Of a DNA stretch of 64,000 nt, positions 1 through 64,000 are shown in pieces. How positions within the stretch are numbered: the stretch's first letter is position 1; each line of letters begins with the position of its first letter. The DNA is taken from NCBI RefSeq assembly GCF_023913515.1, contig NZ_CP099391.1, forward strand, positions 2,976,001 through 3,040,000. The letters are read 5' to 3'. A program made the position numbers and the translations under genes. Under the pieces are notes generated by a model that ran no database searches, was not told the DNA's origin, and was given only the letters and a program-made list of their open reading frames with translations. Source of the DNA: Natronococcus sp. CG52. GTDB lineage: Archaea; Halobacteriota; Halobacteria; Halobacteriales; Natrialbaceae.

Positions 1-1
1 C

Positions 2-466
2 GACCAGATCGCGGTGATGAACGACGGCCACGTCGAACAGCTCGGCACCGCGACGGAGATATACGAACAACCCGAGACGGAGTTCGTCGCCGACTTCATC
101 GGCGAGACGAACCTCGTCCGGGGCAGCTACGTCGAGACCGACGACGGCGCGGTACTCGAGGCGAACGGTCTCTCCTTTGCCGTCTCTCGCGACGCGGAAG
201 CGGCGGCGTCGAACGGTGCCTCGTTCGCGATCCGCCCGGAGAAGATCCGTCTCGGCGACGACGCCCGCGGGCAGGACAACGAGTTCGAGGGCGAAGTGAT
301 CGAAGAGATCTACAAGGGGAACCTCGGAAAGTTCGTCGTCCGTCTCGAGAACGGCCAGCGACTCACGATCGACATGCAGATCCGCGACCAGGGGGCCTAC
401 CGGTCGACCGGAGAGACGATCCGCGTCGGCTGGTCCCGGGAGAACGCGGTCGTCCTGACGGAGTAA
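2..466 (+). CDS. ABC transporter ATP-binding protein, C-terminal part (partial)
   Basis: This is the 3' end of a gene that starts before the window; the frame is open from base 2. The first residues (DQIAVMNDGHVEQLG, then EIYEQPETEFVADFIGETN) are the segment after the switch-His of the nucleotide-binding domain in PotA/MalK-type importer ATPases. About 110 residues of TOBE-like regulatory domain follow, including FAIRPEKIRLG. The protein energises a solute importer at the cytoplasmic face. The linker resembles spermidine/putrescine or iron-type ATPases, but the substrate cannot be decided here. The next gene, an aldehyde dehydrogenase, starts 20 nt downstream, so uptake and oxidation of an amine-type substrate is plausible but inferred. 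Confidence 0.85.
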   Translation, partial: DQIAVMNDGHVEQLGTATEIYEQPETEFVADFIGETNLVRGSYVETDDGAVLEANGLSFAVSRDAEAAASNGASFAIRPEKIRLGDDARGQDNEFEGEVIEEIYKGNLGKFVVRLENGQRLTIDMQIRDQGAYRSTGETIRVGWSRENAVVLTE

Positions 467-486
467 TTCGACGCGCTTTGGTATCC

Positions 487-2004
487 ATGAGCTCAGACAC
501 GTACGACGATACGATCGAACGGAACCACGACCGAGCGATCGACGACGCGAACGCGGATCGAACGTTCGAGTCGTGGATCGACGGCGAATCAGCACCCGCA
601 ACGAGCGGCGAACGGATCGACGTGCGGGATCCAGCGGTCGACGAACCGATCACGCAGGTTCCCCGCGGCGACGACGCGGACGTCGACGCCGCGATCACCG
701 CCGCTCGAGAAGCGTTCGACGACGAGTGGCGCGAGACGACGGCGAGCGACCGGGCCGGCCGGCTCCGCGCGTGGGTCGACCGGATGCGCGAGCACGTCGA
801 CGAACTCGCCCTCCTCGAGAGCCTCGAGGTCGGAAAGCCCCTCGCACACGCGAAGGCTGACGTCGAGAACGGCTTCGGTTTCTTCGAGTACTACGCCAGG
901 GTGGCCGTCGCCGAGGAGGGGACCCACGTCCCGACGGGGGCGGAGACCCACGCCTACGTCCGACGTGAGCCCTACGGTGTCGCCGGCCAGATCCTGCCGT
1001 GGAACTATCCCATCCTGCTGATGGCCTGGAAGGTCGGTGCGGCGCTGGCCGCGGGGAACGCGAGCGTCGTCAAACCCTCGGAGGAGGCGCCGCTGGCCGT
1101 TATCCGTGCCGCACAGCTCTCCGAAGGGATCCTCCCTGACGGCGTGTTGAACGTCGTTCCGGGCTACGGCGAGGAGGCCGGCGAGGCGCTGACGACCCAC
1201 CGGGAGGTCGACAAGCTCTCGTTTACGGGTTCGGTACCCGTCGGCCAGAAAATTATGCGCTCGGCCGCCGAGACGGTTTCGCCCGTCACGCTCGAACTCG
1301 GCGGTAAGAACCCCTTCATCGTCTTCCCCGACGCCGACCTCGAGGCCGCTGCCGCGTCGGCGGCGGCCGGAGGATTGTACAACGTCGGCCAGTCCTGCGA
1401 CTCCGCGTCACGGCTGATCGTCCACGAATCAGTCAAAGCGGAGTTCGTCGACCACCTGCTTGCCGAGTACGAGGGGTACGACCCCGGCGATCCGCTCGCC
1501 GAGGGGACGACGCTCGGCGCACTCTGCTTCGAGGGACAGCTCGAGAAGGTCGAAAGCTACGTCGAACTCGGCAGGGACGAGGGTGCGGCCGTGCTGACGG
1601 GGGGCGAACGGGTGAACGAGGATCTGGCGAGCGGGCTCTTCTACGAGCCGACGGTCTTCGACGACGTGACGCCGGACATGCGCCTCGCCCAGGAGGAAAT
1701 CTTCGGACCGGTCCAGATGCTACTGACGTTCGAAACGTACGAGGAGGCGATCGAGATCGCCAACGGCGTCGACTACGGACTCGTCGCGGCCGTCGCGACC
1801 AGCGACGCTTCGCTCGGCCACCGCGCAGCGGCAGACGTCCAGGCGGGCAGCGTCTGGGTCAACCAGTACTTCGGGACGGTTCCCGGGACGCCGTTCGGCG
1901 GTTACAAACGCTCCGGCGTCGGACGCGAGTGCGCCGCCGAGACGATCGGCGAGTACACCCAGAGCAAAGCAGTCAGCGTCGCTCTCGAGGAGCCCGACCT
2001 GTAG
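487..2004 (+). CDS. NAD(P)-dependent aldehyde dehydrogenase (betaine-aldehyde/aminoaldehyde type)
   Basis: A full-length ALDH of 505 residues that oxidises an aldehyde to its acid. ILPWNYPILL (Rossmann entry), VVKPSEEAPL (cofactor lysine), FTGSVPVGQ, LELGGKNP with the general base near Glu270, and GQSCDSASR with the catalytic Cys near residue 304 are all present. The ATG at 487 is preferred over the in-frame TTG at 478, which only adds two codons. It sits 20 nt after the ABC ATPase and is probably cotranscribed with it. Its overall look is closest to betaine-aldehyde or gamma-aminobutyraldehyde dehydrogenases, so a substrate from imported polyamine or betaine precursors is likely but unproven. 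Confidence 0.85.
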   Translation: MSSDTYDDTIERNHDRAIDDANADRTFESWIDGESAPATSGERIDVRDPAVDEPITQVPRGDDADVDAAITAAREAFDDEWRETTASDRAGRLRAWVDRMREHVDELALLESLEVGKPLAHAKADVENGFGFFEYYARVAVAEEGTHVPTGAETHAYVRREPYGVAGQILPWNYPILLMAWKVGAALAAGNASVVKPSEEAPLAVIRAAQLSEGILPDGVLNVVPGYGEEAGEALTTHREVDKLSFTGSVPVGQKIMRSAAETVSPVTLELGGKNPFIVFPDADLEAAAASAAAGGLYNVGQSCDSASRLIVHESVKAEFVDHLLAEYEGYDPGDPLAEGTTLGALCFEGQLEKVESYVELGRDEGAAVLTGGERVNEDLASGLFYEPTVFDDVTPDMRLAQEEIFGPVQMLLTFETYEEAIEIANGVDYGLVAAVATSDASLGHRAAADVQAGSVWVNQYFGTVPGTPFGGYKRSGVGRECAAETIGEYTQSKAVSVALEEPDL

Positions 2005-2065
2005 AAGAACGTTTCTCTCTCGACCCGGCTGCTGCCGAAAGAATTACGGATATTATCCAAAATTC

Positions 2066-2082
2066 AGAAAGATTTTTCATAC
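2066..2082 (+). promoter_or_regulatory. Probable archaeal promoter (box A) of the 2115-7765 operon
   Basis: The 110-nt gap between two aldehyde dehydrogenase genes is clearly AT-rich against its GC-rich surroundings. It contains a purine-rich run followed by TTTTTCATA about 33 nt before the ATG at 2115. That spacing suits a TATA-like box A with a very short or absent leader, as is common in haloarchaea. It suggests the second dehydrogenase starts its own transcript. Confidence 0.4.
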
Positions 2083-2114
2083 GTCCCGGTCTACGTCGTG
2101 TGAGGTCATATCTC

Positions 2115-3539
2115 ATGCGACAGCTGTACATCGACGGCGAATGGATCGACGCGGACGCCTCGACGGGCATCGACGTCGAGTCGCCGGTCGACGGAGAGGT
2201 GATCGATACCGTGCCGGCGGCGTCCGAGAGCGACGTGCGGAAGGCGGTCGAGGCCGCCCGGCGCGCACAGCGGGAACTCGAGGAGATGACCGCCTTCGAG
2301 CGGGCGGCGGTCCTCGACGAGGTAACCGACTACTTCGTCGAACACGAAGACGAGATCGCGGAGCTGATCACCCGCGAGGAGGGGAAGCCGCTCCACGAGT
2401 CCTACGACGAGACGGAGTACGTCATCGAGTCCAGCGACGACTACGCCCACGACGCCATCCGGCTTTTCGGCGACGTCGTTCCCTCGGAGTTCAGGGGCCG
2501 GTTCGCCTACACGCAGCGAGAACCCTACGGGCCGTGTGCGGTCATCAGCCCGTGGAACTTCCCGCTCGAGGTACCTGGCGGCTCGATCTACTCGGCCATC
2601 GCGACGGGCAACCCCGTCGTCTTCAAGCCGGCGGAGGAGACGCCGCTGACCGCCTACCACATCGCGAAGGCGTTCGAGCAGTCGAGCCTGCCGGACGGCG
2701 CGTTCAACCTGCTGACCGGCGCGGGTGAGACGGGTCAGTCCCTCGTGGAACACCGCGATATTCGGCTCATCGCCTTCACGGGGAGCACCGAGGTCGGCCA
2801 GGAGATCGCGAAGACGGCCGCCGACCGGAACGCGCAGTGTCTACTCGAGATGGGCGGCAAGGACCCGATCCTCGTCTTGGACGACGCGGACGTCGACCAC
2901 GCCGCCGACAGCATCGTCGCCGGCTCGAACTGGAATGCCGGCCAGGTCTGCTGTGGGACCGAACGCGTCATCACGACCGAGGGCGTCCACGACGAACTCG
3001 TCGATGCCGTCGTCGAACGAACCGAGGATCTCGCGCTCGGTGATCCGTTCGAGGAGGGCACCGACGTCGGTCCGATGGTCTCCGAACGCATCCAGTCGAA
3101 GGTCGTCGAACACGTCGACGACGCGGTCGATCAGGGGGCGACGCTGCGGACCGGCGGGGACACCGACGGCCTGTTCTTCGACCCGGCGGTCGTCGACGAC
3201 GTCTCCGAGGAGATGGCTATCGCGAGGGAGGAAACGTTCGGTCCCGTCACGCCGATCGTCCGCGCCGAGAGCTACGACGATGCGATCGAGATCGCCAACC
3301 GCTCGCAGTACGGGCTCCAGGCTGCGATCTTCACCGATTCGCTCGAGCGCGCCCACGACGCCGCCAACCGCCTGAAGGCCGGCGGCGTCTTCATCAACGA
3401 GAGCAACAACTACTGGGAGCGGTTGCTGCCGTTCGGCGGCTACGGCGAATCCGGTTCCGGGGGCCGCTACGGCAGCAAGTGGCACCTCGAGGCGATGACC
3501 CAGGTGAAGGCAGTGATGATGAACTACAGGGACTACTGA
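2115..3539 (+). CDS. Aldehyde dehydrogenase family protein (second of three)
   Basis: A 474-residue ALDH. It has INPWNFPLEV-type entry sequence (seen as SPWNFPLEV), VFKPAEETPL, FTGSTEVGQE, LLEMGGKDP with general base near Glu245, and GQVCCGTER with two adjacent cysteines, the first (near 279) expected to be the nucleophile. The ATG at 2115 opens with the usual ALDH start QLYIDGEWID; the longer open frame upstream has no family similarity. It stops one base before the next ATG, so it is coupled to the dehydrogenase at 3541. A role in oxidising the semialdehyde made by that neighbour, for example 2-aminoadipate 6-semialdehyde, is an attractive inference. Confidence 0.85.
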   Translation: MRQLYIDGEWIDADASTGIDVESPVDGEVIDTVPAASESDVRKAVEAARRAQRELEEMTAFERAAVLDEVTDYFVEHEDEIAELITREEGKPLHESYDETEYVIESSDDYAHDAIRLFGDVVPSEFRGRFAYTQREPYGPCAVISPWNFPLEVPGGSIYSAIATGNPVVFKPAEETPLTAYHIAKAFEQSSLPDGAFNLLTGAGETGQSLVEHRDIRLIAFTGSTEVGQEIAKTAADRNAQCLLEMGGKDPILVLDDADVDHAADSIVAGSNWNAGQVCCGTERVITTEGVHDELVDAVVERTEDLALGDPFEEGTDVGPMVSERIQSKVVEHVDDAVDQGATLRTGGDTDGLFFDPAVVDDVSEEMAIAREETFGPVTPIVRAESYDDAIEIANRSQYGLQAAIFTDSLERAHDAANRLKAGGVFINESNNYWERLLPFGGYGESGSGGRYGSKWHLEAMTQVKAVMMNYRDY

Positions 3540-3540
3540 G

Positions 3541-4695
3541 ATGAAGGTCACTGCACTCGGCGGTTGCGGCGCGATGGGACGGGCGACTTCCCGGGAACTG
3601 GCGGAGAACGAATCGGTCGACGAACTGCTGATCGCCGACGCGGACCCCGAGGCGGCGGCGGCGTTCGCCGCCGACCTGAAAGCGGACGAGTATACAGGCG
3701 AGATCGCGACGGCGAAGGTCGACGTTACCGACGGCGAGGCGCTCGTCGCGACGATCGACGACAGCGAGGTCGTCGCCAACGCCCTGCCGTACGCGTTCAA
3801 CATCGACGTGATGGAGGCCTGTCTCGAGGCGGACTGTCACTACCTCGACCTCGGCGGGCTCTACCACACGACCCGGGAGCAGCTCGAGCTGGACGACGCG
3901 TTCGACGAGGCGGGGCTGACGGCCGTTCTCGGCATCGGCGCGAGCCCCGGACTGACGAACGTCGCGGCCGCGCGAGGCGCTCAGCGGCTCGGTTCGGTCG
4001 AGAAGATTCACATTCGAACCGGCGCGAAAGGGGGCGGCGAGGGGTTCGCCTACTCCGCGAAGACGATCCTCGACGAGCTGACCATGGAGCCCGTGGTCTA
4101 CGAGGACGGCGAGTTCCGCACGTTAGAGCCGCTGTCGGGACGCGATACCTACGAGATGCCCGATCCCGTCGGCGAGGTAGAGGGCTTTCACAGCATCCAC
4201 TCCGAACTCGCGACGATGCCGTACACCTTCGAGGGGATCGAGACGGTGGACTTCCGGGTGGCGTTCTCGCCGGACCTCGTGAATATCTGCGACGTGCTGA
4301 TCGGCCTGAACCTCACCAGCGAGGAGCCGGTCGAGTTCGAGGGCGTCGAGACCAGCCCCCGGGAGTTCCTCGACTGGCACCTCGATCGCCAGCCCAAGCC
4401 GGGCGCCGTCGAGGAGTGGAAGTCGTTCCGGGTGGACGTCCACGGAACCGAGGACGGAGCTCCCGCCCACTACCGTTACACCGTCGTCGTCGAGTCCCGC
4501 CTCGACGACTGGGGGCTGAAGGCGACCGCCGTCTGGACGGGCGTCCCGATGGGCGTCGCGGCCGCCGCCGTCGGGCGCGGCGAGGCCCTCGAGACCGGTG
4601 CGAAACCGCCCGAGGAGGTGCTCGATCCCGAGGCCTTCATCGCCGAACTCCGCGAGCGCGACATCGCTATCGAGGAACGGCGGATCGACTCATGA
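3541..4695 (+). CDS. Saccharopine dehydrogenase / lysine 6-dehydrogenase-like oxidoreductase
   Basis: This 384-residue protein opens with a Rossmann fold (MKVTALGGCGAMGRAT) and has DADPEAAAAF at the end of beta-2. It follows the saccharopine-reductase layout: the ANALPYAFNIDVMEACLEA region, HYLDLGGLYHTT, and GIGASPGLTNVAA before a C-terminal catalytic/dimer domain. Family members make or split saccharopine or oxidatively deaminate lysine to aminoadipate semialdehyde. Genes are tightly packed: 1 nt after the preceding aldehyde dehydrogenase and an ATGA overlap with the next. With dehydrogenases on both sides, an amino-acid (lysine or diamine) degradation route is the best guess; the substrate is not readable from sequence. 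Confidence 0.75.
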   Translation: MKVTALGGCGAMGRATSRELAENESVDELLIADADPEAAAAFAADLKADEYTGEIATAKVDVTDGEALVATIDDSEVVANALPYAFNIDVMEACLEADCHYLDLGGLYHTTREQLELDDAFDEAGLTAVLGIGASPGLTNVAAARGAQRLGSVEKIHIRTGAKGGGEGFAYSAKTILDELTMEPVVYEDGEFRTLEPLSGRDTYEMPDPVGEVEGFHSIHSELATMPYTFEGIETVDFRVAFSPDLVNICDVLIGLNLTSEEPVEFEGVETSPREFLDWHLDRQPKPGAVEEWKSFRVDVHGTEDGAPAHYRYTVVVESRLDDWGLKATAVWTGVPMGVAAAAVGRGEALETGAKPPEEVLDPEAFIAELRERDIAIEERRIDS

Positions 4696-6200
4696 TCGAG
4701 GGAGGAACGCCAGCGACGCTCGAGCAACCCGTCCGGAACTACGTCGGCGCCGAGTGGCTCGAACCGACGGGTGAGGGGAGCCGGGAGGTCGTCAATCCGG
4801 CGACTGGCGAGCCGTTCACGGAGACGCCGTTCAGTTCCGACGGGGACGTCGACGCGGCCGTCGAGACCGGTCACGAAGCGTTCGAGGAGTGGCGACACCG
4901 CCCCGTCGAGGAGCGGATCCAGCCGCTGTTCGAGTTCAAGGCGTTGCTCGAGGAGCACGTCGACGATCTGGCGTCGGTGATCGTCACCGAACACGGCAAG
5001 ACGCTCGCCGAGGCCCGCGGCGAGCTACGCCGGGGGATCGAGAACGTCGAGGTCGCCTGCGGCGCGCCGACGCTCATGCAGGCGGGGACGCTCCAGCATG
5101 CCGCGCCGGGAATCGACGAGAGCGCGATCCGCCACCCGCTGGGCGTCTTCGCGGCGATTACGCCGTTTAACTTCCCCGGGATGATCCCGCTGTGGTTCCT
5201 CCCGTACGCCGTCGCGACGGGAAACGCGTTCGTCCTGAAACCCAGCGAGCGAACGCCGCTGACCGCGCGGGCGCTGATCGAACTGCTCGCCGAGACGTCG
5301 CTGCCGGACGGCGTCGTCTCGCTGATCAACGGCGGGCCGGAGACCGTCGAGCGGCTGCTGGCTCACGACGACGTCGTCGGCGCCTCCTTCGTCGGGAGCA
5401 CGCCGGTCGCGAAGTCCATCTACGAGACCGCGGCGAAACGCGGCAAGCGCGTCCAGGCCCAGGGCGGCGCGAAGAATCACGTCGTCGTCTCCGACTCGGC
5501 GAACCTCGAGTACGCCGCCGAGAAGACGATCAGTTCGGCGTTCGCCAACTCCGGACAGCGCTGTCTCGCCAACCCGATCGCCGTCGTCCACGACGACGTC
5601 TACGAGGTGTTCGCGGATCTGCTCGTCGAGCGGGCGCGCGACCTCGAGGTCGGTCCCGGCGACTACCCGGCCACCGACGTGGGTCCGCTCGTCTCCGAGG
5701 AACGCGTCGAAGCCGTCCGAGAGTACGTCGAAACCGGGGTCGAGGAGGGCGCGTCGCTCCTGCTCGACGGCCGGGGCGCCGACGTCCCGGACACCGGGTA
5801 CTACCTCGGGCCGACGATTTTCGGCGACGTGATCCGCGAGATGACGATCGCCCGCGAGGAGATCTTCGGCCCCGTCTTGGGGCTGGTGCGCGCGGAGAGC
5901 TTCGAGGCCGCCGTCGAGACGGTCAACGCGAGCCGGTACGGCAACGCCGCGAGCCTGTTCACCGAGCGCGGACGGGAGGCCCGCGAGTTCCGGACTCGCG
6001 TCGAGGCCGGCAACGTCGGGATCAACGTCGGAACGGCGGCGCCGATGGCGTTCTTCCACTTCGGCGGGCGGAAGGACTCGTTCTTCGGCGACCTCCACGG
6101 CCAGGCCGAGGACGTCGTCCGATTCTACACCGACGAGACGGTGTACATCGAGCGGTGGCCCGACGCGGAGATTGACGCCGGGGACGGTACGAACGGATGA
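4692..6200 (+). CDS. Methylmalonate-semialdehyde dehydrogenase-like (CoA-acylating) ALDH
   Basis: A 502-residue ALDH of the MmsA type. The motif that normally supplies the general-base Glu is replaced by VQAQGGAKNH, the hallmark of CoA-acylating semialdehyde dehydrogenases, and the nucleophile is in NSGQRCLA near Cys291. FNFPGMIPLWFLPYA and VLKPSERTPL are also typical. The start ATG at 4692 overlaps the previous stop (ATGA); a much longer open frame upstream is only the shadow of the neighbouring gene. MmsA converts methylmalonate or malonate semialdehyde to propionyl- or acetyl-CoA in valine, beta-alanine and inositol breakdown. Its place here suggests the pathway ends in an acyl-CoA. Confidence 0.8.
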   Translation: MIEGGTPATLEQPVRNYVGAEWLEPTGEGSREVVNPATGEPFTETPFSSDGDVDAAVETGHEAFEEWRHRPVEERIQPLFEFKALLEEHVDDLASVIVTEHGKTLAEARGELRRGIENVEVACGAPTLMQAGTLQHAAPGIDESAIRHPLGVFAAITPFNFPGMIPLWFLPYAVATGNAFVLKPSERTPLTARALIELLAETSLPDGVVSLINGGPETVERLLAHDDVVGASFVGSTPVAKSIYETAAKRGKRVQAQGGAKNHVVVSDSANLEYAAEKTISSAFANSGQRCLANPIAVVHDDVYEVFADLLVERARDLEVGPGDYPATDVGPLVSEERVEAVREYVETGVEEGASLLLDGRGADVPDTGYYLGPTIFGDVIREMTIAREEIFGPVLGLVRAESFEAAVETVNASRYGNAASLFTERGREAREFRTRVEAGNVGINVGTAAPMAFFHFGGRKDSFFGDLHGQAEDVVRFYTDETVYIERWPDAEIDAGDGTNG

Positions 6201-7765
6201 CCGTCACCGACGAACTCCTGATCCGGAGTGGGCCGATCCACGTCTTCGACGACGAGCGGACGGTCGCCGACGCCGCCCTCTTTCGCGGCGGGCGCGTCGC
6301 CGCCGTCGGTTCCACTTCCGACGTCGAACGGGCAGCGAGCGAGCCGCGGATGCTCGACCTCGAGGGACGGCCGCTCCTGCCGGGATTCAACGACGCCCAC
6401 GCCCACCTGCTCTCGGTCGGCGTCGACAGGCTGCAGGCGGACCTCGAAGCGGCGACAACTCGGGACGAAGCGCTCTCACTGCTCGCCGAGGCGGCCGACG
6501 AGACCGAGTCCGGCCGCTGGGTCGTCGGCCACAACTACGACGAGTCGACCTGGCCCGAGAGCGATCGCCGGCTGCTGACTCGCGACGACCTCGATACGGT
6601 GAGCGAGGACCACCCGATCGCCGCGGTCCGGATCGAGGGCCACACCGCGGCGGCGAACTCGCCCGCACTCGAGCGGCTGGACCTCGCGGGTCTCGAGCGC
6701 GACGTCCGAACCGACGGTACCGGGACGCCCACCGGAGTGCTCGTCGAGGACGCCGCCGGTGCCATCAAACGCGCGACGCACCCGACGGGCGAGCGCGCTC
6801 GCGAGGCGCTCTCGCTGGCGATCGACCGCGCGCACGAACTCGGGTTGACCTCGGTCCAGACCGTCGCCGGACTGACGCAGCCGACCGACGACGGCACCCC
6901 GTTGATTCGCGCGCTGTTTGCGGCCTGGCGCGAAGGAACGCTCGACCTTCGCGTGACCGCGTACCTGCACGCGAACCGAGGCGAGGCGCTGTCGGAACTC
7001 GAACTCCCGCCCGGTTTCGGCGACGACCGGCTCCGGATCGGCGGCCACAAGACGTTCTCGGACGGCTCGATCGGGGCGGGCACGGCTCAGATCTACGAGT
7101 CGTACGCGAGCGGCGAGGGCGGCGGCGAGTGGGTGATGGACCTCGAGCGCCTCGAGACGATCTTCGCGGCCGCCGCAGCGGCCGACCAGCAGGTCGCGAC
7201 ACACGCGCTCGGCGGACGTGCCGTCGACGAGATTCTGGACCGGTACGAGGCCGTCCTCGACGGCTACGCGGTCGACCCGCGGCTCCGCCTCGAGCACGTC
7301 GAACTCGCGACCGACGAGGCGCTCGAACGGATGGCCGAACTGGGTATCGTCGCGAGCATGCAGCCGAACTTCCTGCAGTGGGACGGCGACGGCGGCGCCT
7401 ACGAAACCGCGCTCGAGCCGTCACGCCGGGGCGAGAACAACCGGTTCCGGGACGTCCTCGACGCCGGCGTCCCGCTGGCGTTCGGAAGCGACACGATGCC
7501 GATGGGACCGCTGTACGGGATCCACCACGCCGTGAACGCCGAGAGCGAGCATCAGCGCCTGTCCGTCGACGAGGCCGTCACCGCGTACACGCGTGGCGCG
7601 GCCCACGCGGAGCACGTGGAAGATCGGAAGGGAACACTCGAGCCGGGAATGCTCGCCGACGCGGTCGTGCTCGAGGACGATCCGTTCGAGCACCCGTCGG
7701 CGATCGCGGACATCGGCGTTGAGAAGACGATCGTCGGCGGGTCCGTCGTCTACGAGCGCGACTGA
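6197..7765 (+). CDS. YtcJ-type amidohydrolase (amidohydrolase 3 family)
   Basis: A 522-residue metal-dependent amidohydrolase. The beta-1 HxH motif (FNDAHAHLL), GGHKTFSDGSIGAGTA, a later metal His in VATHALGGRAVD, another in LRLEHVELA, and the metal Asp in AFGSDTMPMGP follow the YtcJ/exoenzyme-regulatory family in order. The N-terminal about 60 residues form the small beta-sandwich that closes again at the C-terminus. It overlaps the previous gene by ATGA and ends the five-gene cluster. Its 3' end overlaps the converging phosphatase-like gene by 16 nt. It likely hydrolyses an amide or imide to feed the dehydrogenases; the exact substrate is unknown. Confidence 0.75.
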   Translation: MTVTDELLIRSGPIHVFDDERTVADAALFRGGRVAAVGSTSDVERAASEPRMLDLEGRPLLPGFNDAHAHLLSVGVDRLQADLEAATTRDEALSLLAEAADETESGRWVVGHNYDESTWPESDRRLLTRDDLDTVSEDHPIAAVRIEGHTAAANSPALERLDLAGLERDVRTDGTGTPTGVLVEDAAGAIKRATHPTGERAREALSLAIDRAHELGLTSVQTVAGLTQPTDDGTPLIRALFAAWREGTLDLRVTAYLHANRGEALSELELPPGFGDDRLRIGGHKTFSDGSIGAGTAQIYESYASGEGGGEWVMDLERLETIFAAAAAADQQVATHALGGRAVDEILDRYEAVLDGYAVDPRLRLEHVELATDEALERMAELGIVASMQPNFLQWDGDGGAYETALEPSRRGENNRFRDVLDAGVPLAFGSDTMPMGPLYGIHHAVNAESEHQRLSVDEAVTAYTRGAAHAEHVEDRKGTLEPGMLADAVVLEDDPFEHPSAIADIGVEKTIVGGSVVYERD

Positions 7766-8193
7766 GACCCGTCGCGCTCGGCCTCGATCTCGTCGAACAG
7801 CGCTTCGACGCGCCCCTTCACGTCCTCGCGAATCTCGCGGACCGTCTCGAGGTCCCGTCCGTGCGGATCCTCCAGATCCCAGTCGCGGACGTCGGTGTCG
7901 GCGTCGAGTTCGAGCGTCGAACAACCCATCGTCGCGACGTAGTCGCAGGCCTCGAGTTCCCCGTCGGTGATCTCCCGGGGCGTCCGATCCGAGAGGTCGA
8001 ACCCCTCCTCGCGCATCGCCTCGCGGACGACGTCGTGAACCGACTCCGCCGGGCGGGTGCCGCCCGAGCGGATCTCGACGGTGTCAGCGAGGTCGCGGGC
8101 CTCGCGCTCGCGCTCGGCGTAGGCGGTCGCCATCTGGCTCCGGCCGGCGTTCTGGACGCACACCATCGCGACGCGGGTCGTTTCGACTGTCAT
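7750..8193 (-). CDS. Low-molecular-weight phosphatase family protein (ArsC-like)
   Basis: A 147-residue LMW-PTP fold protein. The P-loop CVQNAGRS (Cys12 to Arg18) sits right after beta-1, and the acid Asp is in WDLEDPHG near residue 111. The same fold serves protein-tyrosine phosphatases and thioredoxin-coupled arsenate reductases; the haloarchaeal versions are usually named ArsC-like. The ATG at 8193 is chosen because a longer reading would add 34 unrelated residues. It converges on and overlaps the amidohydrolase by 16 nt and diverges from chrA with 143 nt between them. A metal/metalloid resistance role is suggested by that neighbour, not proven. Confidence 0.75.
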   Translation of the reverse strand: MTVETTRVAMVCVQNAGRSQMATAYAEREREARDLADTVEIRSGGTRPAESVHDVVREAMREEGFDLSDRTPREITDGELEACDYVATMGCSTLELDADTDVRDWDLEDPHGRDLETVREIREDVKGRVEALFDEIEAERDGSQSRS

Positions 8194-8336
8194 AGCTGAT
8201 AGAAGTCGAAGTCGGTACCTAACGGTTCGTATGTGTGCTCGTGTGAGGTAGATAGTCACGGATACCGGTGCTCGTTTTTCGAGTATTCCCATCACCGTAC
8301 GAACGTTTATCTGCTAACACTTCGCAACTCGAGGTA

Positions 8337-9749
8337 GTGGTTTCGGACTCGACGAGCGGCGCTGACGACGAAGCGATCGAGGAGGCGACCGGCTACCGCG
8401 GCGAACCAACGGCGGCTCGACTGGTCGAAATCGCCCGCTACTTCCTGTTTATCGGCATCGTCGGCTTCGGCGGACCGCTGGTGCACATCGCGATGATGGA
8501 GGACGACCTCGTCGGCGAGAACAGTCGCGAGTGGACCTCCCAGTCGATCTTCATGGAGGGACTCGCGATCTGTAACATGCTTCCCGGTCCGGCCTCGACG
8601 CAGCTGGGCATCTTCCTGGGCTGGGCGTACGCCGGCAAACTCGGCGCGGTCGTCGCCGGCTTCTTCTTCATGCTGCCGACGTTCGTCCTCGTCGTGCTCT
8701 TTTCGTACGTCTATTTCGCCTACCAGGCGCTCCCGGCGGTCGAAGCCGTCTTCTACGGGATCAATCCCGTCGTGATCGGGCTGATCGTCGGCGCCTGTTA
8801 CTCGATGGCCCACAGCGCGTTCGCCGAGGGACGCACCGACTACGAACTCGAGGTCGGCCCGGACACCTGGAACGTCGATTTCCTGCTCGTCGCGCTGCTC
8901 GTCGCCGCGACGGTCGTCGTCGCGGCCTTCAACCCGAATCCCGTCGTCGCGTTCGTCGTCGCCGGCGTCGTCGCCGTCGCGGTCTACCGGTCGGACTGGG
9001 TTCGCGCGAACCTCCGAACGGCGTCGATCTGGGCCGCCGTCGGTGCGGTCGCCGGCGTTGCCTTTACCCTCCGCGACCGGCTCCTCGACGCTCTCGGCCC
9101 CTCCGCTCGGCGAACGCTCGAGGCTAGCCCGCTCTGGGGCTACGCGCTCGCGCTGTGGGCCAACGAGTGGGTCAAACTCTTCCTGTTCATGGTGTACACG
9201 GGGTCGTTCATCTACGGCGGCGGCCTCGTCCTGATCCCGTTCATCGAACTCTACGTCGTCCGCGAGTTCGGCTGGCTCACCGGCCAGGAGTTCGTCGATG
9301 GCATCGCGATCGGCCAGCTCTCGCCCGGCCCGGTCGTGATGACGACCGCCTTCGTCGGCTACGCGCTCATGCTCGAGGTCTCCGGCGGCGTCCTCTGGAT
9401 CGCCGTTCTCGGGGCACTGGTGGCCGCAATCGGCGCGTTCGGCCCCTCCTTCGTCTTCATCATGGGCTTTTTCCCGTACTTCGCGAAGGTCCGCGAGAAC
9501 GACATCGTCCGGTCGGCGCTGGTCGGCGTCAACGCCGCCGTCGTCGGCGCGATCCTCGGCGCGACGGCGACGCTCGCCGCGGAGACGTTCATTATCGACG
9601 GCGCCGTCGATCCGATCCCGATCGCGCTCGCGATCGCCTCCTGTCTGATCTTCGTTCGGGGCGTCCACGCCGCCTGGATCATTCTCGGCGGTGCGGTCGT
9701 CGGCGTTCCGCTGTACTTCCTCGACGTGGTCGCGGCGCTGGGGCTGTAG
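8337..9749 (+). CDS. chrA: Chromate transporter, two-domain (CHR family)
   Basis: A 470-residue polytopic membrane protein with the two homologous CHR halves. Half one has FIGIVGFGGPLVHIAMM and NMLPGPASTQLGIFLGW; half two has FIYGGGLVLIPFI and QLSPGPVVMTTAFVGY. Roughly ten to twelve hydrophobic helices are visible. Long-chain ChrA exports chromate or handles sulfate-like anions. I place the start at GTG 8337 (VVSDSTSG), because a TTTAT box A about 25-30 nt upstream would give a leaderless transcript; an upstream start at 8268 adds a poorly conserved tail. It is divergent from the ArsC-like gene, and the two may share regulation. Confidence 0.8.
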   Translation: MVSDSTSGADDEAIEEATGYRGEPTAARLVEIARYFLFIGIVGFGGPLVHIAMMEDDLVGENSREWTSQSIFMEGLAICNMLPGPASTQLGIFLGWAYAGKLGAVVAGFFFMLPTFVLVVLFSYVYFAYQALPAVEAVFYGINPVVIGLIVGACYSMAHSAFAEGRTDYELEVGPDTWNVDFLLVALLVAATVVVAAFNPNPVVAFVVAGVVAVAVYRSDWVRANLRTASIWAAVGAVAGVAFTLRDRLLDALGPSARRTLEASPLWGYALALWANEWVKLFLFMVYTGSFIYGGGLVLIPFIELYVVREFGWLTGQEFVDGIAIGQLSPGPVVMTTAFVGYALMLEVSGGVLWIAVLGALVAAIGAFGPSFVFIMGFFPYFAKVRENDIVRSALVGVNAAVVGAILGATATLAAETFIIDGAVDPIPIALAIASCLIFVRGVHAAWIILGGAVVGVPLYFLDVVAALGL

Positions 9750-9791
9750 GAGACTGCAACTCGAGTACGAAAGAACGATTCCGCGGCCGTC

Positions 9792-10226
9792 TCAGCGAAC
9801 GATCGTCACCGGGACGGGCGATCGTCGGGCGACGGTCTCGGCGACACTGCCGAGGAGGATCCGACTGGCGCCGGTCCGACCGTGGCTGCCGACGACGACG
9901 TGATCGACGTCGTTGTCGTCCGCGTAGTCGACGATCGATCGCGAGATGCCGCCGACGATGCGCTCCGTCTCGATGGTGACGCCGTGCTCGGCCGCCTGCT
10001 CGGCCGCGTTCTCGAGGATGGTGTCGGCTCGCGTCTCGTGGTGTTCCTGAATCTCGTCGTAGTTCGCCATCGCACCGCCCTCGATCCCAGTCGCCGCGTA
10101 GAAGTCGCCCGGATCGAGGACGTGCAGCGCCGTAATCGCCGCATCGGGGTACTCCTCGAGCGCGAACTCGAGGGCCTGCGTCGAGCGGTTCGAGTCGTCT
10201 ACCGGAACGAGAACGCGTTTTGGCAT
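9792..10226 (-). CDS. Universal stress protein (UspA family)
   Basis: A single-domain Usp of 144 residues. It begins RVLVPVDDSNRSTQALEFAL and ends with the ATP-binding signature GSHGRTGASRILLGSVAE followed by PVPVTIVR, so it is probably the nucleotide-binding type. Such proteins are soluble dimers induced by stress; no partner is encoded next to it. It is transcribed towards chrA (convergent) with 42 nt between stops. It resembles the other Usp domains near 50-53 kb and at the right edge, a family haloarchaea carry in many copies. Confidence 0.9.
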   Translation of the reverse strand: MPKRVLVPVDDSNRSTQALEFALEEYPDAAITALHVLDPGDFYAATGIEGGAMANYDEIQEHHETRADTILENAAEQAAEHGVTIETERIVGGISRSIVDYADDNDVDHVVVGSHGRTGASRILLGSVAETVARRSPVPVTIVR

Positions 10227-10415
10227 GAGTAAGTGTATACCGTGACGTCAGATAAGTTCACACCCCGAACGGTCACGCACTGAATAGGTAGACGGGAGCC
10301 GTTCGATACCGGTCGATTGGGGGTTCACGGTGTTCGCACCGCTTACGAGCGGTAATCCGTTCGAACGCCGTCGCTCTCGGTCTCGCGGACGGCAGAAAAA
10401 CGCGTTCGGCGTCGC

Positions 10416-11006
10416 TTACTTCGCGCGGCCCTGGCCGCCCGTGTTGGACGGGCGAACCTTCTCGGCGCCCTTGCCGCGGTTGTTGAGACCGCGGTTGGCC
10501 TTGCCCGCGTTGGTGAGTCCGCGGAAGGCGCGGTTCTTGTGGGCGTCGTCGCAGATCCAGTTGAGATCGTCGTCGTTCTGGATCGCGGGGTGGTTCGGAT
10601 CCACGAGGATCGCCTCGAACCACTTCTGGCTGCCGTCTTCGCCGACCCAGTAGCTGTTGAGCACCCGCATGTTGGGGTACTTTCGGGAGACGCGCTCCTC
10701 ACCGATGCGCTGGATGTTCTTGCGCCGTCCGATGCGGTTGACACCCTGGCGCTTCGACCGGCGACCGCCCGTAAAGCGCTGCTTGCGGGCGGTACCTTTC
10801 CGGACCGAAACCCGGGTTACGATGATACCCTGCTTTGCCTTGTAGCCGAGTTCGCGTGCCTTGTCGAGACGCGTCGGACGGTCGATCCGCTCGATCGCGC
10901 CCTGGTCGCGCCATTCCTGTTTTCGCTGCCACTGCAGTTCCCCGAGCTTTCCGTCGTCGGGGTCCTTCCATGCGTCCTTGATGTGGGAGTAGAAGCTTTT
11001 TGCCAT
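10416..11006 (-). CDS. rpl15e: Large ribosomal subunit protein L15e (eL15)
   Basis: This 196-residue basic protein is a complete archaeal/eukaryotic eL15. MAKSFYSHIKDAWK, DKARELGYKAKQG, RVSVRKG, GRRSKRQGVNRIG and VLNSYWVGEDGSQKWFE are all in the expected order. It ends with a Gly/Arg/Lys-rich tail (LNNRGKGAEKV). It binds 23S rRNA in the large subunit. A GGAG Shine-Dalgarno-like sequence lies about 6 nt before the ATG, and a leader of about 120 nt with a strong hairpin precedes it, which is unusual in a genome where many transcripts look leaderless. Confidence 0.95.
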   Translation of the reverse strand: MAKSFYSHIKDAWKDPDDGKLGELQWQRKQEWRDQGAIERIDRPTRLDKARELGYKAKQGIIVTRVSVRKGTARKQRFTGGRRSKRQGVNRIGRRKNIQRIGEERVSRKYPNMRVLNSYWVGEDGSQKWFEAILVDPNHPAIQNDDDLNWICDDAHKNRAFRGLTNAGKANRGLNNRGKGAEKVRPSNTGGQGRAK

Positions 11007-11160
11007 CGTAATCTCCTGCGGGCATTTCCTGGTTCAACCCGGCGGGATTCTTCCCGCGGATCACATTCCGACCTGTGGCGGCGACGTGCCGGACAGGTGC
11101 CCGCTGACGCCCGCGGCTCAGCGAGTCGTACTGATCTATCCAACTCCCGAGTATAAGAGC
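11007..11160 (-). promoter_or_regulatory. Leader and promoter of rpl15e with a hairpin
   Basis: On the minus strand a TATA-like CTTATACTC lies at about 11149-11158, leaving a predicted leader of about 120 nt before the L15e ATG. The leader contains a perfect hairpin with stem GCGGGA/TCCCGC and a 4-nt loop (11042-11057), then GGTTGAACC, then the GGAG ribosome-binding site. A structured leader on a ribosomal-protein gene can be an autogenous control site; here that is inference from structure only. Confidence 0.4.
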
Positions 11161-11291
11161 TTCGAAGCACGGCCAACCACGACACGCTTCGACACGACCG
11201 ACGACACGGGGGCAGGCCGTGTGGCGCCCCCTACGGTCGATTGTGCGGTTCCTGATCTGCGTTCTGCACCCCATTCCCCCCGCTCGAGCCG

Positions 11292-11486
11292 TCAGGCGGG
11301 CTCGAGCAGTTCGTACTCCTGAGAGAGGTCGTCCCAGAACTGGTCGACCGACTGCATCGATTCGACCGACTCCAGGCGGTCGTGTAACCGCTCGGCCTCG
11401 GATTCCGACGCCATCCCCTCGTGGACCGCCTCGTCCACGACCGTTGCGAGTACGTCTTTCTGGTACTCGAGTGGTGTCTCGGACAT
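11292..11486 (-). CDS. Small conserved acidic haloarchaeal protein
   Basis: A 64-residue acidic protein (MSETPLEYQKDVLATVVDE... ending YELLEPA), predicted all-helical with no cysteines and no membrane segment. I do not recognise a function. The ATG at 11486 is the natural start; the open frame extends 17 codons upstream without conserved character. It is likely real because codon use and acidity match neighbouring genes. A 16-bp palindrome lies 57 nt upstream and may belong to its promoter. It is transcribed alone, away from the protease block. Confidence 0.55.
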   Translation of the reverse strand: MSETPLEYQKDVLATVVDEAVHEGMASESEAERLHDRLESVESMQSVDQFWDDLSQEYELLEPA

Positions 11487-11542
11487 ACCAGTTCGACCCA
11501 CGGCCCGGGGGCTGTTAGTTATGGAATCCACTATCATCGTTG

Positions 11543-11558
11543 TTCGTTTGATAACGAA
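11543..11558. promoter_or_regulatory. 16-bp inverted repeat in the 11487-11900 intergenic gap
   Basis: TTCGTT-TGAT-AACGAA is a perfect inverted repeat about 57 nt before the small gene at 11486. It is a candidate operator. The rest of the 414-nt gap up to the first protease gene shows no gene; an AT-rich stretch with GTTTTGTAT lies 25-35 nt before the ATG at 11901 and is a plausible box A for it. Confidence 0.3.
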
Positions 11559-11900
11559 TGACTAGCACCGGCGAGAATCGTTACTGGGGTGTTGTACCGG
11601 TCTCGATTCGACCGACCGGTGGTCGAACTCTCGACCGGCGATGAGTGCTGGTGAACGACGGTGAGAGTTTCGCGGGTTCGACGTTGTTATCGATGGATTC
11701 GCGATTCGTTTCCCGAGTGCAACGCTAATCTGCCCCTATCGTAACAGTTCCGTCCCAGAACAGCCGATCGATTTCGCCATTGGGACGGACGATCCAGCGG
11801 TTTCTCCAGGTCGAACAGTTTTACGCGTGAAACCCAGTGACGCTTGGAAGGGTTTGCCACAACGTTTTGTATCGGCGGTGAAGAACGGACTTCGCGTGTC

Positions 11901-14666
11901 ATGAGAAAACGAGACAGTCTGGGTAGGGAGAACGACGGTGCAGCGGTATCGCGACGGTCACTGCTCCAGTTCGGGGCGCTGGCGGGGATCGGACTCGTGG
12001 GATCGACGGCTACCGCCGGTCGGTCGGCAGCTCTCGACGCGAGTAACGATGGTACGTTCGACACCGCGTACACGAACGTTCGCGTCAGAGAGGCGCTGCA
12101 TGCCTGGAAACGAGGGTATCGAGGACGGCCCGACCGGTCGCTCGCGCTCACGGACTCCGGCACGGACGCGCGACATCCGGATATCGGCCCCTGGAACGGC
12201 GTCACGATCAGTACCGAGGACGGCGAGTTCGAACTCGAGTCGACACACCCTGGTCAGGGACGCGAGATCGATCCGTTCGAAGCGGTCGAAGACACCGGCC
12301 TGCCACACCTCGTCGGCTGGCACAACGATCACGATCGGTACGGCAGCTACAGCCGCCCGCGAGACGAGAACGGTCACGGAACTCACGTCGCCGGGATCAT
12401 GGCGGGCAGCGGCCGGGCGAGCGCGATCGACGACGAGCGCACGCGGATCGACGAGCCGCGGACGACGCTCGCGCTCGGCGATGCGCTAACGTACGAGGTC
12501 GACGCCCCGGCCGAAACGGGCGTCTTCGCCAGCGTCTTCGGCGACGCCATCGAGGTCGCCATCGAGGGGCCCGACGGCGCGGAACTCGCCCGTGCGCAGG
12601 GGGCATCGGGCACGAGCGAGGAATCGTTCGAGAACAATATCGCGGAGACGCCGACCGTCCACGACGACGGCGAGGCGACCTACGCGGTCCACGTCACCGC
12701 ACTCGAGGGCGAACTGATTTCCGCGGGACGCCTCGAGCGCGTCGCAGCCGGTGCGTTCCTGCACGCCGATGACACTGCCGGAGACGCACTCGAGGACGGC
12801 GATCTGTCGCTGCACGCCGGCGTCGCACCGGGCTACAGCATCACGAGCGTGACCGATCTCGGCACCGCGACCGGGACGTTCGGCGAGTTCGCCGACGAGT
12901 TCGCGGAGACGTTCAACGTCCGCGCGCTCAACATGTCCTGGGGCTACGTCGGCGGGCTCCCGCTCGGTGCAGCCGGCGGCACCCTCGACGACATCCCGGC
13001 CTCGATCCGCCGGATCGCGGAGGGGGGTATCCTGCCCGTCGCGGCGGCCGGAAACGACGCCACTCCCGCGAGCGGTAACGGTGCACCCGCCGTCGCGAGC
13101 GAGGCCATCTCCGTCGTCTCGACGGGGCCGTACGACGGCATCGCCGCCTACTCGTCCGGCGGAATCGGCGGTATCGACGATGACTCCGGCGAACCGTACC
13201 TGAAGCCCGACGTGACCGCACCCGGCGGACAGGTCAACGTGCTCGACATCGCCGCGCTGGCCGGCGAACCGGAGGACGACGTCACCGAAGACGACGGCGA
13301 CGAGGAGGCGACGGAGGCCGAACTCGAGCCCGTCGAGGAACTCGAGGATCTCGAGGCCGAACAGCTCGAGCCGAAAACCGAGTTCGACGACGCGATCACC
13401 GGGGACGCCGACTACGAGATCGACCTCGCCGACGAGGTCCTCGACGCCCTGACCGACGTCGACGGCGAACTCCTCGGCAACCACGGTAGCGGTCGCGGCC
13501 GCAACGACGGCGATCGGTTCGGCGACGTTCGCGACTACACGGGGAAGGCCGGCACGTCGATGGCCGCACCTTCGGTCACCGGCATCTCCGGACTCGTCGC
13601 CGACGCGATGGAAGCGGACGCGCCGGACGCGATCTCGATCCCCGAGCCCGCCGAAGCGGGGTACGAGGACGTGTTCCGCCTCAAGCAGACGCTCCTCGCG
13701 ACCGCGAGCGAGACGGCGCTGACCGCCGCGCCGTACCACCGCGCGAAGGCACCGGTGTACCGCTTCGGCGGCCGCGACCCCTACGAGGGCTACGGCCGCG
13801 CGAACGTCGGTCCGGCCATCGACGCCGTCACCCGCGACCTCACGGACGAATCGATCTCCGGAACGGTCGGTCTCGGCGTTCCGGACGACGAACGCGCCGT
13901 CGCCGGCTACGTTCACGTTTCGGATCCCGGCGAGATCGACGCGGCCGTCGAGTTCAGCCACTACAGCGGTGCCAACGCCGGCGCGACGAAGGGCGATCCG
14001 CACGTCGACCTCTTCCTCTACGACGCCCAGAACCCCGACGAGTTGACCGGCGAACCGACGATCGTGGACAAGGACGCCGGCCTCGAGGGCGAGGCGTCCG
14101 TCTCGACGACCGTCTCGCCGGACGATCTCGAGAACGACGGCGGCGAGCGCGTCCTCTACGTCGTCGCGAAACTCGTGAACGTCCCCGGACTGGTCAACGG
14201 CTTCGACGTGCGGGCCCGCCTCGACCTCGAGACCGCGTTCGACGAGGCCGGCCTGATCGTCGAGGGCGCGCGCGAGGACGACGCGTCGGTGTTCACCGGC
14301 GGCCAGACCAACCGCACGGAACTCGACGTCGCGGTTCGCCACCCCGACGGCGAGGCGGTCACGGTCCGCGATACGGTTCCCGAGAACTGGGACGTCGACG
14401 AGGAGCACGGCGACGTCGAGGCCACGACACCCGCTTTCGGCGGCGGCACGCACGTCTACTTCGGCGTCGACGACCCGCAGTCGGCCTACGAGGAACTGAC
14501 CCACTTCGCGCAGGCGCCCGAGGGCGTCGAGGAATCCGGACGCTACAGCTTCGGTCCGATCGCGGTGACGACCGACACGGACGACGACGGAACGCTCACC
14601 GACCGGGAGTGGACGACCCTCAGCGGCACCGATCGGGACGTCACGGTCGTCGCCGAGGAGACCTGA
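11901..14666 (+). CDS. Tat-exported subtilisin-like serine protease (S8) with shared C-terminal module
   Basis: A 921-residue secreted protease. The N-terminus has a Tat signal (SRRSLLQFGALAGIGLVG, residues 17-34). The catalytic triad is Asp85 (LTDSGTDARHPD), His159 (NGHGTHVAG) and Ser553 (GTSMAAPSVTG), with oxyanion Asn near 385 (AAGNDATPAS). Two insertions enlarge the domain: about 130 residues of beta-rich sequence after the His, and an acidic Glu/Asp stretch near 455-500. Residues 796-921 form a module nearly repeated at the end of the carboxypeptidase at 16311. It acts outside the cell and opens the protease block; the ATG at 11901 is chosen because it directly precedes the signal. Confidence 0.9.
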   Translation: MRKRDSLGRENDGAAVSRRSLLQFGALAGIGLVGSTATAGRSAALDASNDGTFDTAYTNVRVREALHAWKRGYRGRPDRSLALTDSGTDARHPDIGPWNGVTISTEDGEFELESTHPGQGREIDPFEAVEDTGLPHLVGWHNDHDRYGSYSRPRDENGHGTHVAGIMAGSGRASAIDDERTRIDEPRTTLALGDALTYEVDAPAETGVFASVFGDAIEVAIEGPDGAELARAQGASGTSEESFENNIAETPTVHDDGEATYAVHVTALEGELISAGRLERVAAGAFLHADDTAGDALEDGDLSLHAGVAPGYSITSVTDLGTATGTFGEFADEFAETFNVRALNMSWGYVGGLPLGAAGGTLDDIPASIRRIAEGGILPVAAAGNDATPASGNGAPAVASEAISVVSTGPYDGIAAYSSGGIGGIDDDSGEPYLKPDVTAPGGQVNVLDIAALAGEPEDDVTEDDGDEEATEAELEPVEELEDLEAEQLEPKTEFDDAITGDADYEIDLADEVLDALTDVDGELLGNHGSGRGRNDGDRFGDVRDYTGKAGTSMAAPSVTGISGLVADAMEADAPDAISIPEPAEAGYEDVFRLKQTLLATASETALTAAPYHRAKAPVYRFGGRDPYEGYGRANVGPAIDAVTRDLTDESISGTVGLGVPDDERAVAGYVHVSDPGEIDAAVEFSHYSGANAGATKGDPHVDLFLYDAQNPDELTGEPTIVDKDAGLEGEASVSTTVSPDDLENDGGERVLYVVAKLVNVPGLVNGFDVRARLDLETAFDEAGLIVEGAREDDASVFTGGQTNRTELDVAVRHPDGEAVTVRDTVPENWDVDEEHGDVEATTPAFGGGTHVYFGVDDPQSAYEELTHFAQAPEGVEESGRYSFGPIAVTTDTDDDGTLTDREWTTLSGTDRDVTVVAEET

Positions 14667-14779
14667 TCGCCGCGAGCCGGCTTTTTCGCCCGAGACGGCG
14701 CGCGCTTCGGACATCTGGACTACCACCCCACGAACGCGCCGCAGCGCTCCGTGCGAACTGCACACCGAACACGATCAAA

Positions 14780-16258
14780 ATGCCACGAACGACACCACCG
14801 ACAGTATCGAATCGACGACAGTTCCTCCGACTCGTCGGTGCCGCGAGCGCCGGCACCGTTTCCCTGAGCGGCAGCGCGACCGCGCTCGCCGACGGCCTCG
14901 AGACGGACACCGACGACCTGCAGGAGGCGCTGGTCGTCTTCGACGACGTCGACGACGTCGACCGCCTCGCCGAACTGGACCTCGCCGAGGGGTTCTACGG
15001 CTACGAGACGCTCCCGATCGGCTACGGCCTGCTCTCGGGTGATCAGCTTCTCGAGGTCGCCGGCTGGAACGAGGTCCGTCGCGTCTCGCCCAACGTCGAC
15101 CTCGACTGGGAGCACGACGACGCCAGACCCGACACCCGTTCCCGAGAGGTCCAGGAAGGTGAGGGACTCGAGACGCCCTACACCGGCGAGAACGTCCACA
15201 CGGCCGTCATCGACACCGGAATCGACGGCGTCCATCCGGACCTCGAAGAGAACCTCGAGGCGAACTGGCAGTGGGTCGGAAACCCGCTCGACGAGGGCGG
15301 CGACGAGGACGTCTGGGTCGACCTCGGTCTCGTCAACAGCGACGACGTCGGTCACGGGACTCACTGCAGCGGCAGCATCGGCGCCGACGGCTCGGAGAGC
15401 GACGGCGAGTACCGCGGAATGGCACCCGACGTGACGCTGACCTCGTACTCGACCAACGCGTCGCTCACGCTGTTGAAGGCCACGTCGGCGTACGACCACC
15501 TGCTTACCCTTCAGGAGAACGGCGACCACGAGATCCACCTCGCGTCGAACTCCTACGGCGCCGGCCCCGGCGAGTTCGACCCCTGGGATCCGCTGAACGT
15601 CGCGACCTGGTACGCCTACGAGGCCGACGTACTGGTCTCGTTCTCCGCGGGCAACGATGGTCCGGAGAACGACACGCTCGGCCAGCGCAAGCAGGCGCCG
15701 TACGTGATGAACGTCGCTGCGACCTACGCCGACCAGTCGGTTACGGACTTCTCCTCGCGGGGCGACGTCGAGGGGAACCACGACCGCGAGACGGCCTTCG
15801 AGAACGTCGTCGACCTCTACTCCGGCGTCTCGGAGGACGAGATCGACGGGCCGATCGGTCTCCACCGGCCGAGCGTCGCGGCCAAGGGCGCCGACGTGAT
15901 GAGCACGCTGAATCCCGCCCAGCCGCTGTGGGCGCTGGGCGAGGACGAGGAGCTGTGGTACGGCCTGCTCAGCGGGACGAGCATGGCCTGTCCCGTCGCC
16001 GTCGGCTGCGCCGCTCTCGCGATCGACGCGTACGTCGAGCACCACGGCGAGGTCCCCGATCCGATCGACGTCATCTCGACGCTCGAGGCGACCGCGGACC
16101 TCGAAGCGACCGACGGCCTCGAGGAGACGAGCGGGACGGCCGACTACACGACGACCAACGCCGGCGCCGGCTACGTCGACGCGCTGGCGGCCGCGCAGCG
16201 TACCGAGGAGGGCGACCTGGCGACGTTCGACGAGGTCGAGTTGGCGGGCGAGGAGTAG
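14780..16258 (+). CDS. Tat-exported subtilisin-like serine protease (S8), halolysin-type
   Basis: A 492-residue subtilase with a Tat signal (NRRQFLRLVGAASAG, residues 11-25), a propeptide-like segment (about 40-115) and the catalytic triad Asp145 (VIDTGIDGVHPD), His192 (GHGTHCSGS) and Ser401 (LLSGTSMACPVAVG). FSAGNDGPEND carries the oxyanion Asn. It has no C-terminal extension. It is a close paralogue of the gene at 19701: both share HGTHCSGS, ASDGEY-like SDGEYxGMAPD, and KGxDVMSTLNPA. The ATG at 14780 is used because the upstream open frame overlaps the previous gene and lacks a signal. It lies 113 nt after the first protease. Confidence 0.9.
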   Translation: MPRTTPPTVSNRRQFLRLVGAASAGTVSLSGSATALADGLETDTDDLQEALVVFDDVDDVDRLAELDLAEGFYGYETLPIGYGLLSGDQLLEVAGWNEVRRVSPNVDLDWEHDDARPDTRSREVQEGEGLETPYTGENVHTAVIDTGIDGVHPDLEENLEANWQWVGNPLDEGGDEDVWVDLGLVNSDDVGHGTHCSGSIGADGSESDGEYRGMAPDVTLTSYSTNASLTLLKATSAYDHLLTLQENGDHEIHLASNSYGAGPGEFDPWDPLNVATWYAYEADVLVSFSAGNDGPENDTLGQRKQAPYVMNVAATYADQSVTDFSSRGDVEGNHDRETAFENVVDLYSGVSEDEIDGPIGLHRPSVAAKGADVMSTLNPAQPLWALGEDEELWYGLLSGTSMACPVAVGCAALAIDAYVEHHGEVPDPIDVISTLEATADLEATDGLEETSGTADYTTTNAGAGYVDALAAAQRTEEGDLATFDEVELAGEE

Positions 16259-16310
16259 CGACGGCACCGAACCGACCGACCGACCGAGACTCGATACGAG
16301 ATCCGAGATC

Positions 16311-19300
16311 ATGAGCAAACACGACACGCAAGAACGCGAGACCGAAGACGAGCACAGCCACGGCCAGGAACGCGGCCACAAAATCCCGGACGGGAGCGCC
16401 TTCGACGGCGTCCCCATCAGCCGCCGCCAGTTCGGCCGCCTCGCGGGCGCCGTCGGCGCGGCGCTCACCCTGCCCGGGAACGCCGTCGCCGACCTCGAGG
16501 ACGCGACGATGACCGACGAGTACGAGTACGTCGTCAACCACACGCCCGACGACTACCCGGTTCCGACGCTGATCCGGTTCGCGGACGACTCGGGTCTCGA
16601 TGACCTGCTCGGACTCGATATCGAACTCGAGGACGACTGGCTCCTCGAGGAACAGTCCGTCGCCTACGCCCAGTTGACGACGGCACAGGTACGGGAGGTC
16701 CTCGACATCCCGACCGCGGAGGAATTGAGCTACACGCCCGGTTCGAACCCGTTCTGGCGGTTGGGCTACTACCCGCTCGGGGTGTTCCCCCAGTCCTACC
16801 GGAGCGTCGACTTCGTCGACTACGAGCAGACGATCGACGGGCTCTCTCACCTCGAGTCGGAGCACGGCGACCGGCTGAACTTCTTCCCGATCGACGAGGA
16901 CGTCCGGTACGGTGAGAGCCCGGGCCACTACAACTACGTCTCCGACCGCGACGATCCGAAGGACGTCTACGTCGCCGAGGTGACGAACGACGTCCGCGAC
17001 CGGGAGTCGTTCGCCGAGAAGCAGAAGGTGATGTTCGTCCTCGGGATGCACGGCCTCGAGCGGGCGGGCGTCGAAGCCGGCACGCGATTTATCGAGCAGT
17101 TGCTTCGGGGTACCGAACGAGAGACGGCGAGCTTGCTCGACGACGCAGTACTGCTGTTCCTTTTCGCCAATCCCGACGGGTGGGTCGCGCGAAGTCCCCA
17201 GTACTCGAGCGGCTGGCAGCTCGGCGGTCCCGGCACCGGTCTCCCGCGCGCTCCCGCCGCACCGCTGTACGAGCGCGGTAACGCGGAAATATACGACACC
17301 AACCGCCAATACCCGACCGTCGGTTGGATCGACCCCGCGCACTTCCCGAGCGAACCCGATCCGGATCGATCGGTCGGCGACTCGCCGCCCCAAGACGTGG
17401 TTGAGCGGGTCTCCGACTCGCTCGGCATCGTCGAGCACTTCCGGGAGTACGAGAACGTAACCCACGGCGCGGACCTCCACGGGATGTTCTGGAACTCGGA
17501 TTTTATCCTCGGGATGATCAACCAGAACGAGTACACCCAGGACGAGTTCCACGACCTCTACGAGATGAATCGGGTTCTCGAGACCGACCTCGAGGAGGAA
17601 CTCGACGACTGGGAGACCCTCGCCGACGTCCAGGATGCGGCAACCGGCGACTACAACCCCGAAGTGCTGTTTCCGATCCTGCCCGAAACCGCGTACGACT
17701 ACTCGACCATCTGGGACGCCATCGGGTACACCATCACCGGCGGCCTCATCGGCTGGATGGCGGCCGACGAATCCCTGGGCGGGCTGGGCGTAACCACGAT
17801 GGGATTCGAGATGGCCTACAGCCACATGATCGGCGGGAACGTCTACAACCCCGAACTCGTCGACATCCAGACGCGGGGCTACCAGGCGTCGATCCGGACG
17901 ATGACCGAGTACGCCCTCCGCGACGTCGACTCGAGCGTCGTCTCGGACGGCGAGTCCGTCGCCTACGTCGCCACCGACCGGCTCACCCGCTCGTCGGACG
18001 AGCTCTCGTTTACGAGCGACGGTGACGGCGGCGGCAACGGCGACACCTCGCTGGCGGTCGAGACGAGTGCGACGACCGTCGCACCCGGCGAGACGGCGAC
18101 CGTCTCGTTCGACGTCGAGGAGGGGGTGCACACCCTCTCGGCGAACCCCCACGCCGACGACGGCCTCGTCGACGCGGTCCTTCGAGGTCCCGAGGGATCC
18201 GTCGTTCGAAGCTCGCGGCCGTCCGAGACGAACGCCGACGCCCACCACCACCACGAGCCGTGGACGGTCAAGCACCCCGCAGCCGGGACCTGGACGGTCG
18301 AGTTCACGAGCCTCATGGCCGACAGCGATCCCGAGGACGTGATCGAACCCGAGGTCCAAATCGGAACGCTCTCGGCCGAGGGCAACCCCGACCCGCGCGA
18401 GGCGCTGGGCTTCGAACAGGAGGCGTACGAGGTGACCCCCCTCGAGTTCTTCGCGGACTACGACGCCAGCAACGCCGGTGTCGAGGTCGTCGAACTCACC
18501 GTCGACGACGTCAAATCCGGCGCCCACCGCGAACACGAGAACCTCGTCGTCGTTCACGACGACTTCGCGGACGACGCGGAATATGTCGCCGCCCTCGATG
18601 AGTACGTCGAGGCGGACGGCAACCTCGTGCTGACCGACACGGGCGTCGCGCTACTGGCGGAACTCGAGAGCGCACCCGGCGTGAGCGCCGACGACGTCAC
18701 CCGCAACGCCGAGTTCGAGGTCGCCCACATAGAAGAGAAAGACGAAGATCACCCGCTGTTGACCGACACGCGGCCCATCCAGCAGCTGCTCTGGAAGGTC
18801 GCGCCGCTTGGCTACGCCTACGCCGAGGAGGCTCCGATGACGCTCGTCGACGCGGACGCCTTCGAGGCGTCGAGCGGCCTCTCGGCCGGCGAAACCGACG
18901 GTCAGGTCGCCGCGGGATCGATATTCACCGATCCCGACGAGTGGCAGGGTATCCACGTCGTCGGCGGGTTGCTCCCGCCTGCGAGCCAGGAGAACCTCCA
19001 CCCGTTCGGGCTGATGAACCACGCGGTGTCGTTCTTCGGTCACACCGTCTTCACCAACGCGCTCGGCTTCGAGCAGGTACGGACGGTCGACGGCGAAGAA
19101 ACCAAGCGCTTCGGCGACGCCGACCAGACGCCCCCGTTCGCGGTCGACGGGGAACGCAACGACTCCGGCTCCGTCTTCACGGGCGGTCAGACCAACCGGA
19201 CCGAACTCGACGTCGAGGCCACCGAACCGGTGCTCGTCCGGGATACCGTCCCCGAGAACTGGGCCGTCGACGAGGAATACGGTGACGTCGAGGCGACGAC

Positions 19301-19538
19301 CCCCGCGATGGGCGGCGGCACCCACGTCTACTTCGGGCTCGACGATCCGCGGGCGAGCTACGAGGAACTCGCACACTTCGCCCAGGCGCCGGACGACGTG
19401 CTGGACAGCGACACGTACGAGTTCGGTCCGATCGCCGTCTCGCGTGATACGGACGGCGACGACACGCTAACCGATCGCGAGTGGATCGAACTCGAGGAGA
19501 CGGATCGTGAGGTGACCGTCGTCGCGGAGGACGTCTGA
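16311..19538 (+). CDS. Tat-exported zinc carboxypeptidase (M14) with C-terminal accessory domains
   Basis: A 1075-residue secreted M14 peptidase. The Tat signal is SRRQFGRLAGAVGAA (37-51). The zinc ligands are His247 and Glu250 in GMHGLERAG and His390 in ADLHGMFW; the catalytic Glu is near 500 in MGFEMAYSH. A pre-peptidase C-terminal-like beta domain follows (about 580-690, with a His-rich AHHHHEPW loop), then a Rossmann-like domain (about 700-900), then the module shared with the protease at 11901 (954-1075). It starts 52 nt after the preceding subtilase. It should trim C-terminal residues from peptides released by its neighbours. It is far longer than typical 300-400-residue M14 enzymes. 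Confidence 0.85.
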   Translation: MSKHDTQERETEDEHSHGQERGHKIPDGSAFDGVPISRRQFGRLAGAVGAALTLPGNAVADLEDATMTDEYEYVVNHTPDDYPVPTLIRFADDSGLDDLLGLDIELEDDWLLEEQSVAYAQLTTAQVREVLDIPTAEELSYTPGSNPFWRLGYYPLGVFPQSYRSVDFVDYEQTIDGLSHLESEHGDRLNFFPIDEDVRYGESPGHYNYVSDRDDPKDVYVAEVTNDVRDRESFAEKQKVMFVLGMHGLERAGVEAGTRFIEQLLRGTERETASLLDDAVLLFLFANPDGWVARSPQYSSGWQLGGPGTGLPRAPAAPLYERGNAEIYDTNRQYPTVGWIDPAHFPSEPDPDRSVGDSPPQDVVERVSDSLGIVEHFREYENVTHGADLHGMFWNSDFILGMINQNEYTQDEFHDLYEMNRVLETDLEEELDDWETLADVQDAATGDYNPEVLFPILPETAYDYSTIWDAIGYTITGGLIGWMAADESLGGLGVTTMGFEMAYSHMIGGNVYNPELVDIQTRGYQASIRTMTEYALRDVDSSVVSDGESVAYVATDRLTRSSDELSFTSDGDGGGNGDTSLAVETSATTVAPGETATVSFDVEEGVHTLSANPHADDGLVDAVLRGPEGSVVRSSRPSETNADAHHHHEPWTVKHPAAGTWTVEFTSLMADSDPEDVIEPEVQIGTLSAEGNPDPREALGFEQEAYEVTPLEFFADYDASNAGVEVVELTVDDVKSGAHREHENLVVVHDDFADDAEYVAALDEYVEADGNLVLTDTGVALLAELESAPGVSADDVTRNAEFEVAHIEEKDEDHPLLTDTRPIQQLLWKVAPLGYAYAEEAPMTLVDADAFEASSGLSAGETDGQVAAGSIFTDPDEWQGIHVVGGLLPPASQENLHPFGLMNHAVSFFGHTVFTNALGFEQVRTVDGEETKRFGDADQTPPFAVDGERNDSGSVFTGGQTNRTELDVEATEPVLVRDTVPENWAVDEEYGDVEATTPAMGGGTHVYFGLDDPRASYEELAHFAQAPDDVLDSDTYEFGPIAVSRDTDGDDTLTDREWIELEETDREVTVVAEDV

Positions 19539-19700
19539 CTCCTCGGGCTGTCGTCGGACCCGAGTAGCCGGATCGCACTTTTCGGAGGGTGTACAGTGTT
19601 CCAGTATTGTTATTTCTCGTGTGAGGGCTATTTCAAAACTAGTGAGATCAAAAGATATGTGACTATTGGGAACTAATACCAATCACGGTGCTTACACAAC

Positions 19701-21233
19701 ATGACTCGAGAGACACCTTCGGCAACCGACGGATCGACTCGACGACGATTCCTCGCGGGAACGGGCGCAGCCGGACTCGTCGGCGGAATCGGTCTTACCG
19801 GCAGCGCGAGCGCGCTGCTCGGCGACGCGGTAGACGGTCTCGTTAGCGTCGGCGAGACGCTCGTCGACGACACGCTCGACCTCGAGAGCGACGAGGAACA
19901 GGAGACGATCGTCGTCTTCGAAAGCAACGAGGACGCGGACCGCCTGCTGGAACTCGAGGCGATCGTCGGCCAGTTCGCCGTGTTACCGATGGCCTACGCC
20001 GAACTGACCGGCCCGCTGATCGAGACGGTCGCCGGCTGGGACGAGGTGCGCTACGTCTCGTCGAACTACGAACTCGAGTACCACAACGACGACGCTCGGG
20101 AGGACACGCGATCCACCCAGGTGCGGGAGGGCGAGGGGCTCGAGACGGCTTACACCGGCGAGAACGCACACGCCGTCGTCATCGACTCGGGCGTCGACGG
20201 CGCCCACCCGGACCTCGAGGACAACCTGCAGGCGAACCTGCAGTACGTCGGAATTCCCGAAGTCAACGAGGAACCGCTCTGGTGGCAGGACGTCGGCTTC
20301 GTCGACAGCGACAACAGCGGCCACGGCACTCACTGCAGCGGCAGCGTCGCCGGCGACGGCTCGGTCAGCGACGGCGAGTACGCCGGGATGGCGCCCGACG
20401 CCGACCTCACCGTCTACTCCTGCGGCGCCGGCGGCCTGTTGATCGTCTACATCGTCGCCGCCTACGACGACATGCTGCGCCGCCAGCGCGAGGGCGACCA
20501 CGACGTCCAGGTCGTCTCGAACTCCTACGGGCCGATCGAGGACGACCAGCCGTTCGTCCCCGACGATCCGACGAACGTGGCGACCTGGCACGCCCACGAG
20601 GCGGGCATCCTGCCGGTGTTCTCGGCGGGCAACGACGGCCCCGAGGAGGGGACGTTGAGCCAGTACGCGAAGGCGCCCCACGTGCTGGGCGTCGCGGCGA
20701 CCCACGCCGATCAGACCGTCACGGACTTCTCCTCCCGCGGTCGCTCGCAAGACGGCTCCTGGGACCACGACAACGACGACCGCGGGACGGCCTACGAGAA
20801 CCTTACCGCGCTGTACGAGGGGGTCCCCGAGGACGAGATCGACGGCCCGCTCGGGATCTACCGCAACGGCGTCGCCGCCAAGGGTGGCGACGTGATGAGC
20901 ACGCTCAACCCCGCCGACCCGCTGAACGCCGCCGACCCGGACGAGGAACTCTACTACGGACTCATGTCCGGGACGAGTATGTCCTGTCCCGTTACTGCGG
21001 GCTGTGCGACGCTCGTCGTCGACGCCTACCTCGAGAACCACGGCGAGAACCCCGATCCCATCGACGTGCTGACGACGCTCGAGGCGGCGGCCGTCGAGGA
21101 CGTCCACGACACATATACCGCCGAGTCGGTCGGCGCCGGCTACGTCGACGCGCTGGCCGCCGTCGAACGCGCCGAAGCGGGCGACCTCGCGGAGTTCGGC
21201 GAGATCGAGATCGCAGCCGGCAGTCGCGAGTAG
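19701..21233 (+). CDS. Tat-exported subtilisin-like serine protease (S8), paralogue of 14780
   Basis: A 510-residue subtilase. It has a Tat signal (TRRRFLAGTGAAGLVGG, about 13-29), a propeptide region, and the catalytic triad Asp162 (VIDSGVDGAHPD), His208 (GHGTHCSGSVAG) and Ser426 (LMSGTSMSCPVTAG), with FSAGNDGPEEG supplying the oxyanion Asn. It matches the protease at 14780 along nearly its whole length, so the pair arose by duplication with the M14 gene left between them. The 160-nt upstream gap is AT-rich and has CAAAAGATATG about 45 nt before the ATG, so it probably has its own promoter. Confidence 0.9.
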   Translation: MTRETPSATDGSTRRRFLAGTGAAGLVGGIGLTGSASALLGDAVDGLVSVGETLVDDTLDLESDEEQETIVVFESNEDADRLLELEAIVGQFAVLPMAYAELTGPLIETVAGWDEVRYVSSNYELEYHNDDAREDTRSTQVREGEGLETAYTGENAHAVVIDSGVDGAHPDLEDNLQANLQYVGIPEVNEEPLWWQDVGFVDSDNSGHGTHCSGSVAGDGSVSDGEYAGMAPDADLTVYSCGAGGLLIVYIVAAYDDMLRRQREGDHDVQVVSNSYGPIEDDQPFVPDDPTNVATWHAHEAGILPVFSAGNDGPEEGTLSQYAKAPHVLGVAATHADQTVTDFSSRGRSQDGSWDHDNDDRGTAYENLTALYEGVPEDEIDGPLGIYRNGVAAKGGDVMSTLNPADPLNAADPDEELYYGLMSGTSMSCPVTAGCATLVVDAYLENHGENPDPIDVLTTLEAAAVEDVHDTYTAESVGAGYVDALAAVERAEAGDLAEFGEIEIAAGSRE

Positions 21234-21419
21234 AACTGCTCGCCGTCGGTCGGGACCTCGAGATTCCGACCGTCCCGTCCGGGTCGAGCGCCGGGACCGC
21301 CGATTCGGTTGCGGCTCCGTCGGTGGGGCGAAAACGGTTCGTCGCTCGTCGGCGACCATCCTTCGCTCCAGTCGCTCACCCACGATAACGTTTAGGTGGG
21401 GGCGCCGTGACCTGCGCGT

Positions 21420-23441
21420 ATGCATATCGGCGTCTGTTACTTTCCGGAACACTGGCCGCGCGAACGGTGGGAGACCGACGTGGCGCAGATGGCCGAGGCC
21501 GGCCTCGAGTACGTCCGCATGGCGGAGTTCTCGTGGGCCGTCCTCGAGCCCGAACGCGGCGAGTTCGACTTCGGGTGGCTGGACGAGGCGATAGAACTGA
21601 TCGGGGAACACGGGATGCAGGCGGTGCTCTGTACGCCGACGGCGACGCCGCCGAAGTGGCTGGTCGACGAGCGACCCGAGATCCGGCAGGAGGAGCCCGA
21701 CGGAACGGTTCGAGAGCACGGCAGCCGCCGCCACTACTGCTTCAACTCCGAGGCCTACCGCCAGGAGACCGAGCGCATCGTCACCGAGCTGACCGACCGC
21801 TACGCCGACAACCCGCACGTCGCGGGCTGGCAGACCGACAACGAGTTCGGCTGTCACCGCACCGTTCGCTGTTACTGCGACGACTGCGCCGCGGCGTTCC
21901 GCGAGTGGCTCGCCGAGAAGTACGGGTCGGTCGAGGCGCTCAACGAGGCCTGGGGGAACACCTTCTGGAGCCAGCGGTACGCGAGCTTCGAGGAGGTGGA
22001 TCCGCCGGGACCGACGCCAGCCGACCACCATCCCTCGCGGCTGCTCGAGTACGCCCGCTTCGCGAGCGACTCGGTCGTCGACTACAACCGGTTGCAGGTC
22101 GATCTCCTGAGGGAGGCGAACCCGGAGTGGTTCGTCACGCACAACTTCATGGGCCGGTTCCCGACGCTCGACGCCTACGCGGTCAGCGAGGATCTCGACC
22201 TGGTCTCGTGGGACTCCTACCCGACGGGGTTCGCCCAGGATCGACTCGAGGGCGAACCGACGTCAGATCAGCTTCGGGCCGGCGACCCCGATCAGCTCGG
22301 GATGGACCACGACCTCTACCGGAGCGCGCTGGACCGGCCGTTCTGGGTGATGGAACAGCAGCCGGGCGACGTCAACTGGCCGCCGCACTGCCCCCAGCCG
22401 GGCGAGGGTGCGATGCGCCTCTGGGCCCACCACGCGACCGCCCACGGCGCCGACGCCGTGCTCTACTTCCGCTGGCGACGCTGTCTCGAGGGCCAGGAAC
22501 AGTACCACGCCGGACTTCGGAAGCAGGACGGCTCGCCGGACCGCGGCTACCACGACGCGAGCCAGGCCGGCGCGGAACTGGCCGAGATCGAGGACGTCGA
22601 CCACGTCGACGCCCCCGTCGCGCTGCTGTTCGACTACGACAACCTCTGGGCGCTCGACGAGCAGCCCCACGCGCCCGACTTCGACTACTGGAGCCTGCTC
22701 GACGCCTTCTACGGCGCGCTCCGCGCCCGCGGCGTCCAGGTCGACGTCGTCCACCCGAACACCGACCTCGAGGGCTACGACGCCGTCGTCGCGCCGGCGC
22801 TCCACCTCGTCACCGACGGCCTCGCGAACCGTCTCACGGACTACGTCGAGACGGGCGGCGAACTCCTCCTCGGTCCGCGGACGGGCGTCAAGGACGAGTA
22901 CAACAAGCTTCGCCCGGCGCCGCAGCCGGGACCGCTCGCCGACCTGGTGGGTGCGACCGTCGACCAGCACGAGTCGCTACCCGCTCACCTCGAGACTCGC
23001 GTACGCCGCGCGGACGGGGCGGACGAGAGCTACGACTTTCGCACGTGGGCCGAGTGGCTGGAGGTCGACGCGGCCGCGCCGCTGCTCGAGTACGGCACCG
23101 ACGGCGTCGAAGCGGGACGCACCGCGGCCGTTCGAAATACCGCCGGCGACGGAACCACGGTATACTGCGGCGTCTGGCCCGAGGACGACCTGGCGGACGA
23201 CCTCGTCCGGTCGCTGCTCGCTCGAGCGGACGTTGAACATAGTGACCGGCTGCCGGAGGGCGTCCGGGTCAACGAGCGCGACGGGAGGACGTGGGTGACG
23301 AACTTCTCGAGCGACCGGGTCCGTCTCGATCCCGAGACGGACGTCGAGTGGCTGCTCGGCGACGCCGCGATCGGCGCCTACGACGTCGCGGTCGCCGACG
23401 GGCGGATCGTCGACGGACTCTCGGCCGAGGAACGGGACTGA
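21420..23441 (+). CDS. Beta-galactosidase, glycoside hydrolase family 42
   Basis: A 673-residue GH42 enzyme that cleaves beta-galactosides. MHIGVCYFPEHWPRERWE opens the TIM barrel; the acid/base is Glu142 in TDNEFG and the nucleophile Glu312 in WVMEQQPG. A zinc-type cluster CHRTVRCYCDDC (145-156) follows the acid/base, as in other GH42 enzymes. A trimerisation domain and a small C-terminal beta domain make up the rest. There is no signal peptide, so it works in the cytoplasm. A TTTAGG box about 30 nt upstream suggests a leaderless transcript. It heads the sugar locus whose next steps are partly broken. It is similar in type to Haloferax BgaH. Confidence 0.88.
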   Translation: MHIGVCYFPEHWPRERWETDVAQMAEAGLEYVRMAEFSWAVLEPERGEFDFGWLDEAIELIGEHGMQAVLCTPTATPPKWLVDERPEIRQEEPDGTVREHGSRRHYCFNSEAYRQETERIVTELTDRYADNPHVAGWQTDNEFGCHRTVRCYCDDCAAAFREWLAEKYGSVEALNEAWGNTFWSQRYASFEEVDPPGPTPADHHPSRLLEYARFASDSVVDYNRLQVDLLREANPEWFVTHNFMGRFPTLDAYAVSEDLDLVSWDSYPTGFAQDRLEGEPTSDQLRAGDPDQLGMDHDLYRSALDRPFWVMEQQPGDVNWPPHCPQPGEGAMRLWAHHATAHGADAVLYFRWRRCLEGQEQYHAGLRKQDGSPDRGYHDASQAGAELAEIEDVDHVDAPVALLFDYDNLWALDEQPHAPDFDYWSLLDAFYGALRARGVQVDVVHPNTDLEGYDAVVAPALHLVTDGLANRLTDYVETGGELLLGPRTGVKDEYNKLRPAPQPGPLADLVGATVDQHESLPAHLETRVRRADGADESYDFRTWAEWLEVDAAAPLLEYGTDGVEAGRTAAVRNTAGDGTTVYCGVWPEDDLADDLVRSLLARADVEHSDRLPEGVRVNERDGRTWVTNFSSDRVRLDPETDVEWLLGDAAIGAYDVAVADGRIVDGLSAEERD

Positions 23442-23520
23442 CAACAGCCGGGAGTTCGAATCGGTGGTTCGTTACCTGTAGCAGCCTCTGTCTCACCGCG
23501 GACCAGCCAGCCCTTGTTGC

Positions 23521-23697
23521 GGTGGCGCGCGCTGTCGACCGACCGAGCGCAAGTGAGGGCGGTCGACGATGCTGCGCGAGGGATGAGCGAACGAAGTGAG
23601 CGAAGCGCGGAACCGCAGGTTCCGCGGACCACGCGAACGGGTGCTGCGCACCCGTGAGCAGAAATCGGCTGGGGAGGGTGTGGAAATCCCCTGTGTT
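23521..23697 (-). repeat. Dispersed hairpin-rich element, copy 1
   Basis: This non-coding gap (23442-23869) contains an element that aligns, in the opposite orientation, with 32218-32374. Shared blocks include GATTTCCAC, GCCGATTTCTGCTC, GCGGAAC..GGTTCCGCG and GCGCGCCACCG-like ends. Copy 1 has three hairpins: ACGGGTGC-TGC-GCACCCGT, CGCGGAACC-GCA-GGTTCCGCG, and GTCGACCG...CGGTCGAC. The remainder of the gap shows no gene. It lies downstream of the GH42 gene and the isomerase gene, which converge on it. The orientation is set relative to copy 2. Confidence 0.65.
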
Positions 23698-23869
23698 CGT
23701 GCGAGCAGAACCTGCTGCCGTCGGTATCATCACGAAAGCCCCTGGCCCCCTTTCAGTCCTACCCGACGGCGATTGACCGGCGCTGCAGCCTCAACGGCGG
23801 TTGTTCAATGTGCGCTCTATACGTAACAGCCGTTCCACGAGGATTTCTGAACAAAGAACCGTGTATCTT

Positions 23870-24610
23870 CTACTGAAGATCGTCCAGAAACGCCGCTCCG
23901 TGCTCGAGCGAGGCGGCGGGATCGGCCGGATCGTCGTGCTCGTAGACGAGCCACTCGGCGCGGGCGTCCGCAGCGGCCTCGGCGCACGATCCCATATCGA
24001 CGTCGCCCTCGCCGATCTCGATGAAGCCGGGGTCGGCGTCGACGTCCATGTCCTTCATGTGGACCGTCCGGAGTCGTCCCTCGAGCGCGCGGATGCGCTC
24101 CGCGGGGTCGTCGCCCGCGACGAACGCCCAGCCGACGTCGAGTTCGATGCCAACGTCGGTCGCGTCGACGAAGCGCTCGAAAGCCGACTCGTCGCCGAGA
24201 TCGGCGTACTCGTGGTCGTGGTTGTGGTAGTAGAGGTCCCACCCGTCTTCCGCGAGCGCGTCTCCGAGCGCGTCGATCAGCGCGGCGGTTTCGTCGACGG
24301 CCGCCGCGGATTCGAAGCAGTCGGGGTCGAGCCACGGAACGACGACACCGTCGACGCCGAGCGGCTCGTAGGCCTCGAGCACGGCCGCGCGGTCGTCCTC
24401 GAGGGCGCCGATCCCGACGTGGGGTGGGGTCGCCTCGAGCCCGTGGCGCCCCAGCGTCTCGGCGATCGCCTCCAGATCGTCGTGCAGCGGCGAGTACTCC
24501 CCGGCGAACTGCACGCCGTCGTAGCCCGCGTCGGCGACGCGGTCGAGAACCTCGGTCGTCGAGTCCTCGAGTTCGCGAACGCTGTAGAGGTTGATGGCAG
24601 TTTTCGGCAT
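23870..24610 (-). CDS. Sugar phosphate isomerase/epimerase (xylose isomerase-like TIM barrel)
   Basis: A 246-residue AP2Ec-type TIM barrel. TAINLYSVRELE at the start, DGVQFAGEYSP, WDLYYHNHDHEY, a metal-type ELDVGWAF, and TVHMKDMD fit the sugar isomerase/epimerase superfamily (IolE/Hyi-like). The metal site would use the Glu/Asp/His residues in those motifs. The ATG at 24610 is chosen over one four codons upstream. It is read from the same strand as the broken dehydratase just upstream (gap 68 nt), so the two were probably once an operon. The substrate is unknown; a keto-sugar or inosose is typical of the family. Confidence 0.75.
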   Translation of the reverse strand: MPKTAINLYSVRELEDSTTEVLDRVADAGYDGVQFAGEYSPLHDDLEAIAETLGRHGLEATPPHVGIGALEDDRAAVLEAYEPLGVDGVVVPWLDPDCFESAAAVDETAALIDALGDALAEDGWDLYYHNHDHEYADLGDESAFERFVDATDVGIELDVGWAFVAGDDPAERIRALEGRLRTVHMKDMDVDADPGFIEIGEGDVDMGSCAEAAADARAEWLVYEHDDPADPAASLEHGAAFLDDLQ

Positions 24611-24678
24611 GGTTCGTCTCACTCGCTACCGCGGTAATGAGCTACCGGTGGCGGAAAACCAGTTCGGGTTCTCCGGCG

Positions 24679-24935
24679 TTACCACTCGGCGACGCTGCCG
24701 CCGTCGTAGCGCCAGATCGGGTTGTGCTAGTCGACGCCGCCGGTCTGGTCGCGGACGTGGTCCTCGTCGATCTCGACACCGAGTCCCGGTCCGTCCGGAA
24801 TGTCGACGTAGCCGTCGCGGTACTCGAAGACGGAGAGATCGGCTAGATAGTCCAGCACGTCGCTGGTCTCGTCGTAGTGGATGTCCAGGCTCTGCTCCTG
24901 AATGACCGTGTTCGGCGAACAGACGCCGGAATGGC
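24679..24935 (-). pseudogene. Remnant of a galactonate/gluconate dehydratase (mandelate racemase family)
   Basis: Only the last roughly 85 codons survive: SPNTVIQEQSLDIHY, LDYLADLSVFEYRDGYVDIP, GPGLGVEIDED, then GGVD. These are the C-terminal end of haloarchaeal enolase-superfamily sugar-acid dehydratases. An in-frame TAG at 24727-24729 interrupts it; beyond that stop the frame continues HNPIWRYDGGSVAEW to TAA at 24679, the usual family ending, so TGG to TAG is the likely mutation. The barrel and all catalytic residues are missing. The break point with the next fragment lies at about 24925-24960. Confidence 0.75.
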
Positions 24936-25112
24936 AGTGCGTCGCCAGTCCGATCGTCGTCGAGGACGAACCCGTCGCGGCGATCAGCGTCTCCGGGCCC
25001 GGCAGACCGGATGCGGGGCAAGCGCCTCGAGGAGGACGTGACCGGTCTCGTCGCGAGCACGACGAAAGCGATCGAACTCGAGTTACTGGACTCAAGTGGC
25101 GACGAAGTGTGA
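24936..25112 (+). pseudogene. Remnant of an IclR-family regulator (C-terminal end)
   Basis: The plus strand reads CVASPIVVEDEPVAAISVSGP and then, after a one-base frame change near 25000-25010, RMRGKRLEEDVTGLVAST followed by KAIELELLDSSGDEV and a TGA at 25110. In IclR effector domains these two pieces are continuous (AISVSGP-TSRMRG), so both a frameshift and the loss of the whole DNA-binding half are visible. It is fused head-to-head to the dehydratase remnant. The two genes were presumably divergent, and a deletion took both 5' halves and their shared promoter. The exact left limit is uncertain by about 25 nt. Confidence 0.65.
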
Positions 25113-25190
25113 ACCTCGTCTTCCCGACGGAGTGGGCGCCAGTCGCAGCCGTATCATCGCGCTAAAGACCCCCTCTACCGAATCGAGACT

Positions 25191-25844
25191 ATGGGATCCG
25201 CACACCAGGTCGAGCGACGAATCGTCGACAGCGGAATCGTCGCAGTGCTTCGTGGAATCGACGCCGAACGGATCGTTCCGGTCGCTCGGGCGATCCACGA
25301 GGGTGGGGTCGGCGCGATCGAAATCACGGCGAACGATCCGCGAGTCCGCGAGAAGGTCGCGGCGGTCGACGACGCGCTCTCTGATACCGATGCCGTCGTC
25401 GGGGCCGGAACCGTCCTCGACGAGCCGACGGCGCAGTCGGTGATCGACGCCGGCGCCGAGTTCGTGCTGTCGCCCGACGTGAACCCCGACGTCGTCACGA
25501 CGTGCAATCGCCACGGCGTGCTCTCGGCGCCGGGCGTCATGACGCCGACGGAAGCAGTCACCGCGATCGACGCCGGTGCGGACGTTCTCAAGATGTTTCC
25601 AGCGACTACCGTCGGTCCGGGCCACATCGGTGCGCTACAGGGACCGCTCGGCGAAATACCGATTCTGCCGACCGGCGGCGTCTCGCTCGAGAACGTCGGC
25701 GAGTTCTTCGAGGCGGGCGCGGCCGCCGTCGGCGTCGGCAGCGCGCTCGTCGACTACGAGGCGGTCGCCGAGGACGACATGGCACAGGTACGGGAGACGG
25801 CAGCGGCGTTCGTCGAGGCAGTCGCGGACGCGAGAAGTCGGTAG
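25191..25844 (+). CDS. 2-keto-3-deoxy-(6-phospho)gluconate/galactonate aldolase (KDPG family)
   Basis: A 217-residue class I aldolase. GIVAVLRGIDAERIVPVARAI opens the barrel, Glu44 lies in AIEITAND, and the Schiff-base Lys134 is in ADVLKMFPA. VVGAGTVLDEPTA, LSPDVNPDVV and ILPTGGVSLENV complete the KDPG-aldolase pattern. It cleaves KDPG or KDPGal to pyruvate and glyceraldehyde(-phosphate). It lies 78 nt downstream of the IclR remnant, and with the GH42 gene and dehydratase remnant it outlines a DeLey-Doudoroff type galactose route. All active-site motifs are intact, unlike its neighbours. Confidence 0.85.
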   Translation: MGSAHQVERRIVDSGIVAVLRGIDAERIVPVARAIHEGGVGAIEITANDPRVREKVAAVDDALSDTDAVVGAGTVLDEPTAQSVIDAGAEFVLSPDVNPDVVTTCNRHGVLSAPGVMTPTEAVTAIDAGADVLKMFPATTVGPGHIGALQGPLGEIPILPTGGVSLENVGEFFEAGAAAVGVGSALVDYEAVAEDDMAQVRETAAAFVEAVADARSR

Positions 25845-25944
25845 ACTGGATCGACGCACGAGGGTACGGTTGTTCTATCGTCGCCGTTCGCGGTTTGTGT
25901 GGCAACGACCGTCCGACCGGTTGCTAGCGACTGCCGGGGGAGTG

Positions 25945-26481
25945 TTACTGATCGTGCGCGGAGACCCGACCGCGAATCGTCTCGGGGGCGGCGCCGTTGA
26001 CCGTCGCGAAGACCGCGCCGAGGACCAGTCCGTAGACGAGGTGGCCGACCGCGAACAGGAGCGCGGCGAACAGTTCGCCCGCGAGTCCGGGCACCGGCAG
26101 GAACGGCAGGGGAAACGTCGCGACGCCCGCACGACTCATCGCGACCGGAAAGATCAGCCCGCCGGCGACGATGCCGAGCATCGTTCCGAAGACGATGCCA
26201 GCGATGACGTACTCGCGGAACGTGTCGACGAATTCCTGAACCAACCGTCTCGAGACGATTATCGCGAAGGCCAGGCCGAACAGCACGCTGAGCGTCAGGT
26301 GGATGGTCCACCCGGCCCCGATATCCGCCGCGGGGATCGGCGCAAGCCCGCCGAGCAGTTCGATCTGGTTGCCTCCGAGGTGGAGCACCAGTCCCATCGC
26401 GATACCGCCAGCCAGCCCACCGGTAAAGCCGCCACCCCAGCGGCCGACGCCGTCGACGGATTGTGTGTTATTCTCACTCAT
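25945..26481 (-). CDS. Conserved membrane protein of unknown function
   Basis: A 178-residue protein with about four hydrophobic segments: GGFTGGLAGGIAMGLVLHLG (about 17-36), GWTIHLTLSVLFGLAFAIIV (about 57-76), VIAGIVFGTMLGIVAGGLIF (about 91-110) and ELFAALLFAVGHLVYGLVLG (about 138-157). It is Gly-rich, with His residues in the first, second and fourth segments. I do not recognise the family. It stands alone, converging on the aldolase gene, with the ATG at 26481 directly after an AT-rich stretch. Its short acidic N-terminus is expected to be cytoplasmic. Confidence 0.65.
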   Translation of the reverse strand: MSENNTQSVDGVGRWGGGFTGGLAGGIAMGLVLHLGGNQIELLGGLAPIPAADIGAGWTIHLTLSVLFGLAFAIIVSRRLVQEFVDTFREYVIAGIVFGTMLGIVAGGLIFPVAMSRAGVATFPLPFLPVPGLAGELFAALLFAVGHLVYGLVLGAVFATVNGAAPETIRGRVSAHDQ

Positions 26482-26812
26482 ACGCTAGCGTAGGACTGCC
26501 TGAAAGAATAAGTCTGGCACTCGACAACACTCGTGATTCTCACTCGAGAGAGCAAGTGAGGAGCGCCCGTCCAAAACCGTTGCCGGACGAACGGACCGTT
26601 CGACGGCTCTTCCCGGCGTCACGCGTAGTTCGGGAAGTCGGGAGTGCGTCCGGACGAGGCCAGATTCTGTATATCGCCATATGATTTATCGAGGGAGCGA
26701 AGCCGTTCGACCGGCACTGTACGCGGTGGCCCTCGAGAGACGTCGGCCGTCGGATAGCCGTCGCTCACCGGTGAGATCCGTCGACGGAAAAGATGTGGCG
26801 CTGTCGCGAACG
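26482..26812. other. Intergenic stretch between two minus-strand genes
   Basis: No gene is visible in these 331 nt. It must hold the promoter of the membrane-protein gene that starts at 26481 and the 3' end of the RIO2 transcript. A 15-base sequence ATATGATTTATCGAG at 26679-26693 is repeated in inverted form at 27865-27879, on the other side of the RIO2 gene. The open frames that cross this gap are shadows without family character. Confidence 0.4.
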
Positions 26813-27715
26813 CTACGCGCGGATGGTCTCGAAGGACTCGTCGGCGATCGACGTCGCCAGTTCGTCACTCGAGAGGTCGTCCGGAACGTGCTGCGGGTAC
26901 TTTCGGCGGAAGTAGCCGAGCACGTTGTCGAGATCACGTCGGAGGAACTCGTCGGCGTTCGCGTGATCGGTCGGGACGGCCTGGGGCCAGTCGAACACCT
27001 TCACGCCCTCCTCGCTCACGAAGACGTTGTACTCGCTCATGTCCGCGTGGACGTACCCCTCCCCGTACGCGCGCGAAATCTCTCTGACGAGCAGATCGAG
27101 GACGCCGACTACCTGCTCGTCCTCGAGTTTCGTCTGCGAGAGCTCCACGCCGTCCATCTTCTCCATCACGATGGCGTGGCGGTTCTGGTCGATCGGCCGC
27201 GGAACCGAGACGTCGGGGTAGAGCTCCTCGAGGATGCCGTGTTCGCGCTCGGCGGCCTTCCGGGCGGTGTACATCCAGGAGACGTGTTCGTTGTCGGACG
27301 TGTAATCGCGCTCCTTGTGGACCTCCCGGAAGTTCGTGTACCCCTCGCGGTGGTACTTCAGGGCCAACGGCTTGTACGAGCGCACCTCGTAGACGTCGCT
27401 CTCCTTGCCGACGCCGAGCGGCGAGCCGAACTCGCCGATCGTCTCCCGCTCGACCAGCGCTCGCAGCGCGAGGACGTCGTACCCCTCGAACTGGAGGGTG
27501 TAGCCCTCGTACTGGATCGTCTTCTTTTCGACCAGCCCGCGCTTGAGACAGCGCTCGAGGCGGTAGTCGACCTCATCTTCGGACAGGCCGGAGAACTTCG
27601 GGAGTTTCTCCCGCTGGACCCACTCGGAGAAGCGCATTCCCTGCTCTACGCCGGAGAGGAGGTAGAAGTCTTCCTGCTCGAGTTCGGGCAGTAATCCGGC
27701 GACGTTCCGCACCAT
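26813..27715 (-). CDS. RIO2-type serine/threonine protein kinase/ATPase
   Basis: A 300-residue RIO2. The N-terminal winged-helix domain (about 1-90, KFSGLSEDEVDYRLERCLKRG) is the mark of RIO2 against RIO1. It is followed by the small kinase lobe (GVGKESDVYEV, Lys120), the catalytic loop HADMSEYN (Asp225, Asn230) and the metal Asp242 in VFDWPQ. RIO2 acts in the last steps of small-subunit maturation. It is not in an operon. It starts at 27715 just before the divergent lipoate-ligase promoter region. Confidence 0.9.
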   Translation of the reverse strand: MVRNVAGLLPELEQEDFYLLSGVEQGMRFSEWVQREKLPKFSGLSEDEVDYRLERCLKRGLVEKKTIQYEGYTLQFEGYDVLALRALVERETIGEFGSPLGVGKESDVYEVRSYKPLALKYHREGYTNFREVHKERDYTSDNEHVSWMYTARKAAEREHGILEELYPDVSVPRPIDQNRHAIVMEKMDGVELSQTKLEDEQVVGVLDLLVREISRAYGEGYVHADMSEYNVFVSEEGVKVFDWPQAVPTDHANADEFLRRDLDNVLGYFRRKYPQHVPDDLSSDELATSIADESFETIRA

Positions 27716-27864
27716 GCGTCGGGGTAACCGCCGTGTACGTAAAAACGTCGTGACGACGGTTCCGTGACGACAGTTCGAGTCCGTCGATTCCTCGTCGGTT
27801 CGGTCGTTACCGGTCGTACCCGCGTTCTCGTCCGCTTCGAGTGCGCTGGGTCAGCGGCTACTCG

Positions 27865-27889
27865 CTCGATAAATCATATATTGCAATAT
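27865..27889. promoter_or_regulatory. AT-rich palindromic element upstream of the lipoate ligase
   Basis: This stretch is markedly AT-rich. It contains a perfect 12-bp palindrome ATATTGCAATAT (27878-27889) and the sequence CTCGATAAATCATAT (27865-27879), an inverted copy of 26679-26693. It lies 53-78 nt before the lipoate-ligase ATG and 150-174 nt before the divergent RIO2 start. A core promoter or operator role is plausible; nothing else supports it. Confidence 0.3.
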
Positions 27890-27942
27890 TAAATCGAGTG
27901 CGCGACGGAATTGCTTTCCGTCGTGCTGTCCTGCGAACGAGC

Positions 27943-28779
27943 ATGACAGCGCTTGCCGACCGCGAGTGGCGGCTCATCACCGACGACGCCCGCGAGGGGG
28001 CGACACAGATGGCGCTCGAGGAGGTCGCCGCCAGAACGGCCCTCGAGGACGACCTGCGGACGGTTCGGGTCTACTCGTGGGAGCCGAGTACCCTCTCGCT
28101 GGGGTACCGGCAGGAGCCCGAATCGGTCGACTGGGAGTACTGCGAGCGGGAGGAGATCGACGTCACGCGCAGACAGACCGGCGGCGGCGGAATCTACCAC
28201 GATCGGTACGCCGACATCTCGTACACGATCGTCGCACCGGCCGACGAGGTTCCCGGGGATCTGATGGACTGTTACGCCCTGTTCTGCGAGCCGATTCTCG
28301 AGGCGTTCGACCGGATGGGAATCGACGCGGACTTCGCCGCCGCGGAGCAGGAGTCGATCTACTACCCCTCCTGCTACCTCCGAGACATCAATCCTGCACA
28401 CGACGTCGTCGCACCCGCGAGTGCTGGCGCGGACGCGAAGAAGATCAGCGGCAACGCCCAGTATCGCCAGCGCGACGTCGTGATTCAGCACGGTTCGTTG
28501 AGCTACGACCTCGAGCCCGGCCACCACGTCGGCGTATTCGACACCGACGTCACGCCGGAGACGTTTGCCGGTCGGGTGACCAGCATCCGCGAGCAAGCGG
28601 GTATCGACCGCGACACCGCCGTCGAGACGATCGCCGACTCGCTTCGGGACTGGTGTGACGCCGTGGACGGTGACTGGCAGGAGGACGAACTCGAGGCCGC
28701 TCGCGCTCTCGCCGACCGGAAGTTCGGGACCGACGCCTGGGTCCGGAATCGGGAGGTGCTCGAGGCGGACGGCCAGTAG
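27943..28779 (+). CDS. lplA: Lipoate-protein ligase A family protein
   Basis: A 278-residue ligase with the biotin/lipoyl transferase fold: LSLGYRQEPE, RRQTGGGGIYHD (residues 76-87, the lipoyl-AMP loop) and AKKISGNAQYRQ (165-175), in which one lysine is catalytic. It attaches lipoate to E2 or GcvH subunits of 2-oxoacid dehydrogenase or glycine cleavage systems. The start ATG at 27943 is used; the upstream extension in the same frame is AT-rich promoter DNA. No separate LplB subunit lies alongside; the long C-terminal part (about 190-278) may serve that role. Confidence 0.85.
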   Translation: MTALADREWRLITDDAREGATQMALEEVAARTALEDDLRTVRVYSWEPSTLSLGYRQEPESVDWEYCEREEIDVTRRQTGGGGIYHDRYADISYTIVAPADEVPGDLMDCYALFCEPILEAFDRMGIDADFAAAEQESIYYPSCYLRDINPAHDVVAPASAGADAKKISGNAQYRQRDVVIQHGSLSYDLEPGHHVGVFDTDVTPETFAGRVTSIREQAGIDRDTAVETIADSLRDWCDAVDGDWQEDELEAARALADRKFGTDAWVRNREVLEADGQ

Positions 28780-28830
28780 TGATTCGGCGACTCCGTTATA
28801 CCTATCACGAGCGGGTACCGACTGGCTGCC

Positions 28831-29703
28831 ATGAACGTCGGCGCACACGTTTCGATCTCCGGCTCGCGCGTCTCCTCCGACGACGAAACACCGCCCTACA
28901 GCGACATCCGAAACGCGGTTCACCGCCAGCTCGCGTTCGGCGGCAACTGCGGACAGGTGTTCACGACCTCGCCGCAGGTCTGGGCTCAGCCCGAGCTGAG
29001 CGACGAGGCCGCGGCGGGCTTTCGCGAGGAGAGCGACGAACTGCTCGAGGGACCGTGGGTGATCCACTCCGCCTACCTCGTCAACCTCTGTACGCCGAAA
29101 GACGACCTTCGCCGGAAATCGAAAGAGAGCATGCAGGCGGAACTCGACGCCGCCGAAAAACTGGGAATTCCGTACGTAAACGTCCATCTCGGCGCCCACA
29201 CGGGTGCCGGCGTCGAGGGCGGCCTCGACAACGCGGCGAGTCTCATCGACGAACTCGACGTCCCCGAGGACGTCCAGATCCTCATCGAGTCTGACGCGGG
29301 CAGCGGCACGAAACTCGGCGGCGAGTTCGAGCACCTCGCGGGGATCATCGACCGGACGGAGACCGACATTGGCATCTGTATCGACACCGCCCACACGCTG
29401 GTCGCGGGCAACGACCTCACGACCCCCGAAGCGGTCGACGAGACGGTCGGCCGGTTCGACGACGAGGTCGGCCTCGAGCACCTCGAGTACATCCACCTCA
29501 ACGACTCGAAGCACGACGTCGGCACGCACAAGGACGAACACGCCCACGTCGGCGAGGGCTACATCGGCGAGGACGGCATGCGTGCGATCGTCAATCACCC
29601 CGATCTGCGGGCGCTGCCGTTCGCCCTCGAGACGCCGACCGAAGACGGTCGCGGCTTCGCGTGGAACATCGAGAAGGTGAAAGAACTCCGAAACGACGCG
29701 TAA
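28831..29703 (+). CDS. nfo: Deoxyribonuclease IV / endonuclease IV (AP endonuclease)
   Basis: A 290-residue AP endonuclease of the Nfo TIM-barrel type that cuts DNA at abasic sites. The three-metal site is visible in order: [53 protein letters not shown], a late metal His in [10 protein letters not shown], and FALETP. The start [11 protein letters not shown] is the usual one. It lies 51 nt downstream of lplA with a separate AT-containing gap, so cotranscription is uncertain. No truncation or missing ligand was seen. Confidence 0.92.
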
Positions 29704-29767
29704 GCCGTCATCAGTGCGGCGATTCTGAAACCGATCCGTTTTTACTCGCACTCTCGTACGCACTGGC

Positions 29768-30562
29768 GTGCGCGAGTTCTCCGAAACCTACCTCGAGCGG
29801 ACCCGTGAAGGGATGTGGGACGACACCCGGGCGGCGCTCGAGCCCCTCGAACTCGACTCTCGCGACCGCGTCCTCGACGTCGGTTGCGGAACCGGCGAAC
29901 TGAGTCGCGTGCTCGCGGCGGAGTGTCCGGACGAGGTAGTCGGCTGCGACGCCGATCCCGATCTCCTCGAGTTCGCCGGCGAGCGCGTCCCGGTCGTCGC
30001 CGGCGACGCCCTTCGCCTGCCGTTCCCCGACGACGCCTTCGACCTCGTCGTCTGCCAGGCGCTGCTGATCAACCTTCCCGAACCGGCGGCCGCGCTCGCG
30101 GAGTTCGCCCGCGTCTCGAGCGACCTCGTCGCCGCCGTCGAACCGGACAACGGCGCGGTCGAGGTCGACTCGACCGCGCCGACCGAAGAGCACCTCGAGG
30201 CGCGAGCGCGACGGGCCTACCTCGACGGCATCTCGACCGACGTGACCCTCGGCGCCGATACCGAGGACGCGTTCGCGGACGCGGGCCTCGAGGTGCTCGA
30301 GACACGACGGTACGACCACGAGCGGACGATCGAACCGCCGTACGGCGAGACGGCGTTGACGATCGCACAGCGCAAGGCGACCGGCGCGGGGCTGGCCGAC
30401 GACCGGGAGACGATGCTCAAGGGGACGATGAACGACGAGGAGTACGACGACCTTCGAAGCGACTGGCGGTCGATGGGTCGGAACGTCATCGAGCAGATGG
30501 AAGCGCGATCCTACCGCCGGACCGAGGCGATCCCGTTTTTCGTCACCGTTGGACGGGTGTAA
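29768..30562 (+). CDS. Class I SAM-dependent methyltransferase
   Basis: A 264-residue methyltransferase starting at GTG 29768. The SAM-binding motifs are VLDVGCGTGELSRVL (I), VVGCDADPDLL (II) and AGDALRLPFPDDAFDLVVC (III, IV); the C-terminal part (YGETALTIAQRK, MNDEEYDDLRSDWRSMG) is likely the substrate cap. Substrate unknown; small-molecule methylation (ubiquinone/menaquinone-like or stress-related) is typical of the family. It converges with a second methyltransferase gene at 30626. Confidence 0.8.
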   Translation: MREFSETYLERTREGMWDDTRAALEPLELDSRDRVLDVGCGTGELSRVLAAECPDEVVGCDADPDLLEFAGERVPVVAGDALRLPFPDDAFDLVVCQALLINLPEPAAALAEFARVSSDLVAAVEPDNGAVEVDSTAPTEEHLEARARRAYLDGISTDVTLGADTEDAFADAGLEVLETRRYDHERTIEPPYGETALTIAQRKATGAGLADDRETMLKGTMNDEEYDDLRSDWRSMGRNVIEQMEARSYRRTEAIPFFVTVGRV

Positions 30563-30625
30563 ACGATTCGTCACGTAGAGAAGGCAAACCTAACGGGGGT
30601 ACTTCTGACAGCGGCTCTATCACCA

Positions 30626-31117
30626 TTACCGCCGGCGCTGAATACGCAGCGCGTGTTGCTCAGTCTCCGATACTCCCGGCGAGGTGAACGCGATTCGTCC
30701 ACCCGGCCGTGTCACGCGAAGCAATTCTCGACCGGCGTCATCGGGCGGTTCTGCGAACACGTGGCCGAGACACGAGAGGGTAACGTCGAACGCGTCATCT
30801 TCGAACGGAAGATCCGTCGCGGAGCCCTCCTGCCAGTCGATCGGCTCGACGCCAGCGATCGTCGCGTTTTCGCGCGCCTCGTCGAGCATCGCCGGGACGA
30901 TGTCTAACCCCGTGACGCGCGCCCCTCGCCGCGCGGCGGTGATCGCGGCGTTCCCCGTCCCGCAGCCCACGTCGAGGACGGCGTCGGTCGCACTGATCCC
31001 GGCAGTCCCGACGAGGTGAGCCGCCGTGCCCAGAAAAGTCGGTGCGATATCGGAATAGGAACCGAGAGACCACACTCGTTTTGTCTGCTCGTCCGAAGAG
31101 CGTGTCTTGGAAGTCAT
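30626..31117 (-). CDS. Truncated-looking class I SAM-dependent methyltransferase
   Basis: A 163-residue protein with a complete N-terminal SAM-binding half: AVLDVGCGTGNAAITAARR, VTGLDIVPAMLDEARE, SATDLPFEDDAFDVTLSC and LLRVTRPGGRIAFTSPGV. The family normally continues for another 80-100 residues (cap and C-terminal strands), but here the frame ends after HALRIQRRR. Either a recent mutation truncated it or it is a short variant. It lies just downstream of a frameshifted regulator read from the same strand, which makes decay of the pair plausible. The ATG at 31117 is used. Confidence 0.6.
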   Translation of the reverse strand: MTSKTRSSDEQTKRVWSLGSYSDIAPTFLGTAAHLVGTAGISATDAVLDVGCGTGNAAITAARRGARVTGLDIVPAMLDEARENATIAGVEPIDWQEGSATDLPFEDDAFDVTLSCLGHVFAEPPDDAGRELLRVTRPGGRIAFTSPGVSETEQHALRIQRRR

Positions 31118-31190
31118 GATTCTACTCGAAGAGAGGCGCTCTGACGTGGTATAGACTCGCGTAGAGAATCGCTCACACTGCGAGTGGCTC

Positions 31191-32007
31191 TCACTCCGTG
31201 AATAGTTCCGGATCGAGCAGTTCCCCCTCACGGCGATAGGTATCAATGGTCGACTCTGCCCACGAGCGAACCGTTTCGTCCGTGGTCTCTATTACTGCGC
31301 GTGGAGCCCCCTCGTCACCGGATAAGCACAACAGTACCACGTCATCGATCAGGAACACGGTGACCGGGATTGTGCCCGTGTGCCCGAAGAACTTGGCCTG
31401 CCCAGACTCGACCATCTCCCGTGCGTGATCAACCATCCGGGGGGTCAGTTCCGATTCTTTCGAGCGCTCTCCGGTCGACGACGCTTTCGAGTTCGAGAGT
31501 CCCCTCGACGGTTCCTCGCCAGCATACCTCCATGACGTCGGAGAGGTGCGAATACGAGGTGACTCGAACCCGGTCGGCGATTCGTAGCCGGCGGGTGATG
31601 TGTGTCGTCGGCGCGAGTGCGTCGCTCTTGGACGGGCGGATGATCTCCGCCCCGGCCAGACATCCAAGGTCGAAATCGAATCCCTCCCGAGGGAACCACT
31701 CGACCACCTCGTTGAGTCCCGGAACGGGCTCGAAGCGCTTCAAGAGGTCCGTAAACTCTTTCGCGACGTAGTCGCCGACGGGCGTTGTCTCGTATTGCCT
31801 GCTATCTCGCGTTACCCATCCTCGCTGTTCGAAGTCGCCTAGGATACGGGCGAGGGTCGCTCTCGAAACGTCGGTTTCGTATTCGATATCGTGTCGCTCC
31901 ATCGGCTCCTCTACGAGGGTGTCAAGTACTCTAATGCGGTTCGGCGAGCGAGCGAGAAATTCGATTTCTTCGAGGGGCGACCGGATACCATCGAGTGGGA
32001 GACTCAT
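31191..32007 (-). pseudogene. wHTH transcriptional regulator split by a frameshift in a G6 run
   Basis: The first frame (32007 down to 31429) encodes an N-terminal winged helix (LARSPNRIRVLDTLVEE..., ATLARILGDFEQRGWV) and most of a sensor domain, ending ALERIGTDP then PDG stop. The second frame (to 31191) continues naturally as RMVDHAREMVESGQAKFFG to LLDPELFTE. The switch falls in six consecutive G (31439-31444, plus strand); removing one base would restore one 271-residue protein. This can be a pseudogene, a phase-variable gene or a sequencing error. Haloarchaea carry many full-length proteins of this type. The start is MSLPLDGIRSP at 32007. Confidence 0.7.
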
Positions 32008-32217
32008 TGCTGAGAGCGTTTCGTGTGCTAACTATTGACAAAGAGGGTGCATAAACCCCCGGTCTATACCGTAGCGGCCCTCACCCGAGCCTCTCTCGAG
32101 TGTATCCTCTATATCCAGCACGACGCCTCGACAGCTATCGGTGAGATCGGTCGTCTCTCCGCTACCTGCTCGCCCCGTACGCACCACGGTACTCACTCGA
32201 GCACGCGACCAACTGGC

Positions 32218-32374
32218 AACACGGATTTCCACGTCCCCTCGAGCCGATTTCTGCTCGCGGGTCCGCAGCGCCCGTTCCCATGGTTCGCGGAACGAAGGTT
32301 CCGCGCAACGCTCACACGGTGTCGTCGATCAGTGCTCGCTGTCACTCGAACTGATCGACAGCGTGCGCCACCGT
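32218..32374 (+). repeat. Dispersed hairpin-rich element, copy 2
   Basis: This is the second copy of the element at 23521-23697, in opposite orientation, inside an otherwise gene-free gap (32008-32457). It keeps GATTTCCAC, GCCGATTTCTGCTC and the hairpin CGCGGAAC-GAAG-GTTCCGCG. Its last hairpin has stem GTCGATCAGT/ACTGATCGAC, where copy 1 has GTCGACCG/CGGTCGAC, so two stem positions changed in a paired way. The remaining parts of the gap show no gene. Confidence 0.6.
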
Positions 32375-32457
32375 GACGTCGCTCGGCCAGTCCGAAGACT
32401 CGTCGTCGATTCGCGTCCGACGACCGTTTCACGACGACTTCGTCCCACCGACCCCTG

Positions 32458-32661
32458 TTAGTTCGAGTCCGCCTCGTCCGTTCTCCCCAGTAGCGAGACG
32501 TAGATCCCGATCAGTCCGATGCAGACCACGAAGACGCCGCTCCAGAGGTCGAGCATCCCGAGCAGCGCGAGCACGGAGCCCGCGAGCACGAGCGCGGTAT
32601 TCGCGAGGACCGCGATCCGAGACGTATCGATCCGCGAAGTAACCGACGACGACGCGTTCAT
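32458..32661 (-). CDS. Small two-helix membrane protein
   Basis: A 67-residue protein with two hydrophobic segments, IAVLANTALVLAGSVLALLG and GVFVVCIGLIGIYVSLLG, and short polar ends. The ATG at 32661 (MNASSSVTS) is preferred over one 13 codons earlier. No known motif. Its size and topology match many small haloarchaeal membrane proteins of unknown role. It is read from the same strand as the next gene but is separated from its stop by 46 nt, so linkage is possible. Confidence 0.6.
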   Translation of the reverse strand: MNASSSVTSRIDTSRIAVLANTALVLAGSVLALLGMLDLWSGVFVVCIGLIGIYVSLLGRTDEADSN

Positions 32662-32707
32662 ACGAGCAATCACCGATGGAGTCGACAAAATTCTTTGCAC
32701 CCGCGGC

Positions 32708-33367
32708 TCAGACCACGTCGCCGCGCACCGTCACACCGTCCTGCTGTTCGCGCCAGGCGTGGAGTTCCCGGGCGGCGTCGCTCGCCTCGTCGTCCTCCAT
32801 CCCGAGCATCTCGAGCGCGGCCGACAGCGTCGGCAGGGCGAGTTCGCTCTCGCGAAGCTTCCGGAACGCCTCCTCGCTTCGCGTGCCGTCGACCCAGAGG
32901 CAGACGCCGCGGGGGTCGAGCAACTGGGTGTAATCGTCCCGGAGTTCCGCGCCGCGGAGCCGCTGGGTGACGTTGTCCTCGAAGCTGGCGTTACAGACCT
33001 CGAGGTGGATCGGTTCGTCGTCTCCGAGGAGATGGGCCGCGAGGCACTTTTCGGGTGCGGCGTGGCCGTTCGCATTGGCCCGGAGGTGTTCGGGGTAGTC
33101 GGCGGCCCAGTCGGCCCGGACCGACTCGCCGACGCCCTCGATGCCGTACTCCTCGCCGGGATCCGTCTCGGCGTCCGCCGGGCGCTCGTCGCGCATGAGG
33201 ATATCCTTCGTCAGGTAGACGTCGAGCCGTTCGACGGGGTCGACTCCCAGCGCGACGTCGCCGAACGCCCAGACTTCGCGAACCGGAACCGGCATCCGCT
33301 CTCGTTCGACGGTTTCGACTAGGTTTTCGAGCCGATCGACCGCGTCGCTGCGGCCAAATTCACTCAT
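32708..33367 (-). CDS. Conserved haloarchaeal protein of unknown function
   Basis: A 219-residue acidic soluble protein. It begins MSEFGRSDAVDRLENLVETV and has VREVWAFGDVALGVDPVERL near residue 30, which resembles the start of small nucleotidyltransferase-like folds, and VCLWVDGTRSEEAFRKL near 150. I recognise no catalytic set, so this is only a similarity in pattern. It has its own AT-rich upstream region before 33367. Base composition matches neighbours, and the long open frame makes it a secure gene. Confidence 0.7.
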   Translation of the reverse strand: MSEFGRSDAVDRLENLVETVERERMPVPVREVWAFGDVALGVDPVERLDVYLTKDILMRDERPADAETDPGEEYGIEGVGESVRADWAADYPEHLRANANGHAAPEKCLAAHLLGDDEPIHLEVCNASFEDNVTQRLRGAELRDDYTQLLDPRGVCLWVDGTRSEEAFRKLRESELALPTLSAALEMLGMEDDEASDAARELHAWREQQDGVTVRGDVV

Positions 33368-33450
33368 TGTACTGACGTCGGGTCTCGAGTCGCAAAACCG
33401 TTTCTCAGTACCGGACAGAGGGCCTCTTCGAGTGCACCGTTCGCGAGAAC

Positions 33451-33924
33451 TCAGGCCGCTTTTCCCCGGTCAGTCGTCACGTAAACGGTGTTGCGGACGG
33501 TCGCGTGGACCGTTCCGTCGGCGTCGACGAGGTCGACGGTGTAGTGGCGATCGATCGACTCCGTTCCGTCGGTCGCCAGTTCGGCCTCGATCGCGTCGAT
33601 CTCCGCGTCGGTCAGCGTAAACGTCGCGTACAACGTCTCCCTACCGGGTTTTTTGAACCGGATCTCCGCCTCCTTGTCCCAGACCACGTAGTCGTCTCCG
33701 AGGCAGTTGATCAGCATCATCATATAGAACGGATCGACGGCTGCGTACATACTGCCGCCGAAGGTCGTGCCGACGTAGTTTCTGGTCCGCCAGTTCAGCG
33801 GGAGTTTTACGCGAATTTCCTGCCAGTCCGGCGAGATATACGTGACGCGACCGCCGGTCCGGCGATACGCGGGAAAGAGGTTGAACCCGATCCGATAGAG
33901 GTGCGATCGAAGTGAGGCGAGCAT
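33451..33924 (-). CDS. DUF4442-type hotdog-fold protein (putative acyl-CoA thioesterase)
   Basis: A 157-residue protein of the YiiD/DUF4442 hotdog type. FNLFPAYRRTGGRVTYISPD, VKLPLNWRTRNYVGTTFGGS, MYAAVDPFYMMMLINCLG and AEIRFKKPGRETLYA are the family's sequence blocks. Hotdog proteins of this group hydrolyse or bind acyl-CoA. The ATG at 33924 is chosen; an 89-codon extension upstream lacks similarity and overlaps the divergent hydrolase. The neighbouring gene on the plus strand starts 170 nt away. Confidence 0.75.
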   Translation of the reverse strand: MLASLRSHLYRIGFNLFPAYRRTGGRVTYISPDWQEIRVKLPLNWRTRNYVGTTFGGSMYAAVDPFYMMMLINCLGDDYVVWDKEAEIRFKKPGRETLYATFTLTDAEIDAIEAELATDGTESIDRHYTVDLVDADGTVHATVRNTVYVTTDRGKAA

Positions 33925-34093
33925 ACGCTCTGGTGGACGAGCGCGAGGAAAGTCATTTGTAAACGCCGGACTCGCAGCCGCCGGTTGTTCTCGGCGATGT
34001 GTCCACCGGCCGCGCGGGCGATCATCCGCCTCGAATGGGGGAAAGCGTGTCAAGAGATCGGGTTTTTTATCGTATCGCACCGAACGAAAAGCT

Positions 34094-34813
34094 ATGAGAC
34101 ACCGAATCTTCAACGAGGACGGCGAGGAGGAACTCGTCTTCGTCATGGGCTGGGGCAACCGATGGACCCACGAGAACGTCAGTTGGCTCATCGGTCGGCT
34201 GACCGAGGCGGGCTACCGCGTTCACGCCTTCGAGCTTCCGACGAACATCGACGACTTCAAGGCCGACTGGCTCGAGCCGATCGCCGAGTACGTCCTCGAC
34301 CTCGAAGAGTACCAGCTGCTGGGCCACAGCGCCGGTGCCCTCATCGCTCAGGCCTTGGACGGCGCCGACAATCACGTCTATCTGAGTCCGTGGTGGGGGT
34401 ACGGAGACCAGTTCCCGGAACCGCTGCTCGAGGCCGCCTCGCGCCTCCAGACGTCGTTCCCGTGCCTGCCGGTCGGCGAGATGGACAGGACCGCGCTCGG
34501 CGAGAAGGCCACCGATCACCAGCTCGCGACGATGCCGCGCTGGGTGTCGCCGGCGTTCGTCCGCGAGACCCGTCACGCACAGCAGGAACTCCTCGCGATC
34601 GATCACGACGCCGTCGTCTTCTGTTCGCTTCGGGATCCCGTCGTCAGTCTTCGACCGATCGGCGAACGGGTTCCCGCCGAACACGTGGTGCTCTACAACG
34701 GGGGTCACGAACTGTTCTCCTCCGCGGGACGGGAGCGCTACGTCGAACTCCTGCTCGACGCGCTCGAGAACGGGGCCGAGGCCGTCGAAGCGCGCGAAAC
34801 GGTTCCCGCCTGA
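34094..34813 (+). CDS. Alpha/beta hydrolase fold protein
   Basis: A 239-residue alpha/beta hydrolase. The nucleophile elbow GHSAGALIAQ, Asp in CSLRDPVVS and His in NGGHELFSS form a full triad. FVMGWGNRWTHENVSWLIG supplies the oxyanion-side loop, a Trp-rich variant of the usual HG motif. Esterase, thioesterase or lipase-like activity is likely, the substrate unknown. It stands alone between a thioesterase-like gene (divergent) and ncsA, 65 nt downstream. Confidence 0.75.
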   Translation: MRHRIFNEDGEEELVFVMGWGNRWTHENVSWLIGRLTEAGYRVHAFELPTNIDDFKADWLEPIAEYVLDLEEYQLLGHSAGALIAQALDGADNHVYLSPWWGYGDQFPEPLLEAASRLQTSFPCLPVGEMDRTALGEKATDHQLATMPRWVSPAFVRETRHAQQELLAIDHDAVVFCSLRDPVVSLRPIGERVPAEHVVLYNGGHELFSSAGRERYVELLLDALENGAEAVEARETVPA

Positions 34814-34878
34814 GCGGCCTCGCTCCCCTCGAGTGAGAGACGAAACGGACATACGCGCTCGTCGGTAACCTGTTCCCG

Positions 34879-35838
34879 ATGGATTGTAACCGGTGTGAGG
34901 AGGAGGCGATCATGCACGCCGCCTACTCCGGGGCACACCTCTGTGAGAACCACTTCCGGAAGTCGGTCGAAAAGCGGGTCCGACGCCGGGTGCGTCGGGA
35001 CGACCTCGTCCCCCACGACGTGACGCCGGAAGACCCGCAGACGTGGGTCATCGGACTCTCGGGGGGGAAAGACAGCGTCGTGCTCACGCGGATCCTCGAC
35101 GACACGTTCGCCGAGGACCCCCGCATCGAACTCGTCGGACTGACGATTCACGAGGGAATCGAGGGCTACCGGGACAAGAGCCTCGAGGCCTGCGTCGATC
35201 TCACCGACGAGCTCGGCATCCGCCACGAGGTCGTCAGCTACGAGGAAGAGTTCGGAATCAAGATGGACGACGTCGTCGAGGACGACCCCGAGAACATGGC
35301 GGCCTGCGCCTACTGCGGAGTCTTCCGGCGGGACATCCTCTCTCGATACGCCGACGACCTCGGTGCCGACCTCCTCCTGACGGGACACAACCTGGACGAC
35401 GAGGCCCAGACCGCGATGATGAACTTCCTCGAGGGCGACGTCGCCCAGATCGCCAAACACTTCGACGCGAGCCTCGGTCCGCTGTCCGAGCGCGGCGACC
35501 AGGACGAGTTCGTCCCGCGTGCGAAGCCGCTGCGGGACGTCCCCGAGAAGGAGGTCGCGCTGTACGCCCACGTCGAGGACCTTCCCGCGCACATCACCGA
35601 GTGTCCCCACGCCAGCGAAGCCTACCGCGGCGAGATCCAGCAACTGCTGTACGACCTAGAGGAGAACCATCCCGGAACGCGCCACTCCATCCTCTCCGGG
35701 TACGAGGAACTCGCCGGCATCGTCGCCGACGACCTCGGCGGCGAAGACGGTCCCGACCTCCGGGACTGCGCCGAGTGTGGCTCGACCACGACGCGTGAGG
35801 TCTGCCGAAAGTGCTCGCTGCTCGAGTCGCTGGCCTGA
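34879..35838 (+). CDS. ncsA: tRNA 2-thiolation protein NcsA (TtuA/Ncs6 family)
   Basis: A 319-residue PP-loop ATPase that activates tRNA uridine for sulfur transfer. The N-terminal zinc finger is CNRCEEEAIMHAAYSGAHLC; the PP-loop is GLSGGKDSVVL; CAYCGVF and the later LLTGHNLDDEAQT are family marks, and a C-terminal pair CAECG/CRKC forms a second zinc site. In Haloferax, NcsA works with the SAMP2 ubiquitin-like protein to thiolate tRNA. Its gene converges on ftsZ2 across a repeat array; the two are also neighbours in other haloarchaea. Confidence 0.9.
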   Translation: MDCNRCEEEAIMHAAYSGAHLCENHFRKSVEKRVRRRVRRDDLVPHDVTPEDPQTWVIGLSGGKDSVVLTRILDDTFAEDPRIELVGLTIHEGIEGYRDKSLEACVDLTDELGIRHEVVSYEEEFGIKMDDVVEDDPENMAACAYCGVFRRDILSRYADDLGADLLLTGHNLDDEAQTAMMNFLEGDVAQIAKHFDASLGPLSERGDQDEFVPRAKPLRDVPEKEVALYAHVEDLPAHITECPHASEAYRGEIQQLLYDLEENHPGTRHSILSGYEELAGIVADDLGGEDGPDLRDCAECGSTTTREVCRKCSLLESLA

Positions 35839-36067
35839 CCGTCCTCGAGCCGCGTATACGATTGTCATACGCTCGCTAACTGATCGCTCGAGCGGTCGAA
35901 ACGGAACCTCGTCCGGCGATTTTGCCTGCGTTATCATCGACTCAATCTCGAACAGCGACGCGACTGTCCGACGTGTCGTACCCCGTTATCGAATCGTCCG
36001 CCCCCTGTCGTCGGCGTCGTGACTCACGGTCGGTAGTCGTTCGAGAAGTGTGCGACCGGCGATCGGT

Positions 36068-36337
36068 GTGGTGTGTCGATCACCAGCGTCGTCGGCAGTG
36101 ATGTGTCAATCGCGGCGGTGCCGGATCGGTGGTGTGTCAATCGCGGCACCGCGTTGTGGTGTGTCGGTCGCCGACGACACTGGATCAGTGGTGTGTCGAT
36201 CGTGGGATCGCCGGTCGCGCGGTGTCGCCGTCAGCGGTAACCGATTAGTGGTGTGTCGATCGGTGGTGTGTCGATCGGTGGTGTGTCGATCGGTGGTGTG
36301 TCGATCGGTGGTGTGTCGATCGGTGGTGTGCTAATCG
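36068..36337. repeat. 15-bp tandem repeat array (GTGGTGTGTCGATCG)
   Basis: Six contiguous 15-bp units run from 36248 to 36337, the last diverged (GTGGTGTGCTAATCG). Five degenerate units lie before them at 36068, 36098, 36129, 36156 and 36188, spaced 27 to 32 nt, that is about twice the unit. The array ends five bases from the ftsZ2 stop, between the convergent ncsA and ftsZ2 genes. There are no spacers, so it is not CRISPR. The rest of the 35839-36342 gap shows no gene. Confidence 0.85.
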
Positions 36338-36342
36338 TCGGA

Positions 36343-37524
36343 TTACCGGATGACGTCGACGCCGTTCTGCCGCTCGAGTTCGTTCGTCCCGCCGTCGCTC
36401 TTCGCGCCGTATTGGCGCTGTTTGACGTTGTTGCTCGCGTCGAAGTCCGAGTCGTTCACTCCTTCGATGCTCTCACGGGACTTGTCGGCCTGTTTCTGCG
36501 TCGTCGGGCCGAGCACCTGGGCGCTCTGGACGCCCGTCATGATCGCCATGACGCGGACTTTGCCCTTGTAGTTCTCCTGAATACGGGCACCCCAGATGAC
36601 GTTCGCCGAGGCCTCGAGGCGCTCGGTGATGTTGTCGGCGATGCCCTCGGCCTCTTTCAGGGTGAGGTCGGGACCGCCGGTGATGTGAACGAGACCGCCG
36701 GAGGCACCGCGGTAGTCGACGTCCAGCAGCGGGTGGTTCATCGCGTCCTTGACGACCTCGTCGCTCTTGTTCTTGTCCTGGGTCTCGCCGACCAGCATCA
36801 CTGCGACACCGCCCTGGTTCATGATCGTGGACATGTCCGCGTAGTCCAGGTTGATCAGGGACGGCTGGGTGATCGTTTCAGAGATCCCCTTGACGGTCTC
36901 GGCGATGATCTGGTCCATCACCGAGAACGCCTTGCCGATCGGGAGGTTCGGGACGTAATCGAGCAGCCGGTTGTTGTCCAGCACGATGATGGAATCGGCC
37001 TGGTCGCGGAGTTTCTCGAGGCCTTCCTCGGCTTTCACCGTGCGGGCGCGCTCGACGTTGAACGGCGTCGAGACCATCCCGACGACGATCGCACCCTGCT
37101 CTTTAGCAATCTTCGAGACGACGGGGGCGGCACCCGTACCGGTGCCACCACCCATCCCTGCGGTCACGAACACGAGGTCCGCGTCTCCGAGGACCTCCTT
37201 GATCGTGCTCTGGGCCATCTCGGTCGCGCGCTCGCCCATCGACGGATCGCCGCCGGCGCCGAGACCGTTCGTGAGCGACTTGCCGACCAGGATCTTCGTG
37301 TCGGCCTCGATCATCTTCAGGTGCTGTTTGTCCGTGTTGATCGCAACGGTGTCAGCACCGTCGACGCCGATGTTGTACAGCCGATTGATCGTGTTGTTCC
37401 CGGCGCCGCCACAGCCGACGATGACGATCCGCGGTTCGCCGAACTCGTCGTCGTCCATGGATTCGTCCATCTCGCGGGCCTCTTCTTCGGCGTTCTCGAG
37501 TGCATCCTGAACGATATCCTGCAT
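36343..37524 (-). CDS. ftsZ2: Cell division tubulin FtsZ2
   Basis: A 393-residue archaeal FtsZ. The GTP-binding motif GGGTGTG lies at 125-131, with [21 protein letters not shown] before it and the T7 catalytic loop in LINLDYADM near 225-231. It has a long acidic N-terminus and a C-terminal tail ending GVDVIR. It polymerises at mid-cell; in haloarchaea FtsZ1 and FtsZ2 cooperate, FtsZ2 driving constriction. The ATG at 37524 (MQDIVQ) is 2 nt from the cdrS stop and is preferred over one 18 nt upstream that would overlap cdrS. The pairing with cdrS identifies it as FtsZ2 rather than FtsZ1. Confidence 0.93.
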
Positions 37525-37526
37525 CG

Positions 37527-37706
37527 TTACACCTTGGCCCAATTGCGTTTGCCAGTTTGCTCGGCTCGTCCGTCGGCCTGCTCGTTGATCATCTCACGAA
37601 CAGCCGAACGGATGGCCTCGCTGCGGTTCGGGAACTCACCCGAGTCGACCAGTTGTTCGACCTCCTCGATCTGCTGTTTCGGAATTCGCAGTGTCACACG
37701 CTCCAT
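37527..37706 (-). CDS. cdrS: CdrS-like ribbon-helix-helix regulator
   Basis: A 59-residue ribbon-helix-helix protein. [20 protein letters not shown] is the beta-strand and helix A, and [16 protein letters not shown] is helix B. In Halobacterium and Haloferax, CdrS (cell division regulator short) is encoded directly before ftsZ2 and controls it. Here the stop lies 2 nt before the ftsZ2 ATG. The ATG at 37706 is used; the open frame extends upstream over a structured leader. It probably binds DNA as a dimer or higher oligomer. Confidence 0.88.
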
Positions 37707-37725
37707 GATTGTATTCCCCGTTGGG

Positions 37726-37864
37726 GTAAGACGGTGTGCGCCCCTGTCAGACGCGCGGTGTCTTACACCGAAACCGCCCGACATCGGGCGGTTTCTGGCA
37801 GTTATCTGCCTGTGTAAGACGACCGTCTTACGCGACTAATAGCGAGACTGTCGTAGATATTAAA
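37726..37864 (-). promoter_or_regulatory. cdrS-ftsZ2 promoter and leader with four GTAAGAC boxes and a hairpin
   Basis: On the minus strand a TTTAATAT box A lies at about 37857-37864, so transcription should start near 37830. Two GTAAGAC boxes form an inverted pair with 4-nt spacer at 37814-37831, overlapping that start; two further boxes are at 37760-37766 (inside GGTGT-CTT-ACACC) and 37726-37732. A perfect 12-bp hairpin GAAACCGCCCGA/TCGGGCGGTTTC (37770-37795) lies in the leader. The spacing suits a repressor or self-regulation site for a ribbon-helix-helix protein such as CdrS or CdrL. Confidence 0.6.
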
Positions 37865-37904
37865 GCTTTCGCCCGGGACGAGCTTCTGTGTATTACAACA
37901 GTCC

Positions 37905-38462
37905 TTATTTAGGACGGGTGGTGTCCAGCACGTCCGCGGCAGGTGTCCGACGGCCGCAGCTCGGACAGAACGACCAGTCCGATCGAACCTCGTCGCCACA
38001 CTCGCAAAATAGCCGGTGGGACGCTTTCTCACCGCAGTTCGGGCAGTATACGTGCTCCGCGTCCACGTGTTCGCCACACTGTCCACAGCTGGTCTCACGC
38101 TCGGACGGACGGTGGCGGTCCTGCTCGGTGTCGGCTTCGGCAGCCGTGACTCGAGTCCCGGCCTGGTTCTCGTTCGGTACGTGTCCTCCTTCGAGCGAGA
38201 TCGAGACGTTCACGTCCTGCGGTTGGGGGGACGGCTGACGCTGTCCGACACGGTGATCGCCGAGTCGTTCCGTGAGCAGATCGTCGACACGCTCTCGGAC
38301 CAGATCGTCGATCGCGGTCTCGGCCGTCCGCTCCGGCTCGGACTGTCCCTCGTCTGCGAGGAAGGCTCGCAACGCCTCTCGCATGACCTCGCTTTTCGAG
38401 GCGTCGAGCTCCTCGAGTTGCGAGACGAGATCGTCGTCCGCCCGGAACGTGATCTTGCTCAT
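37905..38462 (-). CDS. cdrL: CdrL-like ribbon-helix-helix regulator with zinc ribbons
   Basis: A 185-residue protein. The N-terminal ribbon-helix-helix is MSKITFRADDDLVSQLEELD with SKSEVMREALRAFLADE. A variable linker follows, then two zinc ribbons at the C-terminus: CGQCGEHVDAEHVYCPNCG and CECGDEVRSDWSFCPSC. CdrL (cell division regulator long) lies upstream of cdrS-ftsZ2 in haloarchaea and is reported to regulate that operon. Its 3' end is about 200 nt before the cdrS ATG, with the cdrS promoter between, so it is probably a separate transcription unit. Confidence 0.85.
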   Translation of the reverse strand: MSKITFRADDDLVSQLEELDASKSEVMREALRAFLADEGQSEPERTAETAIDDLVRERVDDLLTERLGDHRVGQRQPSPQPQDVNVSISLEGGHVPNENQAGTRVTAAEADTEQDRHRPSERETSCGQCGEHVDAEHVYCPNCGEKASHRLFCECGDEVRSDWSFCPSCGRRTPAADVLDTTRPK

Positions 38463-38592
38463 TGTCGCAAGCTATCCCCCTGTTAACAGTCCACCTATAT
38501 CAATCATTCCTCTGCGAACGAATTACCGGAATGACACTACTACCGAGAATGATAACCCTTATGTCGTCTACGGCGACTACGTACGAGTGCAA

Positions 38593-38666
38593 CCGCCCTT
38601 AGCTCAGACTGGTAGAGCAGTCGACTGTAGATCGACTTGCCCCCCGTTCAAATCGGGGAGGGCGGA
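38593..38666 (+). tRNA. tRNA-Tyr (GUA)
   Basis: A complete cloverleaf of 74 nt: acceptor stem CCGCCCT/AGGGCGG with discriminator A, D arm GCTCAGACTGGTAGAGC, anticodon stem GTCGA/TCGAC with loop CTGTAGA reading anticodon GUA, variable region, and T arm with GTTCAAATC. No CCA is encoded. A TATG-containing AT-rich stretch lies just upstream. Its 3' end is imperfectly repeated at 39649-39671. Confidence 0.95.
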
Positions 38667-39225
38667 CTTCTCCTGCGAACGAACTACATTCGAGCGACGG
38701 CATTGGGGTCTGACCCATATGCGTCGAAAGTCGCCCGCGAATTGACCATATGGCCTGGTACACTCTCCACAAAGCGGGTTCGGGCTGACAAACGCAGGCC
38801 AGATGGTTAAAACCTGTTACCAATACTTCTTCGTAGTCACGATCGAGATAACCGATCCGAAAGATCAGACCTGAACCCACTCATCTGGGTCTCAGAGCCA
38901 CTTCCTGGCACGTGAGCGTAATACAACCGTCGTCGGTGCATTCAATCAACACACCCCTTCAACTGTTCTCTGACGGCGACGGTAACTGACGTTGCTTCTT
39001 TACGGTTTATGAACTGAAATAGCTCAGACCCACCCCTCCGATTTTTGGAGAATTGGTGTCGCACCAGGAGCACAGGTATCCAACGACCGCTTTCAGATTG
39101 CTTTAGGATTTCAGTTCGTTATCCAAAGTACCTACTTCCATTCTTGAGCTCGAGCTTGATTATGAGAAAAGGATTTACATAACAACCCGAGTGAGTGAAA
39201 CCGTGAGAAAAGCACTTTGAAGCAC

Positions 39226-39249
39226 TCTGAACCCGTCTGAGGGTTCAGA
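39226..39249. terminator. Perfect hairpin inside the island
   Basis: TCTGAACCC-GTCTGA-GGGTTCAGA is a 9-bp perfect stem with a 6-nt loop. It lies 74 nt beyond the stop of the 83-residue membrane-protein gene (minus strand), so it could end or stabilise that transcript. There is no T-run, so a terminator call is tentative. Confidence 0.3.
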
Positions 39250-39322
39250 CTGCGTTTCCCGGTCGTAGAAGTTGCGCCGATGGCCGACTCTCTACAGGTT
39301 ATCCATCCCGACGACATCGCCG

Positions 39323-39574
39323 TTACTCGTACAGGAAGTTAAGCAGGTACACGACAACCAGCATCCCGGAGATGATGAGGAGTGCTCCAGGGTTGAACAT
39401 GACCGCCCTGGAGGGGCCAAAGTAGGCGTTCAGAGTGAGACCCACCCATCCGGCCGTCATGAAGATCGCCATCCCCGCCAGGGTAAACTGGAGTACGAGG
39501 ATGAGGAAGACTAAATTCTCCCCGAACCGCCCACCATTAAACCGGAGCTTTGGGTCTGTGTTATTCGTGGCCAT
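39323..39574 (-). CDS. Small two-helix membrane protein in the tRNA-Tyr island
   Basis: An 83-residue protein with two transmembrane segments, LVFLILVLQFTLAGMAIFMT and ALLIISGMLVVVYLLNFLYE, the second ending at the C-terminus. The N-terminus is polar (MATNNTDPKLRFNGGRFGEN). The ATG at 39574 is preferred over a start 11 codons upstream. I do not recognise it. It is the only credible gene between the two copies of the tRNA 3' end, and its composition is less GC-rich than chromosomal neighbours, consistent with island DNA. Confidence 0.6.
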   Translation of the reverse strand: MATNNTDPKLRFNGGRFGENLVFLILVLQFTLAGMAIFMTAGWVGLTLNAYFGPSRAVMFNPGALLIISGMLVVVYLLNFLYE

Positions 39575-39823
39575 GGTACGTGGTCTGTACCTCATTGGTT
39601 TAAGCATTGTCGTGTTTCTGTACTAAGAATCTACCCACGTCTCACAGTGTTCAAATCGAGGAAGGCGAACTCTCGTTCGAAGCAGACACGGCTTGAGGCC
39701 ACCCACGGACGAACCGCGGCCAATCCTCTCAGGTGAGTCGTTCGTCTGACGGTAAGACGGCTATCGACGTCCGTCGTCCGACCGAGAATCGACGGAGTCC
39801 GTGCGAACAGTGAAGAGACGTGA

Positions 39824-40000
39824 TCAGTCGACGTCTTTTCCGAGGCTCTCATCCGCGAGTACGAAGTCAGCCGAGCCGCAACCACACTCTTCTCTTCCGA
39901 TCGGCTGAACCGCTCCGTTGGGCCACTCCCGCGCGGCGTATACGGAGGCGCAGCTGGCACACGCCGCCAGAACTCGAGAAACGTCGTCCCGTTCGGCCAT
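39824..40000 (-). CDS. Very small zinc-finger protein (58 residues)
   Basis: This short gene encodes MAERDDVSRVLAACASC followed by ASVYAAREWPNGAVQPIGRE, then ECGCGSADFVLADES. The four cysteines CxxC and CxC form a compact zinc knuckle of the kind found in the many haloarchaeal proteins under 70 residues. It ends at a TGA at 39824. The ATG at 40000 has a GAGAGGG stretch just before it that could bind the ribosome. I find no partner gene; these proteins are often regulators or RNA/protein-binding modules. The call rests on the cysteine pattern and acidic composition. Confidence 0.6.
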   Translation of the reverse strand: MAERDDVSRVLAACASCASVYAAREWPNGAVQPIGREECGCGSADFVLADESLGKDVD

Positions 40001-41389
40001 CCCTCTCGACGAATACTACGTGAGAACTCTAAAAATAGTTTGCCCCGCCGTAAACACGTTCGCGGACCGAGCAACTGCACAGCAACTACACGCAACGCCG
40101 GTAATTTGCGGACGGTCTCCGATGAGTTCGTCCGCGCTCTCCGTAAGAGTCCGCGCACGCGAGCGCTGGCCGCGCCCTCGAGTACCGCCAGCCCTCCGCC
40201 GAGATAGTGACAGGCTAACGACGAGATCGGCATCGGGTCGACTGACGGCCGATAATACGGCGATGTTTCGGTCGAGAGAACGGTTCCGGTCGACGCTCCG
40301 AAATACGAAACGAGCGATGAATCGACGGTGTCGGGTGGAAATCACGACAATCCGGCCAAATGGTGTGTAACTCGGAACCACTGTCGCCGCGTTCAATACC
40401 CCTGCGTCTCCTGGACGAGCATGCCGGAGGTTAGAGATCCCACGGCCACGGCCGAATGGCGTCTTCGTGGCGCCCGTTCGGCCGCTTATGACACACCACC
40501 TGCCGTTCGGGAGTTCTCTACCGGGCATTCCTATCGATGACGCACGAAGAGCGATAGAAGACGGCGGCGTGTGAAACGTGCGGGGCGATCCGTGTCGCCT
40601 GGATACTGTCCGACGGGAGCGTCGTTCCGGTTAGTACCACCGTCAAATGTGAGTGTGACAGGACTGTACTACGCGTGTTCGAAGGAATCGAGACGTACCA
40701 GACGAGGAGTGAAAGACGGCCACCCCCTCGAGGACGTGCTGGCCCGCTGGACAGCGTTCAACTCGGCCGTATCACGTTTTACGCGAATCCGAATTACGGT
40801 TGTCTCGCTGGTAGCTCGAGTTCGATATAATTTCAAGCGAAAGTATTATAATCTTATCCGCAGTACCTGAAAACGAGCTGGCTGGTAAACGAGGTGGTGG
40901 ATCGGCCCCAGTCCAGCTTACCTGCACCCTTCGTTCGTGGATCACCGGACCCGGGTAGCGATCGCTGAAGTGGACGTCGCTACGGGCCCGACTCTCTCGA
41001 GCGTCTCGTCCTCGACGGTGCGAGTCCCTGTACGACCGAACCCAATCAATTATGCAAAACCGTTATACATACGATCGTTGATATCTCGAACTGGGCTGGG
41101 ACGGTAGGTGGTAATCATACTGCGAAGCCCGGCCCGATTTTCCGAAATCGCGCTCCGGGAGCGTGTCGACGTCGAGGGAACCGTTCGAGAGCATCGTTCC
41201 TGCGGTAGCGGAAGCGAAACGGGCGGTAACCGGCGGCTCACCGCTACTACCGCGGGATGTGAGACGACGTGCGGGAAGAAGAGCCGCGGAATGTGACAAA
41301 CCGCACATCGAGAGGTTCGAAGTCGAAGTCCGTTCGGGCACGCTCTCGCCGGCAGACCGCTTTTGCCCCGTCTCGTGATAGCTACGGCC
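40001..41389. other. Gene-poor region next to the island
   Basis: About 1.4 kb without a gene I can support. The open frames here (for example minus 40016-40528 and plus 40571-40870) are short, rich in Arg/Ser and lack the acidic bias of real genes in this genome. Several AT-rich stretches (for example 40830-40865) interrupt it. It may be decayed accessory DNA continuing from the tRNA-Tyr island, or untranslated regulatory sequence. Confidence 0.45.
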
Positions 41390-41776
41390 ATGAGCGAGGA
41401 CGGACCGAGCCGCGACCGCGCACAGGATCGTGCCGAACAGCGCAAATCTCGGCGGGCCGCCGAGACGGAGTCGATCCTCGAGGACGTCGAACGCCACCTC
41501 GGAGAGCTCGAGTATCCGGTCACGAGCGAGGAGATCGCCTCCGAGTACGGCAGTGAGCCGATCGACATGCCGAACGAGACGGAGTCGCTCGGAAGCGTCT
41601 TCGATCGGCTGGCCGGCGAAGAGTACGACTCGCCCGAGGAGGTTCGCGAAGCCGTCTACGGCGAGGTGACGGGCGAGGCCGGGAGCCAAGGGGAGGCGAA
41701 TCCCGAACGCGATCTCGAGCAATTGGACGAGCAGAAGCAGGGGTCGGCCAGCGAAAGCGGCGGCGACGCGCTCTGA
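41390..41776 (+). CDS. Conserved acidic haloarchaeal protein (DUF5789-like)
   Basis: A 128-residue soluble protein. The middle part SILEDVERHLGELEYPVTSE followed by EIASEYGSEPIDMPNETESL resembles a small haloarchaeal domain of unknown function (I recall it as DUF5789-like; uncertain). The tail is low-complexity and acidic. The ATG at 41390 is used, with nine extra in-frame codons before it not conserved in character. It lies 69 nt before aIF2-beta but has no obvious operon link. No motif indicates a function. Confidence 0.6.
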   Translation: MSEDGPSRDRAQDRAEQRKSRRAAETESILEDVERHLGELEYPVTSEEIASEYGSEPIDMPNETESLGSVFDRLAGEEYDSPEEVREAVYGEVTGEAGSQGEANPERDLEQLDEQKQGSASESGGDAL

Positions 41777-41845
41777 GCCGGTCGGTTCGGGGGCGACGAC
41801 CGTGAGAGCAGAACCGATTTACGTCAGGGTCGTTTTCACTCGAGT

Positions 41846-42457
41846 ATGGATTACGAATCGAGTCTCAACCGAGCGATGGACGAAGTGCCGGACATCGGCG
41901 GCGACGAGAGCCGCCTGGAGATTCCGGATCCGGAAACGCAGAAAGACGGCGCGTTTACGCGGTTTACGAACCTGGACGACATCGCCGACGTGCTTTCGCG
42001 CGACGACGAACACGTCCACCGGTTCATCCAGCGCGAGATGGGGACCAGCGGCAAACTCGAGAACGGCCGCGGCCGGTACAACGGAACGTTCTCCGAACAG
42101 GACTTCAGCGCGGCGATCGACGCCTACGTCGACGAGTACGTCCTGTGTTCGGAGTGTGGCCTGCCGGACACCCGTCTCGTCCGCGAGGACCGCACCCCGA
42201 TGCTTCGCTGTGACGCCTGTGGTGCGTTCCGTCCCGTCACGAAGCGCTCCTCGAGCAGCCAGCAACAACAGCAGGCCGACGCCGTCGAGGAGGGTAACAC
42301 CTACACGGTCGAGATCACCGGCACCGGGCGCAAGGGCGACGGTGTCGCGGAGAAGGGGAACTACACGATCTTCGTCCCCGGTTCGGAGGAGGGAGACGTC
42401 GTCGACATCTACATCAAAAACATTTCCGGAAACCTGGCGTTCGCTCGACTCGCCTGA
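41846..42457 (+). CDS. Translation initiation factor aIF2 subunit beta with C-terminal TRAM domain
   Basis: A 203-residue protein. Residues 1-135 are the aIF2-beta core: MDYESSLNRAMDEVPDI, FTNLDDIADVLSRDDEHVHR and the zinc ribbon CSECGLPDTRLV..LRCDACG. A Gln/Ser-rich linker follows, then a TRAM domain (about 148-203, VEITGTGRKGDGVAEKGNYT, GDVVDIYIKNISGN) typical of RNA-binding accessory domains in archaea. aIF2-beta helps deliver initiator tRNA to the 30S subunit. Classical aIF2-beta ends after the zinc ribbon; the TRAM addition is a haloarchaeal feature. Confidence 0.9.
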   Translation: MDYESSLNRAMDEVPDIGGDESRLEIPDPETQKDGAFTRFTNLDDIADVLSRDDEHVHRFIQREMGTSGKLENGRGRYNGTFSEQDFSAAIDAYVDEYVLCSECGLPDTRLVREDRTPMLRCDACGAFRPVTKRSSSSQQQQQADAVEEGNTYTVEITGTGRKGDGVAEKGNYTIFVPGSEEGDVVDIYIKNISGNLAFARLA

Positions 42458-42535
42458 TTCGGCGACTCGTCCGTTCTTCCGGTTCGTCTCACTGACCGTG
42501 AGGGGTCCGTACGGGTCGGCCGTCGTTGTCGCTCG

Positions 42536-43003
42536 CTAGTACGCACCCGACGCGGTGTCGGGAAGACAGACGACCTTTTCGCGGCCGAGTCGATACCGGT
42601 CGACCACACCCCGTTTCTCGAGATCCGTGAGGAGTCGACTAACGGTCGACGACGACCAGCCGTACTCCTCGGCGAGCAGCCGCTGTTTGAACCGGCCGTC
42701 GTGTTGCTCGAGGACCGCGCGCACGTACTCTTCGGGAGTAAACCCGTACTCGAGCAGTTCGTCGCGACTGGTCGGACCGTCCTCCGGATGGACGAGCAGC
42801 CCCTGCGTTTCGTCCTGGCTCGATCTCAGCCTCGAACCGACTCCGTTGCGTCGCGTTGCAGCGCAACCGGAGTCCGCTGACTCTCTGCGCGGGTTGGCAG
42901 GGGAGCCGATCCATAGCTGTTCGACGAGGGTGACACAGTGCCGACCCAGCCGGCCGGCGCGAGCGACGAGTCGCGAGACGGGTGGGGCCTGACGGAGACT
43001 CAT
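42536..43003 (-). CDS. Winged-helix DNA-binding protein
   Basis: A 155-residue protein. The C-terminal half is a winged helix (YVRAVLEQHDGRFKQRLLAE, WSSSTVSRLLTDLEKRGVVD, RYRLGREKVVCLPD) like the C-terminal domain of haloarchaeal membrane-anchored MarR/IclR-type regulators. The N-terminal 70 residues are Arg-rich without a clear fold, which suggests that an original N-terminal membrane or sensor part is lost or that the start lies further in. The ATG at 43003 is the longest reasonable start. It diverges from the M24 gene. Confidence 0.6.
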   Translation of the reverse strand: MSLRQAPPVSRLVARAGRLGRHCVTLVEQLWIGSPANPRRESADSGCAATRRNGVGSRLRSSQDETQGLLVHPEDGPTSRDELLEYGFTPEEYVRAVLEQHDGRFKQRLLAEEYGWSSSTVSRLLTDLEKRGVVDRYRLGREKVVCLPDTASGAY

Positions 43004-43197
43004 TCTAATCGAACCTGGATGCTGGTCGGTAAAAGCGCTATTCGCAAATCCGTCCAAAGGTCGAAGAGTGGCGCGAACTGTGACACGGAGACCGACGAAT
43101 CGGACGCGGTATCGCCGGCCACGCCGTCTCTCGAGGATCGCGGCAGACCGTGTCCCCAGTAACTAGATACTTTGCGCCCTCGTCCGTTTCCGCAACC

Positions 43198-44403
43198 ATG
43201 GCAACGAAACTTCCGGCAGCCGAGTTCGAGAGCCGTCTCGAGCGCGTTCGAGACCGCCTCGAAGAGGCGGATGCCGACGCAGGCGTCTGGTTCGGCGCGA
43301 CGAGCATCGAGTATCTCACCGGCTTCGATCACATCCAGACCGAGCGCCCGGTCGTCCTCGCGACGACGGCAGACCGGGTCGAGGTCACGGTTCCGCGACT
43401 CGAGGCCGAGCGCGTGAGCGCGAACCCCCGGATCGACGCGGTCCACCGCTACGACGACTATCCGGGTGGACGGCCGATCCGGACCGCCGTCGACATGCTC
43501 GAGGGGCTGGGCGTCGACCGCGTCGCGGCGGACGCCGAGGGGGCGCCCGGAACGATGGGCTATCAGGGGCCGCCGCTGACCGAGTTTCTCGAGGTCGAAA
43601 CCCAGGACTGGGTCTCTCGGCTGCGCTGGGAGAAGTCCGACGCGGAAGTCGACTTGATCCGCGAGTCGGCGAAATGGGCGAACCTGGGACACCGTTACCT
43701 CGCCGAGTACACCGAACCCGGCGCGCATCCGGTGACGGTGAGCCAGCGCGCCTCCGCGGACGCCTCGCGAGCGATGTTGGACGCGCTGGGCGACCGCTAC
43801 GTCCCGCGAACCCGCGGCGCCGGCCCCGTCAGCGCGGGCTACATCACCGGCGAACAGACGCGCCTCCCGCACGGCCACACCGCGAACCGACGGCTCGAGG
43901 AGGGAGACGTGCTGGTCACGGGCGCGACGGCGAACGTCGACGGCTACCACTCCGAACTCGAGCGGACGATGTTCGTCGGCGAGCCGAGCGACGAGCAGGC
44001 CCACTACTTCGAACTCATGCTCGAGGCGCAGGATATCGCGATCGAGGCGCTCGGGCCGGGCGTCCCGATCGCGGCCGTCGACCGGGCGGTCTGCAAATAC
44101 TTCGAAGAACAGGGCGTCGCGGACCTCGCCCAGCACCACGTCGGACACAACATCGGACTCGGCGGCCACGAACCGCCGTACATCGACCGGGGCTGGGGCG
44201 ATCACTGCGAGTCCGACCGCACGAGCTACGACGCCGACGACGCGGTGATGCGTCCGGGACACGTCTGGACGATCGAACCCGGCATCTACGCGGAGACGTA
44301 CGGCTACCGCCACTCCGATACGATCGCCGTCACCGAGGACGGGATCGAGTGGCTGACGTACTATCCGCGAGACCTCGAGTCGAACATCGTGCCGGTGGAA
44401 TAG
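43198..44403 (+). CDS. M24-fold (Xaa-Pro peptidase/creatinase-like) protein with altered metal ligands
   Basis: A 401-residue pita-bread protein. The N-terminal creatinase-like domain (about 1-160) has WFGATSIEYLTGFDHIQTER; the C-terminal catalytic domain has HHVGHNIGLGGHEPP and HVWTIEPGIYAE with the expected His and Glu. However, the first metal Asp position (VLVTGATANVD) has no Asp before GA, the second is Glu (YHSELERT instead of SDxxRT), and the last Glu position reads HSDTIAVTE. The pattern resembles metal-free creatinase more than a prolidase. It may be a hydrolase with non-metal chemistry or a changed specificity. ATG 43198 sits after an AGATAC stretch. Confidence 0.7.
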   Translation: MATKLPAAEFESRLERVRDRLEEADADAGVWFGATSIEYLTGFDHIQTERPVVLATTADRVEVTVPRLEAERVSANPRIDAVHRYDDYPGGRPIRTAVDMLEGLGVDRVAADAEGAPGTMGYQGPPLTEFLEVETQDWVSRLRWEKSDAEVDLIRESAKWANLGHRYLAEYTEPGAHPVTVSQRASADASRAMLDALGDRYVPRTRGAGPVSAGYITGEQTRLPHGHTANRRLEEGDVLVTGATANVDGYHSELERTMFVGEPSDEQAHYFELMLEAQDIAIEALGPGVPIAAVDRAVCKYFEEQGVADLAQHHVGHNIGLGGHEPPYIDRGWGDHCESDRTSYDADDAVMRPGHVWTIEPGIYAETYGYRHSDTIAVTEDGIEWLTYYPRDLESNIVPVE

Positions 44404-44473
44404 TCGTCGGTTCCGGATCGAACGGAATGCGTCGACCGCGAGAGTAAAGTCAATTTGTGCTAGTCACACTACC

Positions 44474-45130
44474 GTGGCAGTCTCGTTCGATCTCTTCGGC
44501 ACGCTCGTCGACGCCGACCAGCCCGCGGATCCCGCAGCGGCCGTCGCCGACGAACTCGAGGCCCGCGGCGTCGACGTCCCGCCCTACTGGGACGAGGCGT
44601 ACGCCAGTCCGCACGTCGACGCGCCGGACGGCGCGGAGGTGCCGCTCCCGGTCCACGTCGACCGGGCGCTCGCGAGCCGCGGCGTCGAGTACGAGAACAA
44701 CGCCGTCAGACGGGCGGTCGTCGCGGCGTTCGACCCGGACGTCGAGACCAGGGACGGCGCGCTCGAGGCCGTCGCGGCCGCCCGAGAACGCGGCCCGGTG
44801 GCGATCTGCTCGAACTGCAGCGTCCCCGAACTCGTCGCGCGGACGCTCATCCGATCCGACCTCGAGCGCGAGGAGTTCGACGCTATCGTGACGAGCGTCG
44901 CCTGCGGCTGGCGCAAACCGGCCCCCGGAATCTTCGAACTGACCGCCGACGAACTCGGCGTCCGGCCAGCCGACCTCGTCCACGTCGGCGACGACCCTCG
45001 GACGGACGGCGGGTGCGAGGACGTCGGCGGAACGGCGATCCTACTCGAGGACGTTCCACTCCGTGACGTCCCTGCGAAACTGGCGGCGCTCGAGGGCGGC
45101 GAGGAAACCGAAAGAGGCAGAGAACCGTGA
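44474..45130 (+). CDS. HAD-superfamily hydrolase at the head of the cobalamin operon
   Basis: A 218-residue HAD phosphatase. Motif I is VSFDLFGTLVD, motif II AICSNCSVPE, motif III the Lys of WRKPAPGIFEL, motif IV VGDDPRTDGG. The cap lies between motifs I and II (C1 type). The start is GTG 44474. It lies 37 nt before cbiB and is read with the cobalamin genes. The operon has CobS, CobY, CobT, CobD and CbiZ but no CobC or CobZ, so this HAD protein may dephosphorylate alpha-ribazole phosphate or adenosylcobalamin phosphate; that is inference from position. Confidence 0.7.
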   Translation: MAVSFDLFGTLVDADQPADPAAAVADELEARGVDVPPYWDEAYASPHVDAPDGAEVPLPVHVDRALASRGVEYENNAVRRAVVAAFDPDVETRDGALEAVAAARERGPVAICSNCSVPELVARTLIRSDLEREEFDAIVTSVACGWRKPAPGIFELTADELGVRPADLVHVGDDPRTDGGCEDVGGTAILLEDVPLRDVPAKLAALEGGEETERGREP

Positions 45131-45167
45131 CCCTCCGATCGATCGACGAACGACCGGAGACGCGCGC

Positions 45168-46130
45168 ATGACACTGACGACGGCCCTCCTGATCGGGTTC
45201 GCCCTCGGCCTCGACCGCCTGGTCGGCGAGCCGCCGAACGCGGTCCATCCGGTCGCGTGGCTCGGTCGACTGGTCGGGGCGTTCGACCGGCGCTGGAGCG
45301 ACGACGACCACCGACAGCGGCTGGCCGGTCTCGTGATCGCGCTGGTCGTCCCGCTCGTCCCCGCCGCCGTCGCCGGCGGGGCCGTCCTCGTCGCAGGCGC
45401 GGCCCATCCGATCGCTGCCGCGGTCGTCGCCGGGCTCGTCCTCTTCCTGACGAGCAGTCTGCGAATGCTCCTCGAGCTAACCCGAGAGGTCGTCGCGGCG
45501 ACCGAAAACGACCTCGAGACGGCTCGCGAGCGGAGTCGCGGGCTCGTCGGACGAGAGACGGAACCTCTCACCCCCGAGGAAATCCGCAGTGCGGCCCTCG
45601 AGAGCGCCGCCGAGAACCTCGCGGACGGTCTGGTCGCGACCCTGTTGCCGTTCGCGCTGCTCGCGCCGATCTCGCTGCCCGCCGCGGCGGCCGCCGCCGC
45701 GTGGGTGAAGGGCGTCAACACGCTCGATTCGATGCTCGGCTACCCGTCGAAACCCGTCGGGACCGCGAGCGCGCGCCTCGACGACGTCGTGATGTGGATC
45801 CCCGCCCGAGTGAGCGCCGCGGCGATCGCGATCGCCGCGGCCGATCCGTCGGCGCTCCGGCGGGCCCGGCAGTGGGCGCGAACGCCGCCGTCGCCGAACT
45901 CGGGGTGGCCCATGGCGACGCTCGCCTGCGCCCTCTCGGTGCGACTCGCGAAGCCGGGCGTTTACGATCTGAACTCCGACGCGGAACTGCCGGCGCTCGA
46001 GGACGGCGAGCGAGCGATCGCGCTCGTCGGTCGGGCGGCGATCGTCGCGGCTGCGATCGCGATCGTACTGGGGATCGCACTCGCGTCGCTCCTGGGAACG
46101 CAGCCGACGCTGGCGGTGATCGCGCGATGA
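45168..46130 (+). CDS. cbiB: Adenosylcobinamide-phosphate synthase CbiB
   Basis: A 320-residue membrane protein with four to five hydrophobic segments. ALGLDRLVGEPPNAVHPVAW is the CbiB/CobD signature near the N-terminus, and ALESAAENLADGLVATLLPF, KGVNTLDSMLGYPS and DVVMWIPARVSA follow in family order. It joins aminopropanol phosphate (made by CobD) to adenosylcobyrate at the membrane. The ATG at 45168 is chosen; the earlier frame overlaps the HAD gene. It ends in an ATGA overlap with cobS. Confidence 0.9.
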   Translation: MTLTTALLIGFALGLDRLVGEPPNAVHPVAWLGRLVGAFDRRWSDDDHRQRLAGLVIALVVPLVPAAVAGGAVLVAGAAHPIAAAVVAGLVLFLTSSLRMLLELTREVVAATENDLETARERSRGLVGRETEPLTPEEIRSAALESAAENLADGLVATLLPFALLAPISLPAAAAAAAWVKGVNTLDSMLGYPSKPVGTASARLDDVVMWIPARVSAAAIAIAAADPSALRRARQWARTPPSPNSGWPMATLACALSVRLAKPGVYDLNSDAELPALEDGERAIALVGRAAIVAAAIAIVLGIALASLLGTQPTLAVIAR

Positions 46131-46885
46131 CGCCCTGGATCGCCGCCTGTCGCGGCGCTGTCGGGTTCCTGACGCGCATCCCGGCGAGTCACCGCGACGG
46201 CGACTGGGCGGCCTTCAGAGAGACGCCGACCGCGTTTCCCCTCGTGGGCTATCTCGTGGGCACGCTCGCGGCGATACCGCTGCTCGCGGCTGGAACCCTC
46301 CCGTCACCGACCGTGGCGTTCGGCTATCTGCTCGCGGTGTACGCGGTAACCGGGATCCACCACCTCGACGGCGTCGCCGACCTCGGCGACGCGCTGGTCG
46401 TCCACGGCGACGACGAGCGCCGACGCGAGGTCCTCAAAGATACGACGACCGGTGTCGGCGCGCTGCTTTCTGTCTCGCTCGTCGTCGCCGGACTGGCTCT
46501 CGCGGGGCTCGGCCTCGCCGGTCTCCCGATCCTCGAGGCGGTCACCGTCGCGGTCGCAGCGGAGGTCGGGACGAAGCTCGGGATGGCCGCGCTGGCCTGT
46601 TTCGGGACTGCGAGCCACCCGGGGATGGGGGAGCAGTTCACGACTGCGACGGCGCCGATGTCGTTCGTCGCGCCCGCAGCGGTCGCCGTTCCCGCGGCGG
46701 CGCTCTCCTGGCCGCACCCGGCCGCCGCGGTCGCCCTCTGCGGCGCGCTCGCGGGCGTCGCGCTCCCCTGGCTGTGGTCGAACCGCCACCTCGGCGGTGT
46801 CAACGGCGATATCTTCGGCGCGGCCAACGAGATCGGTCGCGTCGTCGGGGTCCACCTGGGGGTGATCGCGTGGACGCTGTCGTGA
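46127..46885 (+). CDS. cobS: Adenosylcobinamide-GDP ribazoletransferase CobS
   Basis: A 252-residue polytopic membrane protein. RGAVGFLTRIPA begins it; FPLVGYLVG, GIHHLDGVADLGDALVV (with acidic metal residues) and GGVNGDIFGAANEIG are the CobS motifs in order. It joins adenosylcobinamide-GDP with alpha-ribazole (phosphate) to give cobalamin (phosphate). The start overlaps the cbiB stop (ATGA) and its own 3' end overlaps cobY by 16 nt, so the three are translationally coupled. Confidence 0.92.
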   Translation: MTPWIAACRGAVGFLTRIPASHRDGDWAAFRETPTAFPLVGYLVGTLAAIPLLAAGTLPSPTVAFGYLLAVYAVTGIHHLDGVADLGDALVVHGDDERRREVLKDTTTGVGALLSVSLVVAGLALAGLGLAGLPILEAVTVAVAAEVGTKLGMAALACFGTASHPGMGEQFTTATAPMSFVAPAAVAVPAAALSWPHPAAAVALCGALAGVALPWLWSNRHLGGVNGDIFGAANEIGRVVGVHLGVIAWTLS

Positions 46886-47445
46886 TGTGCGGCGGGAAAG
46901 GGACCCGCCTCGAGAGTCCCCACGAGAAGCCGCTCCATCCGATCGACGGCACGGCCATGATCGACCGCGTGCTGGCGGGGTTCGAGGAAAGCGCCGTCGA
47001 GACGATCTTCGCGGCCGTCTCGCCCAACGCACTGGAGACGCGCGAGCACCTCGAGCGAGCCGGCTCGGTTCGGACGATCGAGACCGCCGGAGAGGGTTAC
47101 GTGACCGATCTGCTGGCGGTTCTCGAGCGTTCTGCGATCGAGCCGCCGGTTCTCACGGTCGCGGCGGACGTTCCACTGCTCGAGGCACCCGTCGTCGATC
47201 GAATCCTCGCGACTCACGGCGACAGCGATGCCTCGCGAACGGTTTGCGTCCCCGCGTCTCTGAAGCGACGACTCGGCGTCAGCGTCGAGGCGCGACTCGA
47301 GTCCGCCCCCCACCTCGCGCCGACCGGGGTCAACGTCGTCGGCAGGGTAGAAAAATCCATGACTGACGTGAGCTACGACCCGCGACTGGCAGTGAACGTG
47401 AACCGCCTCGAAGACGCTCGAATCGCGGAGGAGCGATGCGAGTAG
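46870..47445 (+). CDS. cobY: Adenosylcobinamide-phosphate guanylyltransferase CobY
   Basis: A 191-residue MobA/CobY-type nucleotidyltransferase. [16 protein letters not shown] is the GTP-binding start (translated from GTG 46870), followed by [32 protein letters not shown] and [16 protein letters not shown]. CobY replaces the bacterial CobU in archaea and makes adenosylcobinamide-GDP for CobS. The start overlaps the end of cobS by 16 nt, and its end overlaps the start of cobT by 10 nt. Confidence 0.9.
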
Positions 47446-48479
47446 TGCTCGCCGCCGGGACGACCGAGACGGCGCTGATCGACGGCATCAGCGCTGCCGG
47501 CGCCGCCCCGGAGCTGATGGCGCACACGCCGTCGGCCGACGCCGAGATTCTCGTCTACGGTGCGCCGACGGCCGCGCCGGTGACGCCGGTGAGTCCGAGC
47601 GGCTGTCCGACACCCGCGGCCGTGACCCGTGCCGTCAGAGAAGTCATCGGCTTCGAGGTCGCAGTCGTCGACGCGGGGCTCGGCGAACCGACGGCCGCGC
47701 CGACGGTCGACTTCGGCGTCGAACCCGGAACGGACGTCCGGGAGTCCGAGGCCGTTCCCGGGGCGAGCAAGTATTTTTCTCGCGCGCGCGAGTACGGTCG
47801 GCGCCTTCCCGACGACGAACTCGTGATCGGGGAGACGGTTCCCGGCGGAACGACGACGGCACTCGGCGTGCTGAGCGCCCTCGGCGAACCCGGCGGCGTC
47901 TCCTCCTCGCTTCCGCAGAATCCGCTCGAGCGGAAGCGCCGCGCCGTCGAGACGGGACTGGCCGAAAGCGGCCTCGAACCGGGCGACTGCGAGGGGTCAC
48001 CCCTCCAAGCGATCCGGGCCGTCGGCGACCCCGTCCAGCCCACGGTCGCCGGTATCGCGGCCGGCGCGCTCGAGGCCGGCACCGACGTGACCCTCGCGGG
48101 CGGCACGCAGATGGTCGCGATCGCCGCCGTCCTCCGCCACGCCGGGATCGGCGCCCCGGTAACGATCGCGACGACCTCGTTCGTCGCGGACGAGCAGGGA
48201 GAGGCCCTCCCGGCCGCCTGCGACCGGCTCGACTGCGATCTGACCGTGACCGATCCCGGCTTCGACGAGCGCGACCACGTCGCGATGGCGCGCTACTGCG
48301 CCGGCGAGGCGAAGGAGGGGGTCGCGATGGGCGGCGCGCTCTCGCTCGTTCCCGACGATCGGATGGCGGCGGTCAGGGACCGATTCGAGGCCGCCTGTGT
48401 GCGACTCGGCATCGAAGACGAAAACGGGGCCGACGACGACCGTCCAACCGAACCGCCGGAGGGGGCGCATGGATCCTGA
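47436..48479 (+). CDS. cobT: Archaeal CobT-type phosphoribosyltransferase (lower-ligand activation)
   Basis: A 347-residue protein of the archaeal CobT family (nicotinate-nucleotide-dependent). It starts [20 protein letters not shown] and carries the family blocks [48 protein letters not shown] and [18 protein letters not shown]. It transfers phosphoribose to a base such as dimethylbenzimidazole or adenine for CobS. It overlaps both neighbours by about 10 nt, which supports one operon. Confidence 0.85.
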
Positions 48480-49497
48480 CGCGATTCGCACGGGGGTGCG
48501 GGTGCCCCACGGCGGCGAACCCGACCGCGAGATTCTGGACTTCTCGGCGAACACCAACCCCGAGGCGCCCGAGGGAACCGCCGAGGTCTACCGGGAGGCC
48601 CTCGAAGCGTCCCGTCGCTACCCGGACGACGTCTACCCCGAGTACCGAGCCGCCGCGGCCGATTTCGTCGGCTGCGAGCCCGAGCGCGTCGTTCCCACGC
48701 CGGGCGGACTCGCGGCGATACGGCTGGCGATGGAGTGCTCGCTCGAGCCGGGTGACGACGCGCTCGTCCCCTACCCGAGCTTCGGCGAGTACGCCCGCGA
48801 GGTCCGTCTCCAAGGGGCGACGCCCGTGTTTACGCGCGTCACCGACCTGCTCGAGATTCGAACCGACGTGCTCGAGACCGTCGCGCTGGCCGTCGTCTGT
48901 ACTCCGAACAACCCAACCGGTCGGGCGGTCGATCCCGACGCGCTGGCATCGTTCGCGGCTCGCTGCGGCGAGGCGGGCGCGACGCTGCTGGTCGACGAGG
49001 CGTTTCTGGGGTTTACCGACCTGCCGTCGGCGGCCGAACTGGACCACCGCCACGTCGTGGTTGCGCGCTCGCTCACCAAACTGTTCGGTCGCCCCGGCCT
49101 CCGGGCCGGCTTCGCGGTCGCGACGGGAGAGCGGCGCGATTCGCTCGAGACGGCTCGTCGCACCTGGTCGCTCGGGACGCCGGCTGCACGCGTCGGCACC
49201 CACTGTCTGCGTCAGGATGCGTTCGTCCGGGAGACGCGCGACCGCGTCCATCGAGAGCGCGACCGCGTTCGAGATGCACTCTCGAGTCGGTTTACGGTCG
49301 TCCCGTCGGACGCGCCCTACCTCCTGTGTGACGTCGGCGACCGCGACGTCTCCGACGTGCTCGAGACGGCACGCGAGCGCGGCGTCGCCGTCCGAGACGC
49401 CACGACCTTCCGCGGGCTCGACTCGCACGTCCGGGTCGCCGTCAAGGGCCGCGCGGCGAACGACCGACTGCTCGCGGCGCTCGGCGCTGACTCATGA
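48469..49497 (+). CDS. cobD: L-threonine-phosphate decarboxylase CobD
   Basis: A 342-residue PLP enzyme of fold type [16 protein letters not shown] opens it; [27 protein letters not shown] and the PLP Lys in [17 protein letters not shown] follow. It makes aminopropanol phosphate for CbiB. The ATG at 48469 overlaps the cobT stop. It overlaps cbiZ by ATGA. A histidinol-phosphate aminotransferase would look similar, but the gene context decides. Confidence 0.85.
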
Positions 49498-50273
49498 CCG
49501 ATACTCCCGCTGAAGGGGGCGAATACGCCCGATACCGCGACGGCGTGTTCCAGCTTCGCCGCTCGGACGCCGAGTGGCTCTCGACCGGCTGGAACGGCGG
49601 CCGCTGGCAGGCCGACTGCGCGTACAACGTTTCGGTCCCGGAGGGATGGGAGCGGACCGACCTCGAGCGGTACGCGAGCGAGCGACTCGAGCGGGCCGGG
49701 TTCGCGAATTCGGGGCCCGTCCTGTTCACGGGTGTCGACGTCGCGGACGCGCGCGGCGCCCGCTGCGGGCCGGTGACCGTTTACGCGACCGCCGGCGTCT
49801 CGAACCCGGCGGCCCTGCCGATGGATCCCGCGGACGGCTCACTTCCCGACACGGATGCGCCGAAGACGGACGAGTCGGCGACGGAGCCGCCGACGGGAAC
49901 CGTCAACCTCGTCGTCTACACGACCCGACGGCTTTCCGAGGGTGCCCTCCCGAACGTGCTCACGGTCGCCGCCGAGGCGAAGGCGGCGACGCTGCTCGCG
50001 GAGACCGGGTTTCCGGGAACGACCACGGACGCGGTGATCGTCGGACACGATCCGGCCGGTCCCGCCGCGGCGTTCTCGGGCAGCGGGACCGCCGTCGGCG
50101 CGGCGACTCGAGCCTGCGTTCGCGACGCCGTTCGGGCCTCGTTGCGGGCCCACTACGACGGTACCGACGTCGCCCTCCCCGACTCGGTCGAGGACGCGAA
50201 ATACGGCGTCTCGACCGACGTTCGGACGGCGCCGGTTCGACCGCGATCCGAGCCGGGTCCCGACGGGACGTGA
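49494..50273 (+). CDS. cbiZ: Adenosylcobinamide amidohydrolase CbiZ
   Basis: A 259-residue protein with the CbiZ pattern: FTGVDVADARGARCGPVTVY, TAGVSNPAALP, VNLVVYTTRRLSEGALPNVL, KAATLLAETGFPGTTTDAV and an ending FSGSGTAVG. CbiZ cleaves the aminopropanol arm of cobinamides with the wrong lower ligand so that the corrinoid can be rebuilt. It closes the cobalamin operon (ATGA overlap with cobD); a salvage role is thus added to the late synthesis set. A Pro/Asp/Glu-rich loop near 125-135 is a local insertion. Confidence 0.85.
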   Translation: MTDTPAEGGEYARYRDGVFQLRRSDAEWLSTGWNGGRWQADCAYNVSVPEGWERTDLERYASERLERAGFANSGPVLFTGVDVADARGARCGPVTVYATAGVSNPAALPMDPADGSLPDTDAPKTDESATEPPTGTVNLVVYTTRRLSEGALPNVLTVAAEAKAATLLAETGFPGTTTDAVIVGHDPAGPAAAFSGSGTAVGAATRACVRDAVRASLRAHYDGTDVALPDSVEDAKYGVSTDVRTAPVRPRSEPGPDGT

Positions 50274-50290
50274 CCGAGCGGCGCCGACGC

Positions 50291-52420
50291 CTACGACAGC
50301 CGGAGGAACCGCCGATCGTCGGCTCGCTCCTCGGTCGCGGGGTACATGATGACGAAGTTCCCGTCGGTGAGCGTCGAAATGCTCTTGGGCAGCGTCTGCA
50401 GCTCGGAGTGCCATCCGATGTCGTTTCGACGCGAGCTTATACAGACGACGAGGTCGTCCGAGCGCACCTCGTCACGTAACGTTGCGAGCAGCTCCTTCCA
50501 ATCGGCTATTTTCTCGAACTCGCCGGGTGCCTCGGGTTCGACGAGCGAGAACAGTCGTTCGAACTGCTCCGGGTCGCCGCCGACGGCGAGCCCGCGAATC
50601 GGCGCTCCCGTATCCTCCGAGACGAGTTTGACGGTGTGTAGCGCTTCGTAGAAGCCGTCGTTGCGATCGATCCCCGGCGGAAGCACGAGGACGATCCGCT
50701 GCGTCGTATTGAGCGGTTCGCGAACCCGTCCGACGAGCGTCAGTTGTGCGGTCCGGATCAGGACCTGGTCGATGATGTGGCCGAAGACGTTCTGGGCTCG
50801 CGACCGGGCGCCGTCCCACCCGATGACGAGCGTCGTGATCCGGTTTTCGGCCGCCGAGCGAACGATGCCGGACGCGATATTGTGGTTGATCCGGGTGTGA
50901 TCTTCGATCGGAACCTCCGCACCCGACGCGTACTCCTCGACGCCCTCGAGGACGTCCTCGGCCTCGGCGACCTGCGCTTCGGTCCGGGTGTTTCGATCCG
51001 GCCGGACGACCGAGACCGTGTGAATGGGCTCCTCGGCGCGTTCGTTGCGGATTGTGAATGCGAGGTTCAGGAGCGATTCCACGTGCTTCGAGCCCTTCGA
51101 GACCGGAACGAGGATCCGCTGCGGCGTGTCGCTCGGATCGTACGCCTCGCGTTCCCGCGAGCGAACGAGCGCGCCGCCGGCCCGTTCGACGAGCGCGGGA
51201 CTGACGAGGCTCACGACGAGGATCATCAGGACGACGCCGTTGATCATGTTCTGATCGAAGCCGGGAATCTCGGCGTCGAAACCGATCTGGACGATCGCGA
51301 GCGCGGCGGCCGCCTGTCCGACGGACAGGCCGAACATGCCGAGCACTTCGTCCCGATCGTAGCCGTAGATCCGCCCCGTCGCCCACGACGCGGCGAACTT
51401 CGTCACGGCGACCATGACGATCAGCGAGCCGGCGATGAGGAGCGTGTCGAACCCTTCGAGGAGAACGCGGGCGTCGACGAGCATCCCGACCGAGAGCAGG
51501 AAGAAGGGGATGAACAGCGCGTTGCCGACGAACTCGATCCGGTTCATCAGCGGACCCGTCTCGGGAATCAGCCGGTTGAGCGTGAGCCCCGCGAGGAACG
51601 CGCCGATGATGTGCTCGACGCCGACCAGTTCGGCGAGGAACGCACAGAGGAACAGCACGGCCATGACGAACAGGAACTCGAAGTAGCTCTCCTCGGAGTG
51701 GCTCCGGAAGAACCACCGGCCGAGTCGCGGCACGAGCAGCCAGACGCCGACGAAGAAGACCGTCAGCCCGACCGCGAGCTGCGTCCAGAAGGCGGCGTCG
51801 AGCGCGCCGCCGACCGACGCGACCACGACCGCGAGCACGAGCAGCGCGAGCGTGTCCGTCAGGATCGTACCGCCGATCGTCGCCGTCATCGCCTCGTTCT
51901 TCGCGATCCCCAGGCGGTTGACGACCGGGTAGGCGAGCAGCGTGTGCGAGGAGAAAATCGCCGCGAACAGCGACGCCGCCGCGAACGTCAGCTCCAGCAC
52001 GTAGACGCCGACGACGGTCCCGACCGCTTGCGGGATCACGAACGAGAACAACCCGAAGACGATGCTGCGATCCTTGTACTCGATGAACTGGTTGAGGTTG
52101 ATCTCGAGCCCCGCGATGAACATCAGGTAGACCAACCCGACCTCGCCGAGCAGCTGGATCGTGTCGTCGCGCTCGAGCAGATTCGCTCCGTTGGGGCCGA
52201 TCGCGGCACCGATCAGGATGATGCCGACGATCCCCGGCAGGCGGTAGCGCTTGAGGACGAGCGGCGCGACGAGGAAGATTACCATCGCGAGTCCGAAGAT
52301 GAGAACGGGATCCTCGAACGGCGGCTGCAGCGAGGGGCCCGTCGCCAGCGGAGAACGCAGCTCGAGGACCGACGACCAGGTCTGTCCCGGAGGGCGCATC
52401 GGATACGTGCTTTCGATCAC
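50291..52420 (-). CDS. CPA2-family cation:proton antiporter with C-terminal universal stress domains
   Basis: A 709-residue protein. The first about 400 residues form 12-13 hydrophobic helices of the KefB/NapA-type antiporter ([84 protein letters not shown]). The rest is a Usp-like region ([35 protein letters not shown]). An alternative start seven codons in ([10 protein letters not shown], 52399) is possible. It moves Na+ or K+ against H+; the Usp domains may sense nucleotides. It is the last gene of a three-gene unit with the Usp and Lrp/TrkA-C proteins. Confidence 0.85.
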
Positions 52421-52471
52421 TGTTTTCGGTGTTGATAGTTCGGGTATCGCAATAATACTCGCCGTCGCCGG

Positions 52472-53383
52472 TTATCGGACGACGGTGACGGGAACCGTCG
52501 AGCGGCGAACGACCGACTCGGTCGTACTGCCGAGCAGCTTCTGCTTGAGCCCGGTTCGACCGTGACTCGCCACGACGACGAGGTCCGCGTCGGTCTCCTC
52601 CGCGCAGGTGACGATCGAGCTCACCACGTTTCCGGAGAGCGTTATCGTCGAGAGTCCGACGCCGTGTTCCGCCGCGATTTCGCGCGCCTCGTCGAACAGC
52701 CGCGAAATCGCTCGCTTCCGCCGCTGTTCGCCCGCGTTGAAATCGATCGAGGGACCGCTCGCCATCGAATCGTAGACGCCGGGACTCCCGACTTTGTCGA
52801 CGTGTAGAACCGTCAGGTCGGCGCCGGGATAGACCGAGCACGCGTGCTCGACGGCTTCCCAGGAGCGCGTCGATCCGTCGATCGGAACGAGCACCCGGTG
52901 GGGCCGCTCGTCGGCGTCCTCGGCCGGGGCGGCTTCTGGGATTTCGGGAGTCTCTCCGTCCGGCCGGGGTAAGACCGGGACCGGCAACTCGGTTTCGGCC
53001 GTCAACCGGTGGGCGTGATCTCCGGAGAGGAGTTTGATCCACCGGCTGCCCGGTCGCGGCGTGAACCCGATGGCCGTCGCGTCGAACGCCGCGGCGGCGT
53101 CGAGGATTTCGTCGACGACGTCCGGACCGTACCGAAGCTCCGTCCGCACCTCGTGTGCGGTGTCGCCGAGCCGATCGCGGACGATCTCGAAGATCGCCTC
53201 GGCTTGCTGGCGTCTGGCGTCGAACGGCGCCTTGTCCGGTCCGCCCTCCGTCTTCTCGATGACGTGCACGACGACCACGTCCCCGTCCGGTTCGAGGGAG
53301 GGTTCCACCGCCTCGCACGTCGTTTCGGCGTCGCTCTCTTCGGCGATCGGCAGCAGGATGCGCTCGAACACCGGCTGCGTCAT
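52472..53383 (-). CDS. Tandem universal stress protein (two Usp domains)
   Basis: A 303-residue protein of two Usp domains: FERILLPIAEESDAETTCEA (first, about 1-140) and HRVLVPIDGSTRSWEAVEHA (second, about 160-303), the latter ending with the ATP signature ASHGRTGLKQKLLGSTTES and VPVTVVR. The first domain has lost the glycine-rich ATP signature, so only the second should bind nucleotide. It overlaps the start of the Lrp-TrkA gene by ATGA and lies 51 nt before the antiporter gene. Confidence 0.85.
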   Translation of the reverse strand: MTQPVFERILLPIAEESDAETTCEAVEPSLEPDGDVVVVHVIEKTEGGPDKAPFDARRQQAEAIFEIVRDRLGDTAHEVRTELRYGPDVVDEILDAAAAFDATAIGFTPRPGSRWIKLLSGDHAHRLTAETELPVPVLPRPDGETPEIPEAAPAEDADERPHRVLVPIDGSTRSWEAVEHACSVYPGADLTVLHVDKVGSPGVYDSMASGPSIDFNAGEQRRKRAISRLFDEAREIAAEHGVGLSTITLSGNVVSSIVTCAEETDADLVVVASHGRTGLKQKLLGSTTESVVRRSTVPVTVVR

Positions 53384-54162
53384 CGGCGGACACCTCCGCG
53401 TTCCGCGCCGACGAACGCGCGAATCGTTTCGTCCTCGACGCCGCCGCAGGAGAACACCGTCACGACGTCGGCCGGCCGGATCGTCGTGTCCCCGTGCGGG
53501 GTGAGCAGCTCGTCGTCGCGGGTGATCGAGACGACGAGCGGATCCTCGTCGAGGAGCCCGTTCTCGGCCGCGTCGGAGAGCGCGACGCCCGCGATCGGCG
53601 CGTCGGACTGTACCGTCAACTCGACGACCTCGGAGTCCCCCGAGAGGTCGATGAAGGTGGCGGGAATCGCCGACCGCGTCCCGTCGGGACCGAACGGTTC
53701 GTACGCGCGCACCTCGTCGTTCTCGACGAGCATCTCGTCTTCGATCTCGATCCCGATCTCCGAGAGGGTCGTCCCGATGCGACGGAGGTCTCGAGCGTTT
53801 TCCCCGACGGCGAGGACGTGAAAGTTCCGGCGGCCGCCCATCAGTATCCGGACGTTGACGGCGCCCGGGATCTGGTAGGCGGCGCGCGCGGCCGTCTTCC
53901 GGTCCGCGAACGGGACGCTACACATGAAGAGCGTCGCCAGGCGCCCGTCGGTTCGTTCGAGGTCGACGTGGGCGTGATAGCCCGTGATGACGCCGCGCTC
54001 CTCGAGCCGCTCGATGCGGTTCCGGACGGTTCCCGGCGAGACGTCGATTCGGTCGGCGATGACCGGCGCTGACGCGTCTCGAGCGTCGGCCATTAACTCG
54101 TAGAGGATTCGCCGATCGAGCTCGTCGAGTTGGTACGCCGAACCGGATGGATGGTTCGCCAT
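53380..54162 (-). CDS. Lrp/AsnC-family regulator with TrkA-C (RCK C-terminal) domain
   Basis: A 260-residue regulator. Residues 12-60 are the Lrp helix-turn-helix (LDELDRRILYELMADARDAS, VSPGTVRNRIERLEERGVIT), followed by the RAM domain (about 70-150). The last 95 residues form a TrkA-C domain (VVELTVQSDAPIAGVALSD, TTIRPADVVTVFSCGG) that normally binds a small effector in ion channels. It is probably the controller of the antiporter operon it heads. The promoter lies in the 222-nt gap before 54385, shared with a divergent gene. Confidence 0.85.
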   Translation of the reverse strand: MANHPSGSAYQLDELDRRILYELMADARDASAPVIADRIDVSPGTVRNRIERLEERGVITGYHAHVDLERTDGRLATLFMCSVPFADRKTAARAAYQIPGAVNVRILMGGRRNFHVLAVGENARDLRRIGTTLSEIGIEIEDEMLVENDEVRAYEPFGPDGTRSAIPATFIDLSGDSEVVELTVQSDAPIAGVALSDAAENGLLDEDPLVVSITRDDELLTPHGDTTIRPADVVTVFSCGGVEDETIRAFVGAERGGVRR

Positions 54163-54384
54163 CGGTGCTCACCGACCGCCCAAATAGCGAGCGAGTGCAT
54201 GAACCTACCTCTTGCAAGCGGAAGTATCCCGGAGTAAATCAGCGCATACTGAGACGTATCTGATCTATTACCAAATGACGAAACCCGACGAGCATCCGAG
54301 GAGACTCCTCGAGGTCGGATCGGCGTCTCGCGGCGCCGCCTCTCGACACGGAGGTTAAACCGCCTCGAGACGTACACCGGAACG

Positions 54385-54798
54385 ATGGACGACGAGGACC
54401 CGTCAGCGATTCGCTCGATCGCCGTCTCGCCGGACGACGCCGTCGACGCCTTCGTCTACGGCCGGGAGAACCCCGGAGAGGCCGTCCTTCGCGTGACGCC
54501 GCCGTTCCACGGCCGGATGCGAGCCCGGATCCACGTCTACCGCGTCGACGACGCGCACCTCACCGGCGCGGTCCACCTCTCGCCCGACGACGTCATCGAG
54601 GACGACGTACTGGCGGCGTATCCCCGCCTCGAGAACGCACTCGAGGACGCTGCGCCGGACGAAACCGAGGAGGTTCGAAAGCGACACGCCGAACGGGTCG
54701 GGGCGTGGCAGGAGCGAGCACGGAAGGCGATCGTCGAGACGGTTGCTCTCGAAACCGCCGACGGGTCACGCCGAGTCGACCTCAAATCCCTCGGCTAA
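54385..54798 (+). CDS. Conserved haloarchaeal protein of unknown function
   Basis: A 137-residue acidic soluble protein. It contains AVDAFVYGRENPGEAVLRVT, PPFHGRMRARIHVYR and HLTGAVHLSPDDVIEDDVLA before a long amphipathic helix (about 95-125). I know no function for this family; the mix of beta strands and a C-terminal helix fits a small alpha/beta domain. It diverges from the Lrp-TrkA-C operon and is probably monocistronic. Confidence 0.65.
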   Translation: MDDEDPSAIRSIAVSPDDAVDAFVYGRENPGEAVLRVTPPFHGRMRARIHVYRVDDAHLTGAVHLSPDDVIEDDVLAAYPRLENALEDAAPDETEEVRKRHAERVGAWQERARKAIVETVALETADGSRRVDLKSLG

Positions 54799-54930
54799 CG
54801 AAACTGGTTACGGTTCCGAGAAATCTTCGAACGCTGAGTGCGATGTCCCCGCGAGTCGGTGTGTAGCACCACACTTTCACTTTCACTCCGGACGGATCGG
54901 TTTGACGTACTGTCAATCGAACTGGTAGGT

Positions 54931-55140
54931 ATGACGCTAATCGTGGACCGAATGGAGGATCGGAGCGAGCGAGACGAACTGGCAGAGACCCGATCGACCG
55001 TCGAGGCGGAGCGACAGCGTATCGACGTCACTGACCTGCACGCGGACGGCATCTCGGAGTTCGTCGACGCGAACGTCGATACCGACGCCGTTTCGCTCGA
55101 GCACCGCGGCGCTCGAACGTTCCTCGTGCTCGAGAACTGA
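54931..55140 (+). CDS. Small acidic protein of unknown function
   Basis: A 69-residue protein (MTLIVDRMEDRSERDELAET ... TFLVLEN). Its composition matches real genes here. A second ATG seven codons in (54952) could also be the start; the first is kept as it follows GGTAG. No domain is recognised, but the end SLEHRGARTFLVLEN looks like paired beta strands. It runs toward dhaM, read from the other strand, with 50 nt between stops. Moderate confidence only. Confidence 0.5.
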   Translation: MTLIVDRMEDRSERDELAETRSTVEAERQRIDVTDLHADGISEFVDANVDTDAVSLEHRGARTFLVLEN

Positions 55141-55190
55141 GGGGACCGACCGGGTGGCCGGGCTTCGCCACTTTCGACCGCGCCAGCGTG

Positions 55191-55574
55191 CTACACCTTC
55201 GAAACGTCGGCTGCACTTTCCGCCGCCTGGCGAACCGTCTCGACGGTCGCGCTCGGCGACGTCGCCGCCACGGCCGCGTTGAGTGCCCCCTCGAGGATCG
55301 GCGCGTCGGCGATGGCCACCTCGCCGACGGCGGCCTCCTCGATCGCGAGTTCGGCGTTCATCACGGCGCTGCCGAGATCGACGAGGACGACGACGCCGTG
55401 TTCGCGTCCGACGGCCTCGATCGCCTCCCGGATCGGTCCCGGGGTCGTCCCGATTCGACCGTCTTCCGTCCCGCCGACGGCCTCGATTCGGGCATCGCCA
55501 CCCATCTCCTGGGCGATCTCGCGGATGCCGTCGGCGGCCCGTCGACTGTGTGAGACGACGACGATACCGACCAT
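55191..55574 (-). CDS. dhaM: Dihydroxyacetone kinase phosphotransfer subunit DhaM
   Basis: A 127-residue EIIA-mannose-like domain. MVGIVVVSHSRRAADGIREI carries the phosphorylated His9; GTTPGPIREAIEAV, GVVVLVDLGSAVMNAELAIE and ADAPILEGALNAA follow. DhaM passes phosphate from PEP via EI and HPr to DhaL. Its start overlaps the dhaL stop by one base. It is the single-domain form, so the cell must supply PtsI and HPr from elsewhere; they are not in this window. Confidence 0.9.
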   Translation of the reverse strand: MVGIVVVSHSRRAADGIREIAQEMGGDARIEAVGGTEDGRIGTTPGPIREAIEAVGREHGVVVLVDLGSAVMNAELAIEEAAVGEVAIADAPILEGALNAAVAATSPSATVETVRQAAESAADVSKV

Positions 55575-56299
55575 CAGGCACCTCCACTGTCGTCGTCGAC
55601 GGCGGCCTCCTCCAGTTCCTCGGGGTCGACGTCCGCTTCGGCGTCCATCTCGACGTCGCCGTCCAGATACTCCGCGGCGACCTCGAACACCTCCTCGAGC
55701 AGATAGAGCGTGCTCGTCGCACCGGGGTCCTGGTGGCCGACGGATCGCCAGCCGAGGTACGACGCACGCCCCTTCCTGGCCCGTATCGGCGTGGTAAACG
55801 CGACGCCACGCTGGGCGGCGTCGACGGCCCTTCCGAGCGCCTCGAGAGGCTCGCAGTCGTCGACCTCGATCGATTTCTTGTAGGTGTGGACCGCCGGCGT
55901 GAGCGCGTCGACCATCGTCTTGTCGCCGACGGACGCCTTCCCCCGCTCCTCGACCGTCTCGAGGTATCGTTCGGCGAACGCGACCGTCGTCTCGTCGGTG
56001 ATCCCGTCCTCGAGTTCCTGGCTCGCCTTCATCAACGAGCCGCCGTAGAGCGGCCCGGAGGCGCCGCCGACCTCCGAGACGAGCGCGACGCCGGTCGTCT
56101 TGACGAGCTCCGCGGGTTCGTCGTCGGCGTCCTCGAGCCGTTCCAGGGCGGCCTGAAACCCGCGATTCATGTTCGCACCGTGGTCCGCGTCGCCGATCGC
56201 GGAGTCCAGTTCGGTCAGGTGGGTTTTCTCCGCTTCGAACCGATCTGCGGCCGCCTCGACCGCTTCGCGGACCGCCTCGGACTGGGTTTCCCGATCCAT
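55574..56299 (-). CDS. dhaL: Dihydroxyacetone kinase ADP-binding subunit DhaL
   Basis: A 241-residue DhaL. The nucleotide and Mg site is LDSAIGDADHGANMNRGF; further blocks are VGGASGPLYGGSLMKASQEL, GDKTMVDALTPAVHTY and KGRASYLGWRSVGHQDPGA, all typical. DhaL keeps ADP bound and phosphorylates dihydroxyacetone held by DhaK. The usual length is about 210; the extra acidic C-terminus (about 215-241) fits halophilic adaptation. It sits 7 nt after dhaK and 1 nt overlapping dhaM. Confidence 0.92.
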   Translation of the reverse strand: MDRETQSEAVREAVEAAADRFEAEKTHLTELDSAIGDADHGANMNRGFQAALERLEDADDEPAELVKTTGVALVSEVGGASGPLYGGSLMKASQELEDGITDETTVAFAERYLETVEERGKASVGDKTMVDALTPAVHTYKKSIEVDDCEPLEALGRAVDAAQRGVAFTTPIRARKGRASYLGWRSVGHQDPGATSTLYLLEEVFEVAAEYLDGDVEMDAEADVDPEELEEAAVDDDSGGA

Positions 56300-56306
56300 T
56301 CTGATC

Positions 56307-57314
56307 TCACCGATCCTCCGTGACGGTCAGTCCGGGCGTTTCGGCCGGAGCGGCGAGCAACTCCTTCAGTTCGTCGTCGAGTTCGAGTACCGTGATCGAG
56401 CAACCCATCATGTCGAGCGAGGTCATGTAGTCGCCGACCCAGGCGTCCCACGTCTCCAGTCCGCGATCGTCGAGCAGGTCCTGCAACCGGCGATTGACGA
56501 CGTAGAGCTCCATCAGGGGTGTGCCCCCCATCCCGTTGACGATGGTCGCGACCTCCGCGCCAGACTCGAGGTCGAGGTCCTCGAGCACGGTTTCGGTGAG
56601 GCGGTCCGTGATCTCGTCGGCGGACATGATCTCCGTGCGTTCGGTCCCCGGTTCGCCGTGAATGCCGATTCCGAGTTCGATCTCGTCCTCGCCGAGGTCG
56701 AACGTCGGCTCGCCCTTTTCGGGCGTGACACACGACGTGAGCGCCATTCCCATCGTTCCAACGCGATCGTTCGTCTTCTCGGCGACGCGTTTGATCTCCT
56801 CGAGATCGCCGCCCCGCCGAGCCATCGCACCCGCGACCTTGTGGACGAATATCGTGCCGCAGACGCCGCGGCGGCCCGACGTGTACAGTGAGTCCTCGAC
56901 GGCGACGTCGTCGTTGACGACGACGTACTCGACGTCCGCATCGGCCTCCATCTCCGCCATCTCGATGGCCGTCTCGAAGTTCATCACGTCCCCCTCGTAG
57001 TTCTTGACGACGCAGAGGACGCCCTCGCCGCCGTCACAGGCCTGGATCATCTCGCTCAACTGGTCGGCCGTCGGCGACGTGAACACCTCACCGGCGGCCG
57101 CGCCGTCGAGCATTCCGTCACCGATGTAGCCCGCGTGGGTCGGCTCGTGTCCGCTCCCGCCTCCGGAGACGAGACCGACTTTCCCCTCTACGGGAGCGTC
57201 GGCTCGGACGACGACCTCCGTCCCCTCGAGTCGCCGCAGTTCCGGATGGGCTGCGACCATTCCCTCGAGCATTTCGTCGACGACCGTTTCGGGATCGTTG
57301 ATCAGTTTCTTCAT
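56307..57314 (-). CDS. dhaK: Dihydroxyacetone kinase substrate-binding subunit DhaK
   Basis: A 335-residue DhaK. VGLVSGGGSGHEPTHAGYIG holds the substrate loop and the covalent hemiaminal His is His219 in LGIGIHGEPG. VLCVVKNYEGDVMNFE and RRGVCGTIFVHKVAGAMA are conserved blocks. With DhaL and DhaM it converts dihydroxyacetone to its phosphate, a step in glycerol-type metabolism known in haloarchaea. It is the first gene of dhaKLM. An AT-rich region with TGTATACCCATAC just upstream is the likely promoter. Confidence 0.93.
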   Translation of the reverse strand: MKKLINDPETVVDEMLEGMVAAHPELRRLEGTEVVVRADAPVEGKVGLVSGGGSGHEPTHAGYIGDGMLDGAAAGEVFTSPTADQLSEMIQACDGGEGVLCVVKNYEGDVMNFETAIEMAEMEADADVEYVVVNDDVAVEDSLYTSGRRGVCGTIFVHKVAGAMARRGGDLEEIKRVAEKTNDRVGTMGMALTSCVTPEKGEPTFDLGEDEIELGIGIHGEPGTERTEIMSADEITDRLTETVLEDLDLESGAEVATIVNGMGGTPLMELYVVNRRLQDLLDDRGLETWDAWVGDYMTSLDMMGCSITVLELDDELKELLAAPAETPGLTVTEDR

Positions 57315-57612
57315 GAAATATCGTCACGTGTATTGTATACCCATACCACGATAAGAGTTGTTTGCTATGAGGGGTCTCGCCCGAGGCTCGTGGCAGGAGC
57401 CGGAGGATGTCGCGTCGAGCGAATCCACACGCACAGCCGCTCCGAAAGCGCATCCCACGTCCCGGAACCGACCTCAACAACCTCGGCGTCGGATCCCGAC
57501 ACGACCTCGCCAACGGACTCGTTCTCCGCGTTCCGACGCTCTCCGTTCGCGACCTGTCCGTCTCACGACTGCTCCCCCGGGGCGTTTTTACGGCGGTCGT
57601 CGGACGACTCGT

Positions 57613-58722
57613 ATGACGAACGCTCGAGACGGGATCGACGACGGTCGAACTTCGGGGACCGACTCGAGAGCGATCACGACGACAGCTATCGGTCAGCGAG
57701 AGGACACTGCCGAGGGAAACGGAACGCGTCTCGAACGAGGTTCGATGCGACGTGACGTTCTCGAGCGAACCGCCGGACTCGCCGCCGCTGGCGCGACCGG
57801 CGCGGTAGGGTCAGCCGGTGCGACGGATCGCGAACCGGACGCCGAACCGGGTGGCCGAACCGATGCACCACAGGACGACGTCGACGACCTGCCGCTGATC
57901 GACGCGCACACTCACCTGATTCCCGAAGCGACGCTTGATCGAGAGCCGCTCTCCGCCGAGGGACTGGTGTCCTGGATGGACGAGAACGGGATCGATCGCG
58001 CCGTCGTTCTGGCGCTCGACTCCCCCGAGAGCTACCCGGTCCCCGCCTCGAGTCCGTGGGTACTCGAGCAGGTCGGGTCCTATCCCGATCGCCTCGTTCC
58101 GTTCTGTACGGTCGATCCGCGAACCCTCGTTTACGGGCCCGACACCGCCGAAGCGCTGCTCGAGCGGTACGTCGACCGGGGAGCCCGCGGCTTCGGCGAA
58201 CTGAAAGCCGGTGTCCCGATCGACGACTCGCGCCTCGAGACGATCTACGAACTGTGCGCCGAGTACGACCTGCCGATCCTCTTCCACACCGACGAGAAGG
58301 CGATGATGGACGAGGTCGGCCTCCCGCGACTCGAGTCCGTACTCGCCTCGTTTCCCGAGGTCGACTTCATCGCGCACGCTCACGGCTGGTGGTCGCACAC
58401 CGCCGCGGACGTCAGCGAGGCTGACCTTGGCAGATACCCGGAAGGCGAGATCGACGAACCCGGCCGCGTCCCGGACCTGCTCGCGGAGTACGACAACGTC
58501 TACGGCGATCTCTCCGGACTGTCCGGATGGAACGCGCTCTCCCGCGACGAGACGTTCGCCCAGCCGTTTCTCGAGACACACGCCGATCAGCTGGTGTTCG
58601 GCACCGACTACCTCCACCCCGGTCAGGAGACCCCGCAGTTCGACCTGTTCGAGCGGTTCGAACTCGAGGAATCGGCGTGGGCGGATATTCGGTACCGCAA
58701 CCTCGTCGATCTGCTCCGATGA
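57613..58722 (+). CDS. Probable Tat-exported amidohydrolase (TIM-barrel metal-dependent hydrolase)
   Basis: A 369-residue protein. The N-terminus has a polar stretch and then MRRDVLERTAGLAAAGATGA, which looks like a twin-arginine or lipoprotein-like signal, so the protein probably leaves the cytoplasm; a start at 57745 would put that signal at the very N-terminus. The catalytic part has LIDAHTHLIPE (HxH), ILFHTDEKAM, DFIAHAHGWW and LVFGTDYLHPG (metal Asp), the amidohydrolase-2 pattern. An exported member of this family is uncommon. Substrate unknown. It is not in an operon with dhaKLM, from which it is divergent. Confidence 0.7.
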   Translation: MTNARDGIDDGRTSGTDSRAITTTAIGQREDTAEGNGTRLERGSMRRDVLERTAGLAAAGATGAVGSAGATDREPDAEPGGRTDAPQDDVDDLPLIDAHTHLIPEATLDREPLSAEGLVSWMDENGIDRAVVLALDSPESYPVPASSPWVLEQVGSYPDRLVPFCTVDPRTLVYGPDTAEALLERYVDRGARGFGELKAGVPIDDSRLETIYELCAEYDLPILFHTDEKAMMDEVGLPRLESVLASFPEVDFIAHAHGWWSHTAADVSEADLGRYPEGEIDEPGRVPDLLAEYDNVYGDLSGLSGWNALSRDETFAQPFLETHADQLVFGTDYLHPGQETPQFDLFERFELEESAWADIRYRNLVDLLR

Positions 58723-58833
58723 GCGGAGCGACCGATCGGGAACCCGCGTTCGGCGATCCGCTCGTGTCGGCGGGACGACGAGCCTGCCCATTCGGCGCCA
58801 ACCTATTTACGTCAATTCGGTGGCTAGTATCAC

Positions 58834-59082
58834 ATGGCCGAAACAACCGATTACAAAGAGGACGTCTCCCGCGACGAAGCAGCAGATCTGTTGCAGGAAC
58901 TCGCCCGCGAGATCCGTGGCGAGGGTCCGGCCGACGTGCACGTGGGAAACAAGACGTTGGCGCTGAGCCCGGCATCCGTTCTCGAGTACGGCATCGAAGT
59001 CGAGGAGCGATCGCCGATGCTCGGCGGCAACCGCGAGGAGCTCACCGTGACGCTCGAGTGGGAAGTCGAAGACGAAACGTAG
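58834..59082 (+). CDS. Amphi-Trp domain protein
   Basis: An 82-residue protein matching the amphi-Trp family: VSRDEAADLLQELAREIRGE, an extended strand, then ELTVTLEWEVEDE with the conserved Trp near the end. Such proteins bind to membranes or partner proteins, but their function is unknown. No signal or transmembrane segment. It is preceded by TTTACG about 25 nt upstream of the ATG, a possible box A. It lies 18 nt before a repetitive stretch behind the rhodanese gene. Confidence 0.75.
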   Translation: MAETTDYKEDVSRDEAADLLQELAREIRGEGPADVHVGNKTLALSPASVLEYGIEVEERSPMLGGNREELTVTLEWEVEDET

Positions 59083-59099
59083 ACCGACGCTAGCTTCGC

Positions 59100-59340
59100 A
59101 CGTCGCAGTTCCGGACTGATTTGTTTTGGGCGGTTTCGTCACGTCGTTCAGTCGCTTCGTTCGCTGCGCTCACTCTCCCGCGCCTTTCTCGTGAGTCACG
59201 TCCGTTCCTCGCTCGTGTTCTCCGAGGGCTTCACTCCGTTCAGTCGCCGCCCTCGCCTTACTCACGGGTCACCGACGCTCCCCGTTCGCTTTTTCGAGGG
59301 CACCTTCGTTACACTCAGTCGCCCTCGCCTTTCTCTATCG
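59100..59340 (-). repeat. Degenerate repeats of the rhodanese gene 3' end
   Basis: The end of the rhodanese gene (minus strand) reads GAGAAAGGCGAGGGCGACTGA. Similar pieces recur behind it: GAGTAAGGCGAGGGCGGCGACTGAACG near 59243-59270 and GAGAAAGGCGCGGGAG then AGCGACTGAACG near 59148-59192. Each carries the same stop context, as expected if the gene's 3' end was copied in tandem and then decayed. No gene is seen in 59083-59314 otherwise. Confidence 0.55.
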
Positions 59341-60205
59341 GCGCCCGGATCAAATTCCCCCACTCCGTCCACGATCCGTCGTAGTTGTGGACGTCCTCGT
59401 ACTCGAGCAACTCGTGGAGCGCGAACCACGCGATCGCGGAGCGCTCGCCGACGCGACAGTAGGTGACGACCGTCTCGTCGCCGTCGATCCCCTCGTCGGC
59501 GTACATTTCTTCGAGTTCGTCGGGCCCTTTGAACCGACCGTCGTCGCGCAGGTTCGTCTTCACCGGGACGTTCGATGCGCCGGGGATGTGACCGCCGCGC
59601 TGGGCGGTCTCCTGCAGCCCTTCGGGGGCGATGATCTCTCCCGAGAACTCCTCGGGCGAGCGGACGTCGACCATCGGAATGCCGGCTTCACGGGCTTTAT
59701 CGACGTCGTCCTGGTAGGCGCGGATATTCTCGAACGGACCCTTGGCGGTGTACTCGACGGCGTCGAAACCGGGTTCTTCGTCAGTGAGCTGGTAGTCCTC
59801 GTTCACCCAGTAATCCTTCCCGCCGTCGAGGATGCGGGCGTCGTCGTGGCCGTAATACTTGAACTCCCAGTAGGCGAACAGCGCGAACCAGTTGGGGATC
59901 CAGCCGTTGCCGTAGAAGACGACCGTCGAGTCCTCGCTGATCCCGTGTTCGCCGACGACGGCCTCGAAGTCGTCCTTCTTGAGGATGTCCCGCTGATCCT
60001 GATCGGAGAGGTCCTCGTCCCACTGCATTCCGATCGCGCCGGGAATGTGGCCCTCGTCGTACCGAGAGGGGAAGTCGCCCTCGTCGGGCGATTCGGGACT
60101 GTTGACCTCCACGAGACGGTAGCCGGGATCGTCGTCTTGGAACTCGTCCAGGTGGTCTTCGACCCAATCCGCCGAAACTAGAACGTCGGTGTCGTGCTCG
60201 GACAT
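59315..60205 (-). CDS. Thiosulfate sulfurtransferase (two-domain rhodanese)
   Basis: A 296-residue two-domain rhodanese. Domain 1 (about 1-140) has LVEVNSPESP and HIPGAIGMQWDEDL but no active cysteine; domain 2 (about 160-290) has VDVRSPEEFSGEII, HIPGASNVPVKTNL and the active Cys in VVTYCRVGERSA. It moves sulfur from thiosulfate or mercaptopyruvate to acceptors such as cyanide or thiols. Complete at both ends. It is divergent from the fumarylacetoacetase-like gene. Confidence 0.9.
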   Translation of the reverse strand: MSEHDTDVLVSADWVEDHLDEFQDDDPGYRLVEVNSPESPDEGDFPSRYDEGHIPGAIGMQWDEDLSDQDQRDILKKDDFEAVVGEHGISEDSTVVFYGNGWIPNWFALFAYWEFKYYGHDDARILDGGKDYWVNEDYQLTDEEPGFDAVEYTAKGPFENIRAYQDDVDKAREAGIPMVDVRSPEEFSGEIIAPEGLQETAQRGGHIPGASNVPVKTNLRDDGRFKGPDELEEMYADEGIDGDETVVTYCRVGERSAIAWFALHELLEYEDVHNYDGSWTEWGNLIRAPIEKGEGD

Positions 60206-60312
60206 GCGACGGTGGCTCCGACGAGTAGCAGCAAAAACGTAACACGGGACGGAACGACACGTTCGAAATCAAACCGTTAGCTCTACGCGGCTGGACGTCG
60301 CGATTCCCCCCA

Positions 60313-61035
60313 ATGCGACTCGCGAGGATCGCGACCCCCGACGGACCGGTTACCGGACGATACGAGGACGGCGTCGTGCACGCCGACGACGGCAGCTACG
60401 AGGTCGGCACCGACGGCAAACTGCTCCCGCCCTGCGAGCCCTCGGCGCTGTACTGCGTCGGCCGTAACTACGCGGCGACCCTGGCGCAGATGGAGTACGA
60501 CCGGCCCGAGGAGCCCGACTTCTTCATCAAGCCGCCGGCGTCGCTGCTGGCCCACGAAGAGCCGGTCCCCTACCCACACTTTACGAACGAGTTGACCTAC
60601 GCGGGCGAACTCGCCGCCGTCATCGACGAGCGCTGCCACGATGTCTCAGAGTCCGAGGCGGCCGACGTCGTGCGCGGCTACACGATCATGAACGACGTGG
60701 ACGCGCTCGACCAGCAGGGTCGGACCGCGCGGAAGGCCTTCGACGGCTCCGGGCCGCTCGGCCCGTGGCTCGAGACGGACCTCGATCCCACGAGGATCGA
60801 CATGCACACGGACGTCGGCGGCGAGCGCCGCCAGGAGGCGAACACGGAGCTGATGCTGTTCGACCCCTACGAAGTCGTCGCCTACCTCTCGCGACGGTTC
60901 ACCTTCCGTCCCGGCGACGTCGTCGCATTCGGCAGCCCCGCCAACCCCGGACTCGTCGAACCCGGTGAAACGGTCGAGATCACCTACGAGGGCGTCGGAA
61001 CCCTCCGGAATACGGTCGTCGATCCGAGCGAATGA
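60313..61035 (+). CDS. Fumarylacetoacetate hydrolase family protein with one changed metal ligand
   Basis: A 240-residue FAH-fold protein. YCVGRNYAATLAQ, FFIKPPASLLAHEEPV, TYAGELAAVIDE, GYTIMNDVDALDQQ and DVVAFGSPANPGLVEPG follow the family order. The first metal Glu of the usual E-x-E motif is Ala here (YAGEL), while the second Glu and the Asp of NDVDALD remain. Family members are hydrolases, decarboxylases or hydratases on 2-keto acids. The loss suggests a weakened or different metal site. Start ATG 60313 is unambiguous. Confidence 0.75.
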   Translation: MRLARIATPDGPVTGRYEDGVVHADDGSYEVGTDGKLLPPCEPSALYCVGRNYAATLAQMEYDRPEEPDFFIKPPASLLAHEEPVPYPHFTNELTYAGELAAVIDERCHDVSESEAADVVRGYTIMNDVDALDQQGRTARKAFDGSGPLGPWLETDLDPTRIDMHTDVGGERRQEANTELMLFDPYEVVAYLSRRFTFRPGDVVAFGSPANPGLVEPGETVEITYEGVGTLRNTVVDPSE

Positions 61036-61153
61036 ACCGACTCGATCGACGGTCTGCAGGGAGGCGGCGACGAGTTCGACGCTCTCGAGATCGAGTGACC
61101 GCCTCGAATCCGGGAAAGCAACGCACTTCCGCACTCGGCCCGTCTCCGCTGAC

Positions 61154-61666
61154 GTGAGCACGGAGAGTTCCCACCGCGTCGAAGTCTACCCCGGCCGCGA
61201 GGCGGTCGTCGAGTTCGATCCCGAACTCACCTTCGAGTGCGTCGACGACTGCACCTGGTGTTGCCAGCACGGGGTCTTGCTCTACGACCGGGACCTCCTC
61301 GAACTCGCCCAGCGAGCGAACCTCGTCGAGACGACGACCGACTTCCGCGGCGAGAAGTTCGTCACCCGCGAGGAGAAAGACCGCGACGAACACGTCGCCG
61401 AGGACGGCTGTGCCTGCGCCTTCCTTCGGGAGGACGGGCTCTGCTCGCTCCACCTCGAGGAGGACTGGAAGCCGACCCGGTGTTCGGTCTTTCCGCTCGG
61501 CGTCTGGCTCGAGGACGGCGACCTTCACGTCGACATTCGAGACTCCGCGCACGAGCACTGCGAGGGCCTGAACGTCAGCGACCGGACGGTTATCGACAAC
61601 CTCGAGGCCTTTTTGCCGGAACTGCTGTGGGAACTCGAGAACCCGGATTCGGACCGAGAGCTGTAG
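61154..61666 (+). CDS. YkgJ-type cysteine cluster protein
   Basis: A 170-residue protein from GTG 61154 (VSTESSHRVEVYPGREAVV). The cysteine cluster is FECVDDCTWCCQHGVLLYD, GCACAFLREDGLCSLH and TRCSVFPLGVW, the YkgJ/UPF0153 pattern that binds zinc or an iron-sulfur cluster. Function unknown; some members support enzyme or flagellin methylation systems. Upstream of the GTG the frame continues but without cysteines. It lies 118 nt after the FAH-like gene, probably its own unit. Confidence 0.75.
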   Translation: MSTESSHRVEVYPGREAVVEFDPELTFECVDDCTWCCQHGVLLYDRDLLELAQRANLVETTTDFRGEKFVTREEKDRDEHVAEDGCACAFLREDGLCSLHLEEDWKPTRCSVFPLGVWLEDGDLHVDIRDSAHEHCEGLNVSDRTVIDNLEAFLPELLWELENPDSDREL

Positions 61667-61755
61667 GTACCGGTGGAAATCGGGCGCCCTGTTCCCACGA
61701 GTCACGATACCACGCCTCTCCAACCATTTAAACGTATTCCCCTCGTAGGGTAACT

Positions 61756-62040
61756 GTGACAGAAAACTCCGGGCGACGGAACCTCCGTATGCCCAACAGC
61801 GATGAAGTATTCGCCGTCGTGACCGAACACCTCGGTGGAAACCACGTCCAGCTCCGGTGTGCGGACGGCGAAGAGCGCCTCGGCCGCATTCCCGGGCGGA
61901 TGAAATACCGCACCTGGATCGAACAAGACGACATCGTCGTCGCCGAGCCGTGGGATTGGCAAGACGAGAAGGCCACCATCGAGTGGCGCTACACCAGTCA
62001 GGACGCAGACCAGCTGCGTCGCGAAGGCCACATCGACTAA
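61756..62040 (+). CDS. Translation initiation factor aIF1A
   Basis: A 94-residue aIF1A starting at GTG 61756. The S1/OB-type body is [39 protein letters not shown] and [19 protein letters not shown], all usual for archaeal aIF1A. It binds the 30S A-site during initiation. A TTTAAACG stretch about 25-30 nt before the GTG is a good box A, so the transcript is likely leaderless. Haloarchaea may carry more than one aIF1A. Confidence 0.93.
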
Positions 62041-62189
62041 TTTACGTTCACGTCGCGTAGCGACGCCTCAGAACGGAGCTATTTGATACTATTCGAGCGA
62101 CTGGAGAGACGCCGTCGCGTCTCGACGGACGGCGAACGCAGTCTCTTGCAACGGAAACGTTTGACCGAGCGGCTGTCGTAGCGTTCGAC

Positions 62190-62489
62190 ATGTACGACTC
62201 CAGGTACGACGCCGCGGTGAAGTTCGACGATCACAGGGAGGACGACGTCGAGTACGTCGGATCGACGGCCAAGGGGAACCCCATGTTCTTCGATACGGCG
62301 AACAAGTCCGTCTTCGAGGGAGAGTACGACGAAGCCAACGAGACGGTCGTCGACCGGCCGGAGACCGAGCGTGAACTCGAGCCCCGCGAGACGCTCGGCG
62401 AGACCCTCGAGGACCTCGGCGACGACCTCGACTGGGACTCGCTGTCCGAGTTCGCTCGCGAGCACGTCCAGCGCGACGAGGACGCGTAA
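62190..62489 (+). CDS. Conserved haloarchaeal protein (DUF5786-like)
   Basis: A 99-residue acidic protein (MYDSRYDAAVKFDDHREDDV, STAKGNPMFFDTANKSVFEG, then a Glu/Asp-rich C-terminus). It matches a haloarchaea-only family that I recall as DUF5786; the number is uncertain. It has the paired beta-strand look of a small domain plus a helical tail. No function known. The ATG at 62190 follows a TTTGACC stretch 25 nt upstream. Confidence 0.65.
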   Translation: MYDSRYDAAVKFDDHREDDVEYVGSTAKGNPMFFDTANKSVFEGEYDEANETVVDRPETERELEPRETLGETLEDLGDDLDWDSLSEFAREHVQRDEDA

Positions 62490-62492
62490 CGC

Positions 62493-63191
62493 TCACCGTG
62501 TAGCCTGCTTCCACTCGCGGAGGCCGAGTGTGGTCCCGTTCAGATCGTCCCCAGGTGCGTCGGTCGCGGCCCAGACGAACATCCCGGCGACGTCTTCGGG
62601 TTCGCGCCCCTGACCGCCGGCGAGCCCCGTCGCGACCTGGCCCGGATCGAGACAGCCGACGACGTGGTCCGTGTCGGCTGCGAACCCGCGCACGACGGCC
62701 TCGGCCGTCGCCTTCGAGATCGCGTAGGAGCCGTAGCCGGGTTTCGTCTCACGAGCGATCGATCCCGTCGGAACGAGCACCCGCGCGCCCTCGTTGAGGT
62801 GCGCCAGGGACTCGTGGATCGTTGCGAAGACCCCGCGGCCGTTCGTGCGCCAGTGGTCGTCGAACGCCGCGTAGGACTCCCGGTCCGTCGACGTGTGACC
62901 CGGGTCTCCGTGATAGACGCCGGCTGCGGCGACGACGACGTCGATCCCCTGCTCGTCGCCGGTTCGCGACGCGGTCTCGACCAGCCGCTCCACGTCGTAC
63001 TCGTCGCGGACGTCCGTCCGAACGCCCGCCGCCGTCGTTCCGGCGTCCTCGAGTTCGGCGACCGTCTCCTCGACCGCGTCCCCGTCTCGAGCGCCGACCA
63101 CGACGGTCGCACCCTCCCGTGCGAACGCGTTGGCAACGGCGCGTCCGATACCGCGCGTCCCGCCGGTCACGACGACTGTCTGCTCGTCCAT
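62493..63191 (-). CDS. Short-chain dehydrogenase/reductase (SDR)
   Basis: A 232-residue classical SDR. VVTGGTRGIGRAVANAFA is the cofactor motif (TGxxxGIG), with VGARDGDAVEE after beta-2 suggesting NADP(H) preference. DVVVAAAGVYHG replaces the NAG motif, Ser lies in VPTGSIARE, and YAISKATAEAV holds YxxxK. It oxidises or reduces an alcohol/ketone; substrate unknown. It converges on the DUF5786-like gene with 3 nt between stops. Confidence 0.85.
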   Translation of the reverse strand: MDEQTVVVTGGTRGIGRAVANAFAREGATVVVGARDGDAVEETVAELEDAGTTAAGVRTDVRDEYDVERLVETASRTGDEQGIDVVVAAAGVYHGDPGHTSTDRESYAAFDDHWRTNGRGVFATIHESLAHLNEGARVLVPTGSIARETKPGYGSYAISKATAEAVVRGFAADTDHVVGCLDPGQVATGLAGGQGREPEDVAGMFVWAATDAPGDDLNGTTLGLREWKQATR

Positions 63192-63263
63192 GGCCGACGT
63201 ACGGTGGGGGTCTACAGGAAAGCATCGACGCGGTCGGCGCTCGCGACCCGGCGGGCCGTCGCG

Positions 63264-64000
63264 TTACCGTCCGAACAGCCGCTGATAGAGCGTCCGCTCC
63301 GTCGGCCGCTCCGTGAGCAACACCGAACAGTCGACCGTGTTGACGACGTCGAAGTGGAGCGAGCCGGTTACGAGACGCGCGAGCAGGCCGCGCTCGGTTG
63401 CGCCGATGACCAACAGTGTATGGTCGTCCGCCTCGCGGGAGATCGCGTCTCCGACGTCGCCGGAATCGTCGACCGTGAGCACGGCGTCGTCCAGATCGTG
63501 ATCGGCGGCCCACTCCCGAAGGAACCGTTCGCCCGCCTCGCGCTCGTCGGGCGCGTCGACGACGTGCAGGAGCGAGACGGTCGAACCGAGCGCCGAACGG
63601 AGGGTCCGCGCTACCTCAGCGCTCAGATCCGAGTCCGGACCGCCGGCCGTCGGCAAGAGGATCCGCGAGGGGTCGAATCCACGCTCCTTGAGTACGAGGA
63701 AGTCACAGGGAAGATTCCCGGTTAACTCGTCGAGTCGCCGATCAGCGCGGGCGGCGCCCCACAGGTGATTCGCGTCCCACCCCATCACGACGAGATCGGC
63801 GTTCTCGCGCCTCGAGATGGTGAATATCTCCTCGAACGACCGGTGGGAGACGACCGTCGAGGTCTCGCACTCGAGGTCGTAGTCGCCGACCGCTTCGTGG
63901 ACGCCCTCGAGCAAGTCCTCGGATTCGGCGACGATTCGCCGGTGCTGGCCGCCGCCGATTTCGGATTGCCGAACCTCGGAAAGCTGGACGACGTGGACGA
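63264..64000 (-). CDS. C-terminal part of a permease/universal stress fusion (partial)
   Basis: The frame is open to the window edge. The visible 245 residues hold two Usp-like segments: HVVQLSEVRQSEIGGGQHRR, SHRSFEEIFTISRRENADLV, VMGWDANHLWG; then CDFLVLKERGFDPSRILLPT, AGGPDSDLSAEVARTLR and LLVIGATERGLLARLV. This tail is known from haloarchaeal amino-acid permease (APC) proteins with stress domains, so a transporter N-terminal part is expected beyond base 64000. An internal TTG at 63914 is not a likely start. Confidence 0.7.
   Translation of the reverse strand, partial: VHVVQLSEVRQSEIGGGQHRRIVAESEDLLEGVHEAVGDYDLECETSTVVSHRSFEEIFTISRRENADLVVMGWDANHLWGAARADRRLDELTGNLPCDFLVLKERGFDPSRILLPTAGGPDSDLSAEVARTLRSALGSTVSLLHVVDAPDEREAGERFLREWAADHDLDDAVLTVDDSGDVGDAISREADDHTLLVIGATERGLLARLVTGSLHFDVVNTVDCSVLLTERPTERTLYQRLFGR

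Follow-up and report, generated by a model that had tools for sequence, protein, structure and literature searches.

GTAAGAC boxes in the haloarchaeal cdrS-ftsZ2 promoter and leader: a conserved candidate operator one base removed from the CdrS code

Introduction

Few regulators of archaeal division are known. Two of them, CdrS and CdrL, are encoded in the window (the whole 64-kb stretch of DNA analysed here), beside a promoter in which one short sequence, GTAAGAC, recurs on both strands. What do these repeats specify, and which protein reads them? The original prediction was that they could form the binding code of this division switch, with a hairpin in the leader as a second layer of control. 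We have followed the repeats through haloarchaeal and other archaeal genomes, and compared them with the sequences at published CdrS and CdrL binding sites.

Results

The boxes and their surroundings

The features of the region are as follows.

37905..38462, minus strand: cdrL, with a ribbon-helix-helix (RHH) domain, CdrL_M and a double zinc ribbon
37890..37896, minus strand: distal fifth box, degenerate GTAATAC (gene sense), beyond the TATA-like element and 65 bp upstream of box 1
37858..37864, minus strand: TATA-like element TTTAATA, with the predicted start near 37836
37825..37831, minus strand: box 1, GTAAGAC (gene sense), at about +5 from the predicted start
37814..37820, plus strand: box 2, GTCTTAC (gene sense), 11 bp past box 1
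37797..37810, minus strand: hairpin A, 5 bp, beside hairpin B
37770..37795, minus strand: hairpin B, 11 bp, loop AUGU
37760..37766, minus strand: box 3, GTAAGAC (gene sense), in the leader
37746..37752, minus strand: single CdrS-type box, GTCTGAC (gene sense), in the leader; GTCAGAC on the other strand
37726..37732, plus strand: box 4, GTCTTAC (gene sense), with the cdrS start codon 26 nt further on
37726..37831, minus strand: predicted leader fold, with a 10-bp helix between boxes 1 and 4, a 9-bp helix between boxes 2 and 3, and the hairpins inside
37527..37706, minus strand: cdrS, a 59-aa RHH protein (Pfam RHH_1, E 4.9e-8)
36343..37524, minus strand: ftsZ2, second gene of the regulated cdrS-ftsZ2 operon

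The boxes stand upstream of cdrS-ftsZ2 with cdrL adjoining, so that two RHH proteins are encoded beside them. Read in gene sense the order is TATA-like element, predicted start, boxes 1, 2, 3 and 4, and the cdrS ATG; the start is predicted from haloarchaeal promoter spacing, and across loci the TATA-like element begins 32-37 nt upstream of box 1. Boxes 1 and 2 form an inverted pair, GTAAGAC-n4-GTCTTAC (37814-37831). All four boxes were found where they had been predicted, as an inverted pair and two leader boxes, one of the latter lying, again as predicted, within GGTGT-CTT-ACACC (37757-37769). GTAAGAC is not rare overall, with 7 copies in the window against 4.1 expected, and the three copies other than the four boxes are scattered; for four copies in 106 bp, however, the number expected by calculation in such a stretch is about 0.007, and the haloarchaeal genome to which the window belongs (4.74 Mb) has a single copy of the exact inverted pair.

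Elsewhere in this neighbourhood a perfect tandem repeat (36248-36330, 5.5 copies of the 15-bp unit GTGGTGTGTCGATCG) lies just past the ftsZ2 stop codon, and a tRNA-Tyr gene (anticodon GTA, 38593-38667) lies on the opposite strand directly upstream of cdrL. At two other loci (L206 and L207, in genomes G046 and G044) an extra RHH-like ORF (MGRINVRVD...) begins upstream of cdrL, giving these lineages three RHH-type genes in a row.

Conservation among haloarchaea

The box pair is present at the same place in all of the 50 relatives first examined, the step varying from 9 to 12 bp. Pattern searches of 61 genomes found the exact GTAAGAC-n4-GTCTTAC in 48, one per genome and always upstream of cdrS, and a reversed control pattern of the pair had no match in these 61; genomes without the exact pair include some with spacers of 2, 3 or 5, some with degenerate pairs and some that are incomplete. 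An extended form of the pair has at least 120 matches in GTDB representative genomes. Eighty of these were inspected singly, and the archaeal ones lie 87-151 nt before the start of cdrS, a figure that covers every archaeal match with enough downstream sequence (for one, the stretch ends too soon to tell); the six bacterial matches among the 80 have no cdrS. Because the GTDB loci were selected on the pair itself, we take rates of conservation from 60 unselected unique haloarchaeal loci, in which the pair is kept in 54, box 4 in 53 and box 3 in 44. Of 158 pairs, 152 have a spacer of 4, corresponding to an 11-bp step. Of the 154 CdrL-bearing loci in a combined set of 164, 103 have an exact distal box (GTAAGAC or GTCTTAC), most often 52 or 65 bp upstream of box 1.

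The original prediction was to be given up if the boxes were confined to close relatives and bound by neither CdrL nor CdrS; on conservation it is borne out, the boxes being kept far beyond close relatives (54/60 unselected loci, 48/61 genomes). They look like a genuine regulatory switch conserved across haloarchaea. In the texts searched we found no mention of GTAAGAC in this setting; the code is new to that literature, and an earlier description may exist.

The CdrS code at other promoters

ChIP-seq of CdrS in Haloferax volcanii, a species other than the window's, yielded 18 sites and a symmetric motif that is printed as a figure only (PMC8406309). The ftsZ1, dacZ and psmB promoters are among the listed sites, and the cdrS-ftsZ2 promoter does not appear in Table 1 (PMC8406309). 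In the relative Haloferax denitrificans these three target promoters carry GTCnGAC, as a perfect pair at ftsZ1 (GTCAGACAGATGTCTGAC) and as a single exact box with a degenerate partner, paired at the 11-bp step, at both dacZ and psmB; the dacZ pair taken singly is not significant (166/2000 shuffles). When the published distances from motif to transcription start (-50 for ftsZ1, -47 for dacZ and -72 for psmB; PMC8406309) are laid on this placement of GTCnGAC, the ATG follows the start sites by 9, 4 and 4 nt and a TATA-like element precedes them by 25-28 nt, and such sensible positions provide an independent consistency check of the placement. Of 61 genomes searched, 22 have the exact pair GTCAGAC-n4-GTCTGAC, whose control pattern matched nowhere, and in 11 of the 22 loci fetched this pair stands in front of ftsZ1; most other haloarchaea read have related pairs before ftsZ1, imperfect in Halobacterium. 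At other loci (L303, L304, L307, L308, L310, L314, L320, L321 and L323) the same pair lies near various ORFs that are not ftsZ1, and these are possible further targets of CdrS.

Set against the GTCnGAC operator, the window's boxes share the 11-bp step and differ in their letters, each of the four having A instead of C at position 3. We found no pairs or arrays of GTCnGAC at the window's cdrS, only the single GTCAGAC at 37746-37752. A single leader box of this type, GTC[T/A]GAC in a GCG...CGC context, is kept at 42 loci, most of them in the window's family, and may be either a remnant or a live CdrS site.

The ancestral state

In the 160 nt upstream of 27 cdrS genes from outside the haloarchaea (10 families) there are 61 occurrences of GTCnGAC against 0.6 in shuffles, and the spacings of exact and one-mismatch boxes peak at 11, 22, 33 and 44 bp; GTAAGAC is absent from the same 160 nt of all 27. 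Methanogens keep GTCnGAC where haloarchaea have GTAAGAC, a difference of a single letter. A chance origin of the repeats is ruled out by the clustering of the boxes, the lack of control matches and this excess of GTCnGAC over shuffles. The strand residues R3, T5 and R7 of CdrS are alike in haloarchaea and non-haloarchaea, and CdrL has invariant K3, T5 and R7. In other RHH proteins these strand residues contact DNA, and we assume the same for CdrS and CdrL; the unchanged residues of CdrS, together with those of CdrL, are consistent with the boxes having acquired another reader and CdrS having stayed as it was. Outside Halobacteria, CdrL reportedly does not occur (PMC7439475).

Ancestrally, CdrS would have governed its own operon through GTCnGAC, and in the haloarchaeal lineage the boxes of that operon would have been recoded at position 3, from C to A. 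Recoding of GTCnGAC to GTAAGAC appears to be the simplest account of these patterns, its direction being taken from outgroups and not from a dated tree, and it suggests that a one-base change in a DNA code may have rewired control of archaeal division. Actinarchaeum, once considered as an outgroup, was dropped as it is Halocatena halophila and lies within Halobacteria; Halocatena marina has CdrL, which makes loss likely.

Haloarchaea without detectable CdrL

It has been stated that all sequenced Halobacteria encode CdrL (PMC7439475). We did not detect CdrL in G039, G047, G109 and G060 (each about 99% complete), in two Halocatena genomes or in HArc-gm2, and an RHH profile search covering all of these except G109 gave only weak matches to a CdrL-like RHH elsewhere in the genomes (best E 2.9e-4). 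At the sensitivity used, these genomes are exceptions to the general statement. No CdrL was detected at the haloarchaeal loci L199, L200, L201, L103, L111 and L114.

All of the genomes named above keep the pair and box 4. The pair is therefore not limited to CdrL-bearing genomes: of 10 loci that lack CdrL, 7 retain it. Box 3 behaves differently: it is the box most often missing where CdrL is missing, being kept in 1 of these 10 loci vs 118 of the 154 with CdrL, although the 10 stand for about seven lineages and include three loci from incomplete genomes. The persistence of the pair weakens CdrL as a sufficient explanation, and the genomes concerned provide natural test cases for the question of the reader.

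The leader as RNA

The leader (37707-37837) folds at -67.4 kcal/mol with a z-score of -6.8. The original prediction had placed a 12-bp hairpin at 37770-37795; the hairpin exists, with 11 bp and a 4-nt loop, and is one part of a larger predicted fold. Among 147 leaders, box 1 pairs with box 4 in the minimum free energy (MFE) fold of 137; box 3 is present in 110, and in 102 of these its pairing with box 2 accompanies the 1:4 pairing. The alternative, 1 with 2 and 3 with 4, is the MFE fold in just 4 of the 147. Inverted boxes pair in any case, and thus information comes only from the sequence that flanks them. For boxes 2 and 3 this flanking sequence pairs at a higher rate than do shuffles or slid registers, and changes placed on a tree include 5.8 compensatory double changes for each in-register pair vs 2.3 off register; the outer helix has just 2-3 per pair, and one flank association that should not pair shows clade effects. 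No Rfam family scored above its gathering threshold in the leader (only NsiR4 appeared, at 16.6 bits vs 40 required), and scans for bacterial-type promoters and terminators, which are not meant for archaea, gave nothing. Post-transcriptional control of the operon has been suggested in Halobacterium salinarum, although this leader is not named (PMC8303175). A control layer in the leader RNA is plausible on the modelled folds.

Discussion

Which protein reads the boxes?

An 11-bp step is expected of stacked RHH dimers, and the boxes show just such an arrangement, short sequences about one helical turn apart. We propose that each 7-bp box takes one dimer and that the inverted pair takes two, stacked a helical turn from each other. 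As the pair spans about +5 to +22, these dimers would hinder initiation or promoter escape, a sign of regulation that we infer. The reading of the boxes as an operator is well supported by these sequence comparisons. As to the reader, the sole reproducible ChIP site of CdrL in Hbt. salinarum is upstream of cdrS-ftsZ2; the binding was mapped at peak resolution in that one species, and the text gives no motif (PMC7439475). Nor did we find a CdrL motif in the later CdrS literature searched. The presence of the exact pair once per genome, in the window's genome and 48 of 61, matches a single CdrL site. CdrS targets differ from the boxes by one base and the promoter is not on the CdrS ChIP list, and the boxes therefore fit CdrL better; these two observations also lower CdrS from its place as the obvious reader. 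In haloarchaea CdrS would still use GTCnGAC elsewhere (ftsZ1, dacZ, psmB), and CdrL, encoded just upstream, would read the recoded boxes in most of these organisms. Of the original proposal, the CdrL-bound region and the RHH step stand, but the two proteins do not look interchangeable, as CdrS targets carry GTCnGAC. Our main reading is that the GTAAGAC boxes are the operator of cdrS-ftsZ2, recoded from an ancestral CdrS operator and now read mainly by CdrL, to which we give a probability of roughly 0.6; CdrL is probably the reader.

Several other readings deserve consideration. CdrS itself might read GTAAGAC as an autoregulatory operator, with an affinity lower than or altered from that for GTCnGAC, and CdrL might only modulate it. 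CdrS is encoded at every box-bearing locus, including those without CdrL, its ancestral operator lies at the same gene, and each GTAAGAC retains the GAC half of the CdrS box; moreover, ftsZ2 expression falls in Hbt. salinarum when cdrS is deleted (PMC7439475), so that CdrS could still act at this promoter. Yet the 18 Hfx. volcanii sites omit the promoter even though close Haloferax relatives have the pair, and the recoded A3 is fixed and not merely degenerate, suggesting specific reading by something else, and we regard this explanation as unlikely. That GTAAGAC joins one half identical to the CdrS box to one changed half could also point to a mixed complex, in which CdrS would take the GAC half and CdrL the GTA half, the more so as both are RHH proteins encoded together. 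We found no data on such a complex, the CdrS ChIP omits the site and the box persists without CdrL; the operator of the NikR homotetramer, GTATGA-N16-TCATAC, likewise joins GTA and GA halves, so that the asymmetry does not need two proteins. We consider a mixed complex highly improbable, and the same can be said of a regulator that is neither CdrS nor CdrL: the pair is indeed kept in genomes without detectable CdrL, but box and 11-bp geometry stand one base from the RHH code of CdrS, and this region is the only reproducible site of CdrL (PMC7439475).

Conservation of the boxes mainly as RNA, with the 1:4 and 2:3 pairings folding the leader and control exercised through translation or transcript stability, draws on the z-score, the frequency of both pairings, the covariation of the box 2 and box 3 flanks and the published signs of post-transcriptional control. 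However, the letters of the 7-mer are fixed where pairing alone would permit compensatory changes, inverted DNA boxes pair automatically, and the outer helix covaries weakly with visible clade effects. In addition, the predicted transcript does not include the distal box, a point in favour of its being recognised as DNA. As the main reason for conservation, RNA is thus very unlikely, but an RNA role may well coexist with a DNA operator. A combined account, in which the boxes do double duty as a DNA operator recoded by one base, with the operon passing from CdrS to CdrL, and as an RNA whose 1:4 and 2:3 fold adds control after initiation, is possible but, taken whole, we hold it only tentatively.

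Comparison with known systems

One close counterpart of the boxes is the CdrL site of Halobacterium salinarum (PMC7439475), which lies at the same operon with the regulator gene adjoining and is the single reproducible site; that site is a published peak, and the present reading of this genus covers three other Halobacterium genomes. CdrS of Haloferax volcanii (PMC8406309) is an RHH regulator of the same operon with a symmetric motif, and at ftsZ1 there are two 7-bp boxes 11 bp apart, as here; its code, however, is GTCnGAC (as inferred from three target promoters) and not GTAAGAC, and its sites are mostly upstream of promoters, whereas the GTAAGAC pair is at the start site. NikR is an RHH protein whose operator (PMC7055735) has letters similar to GTAAGAC, and CdrS and, weakly, the RHH domain of CdrL match NikR in the PDB by sequence; the NikR boxes are nonetheless far apart and bridged by a nickel-binding tetramer domain, which CdrS and CdrL lack. 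SegB of the Sulfolobales (PMC12284271) is an archaeal cell-cycle RHH protein with palindromic sites at its own operon, as here, but these sites (TCTAGA-S-TCTAGA) are distributed chromosome-wide and most are inside genes, unlike the GTAAGAC boxes. Seen against these systems, the boxes are probably an RHH operator of a known circuit, with a sister code one base away and a possible second role as RNA. This reading offers a concrete code for each of CdrS and CdrL, which a single base, at position 3, is predicted to tell apart. It also explains in testable terms how the ftsZ2 operon, once autoregulated, could have been recoded while the CdrS code still stands before ftsZ1.
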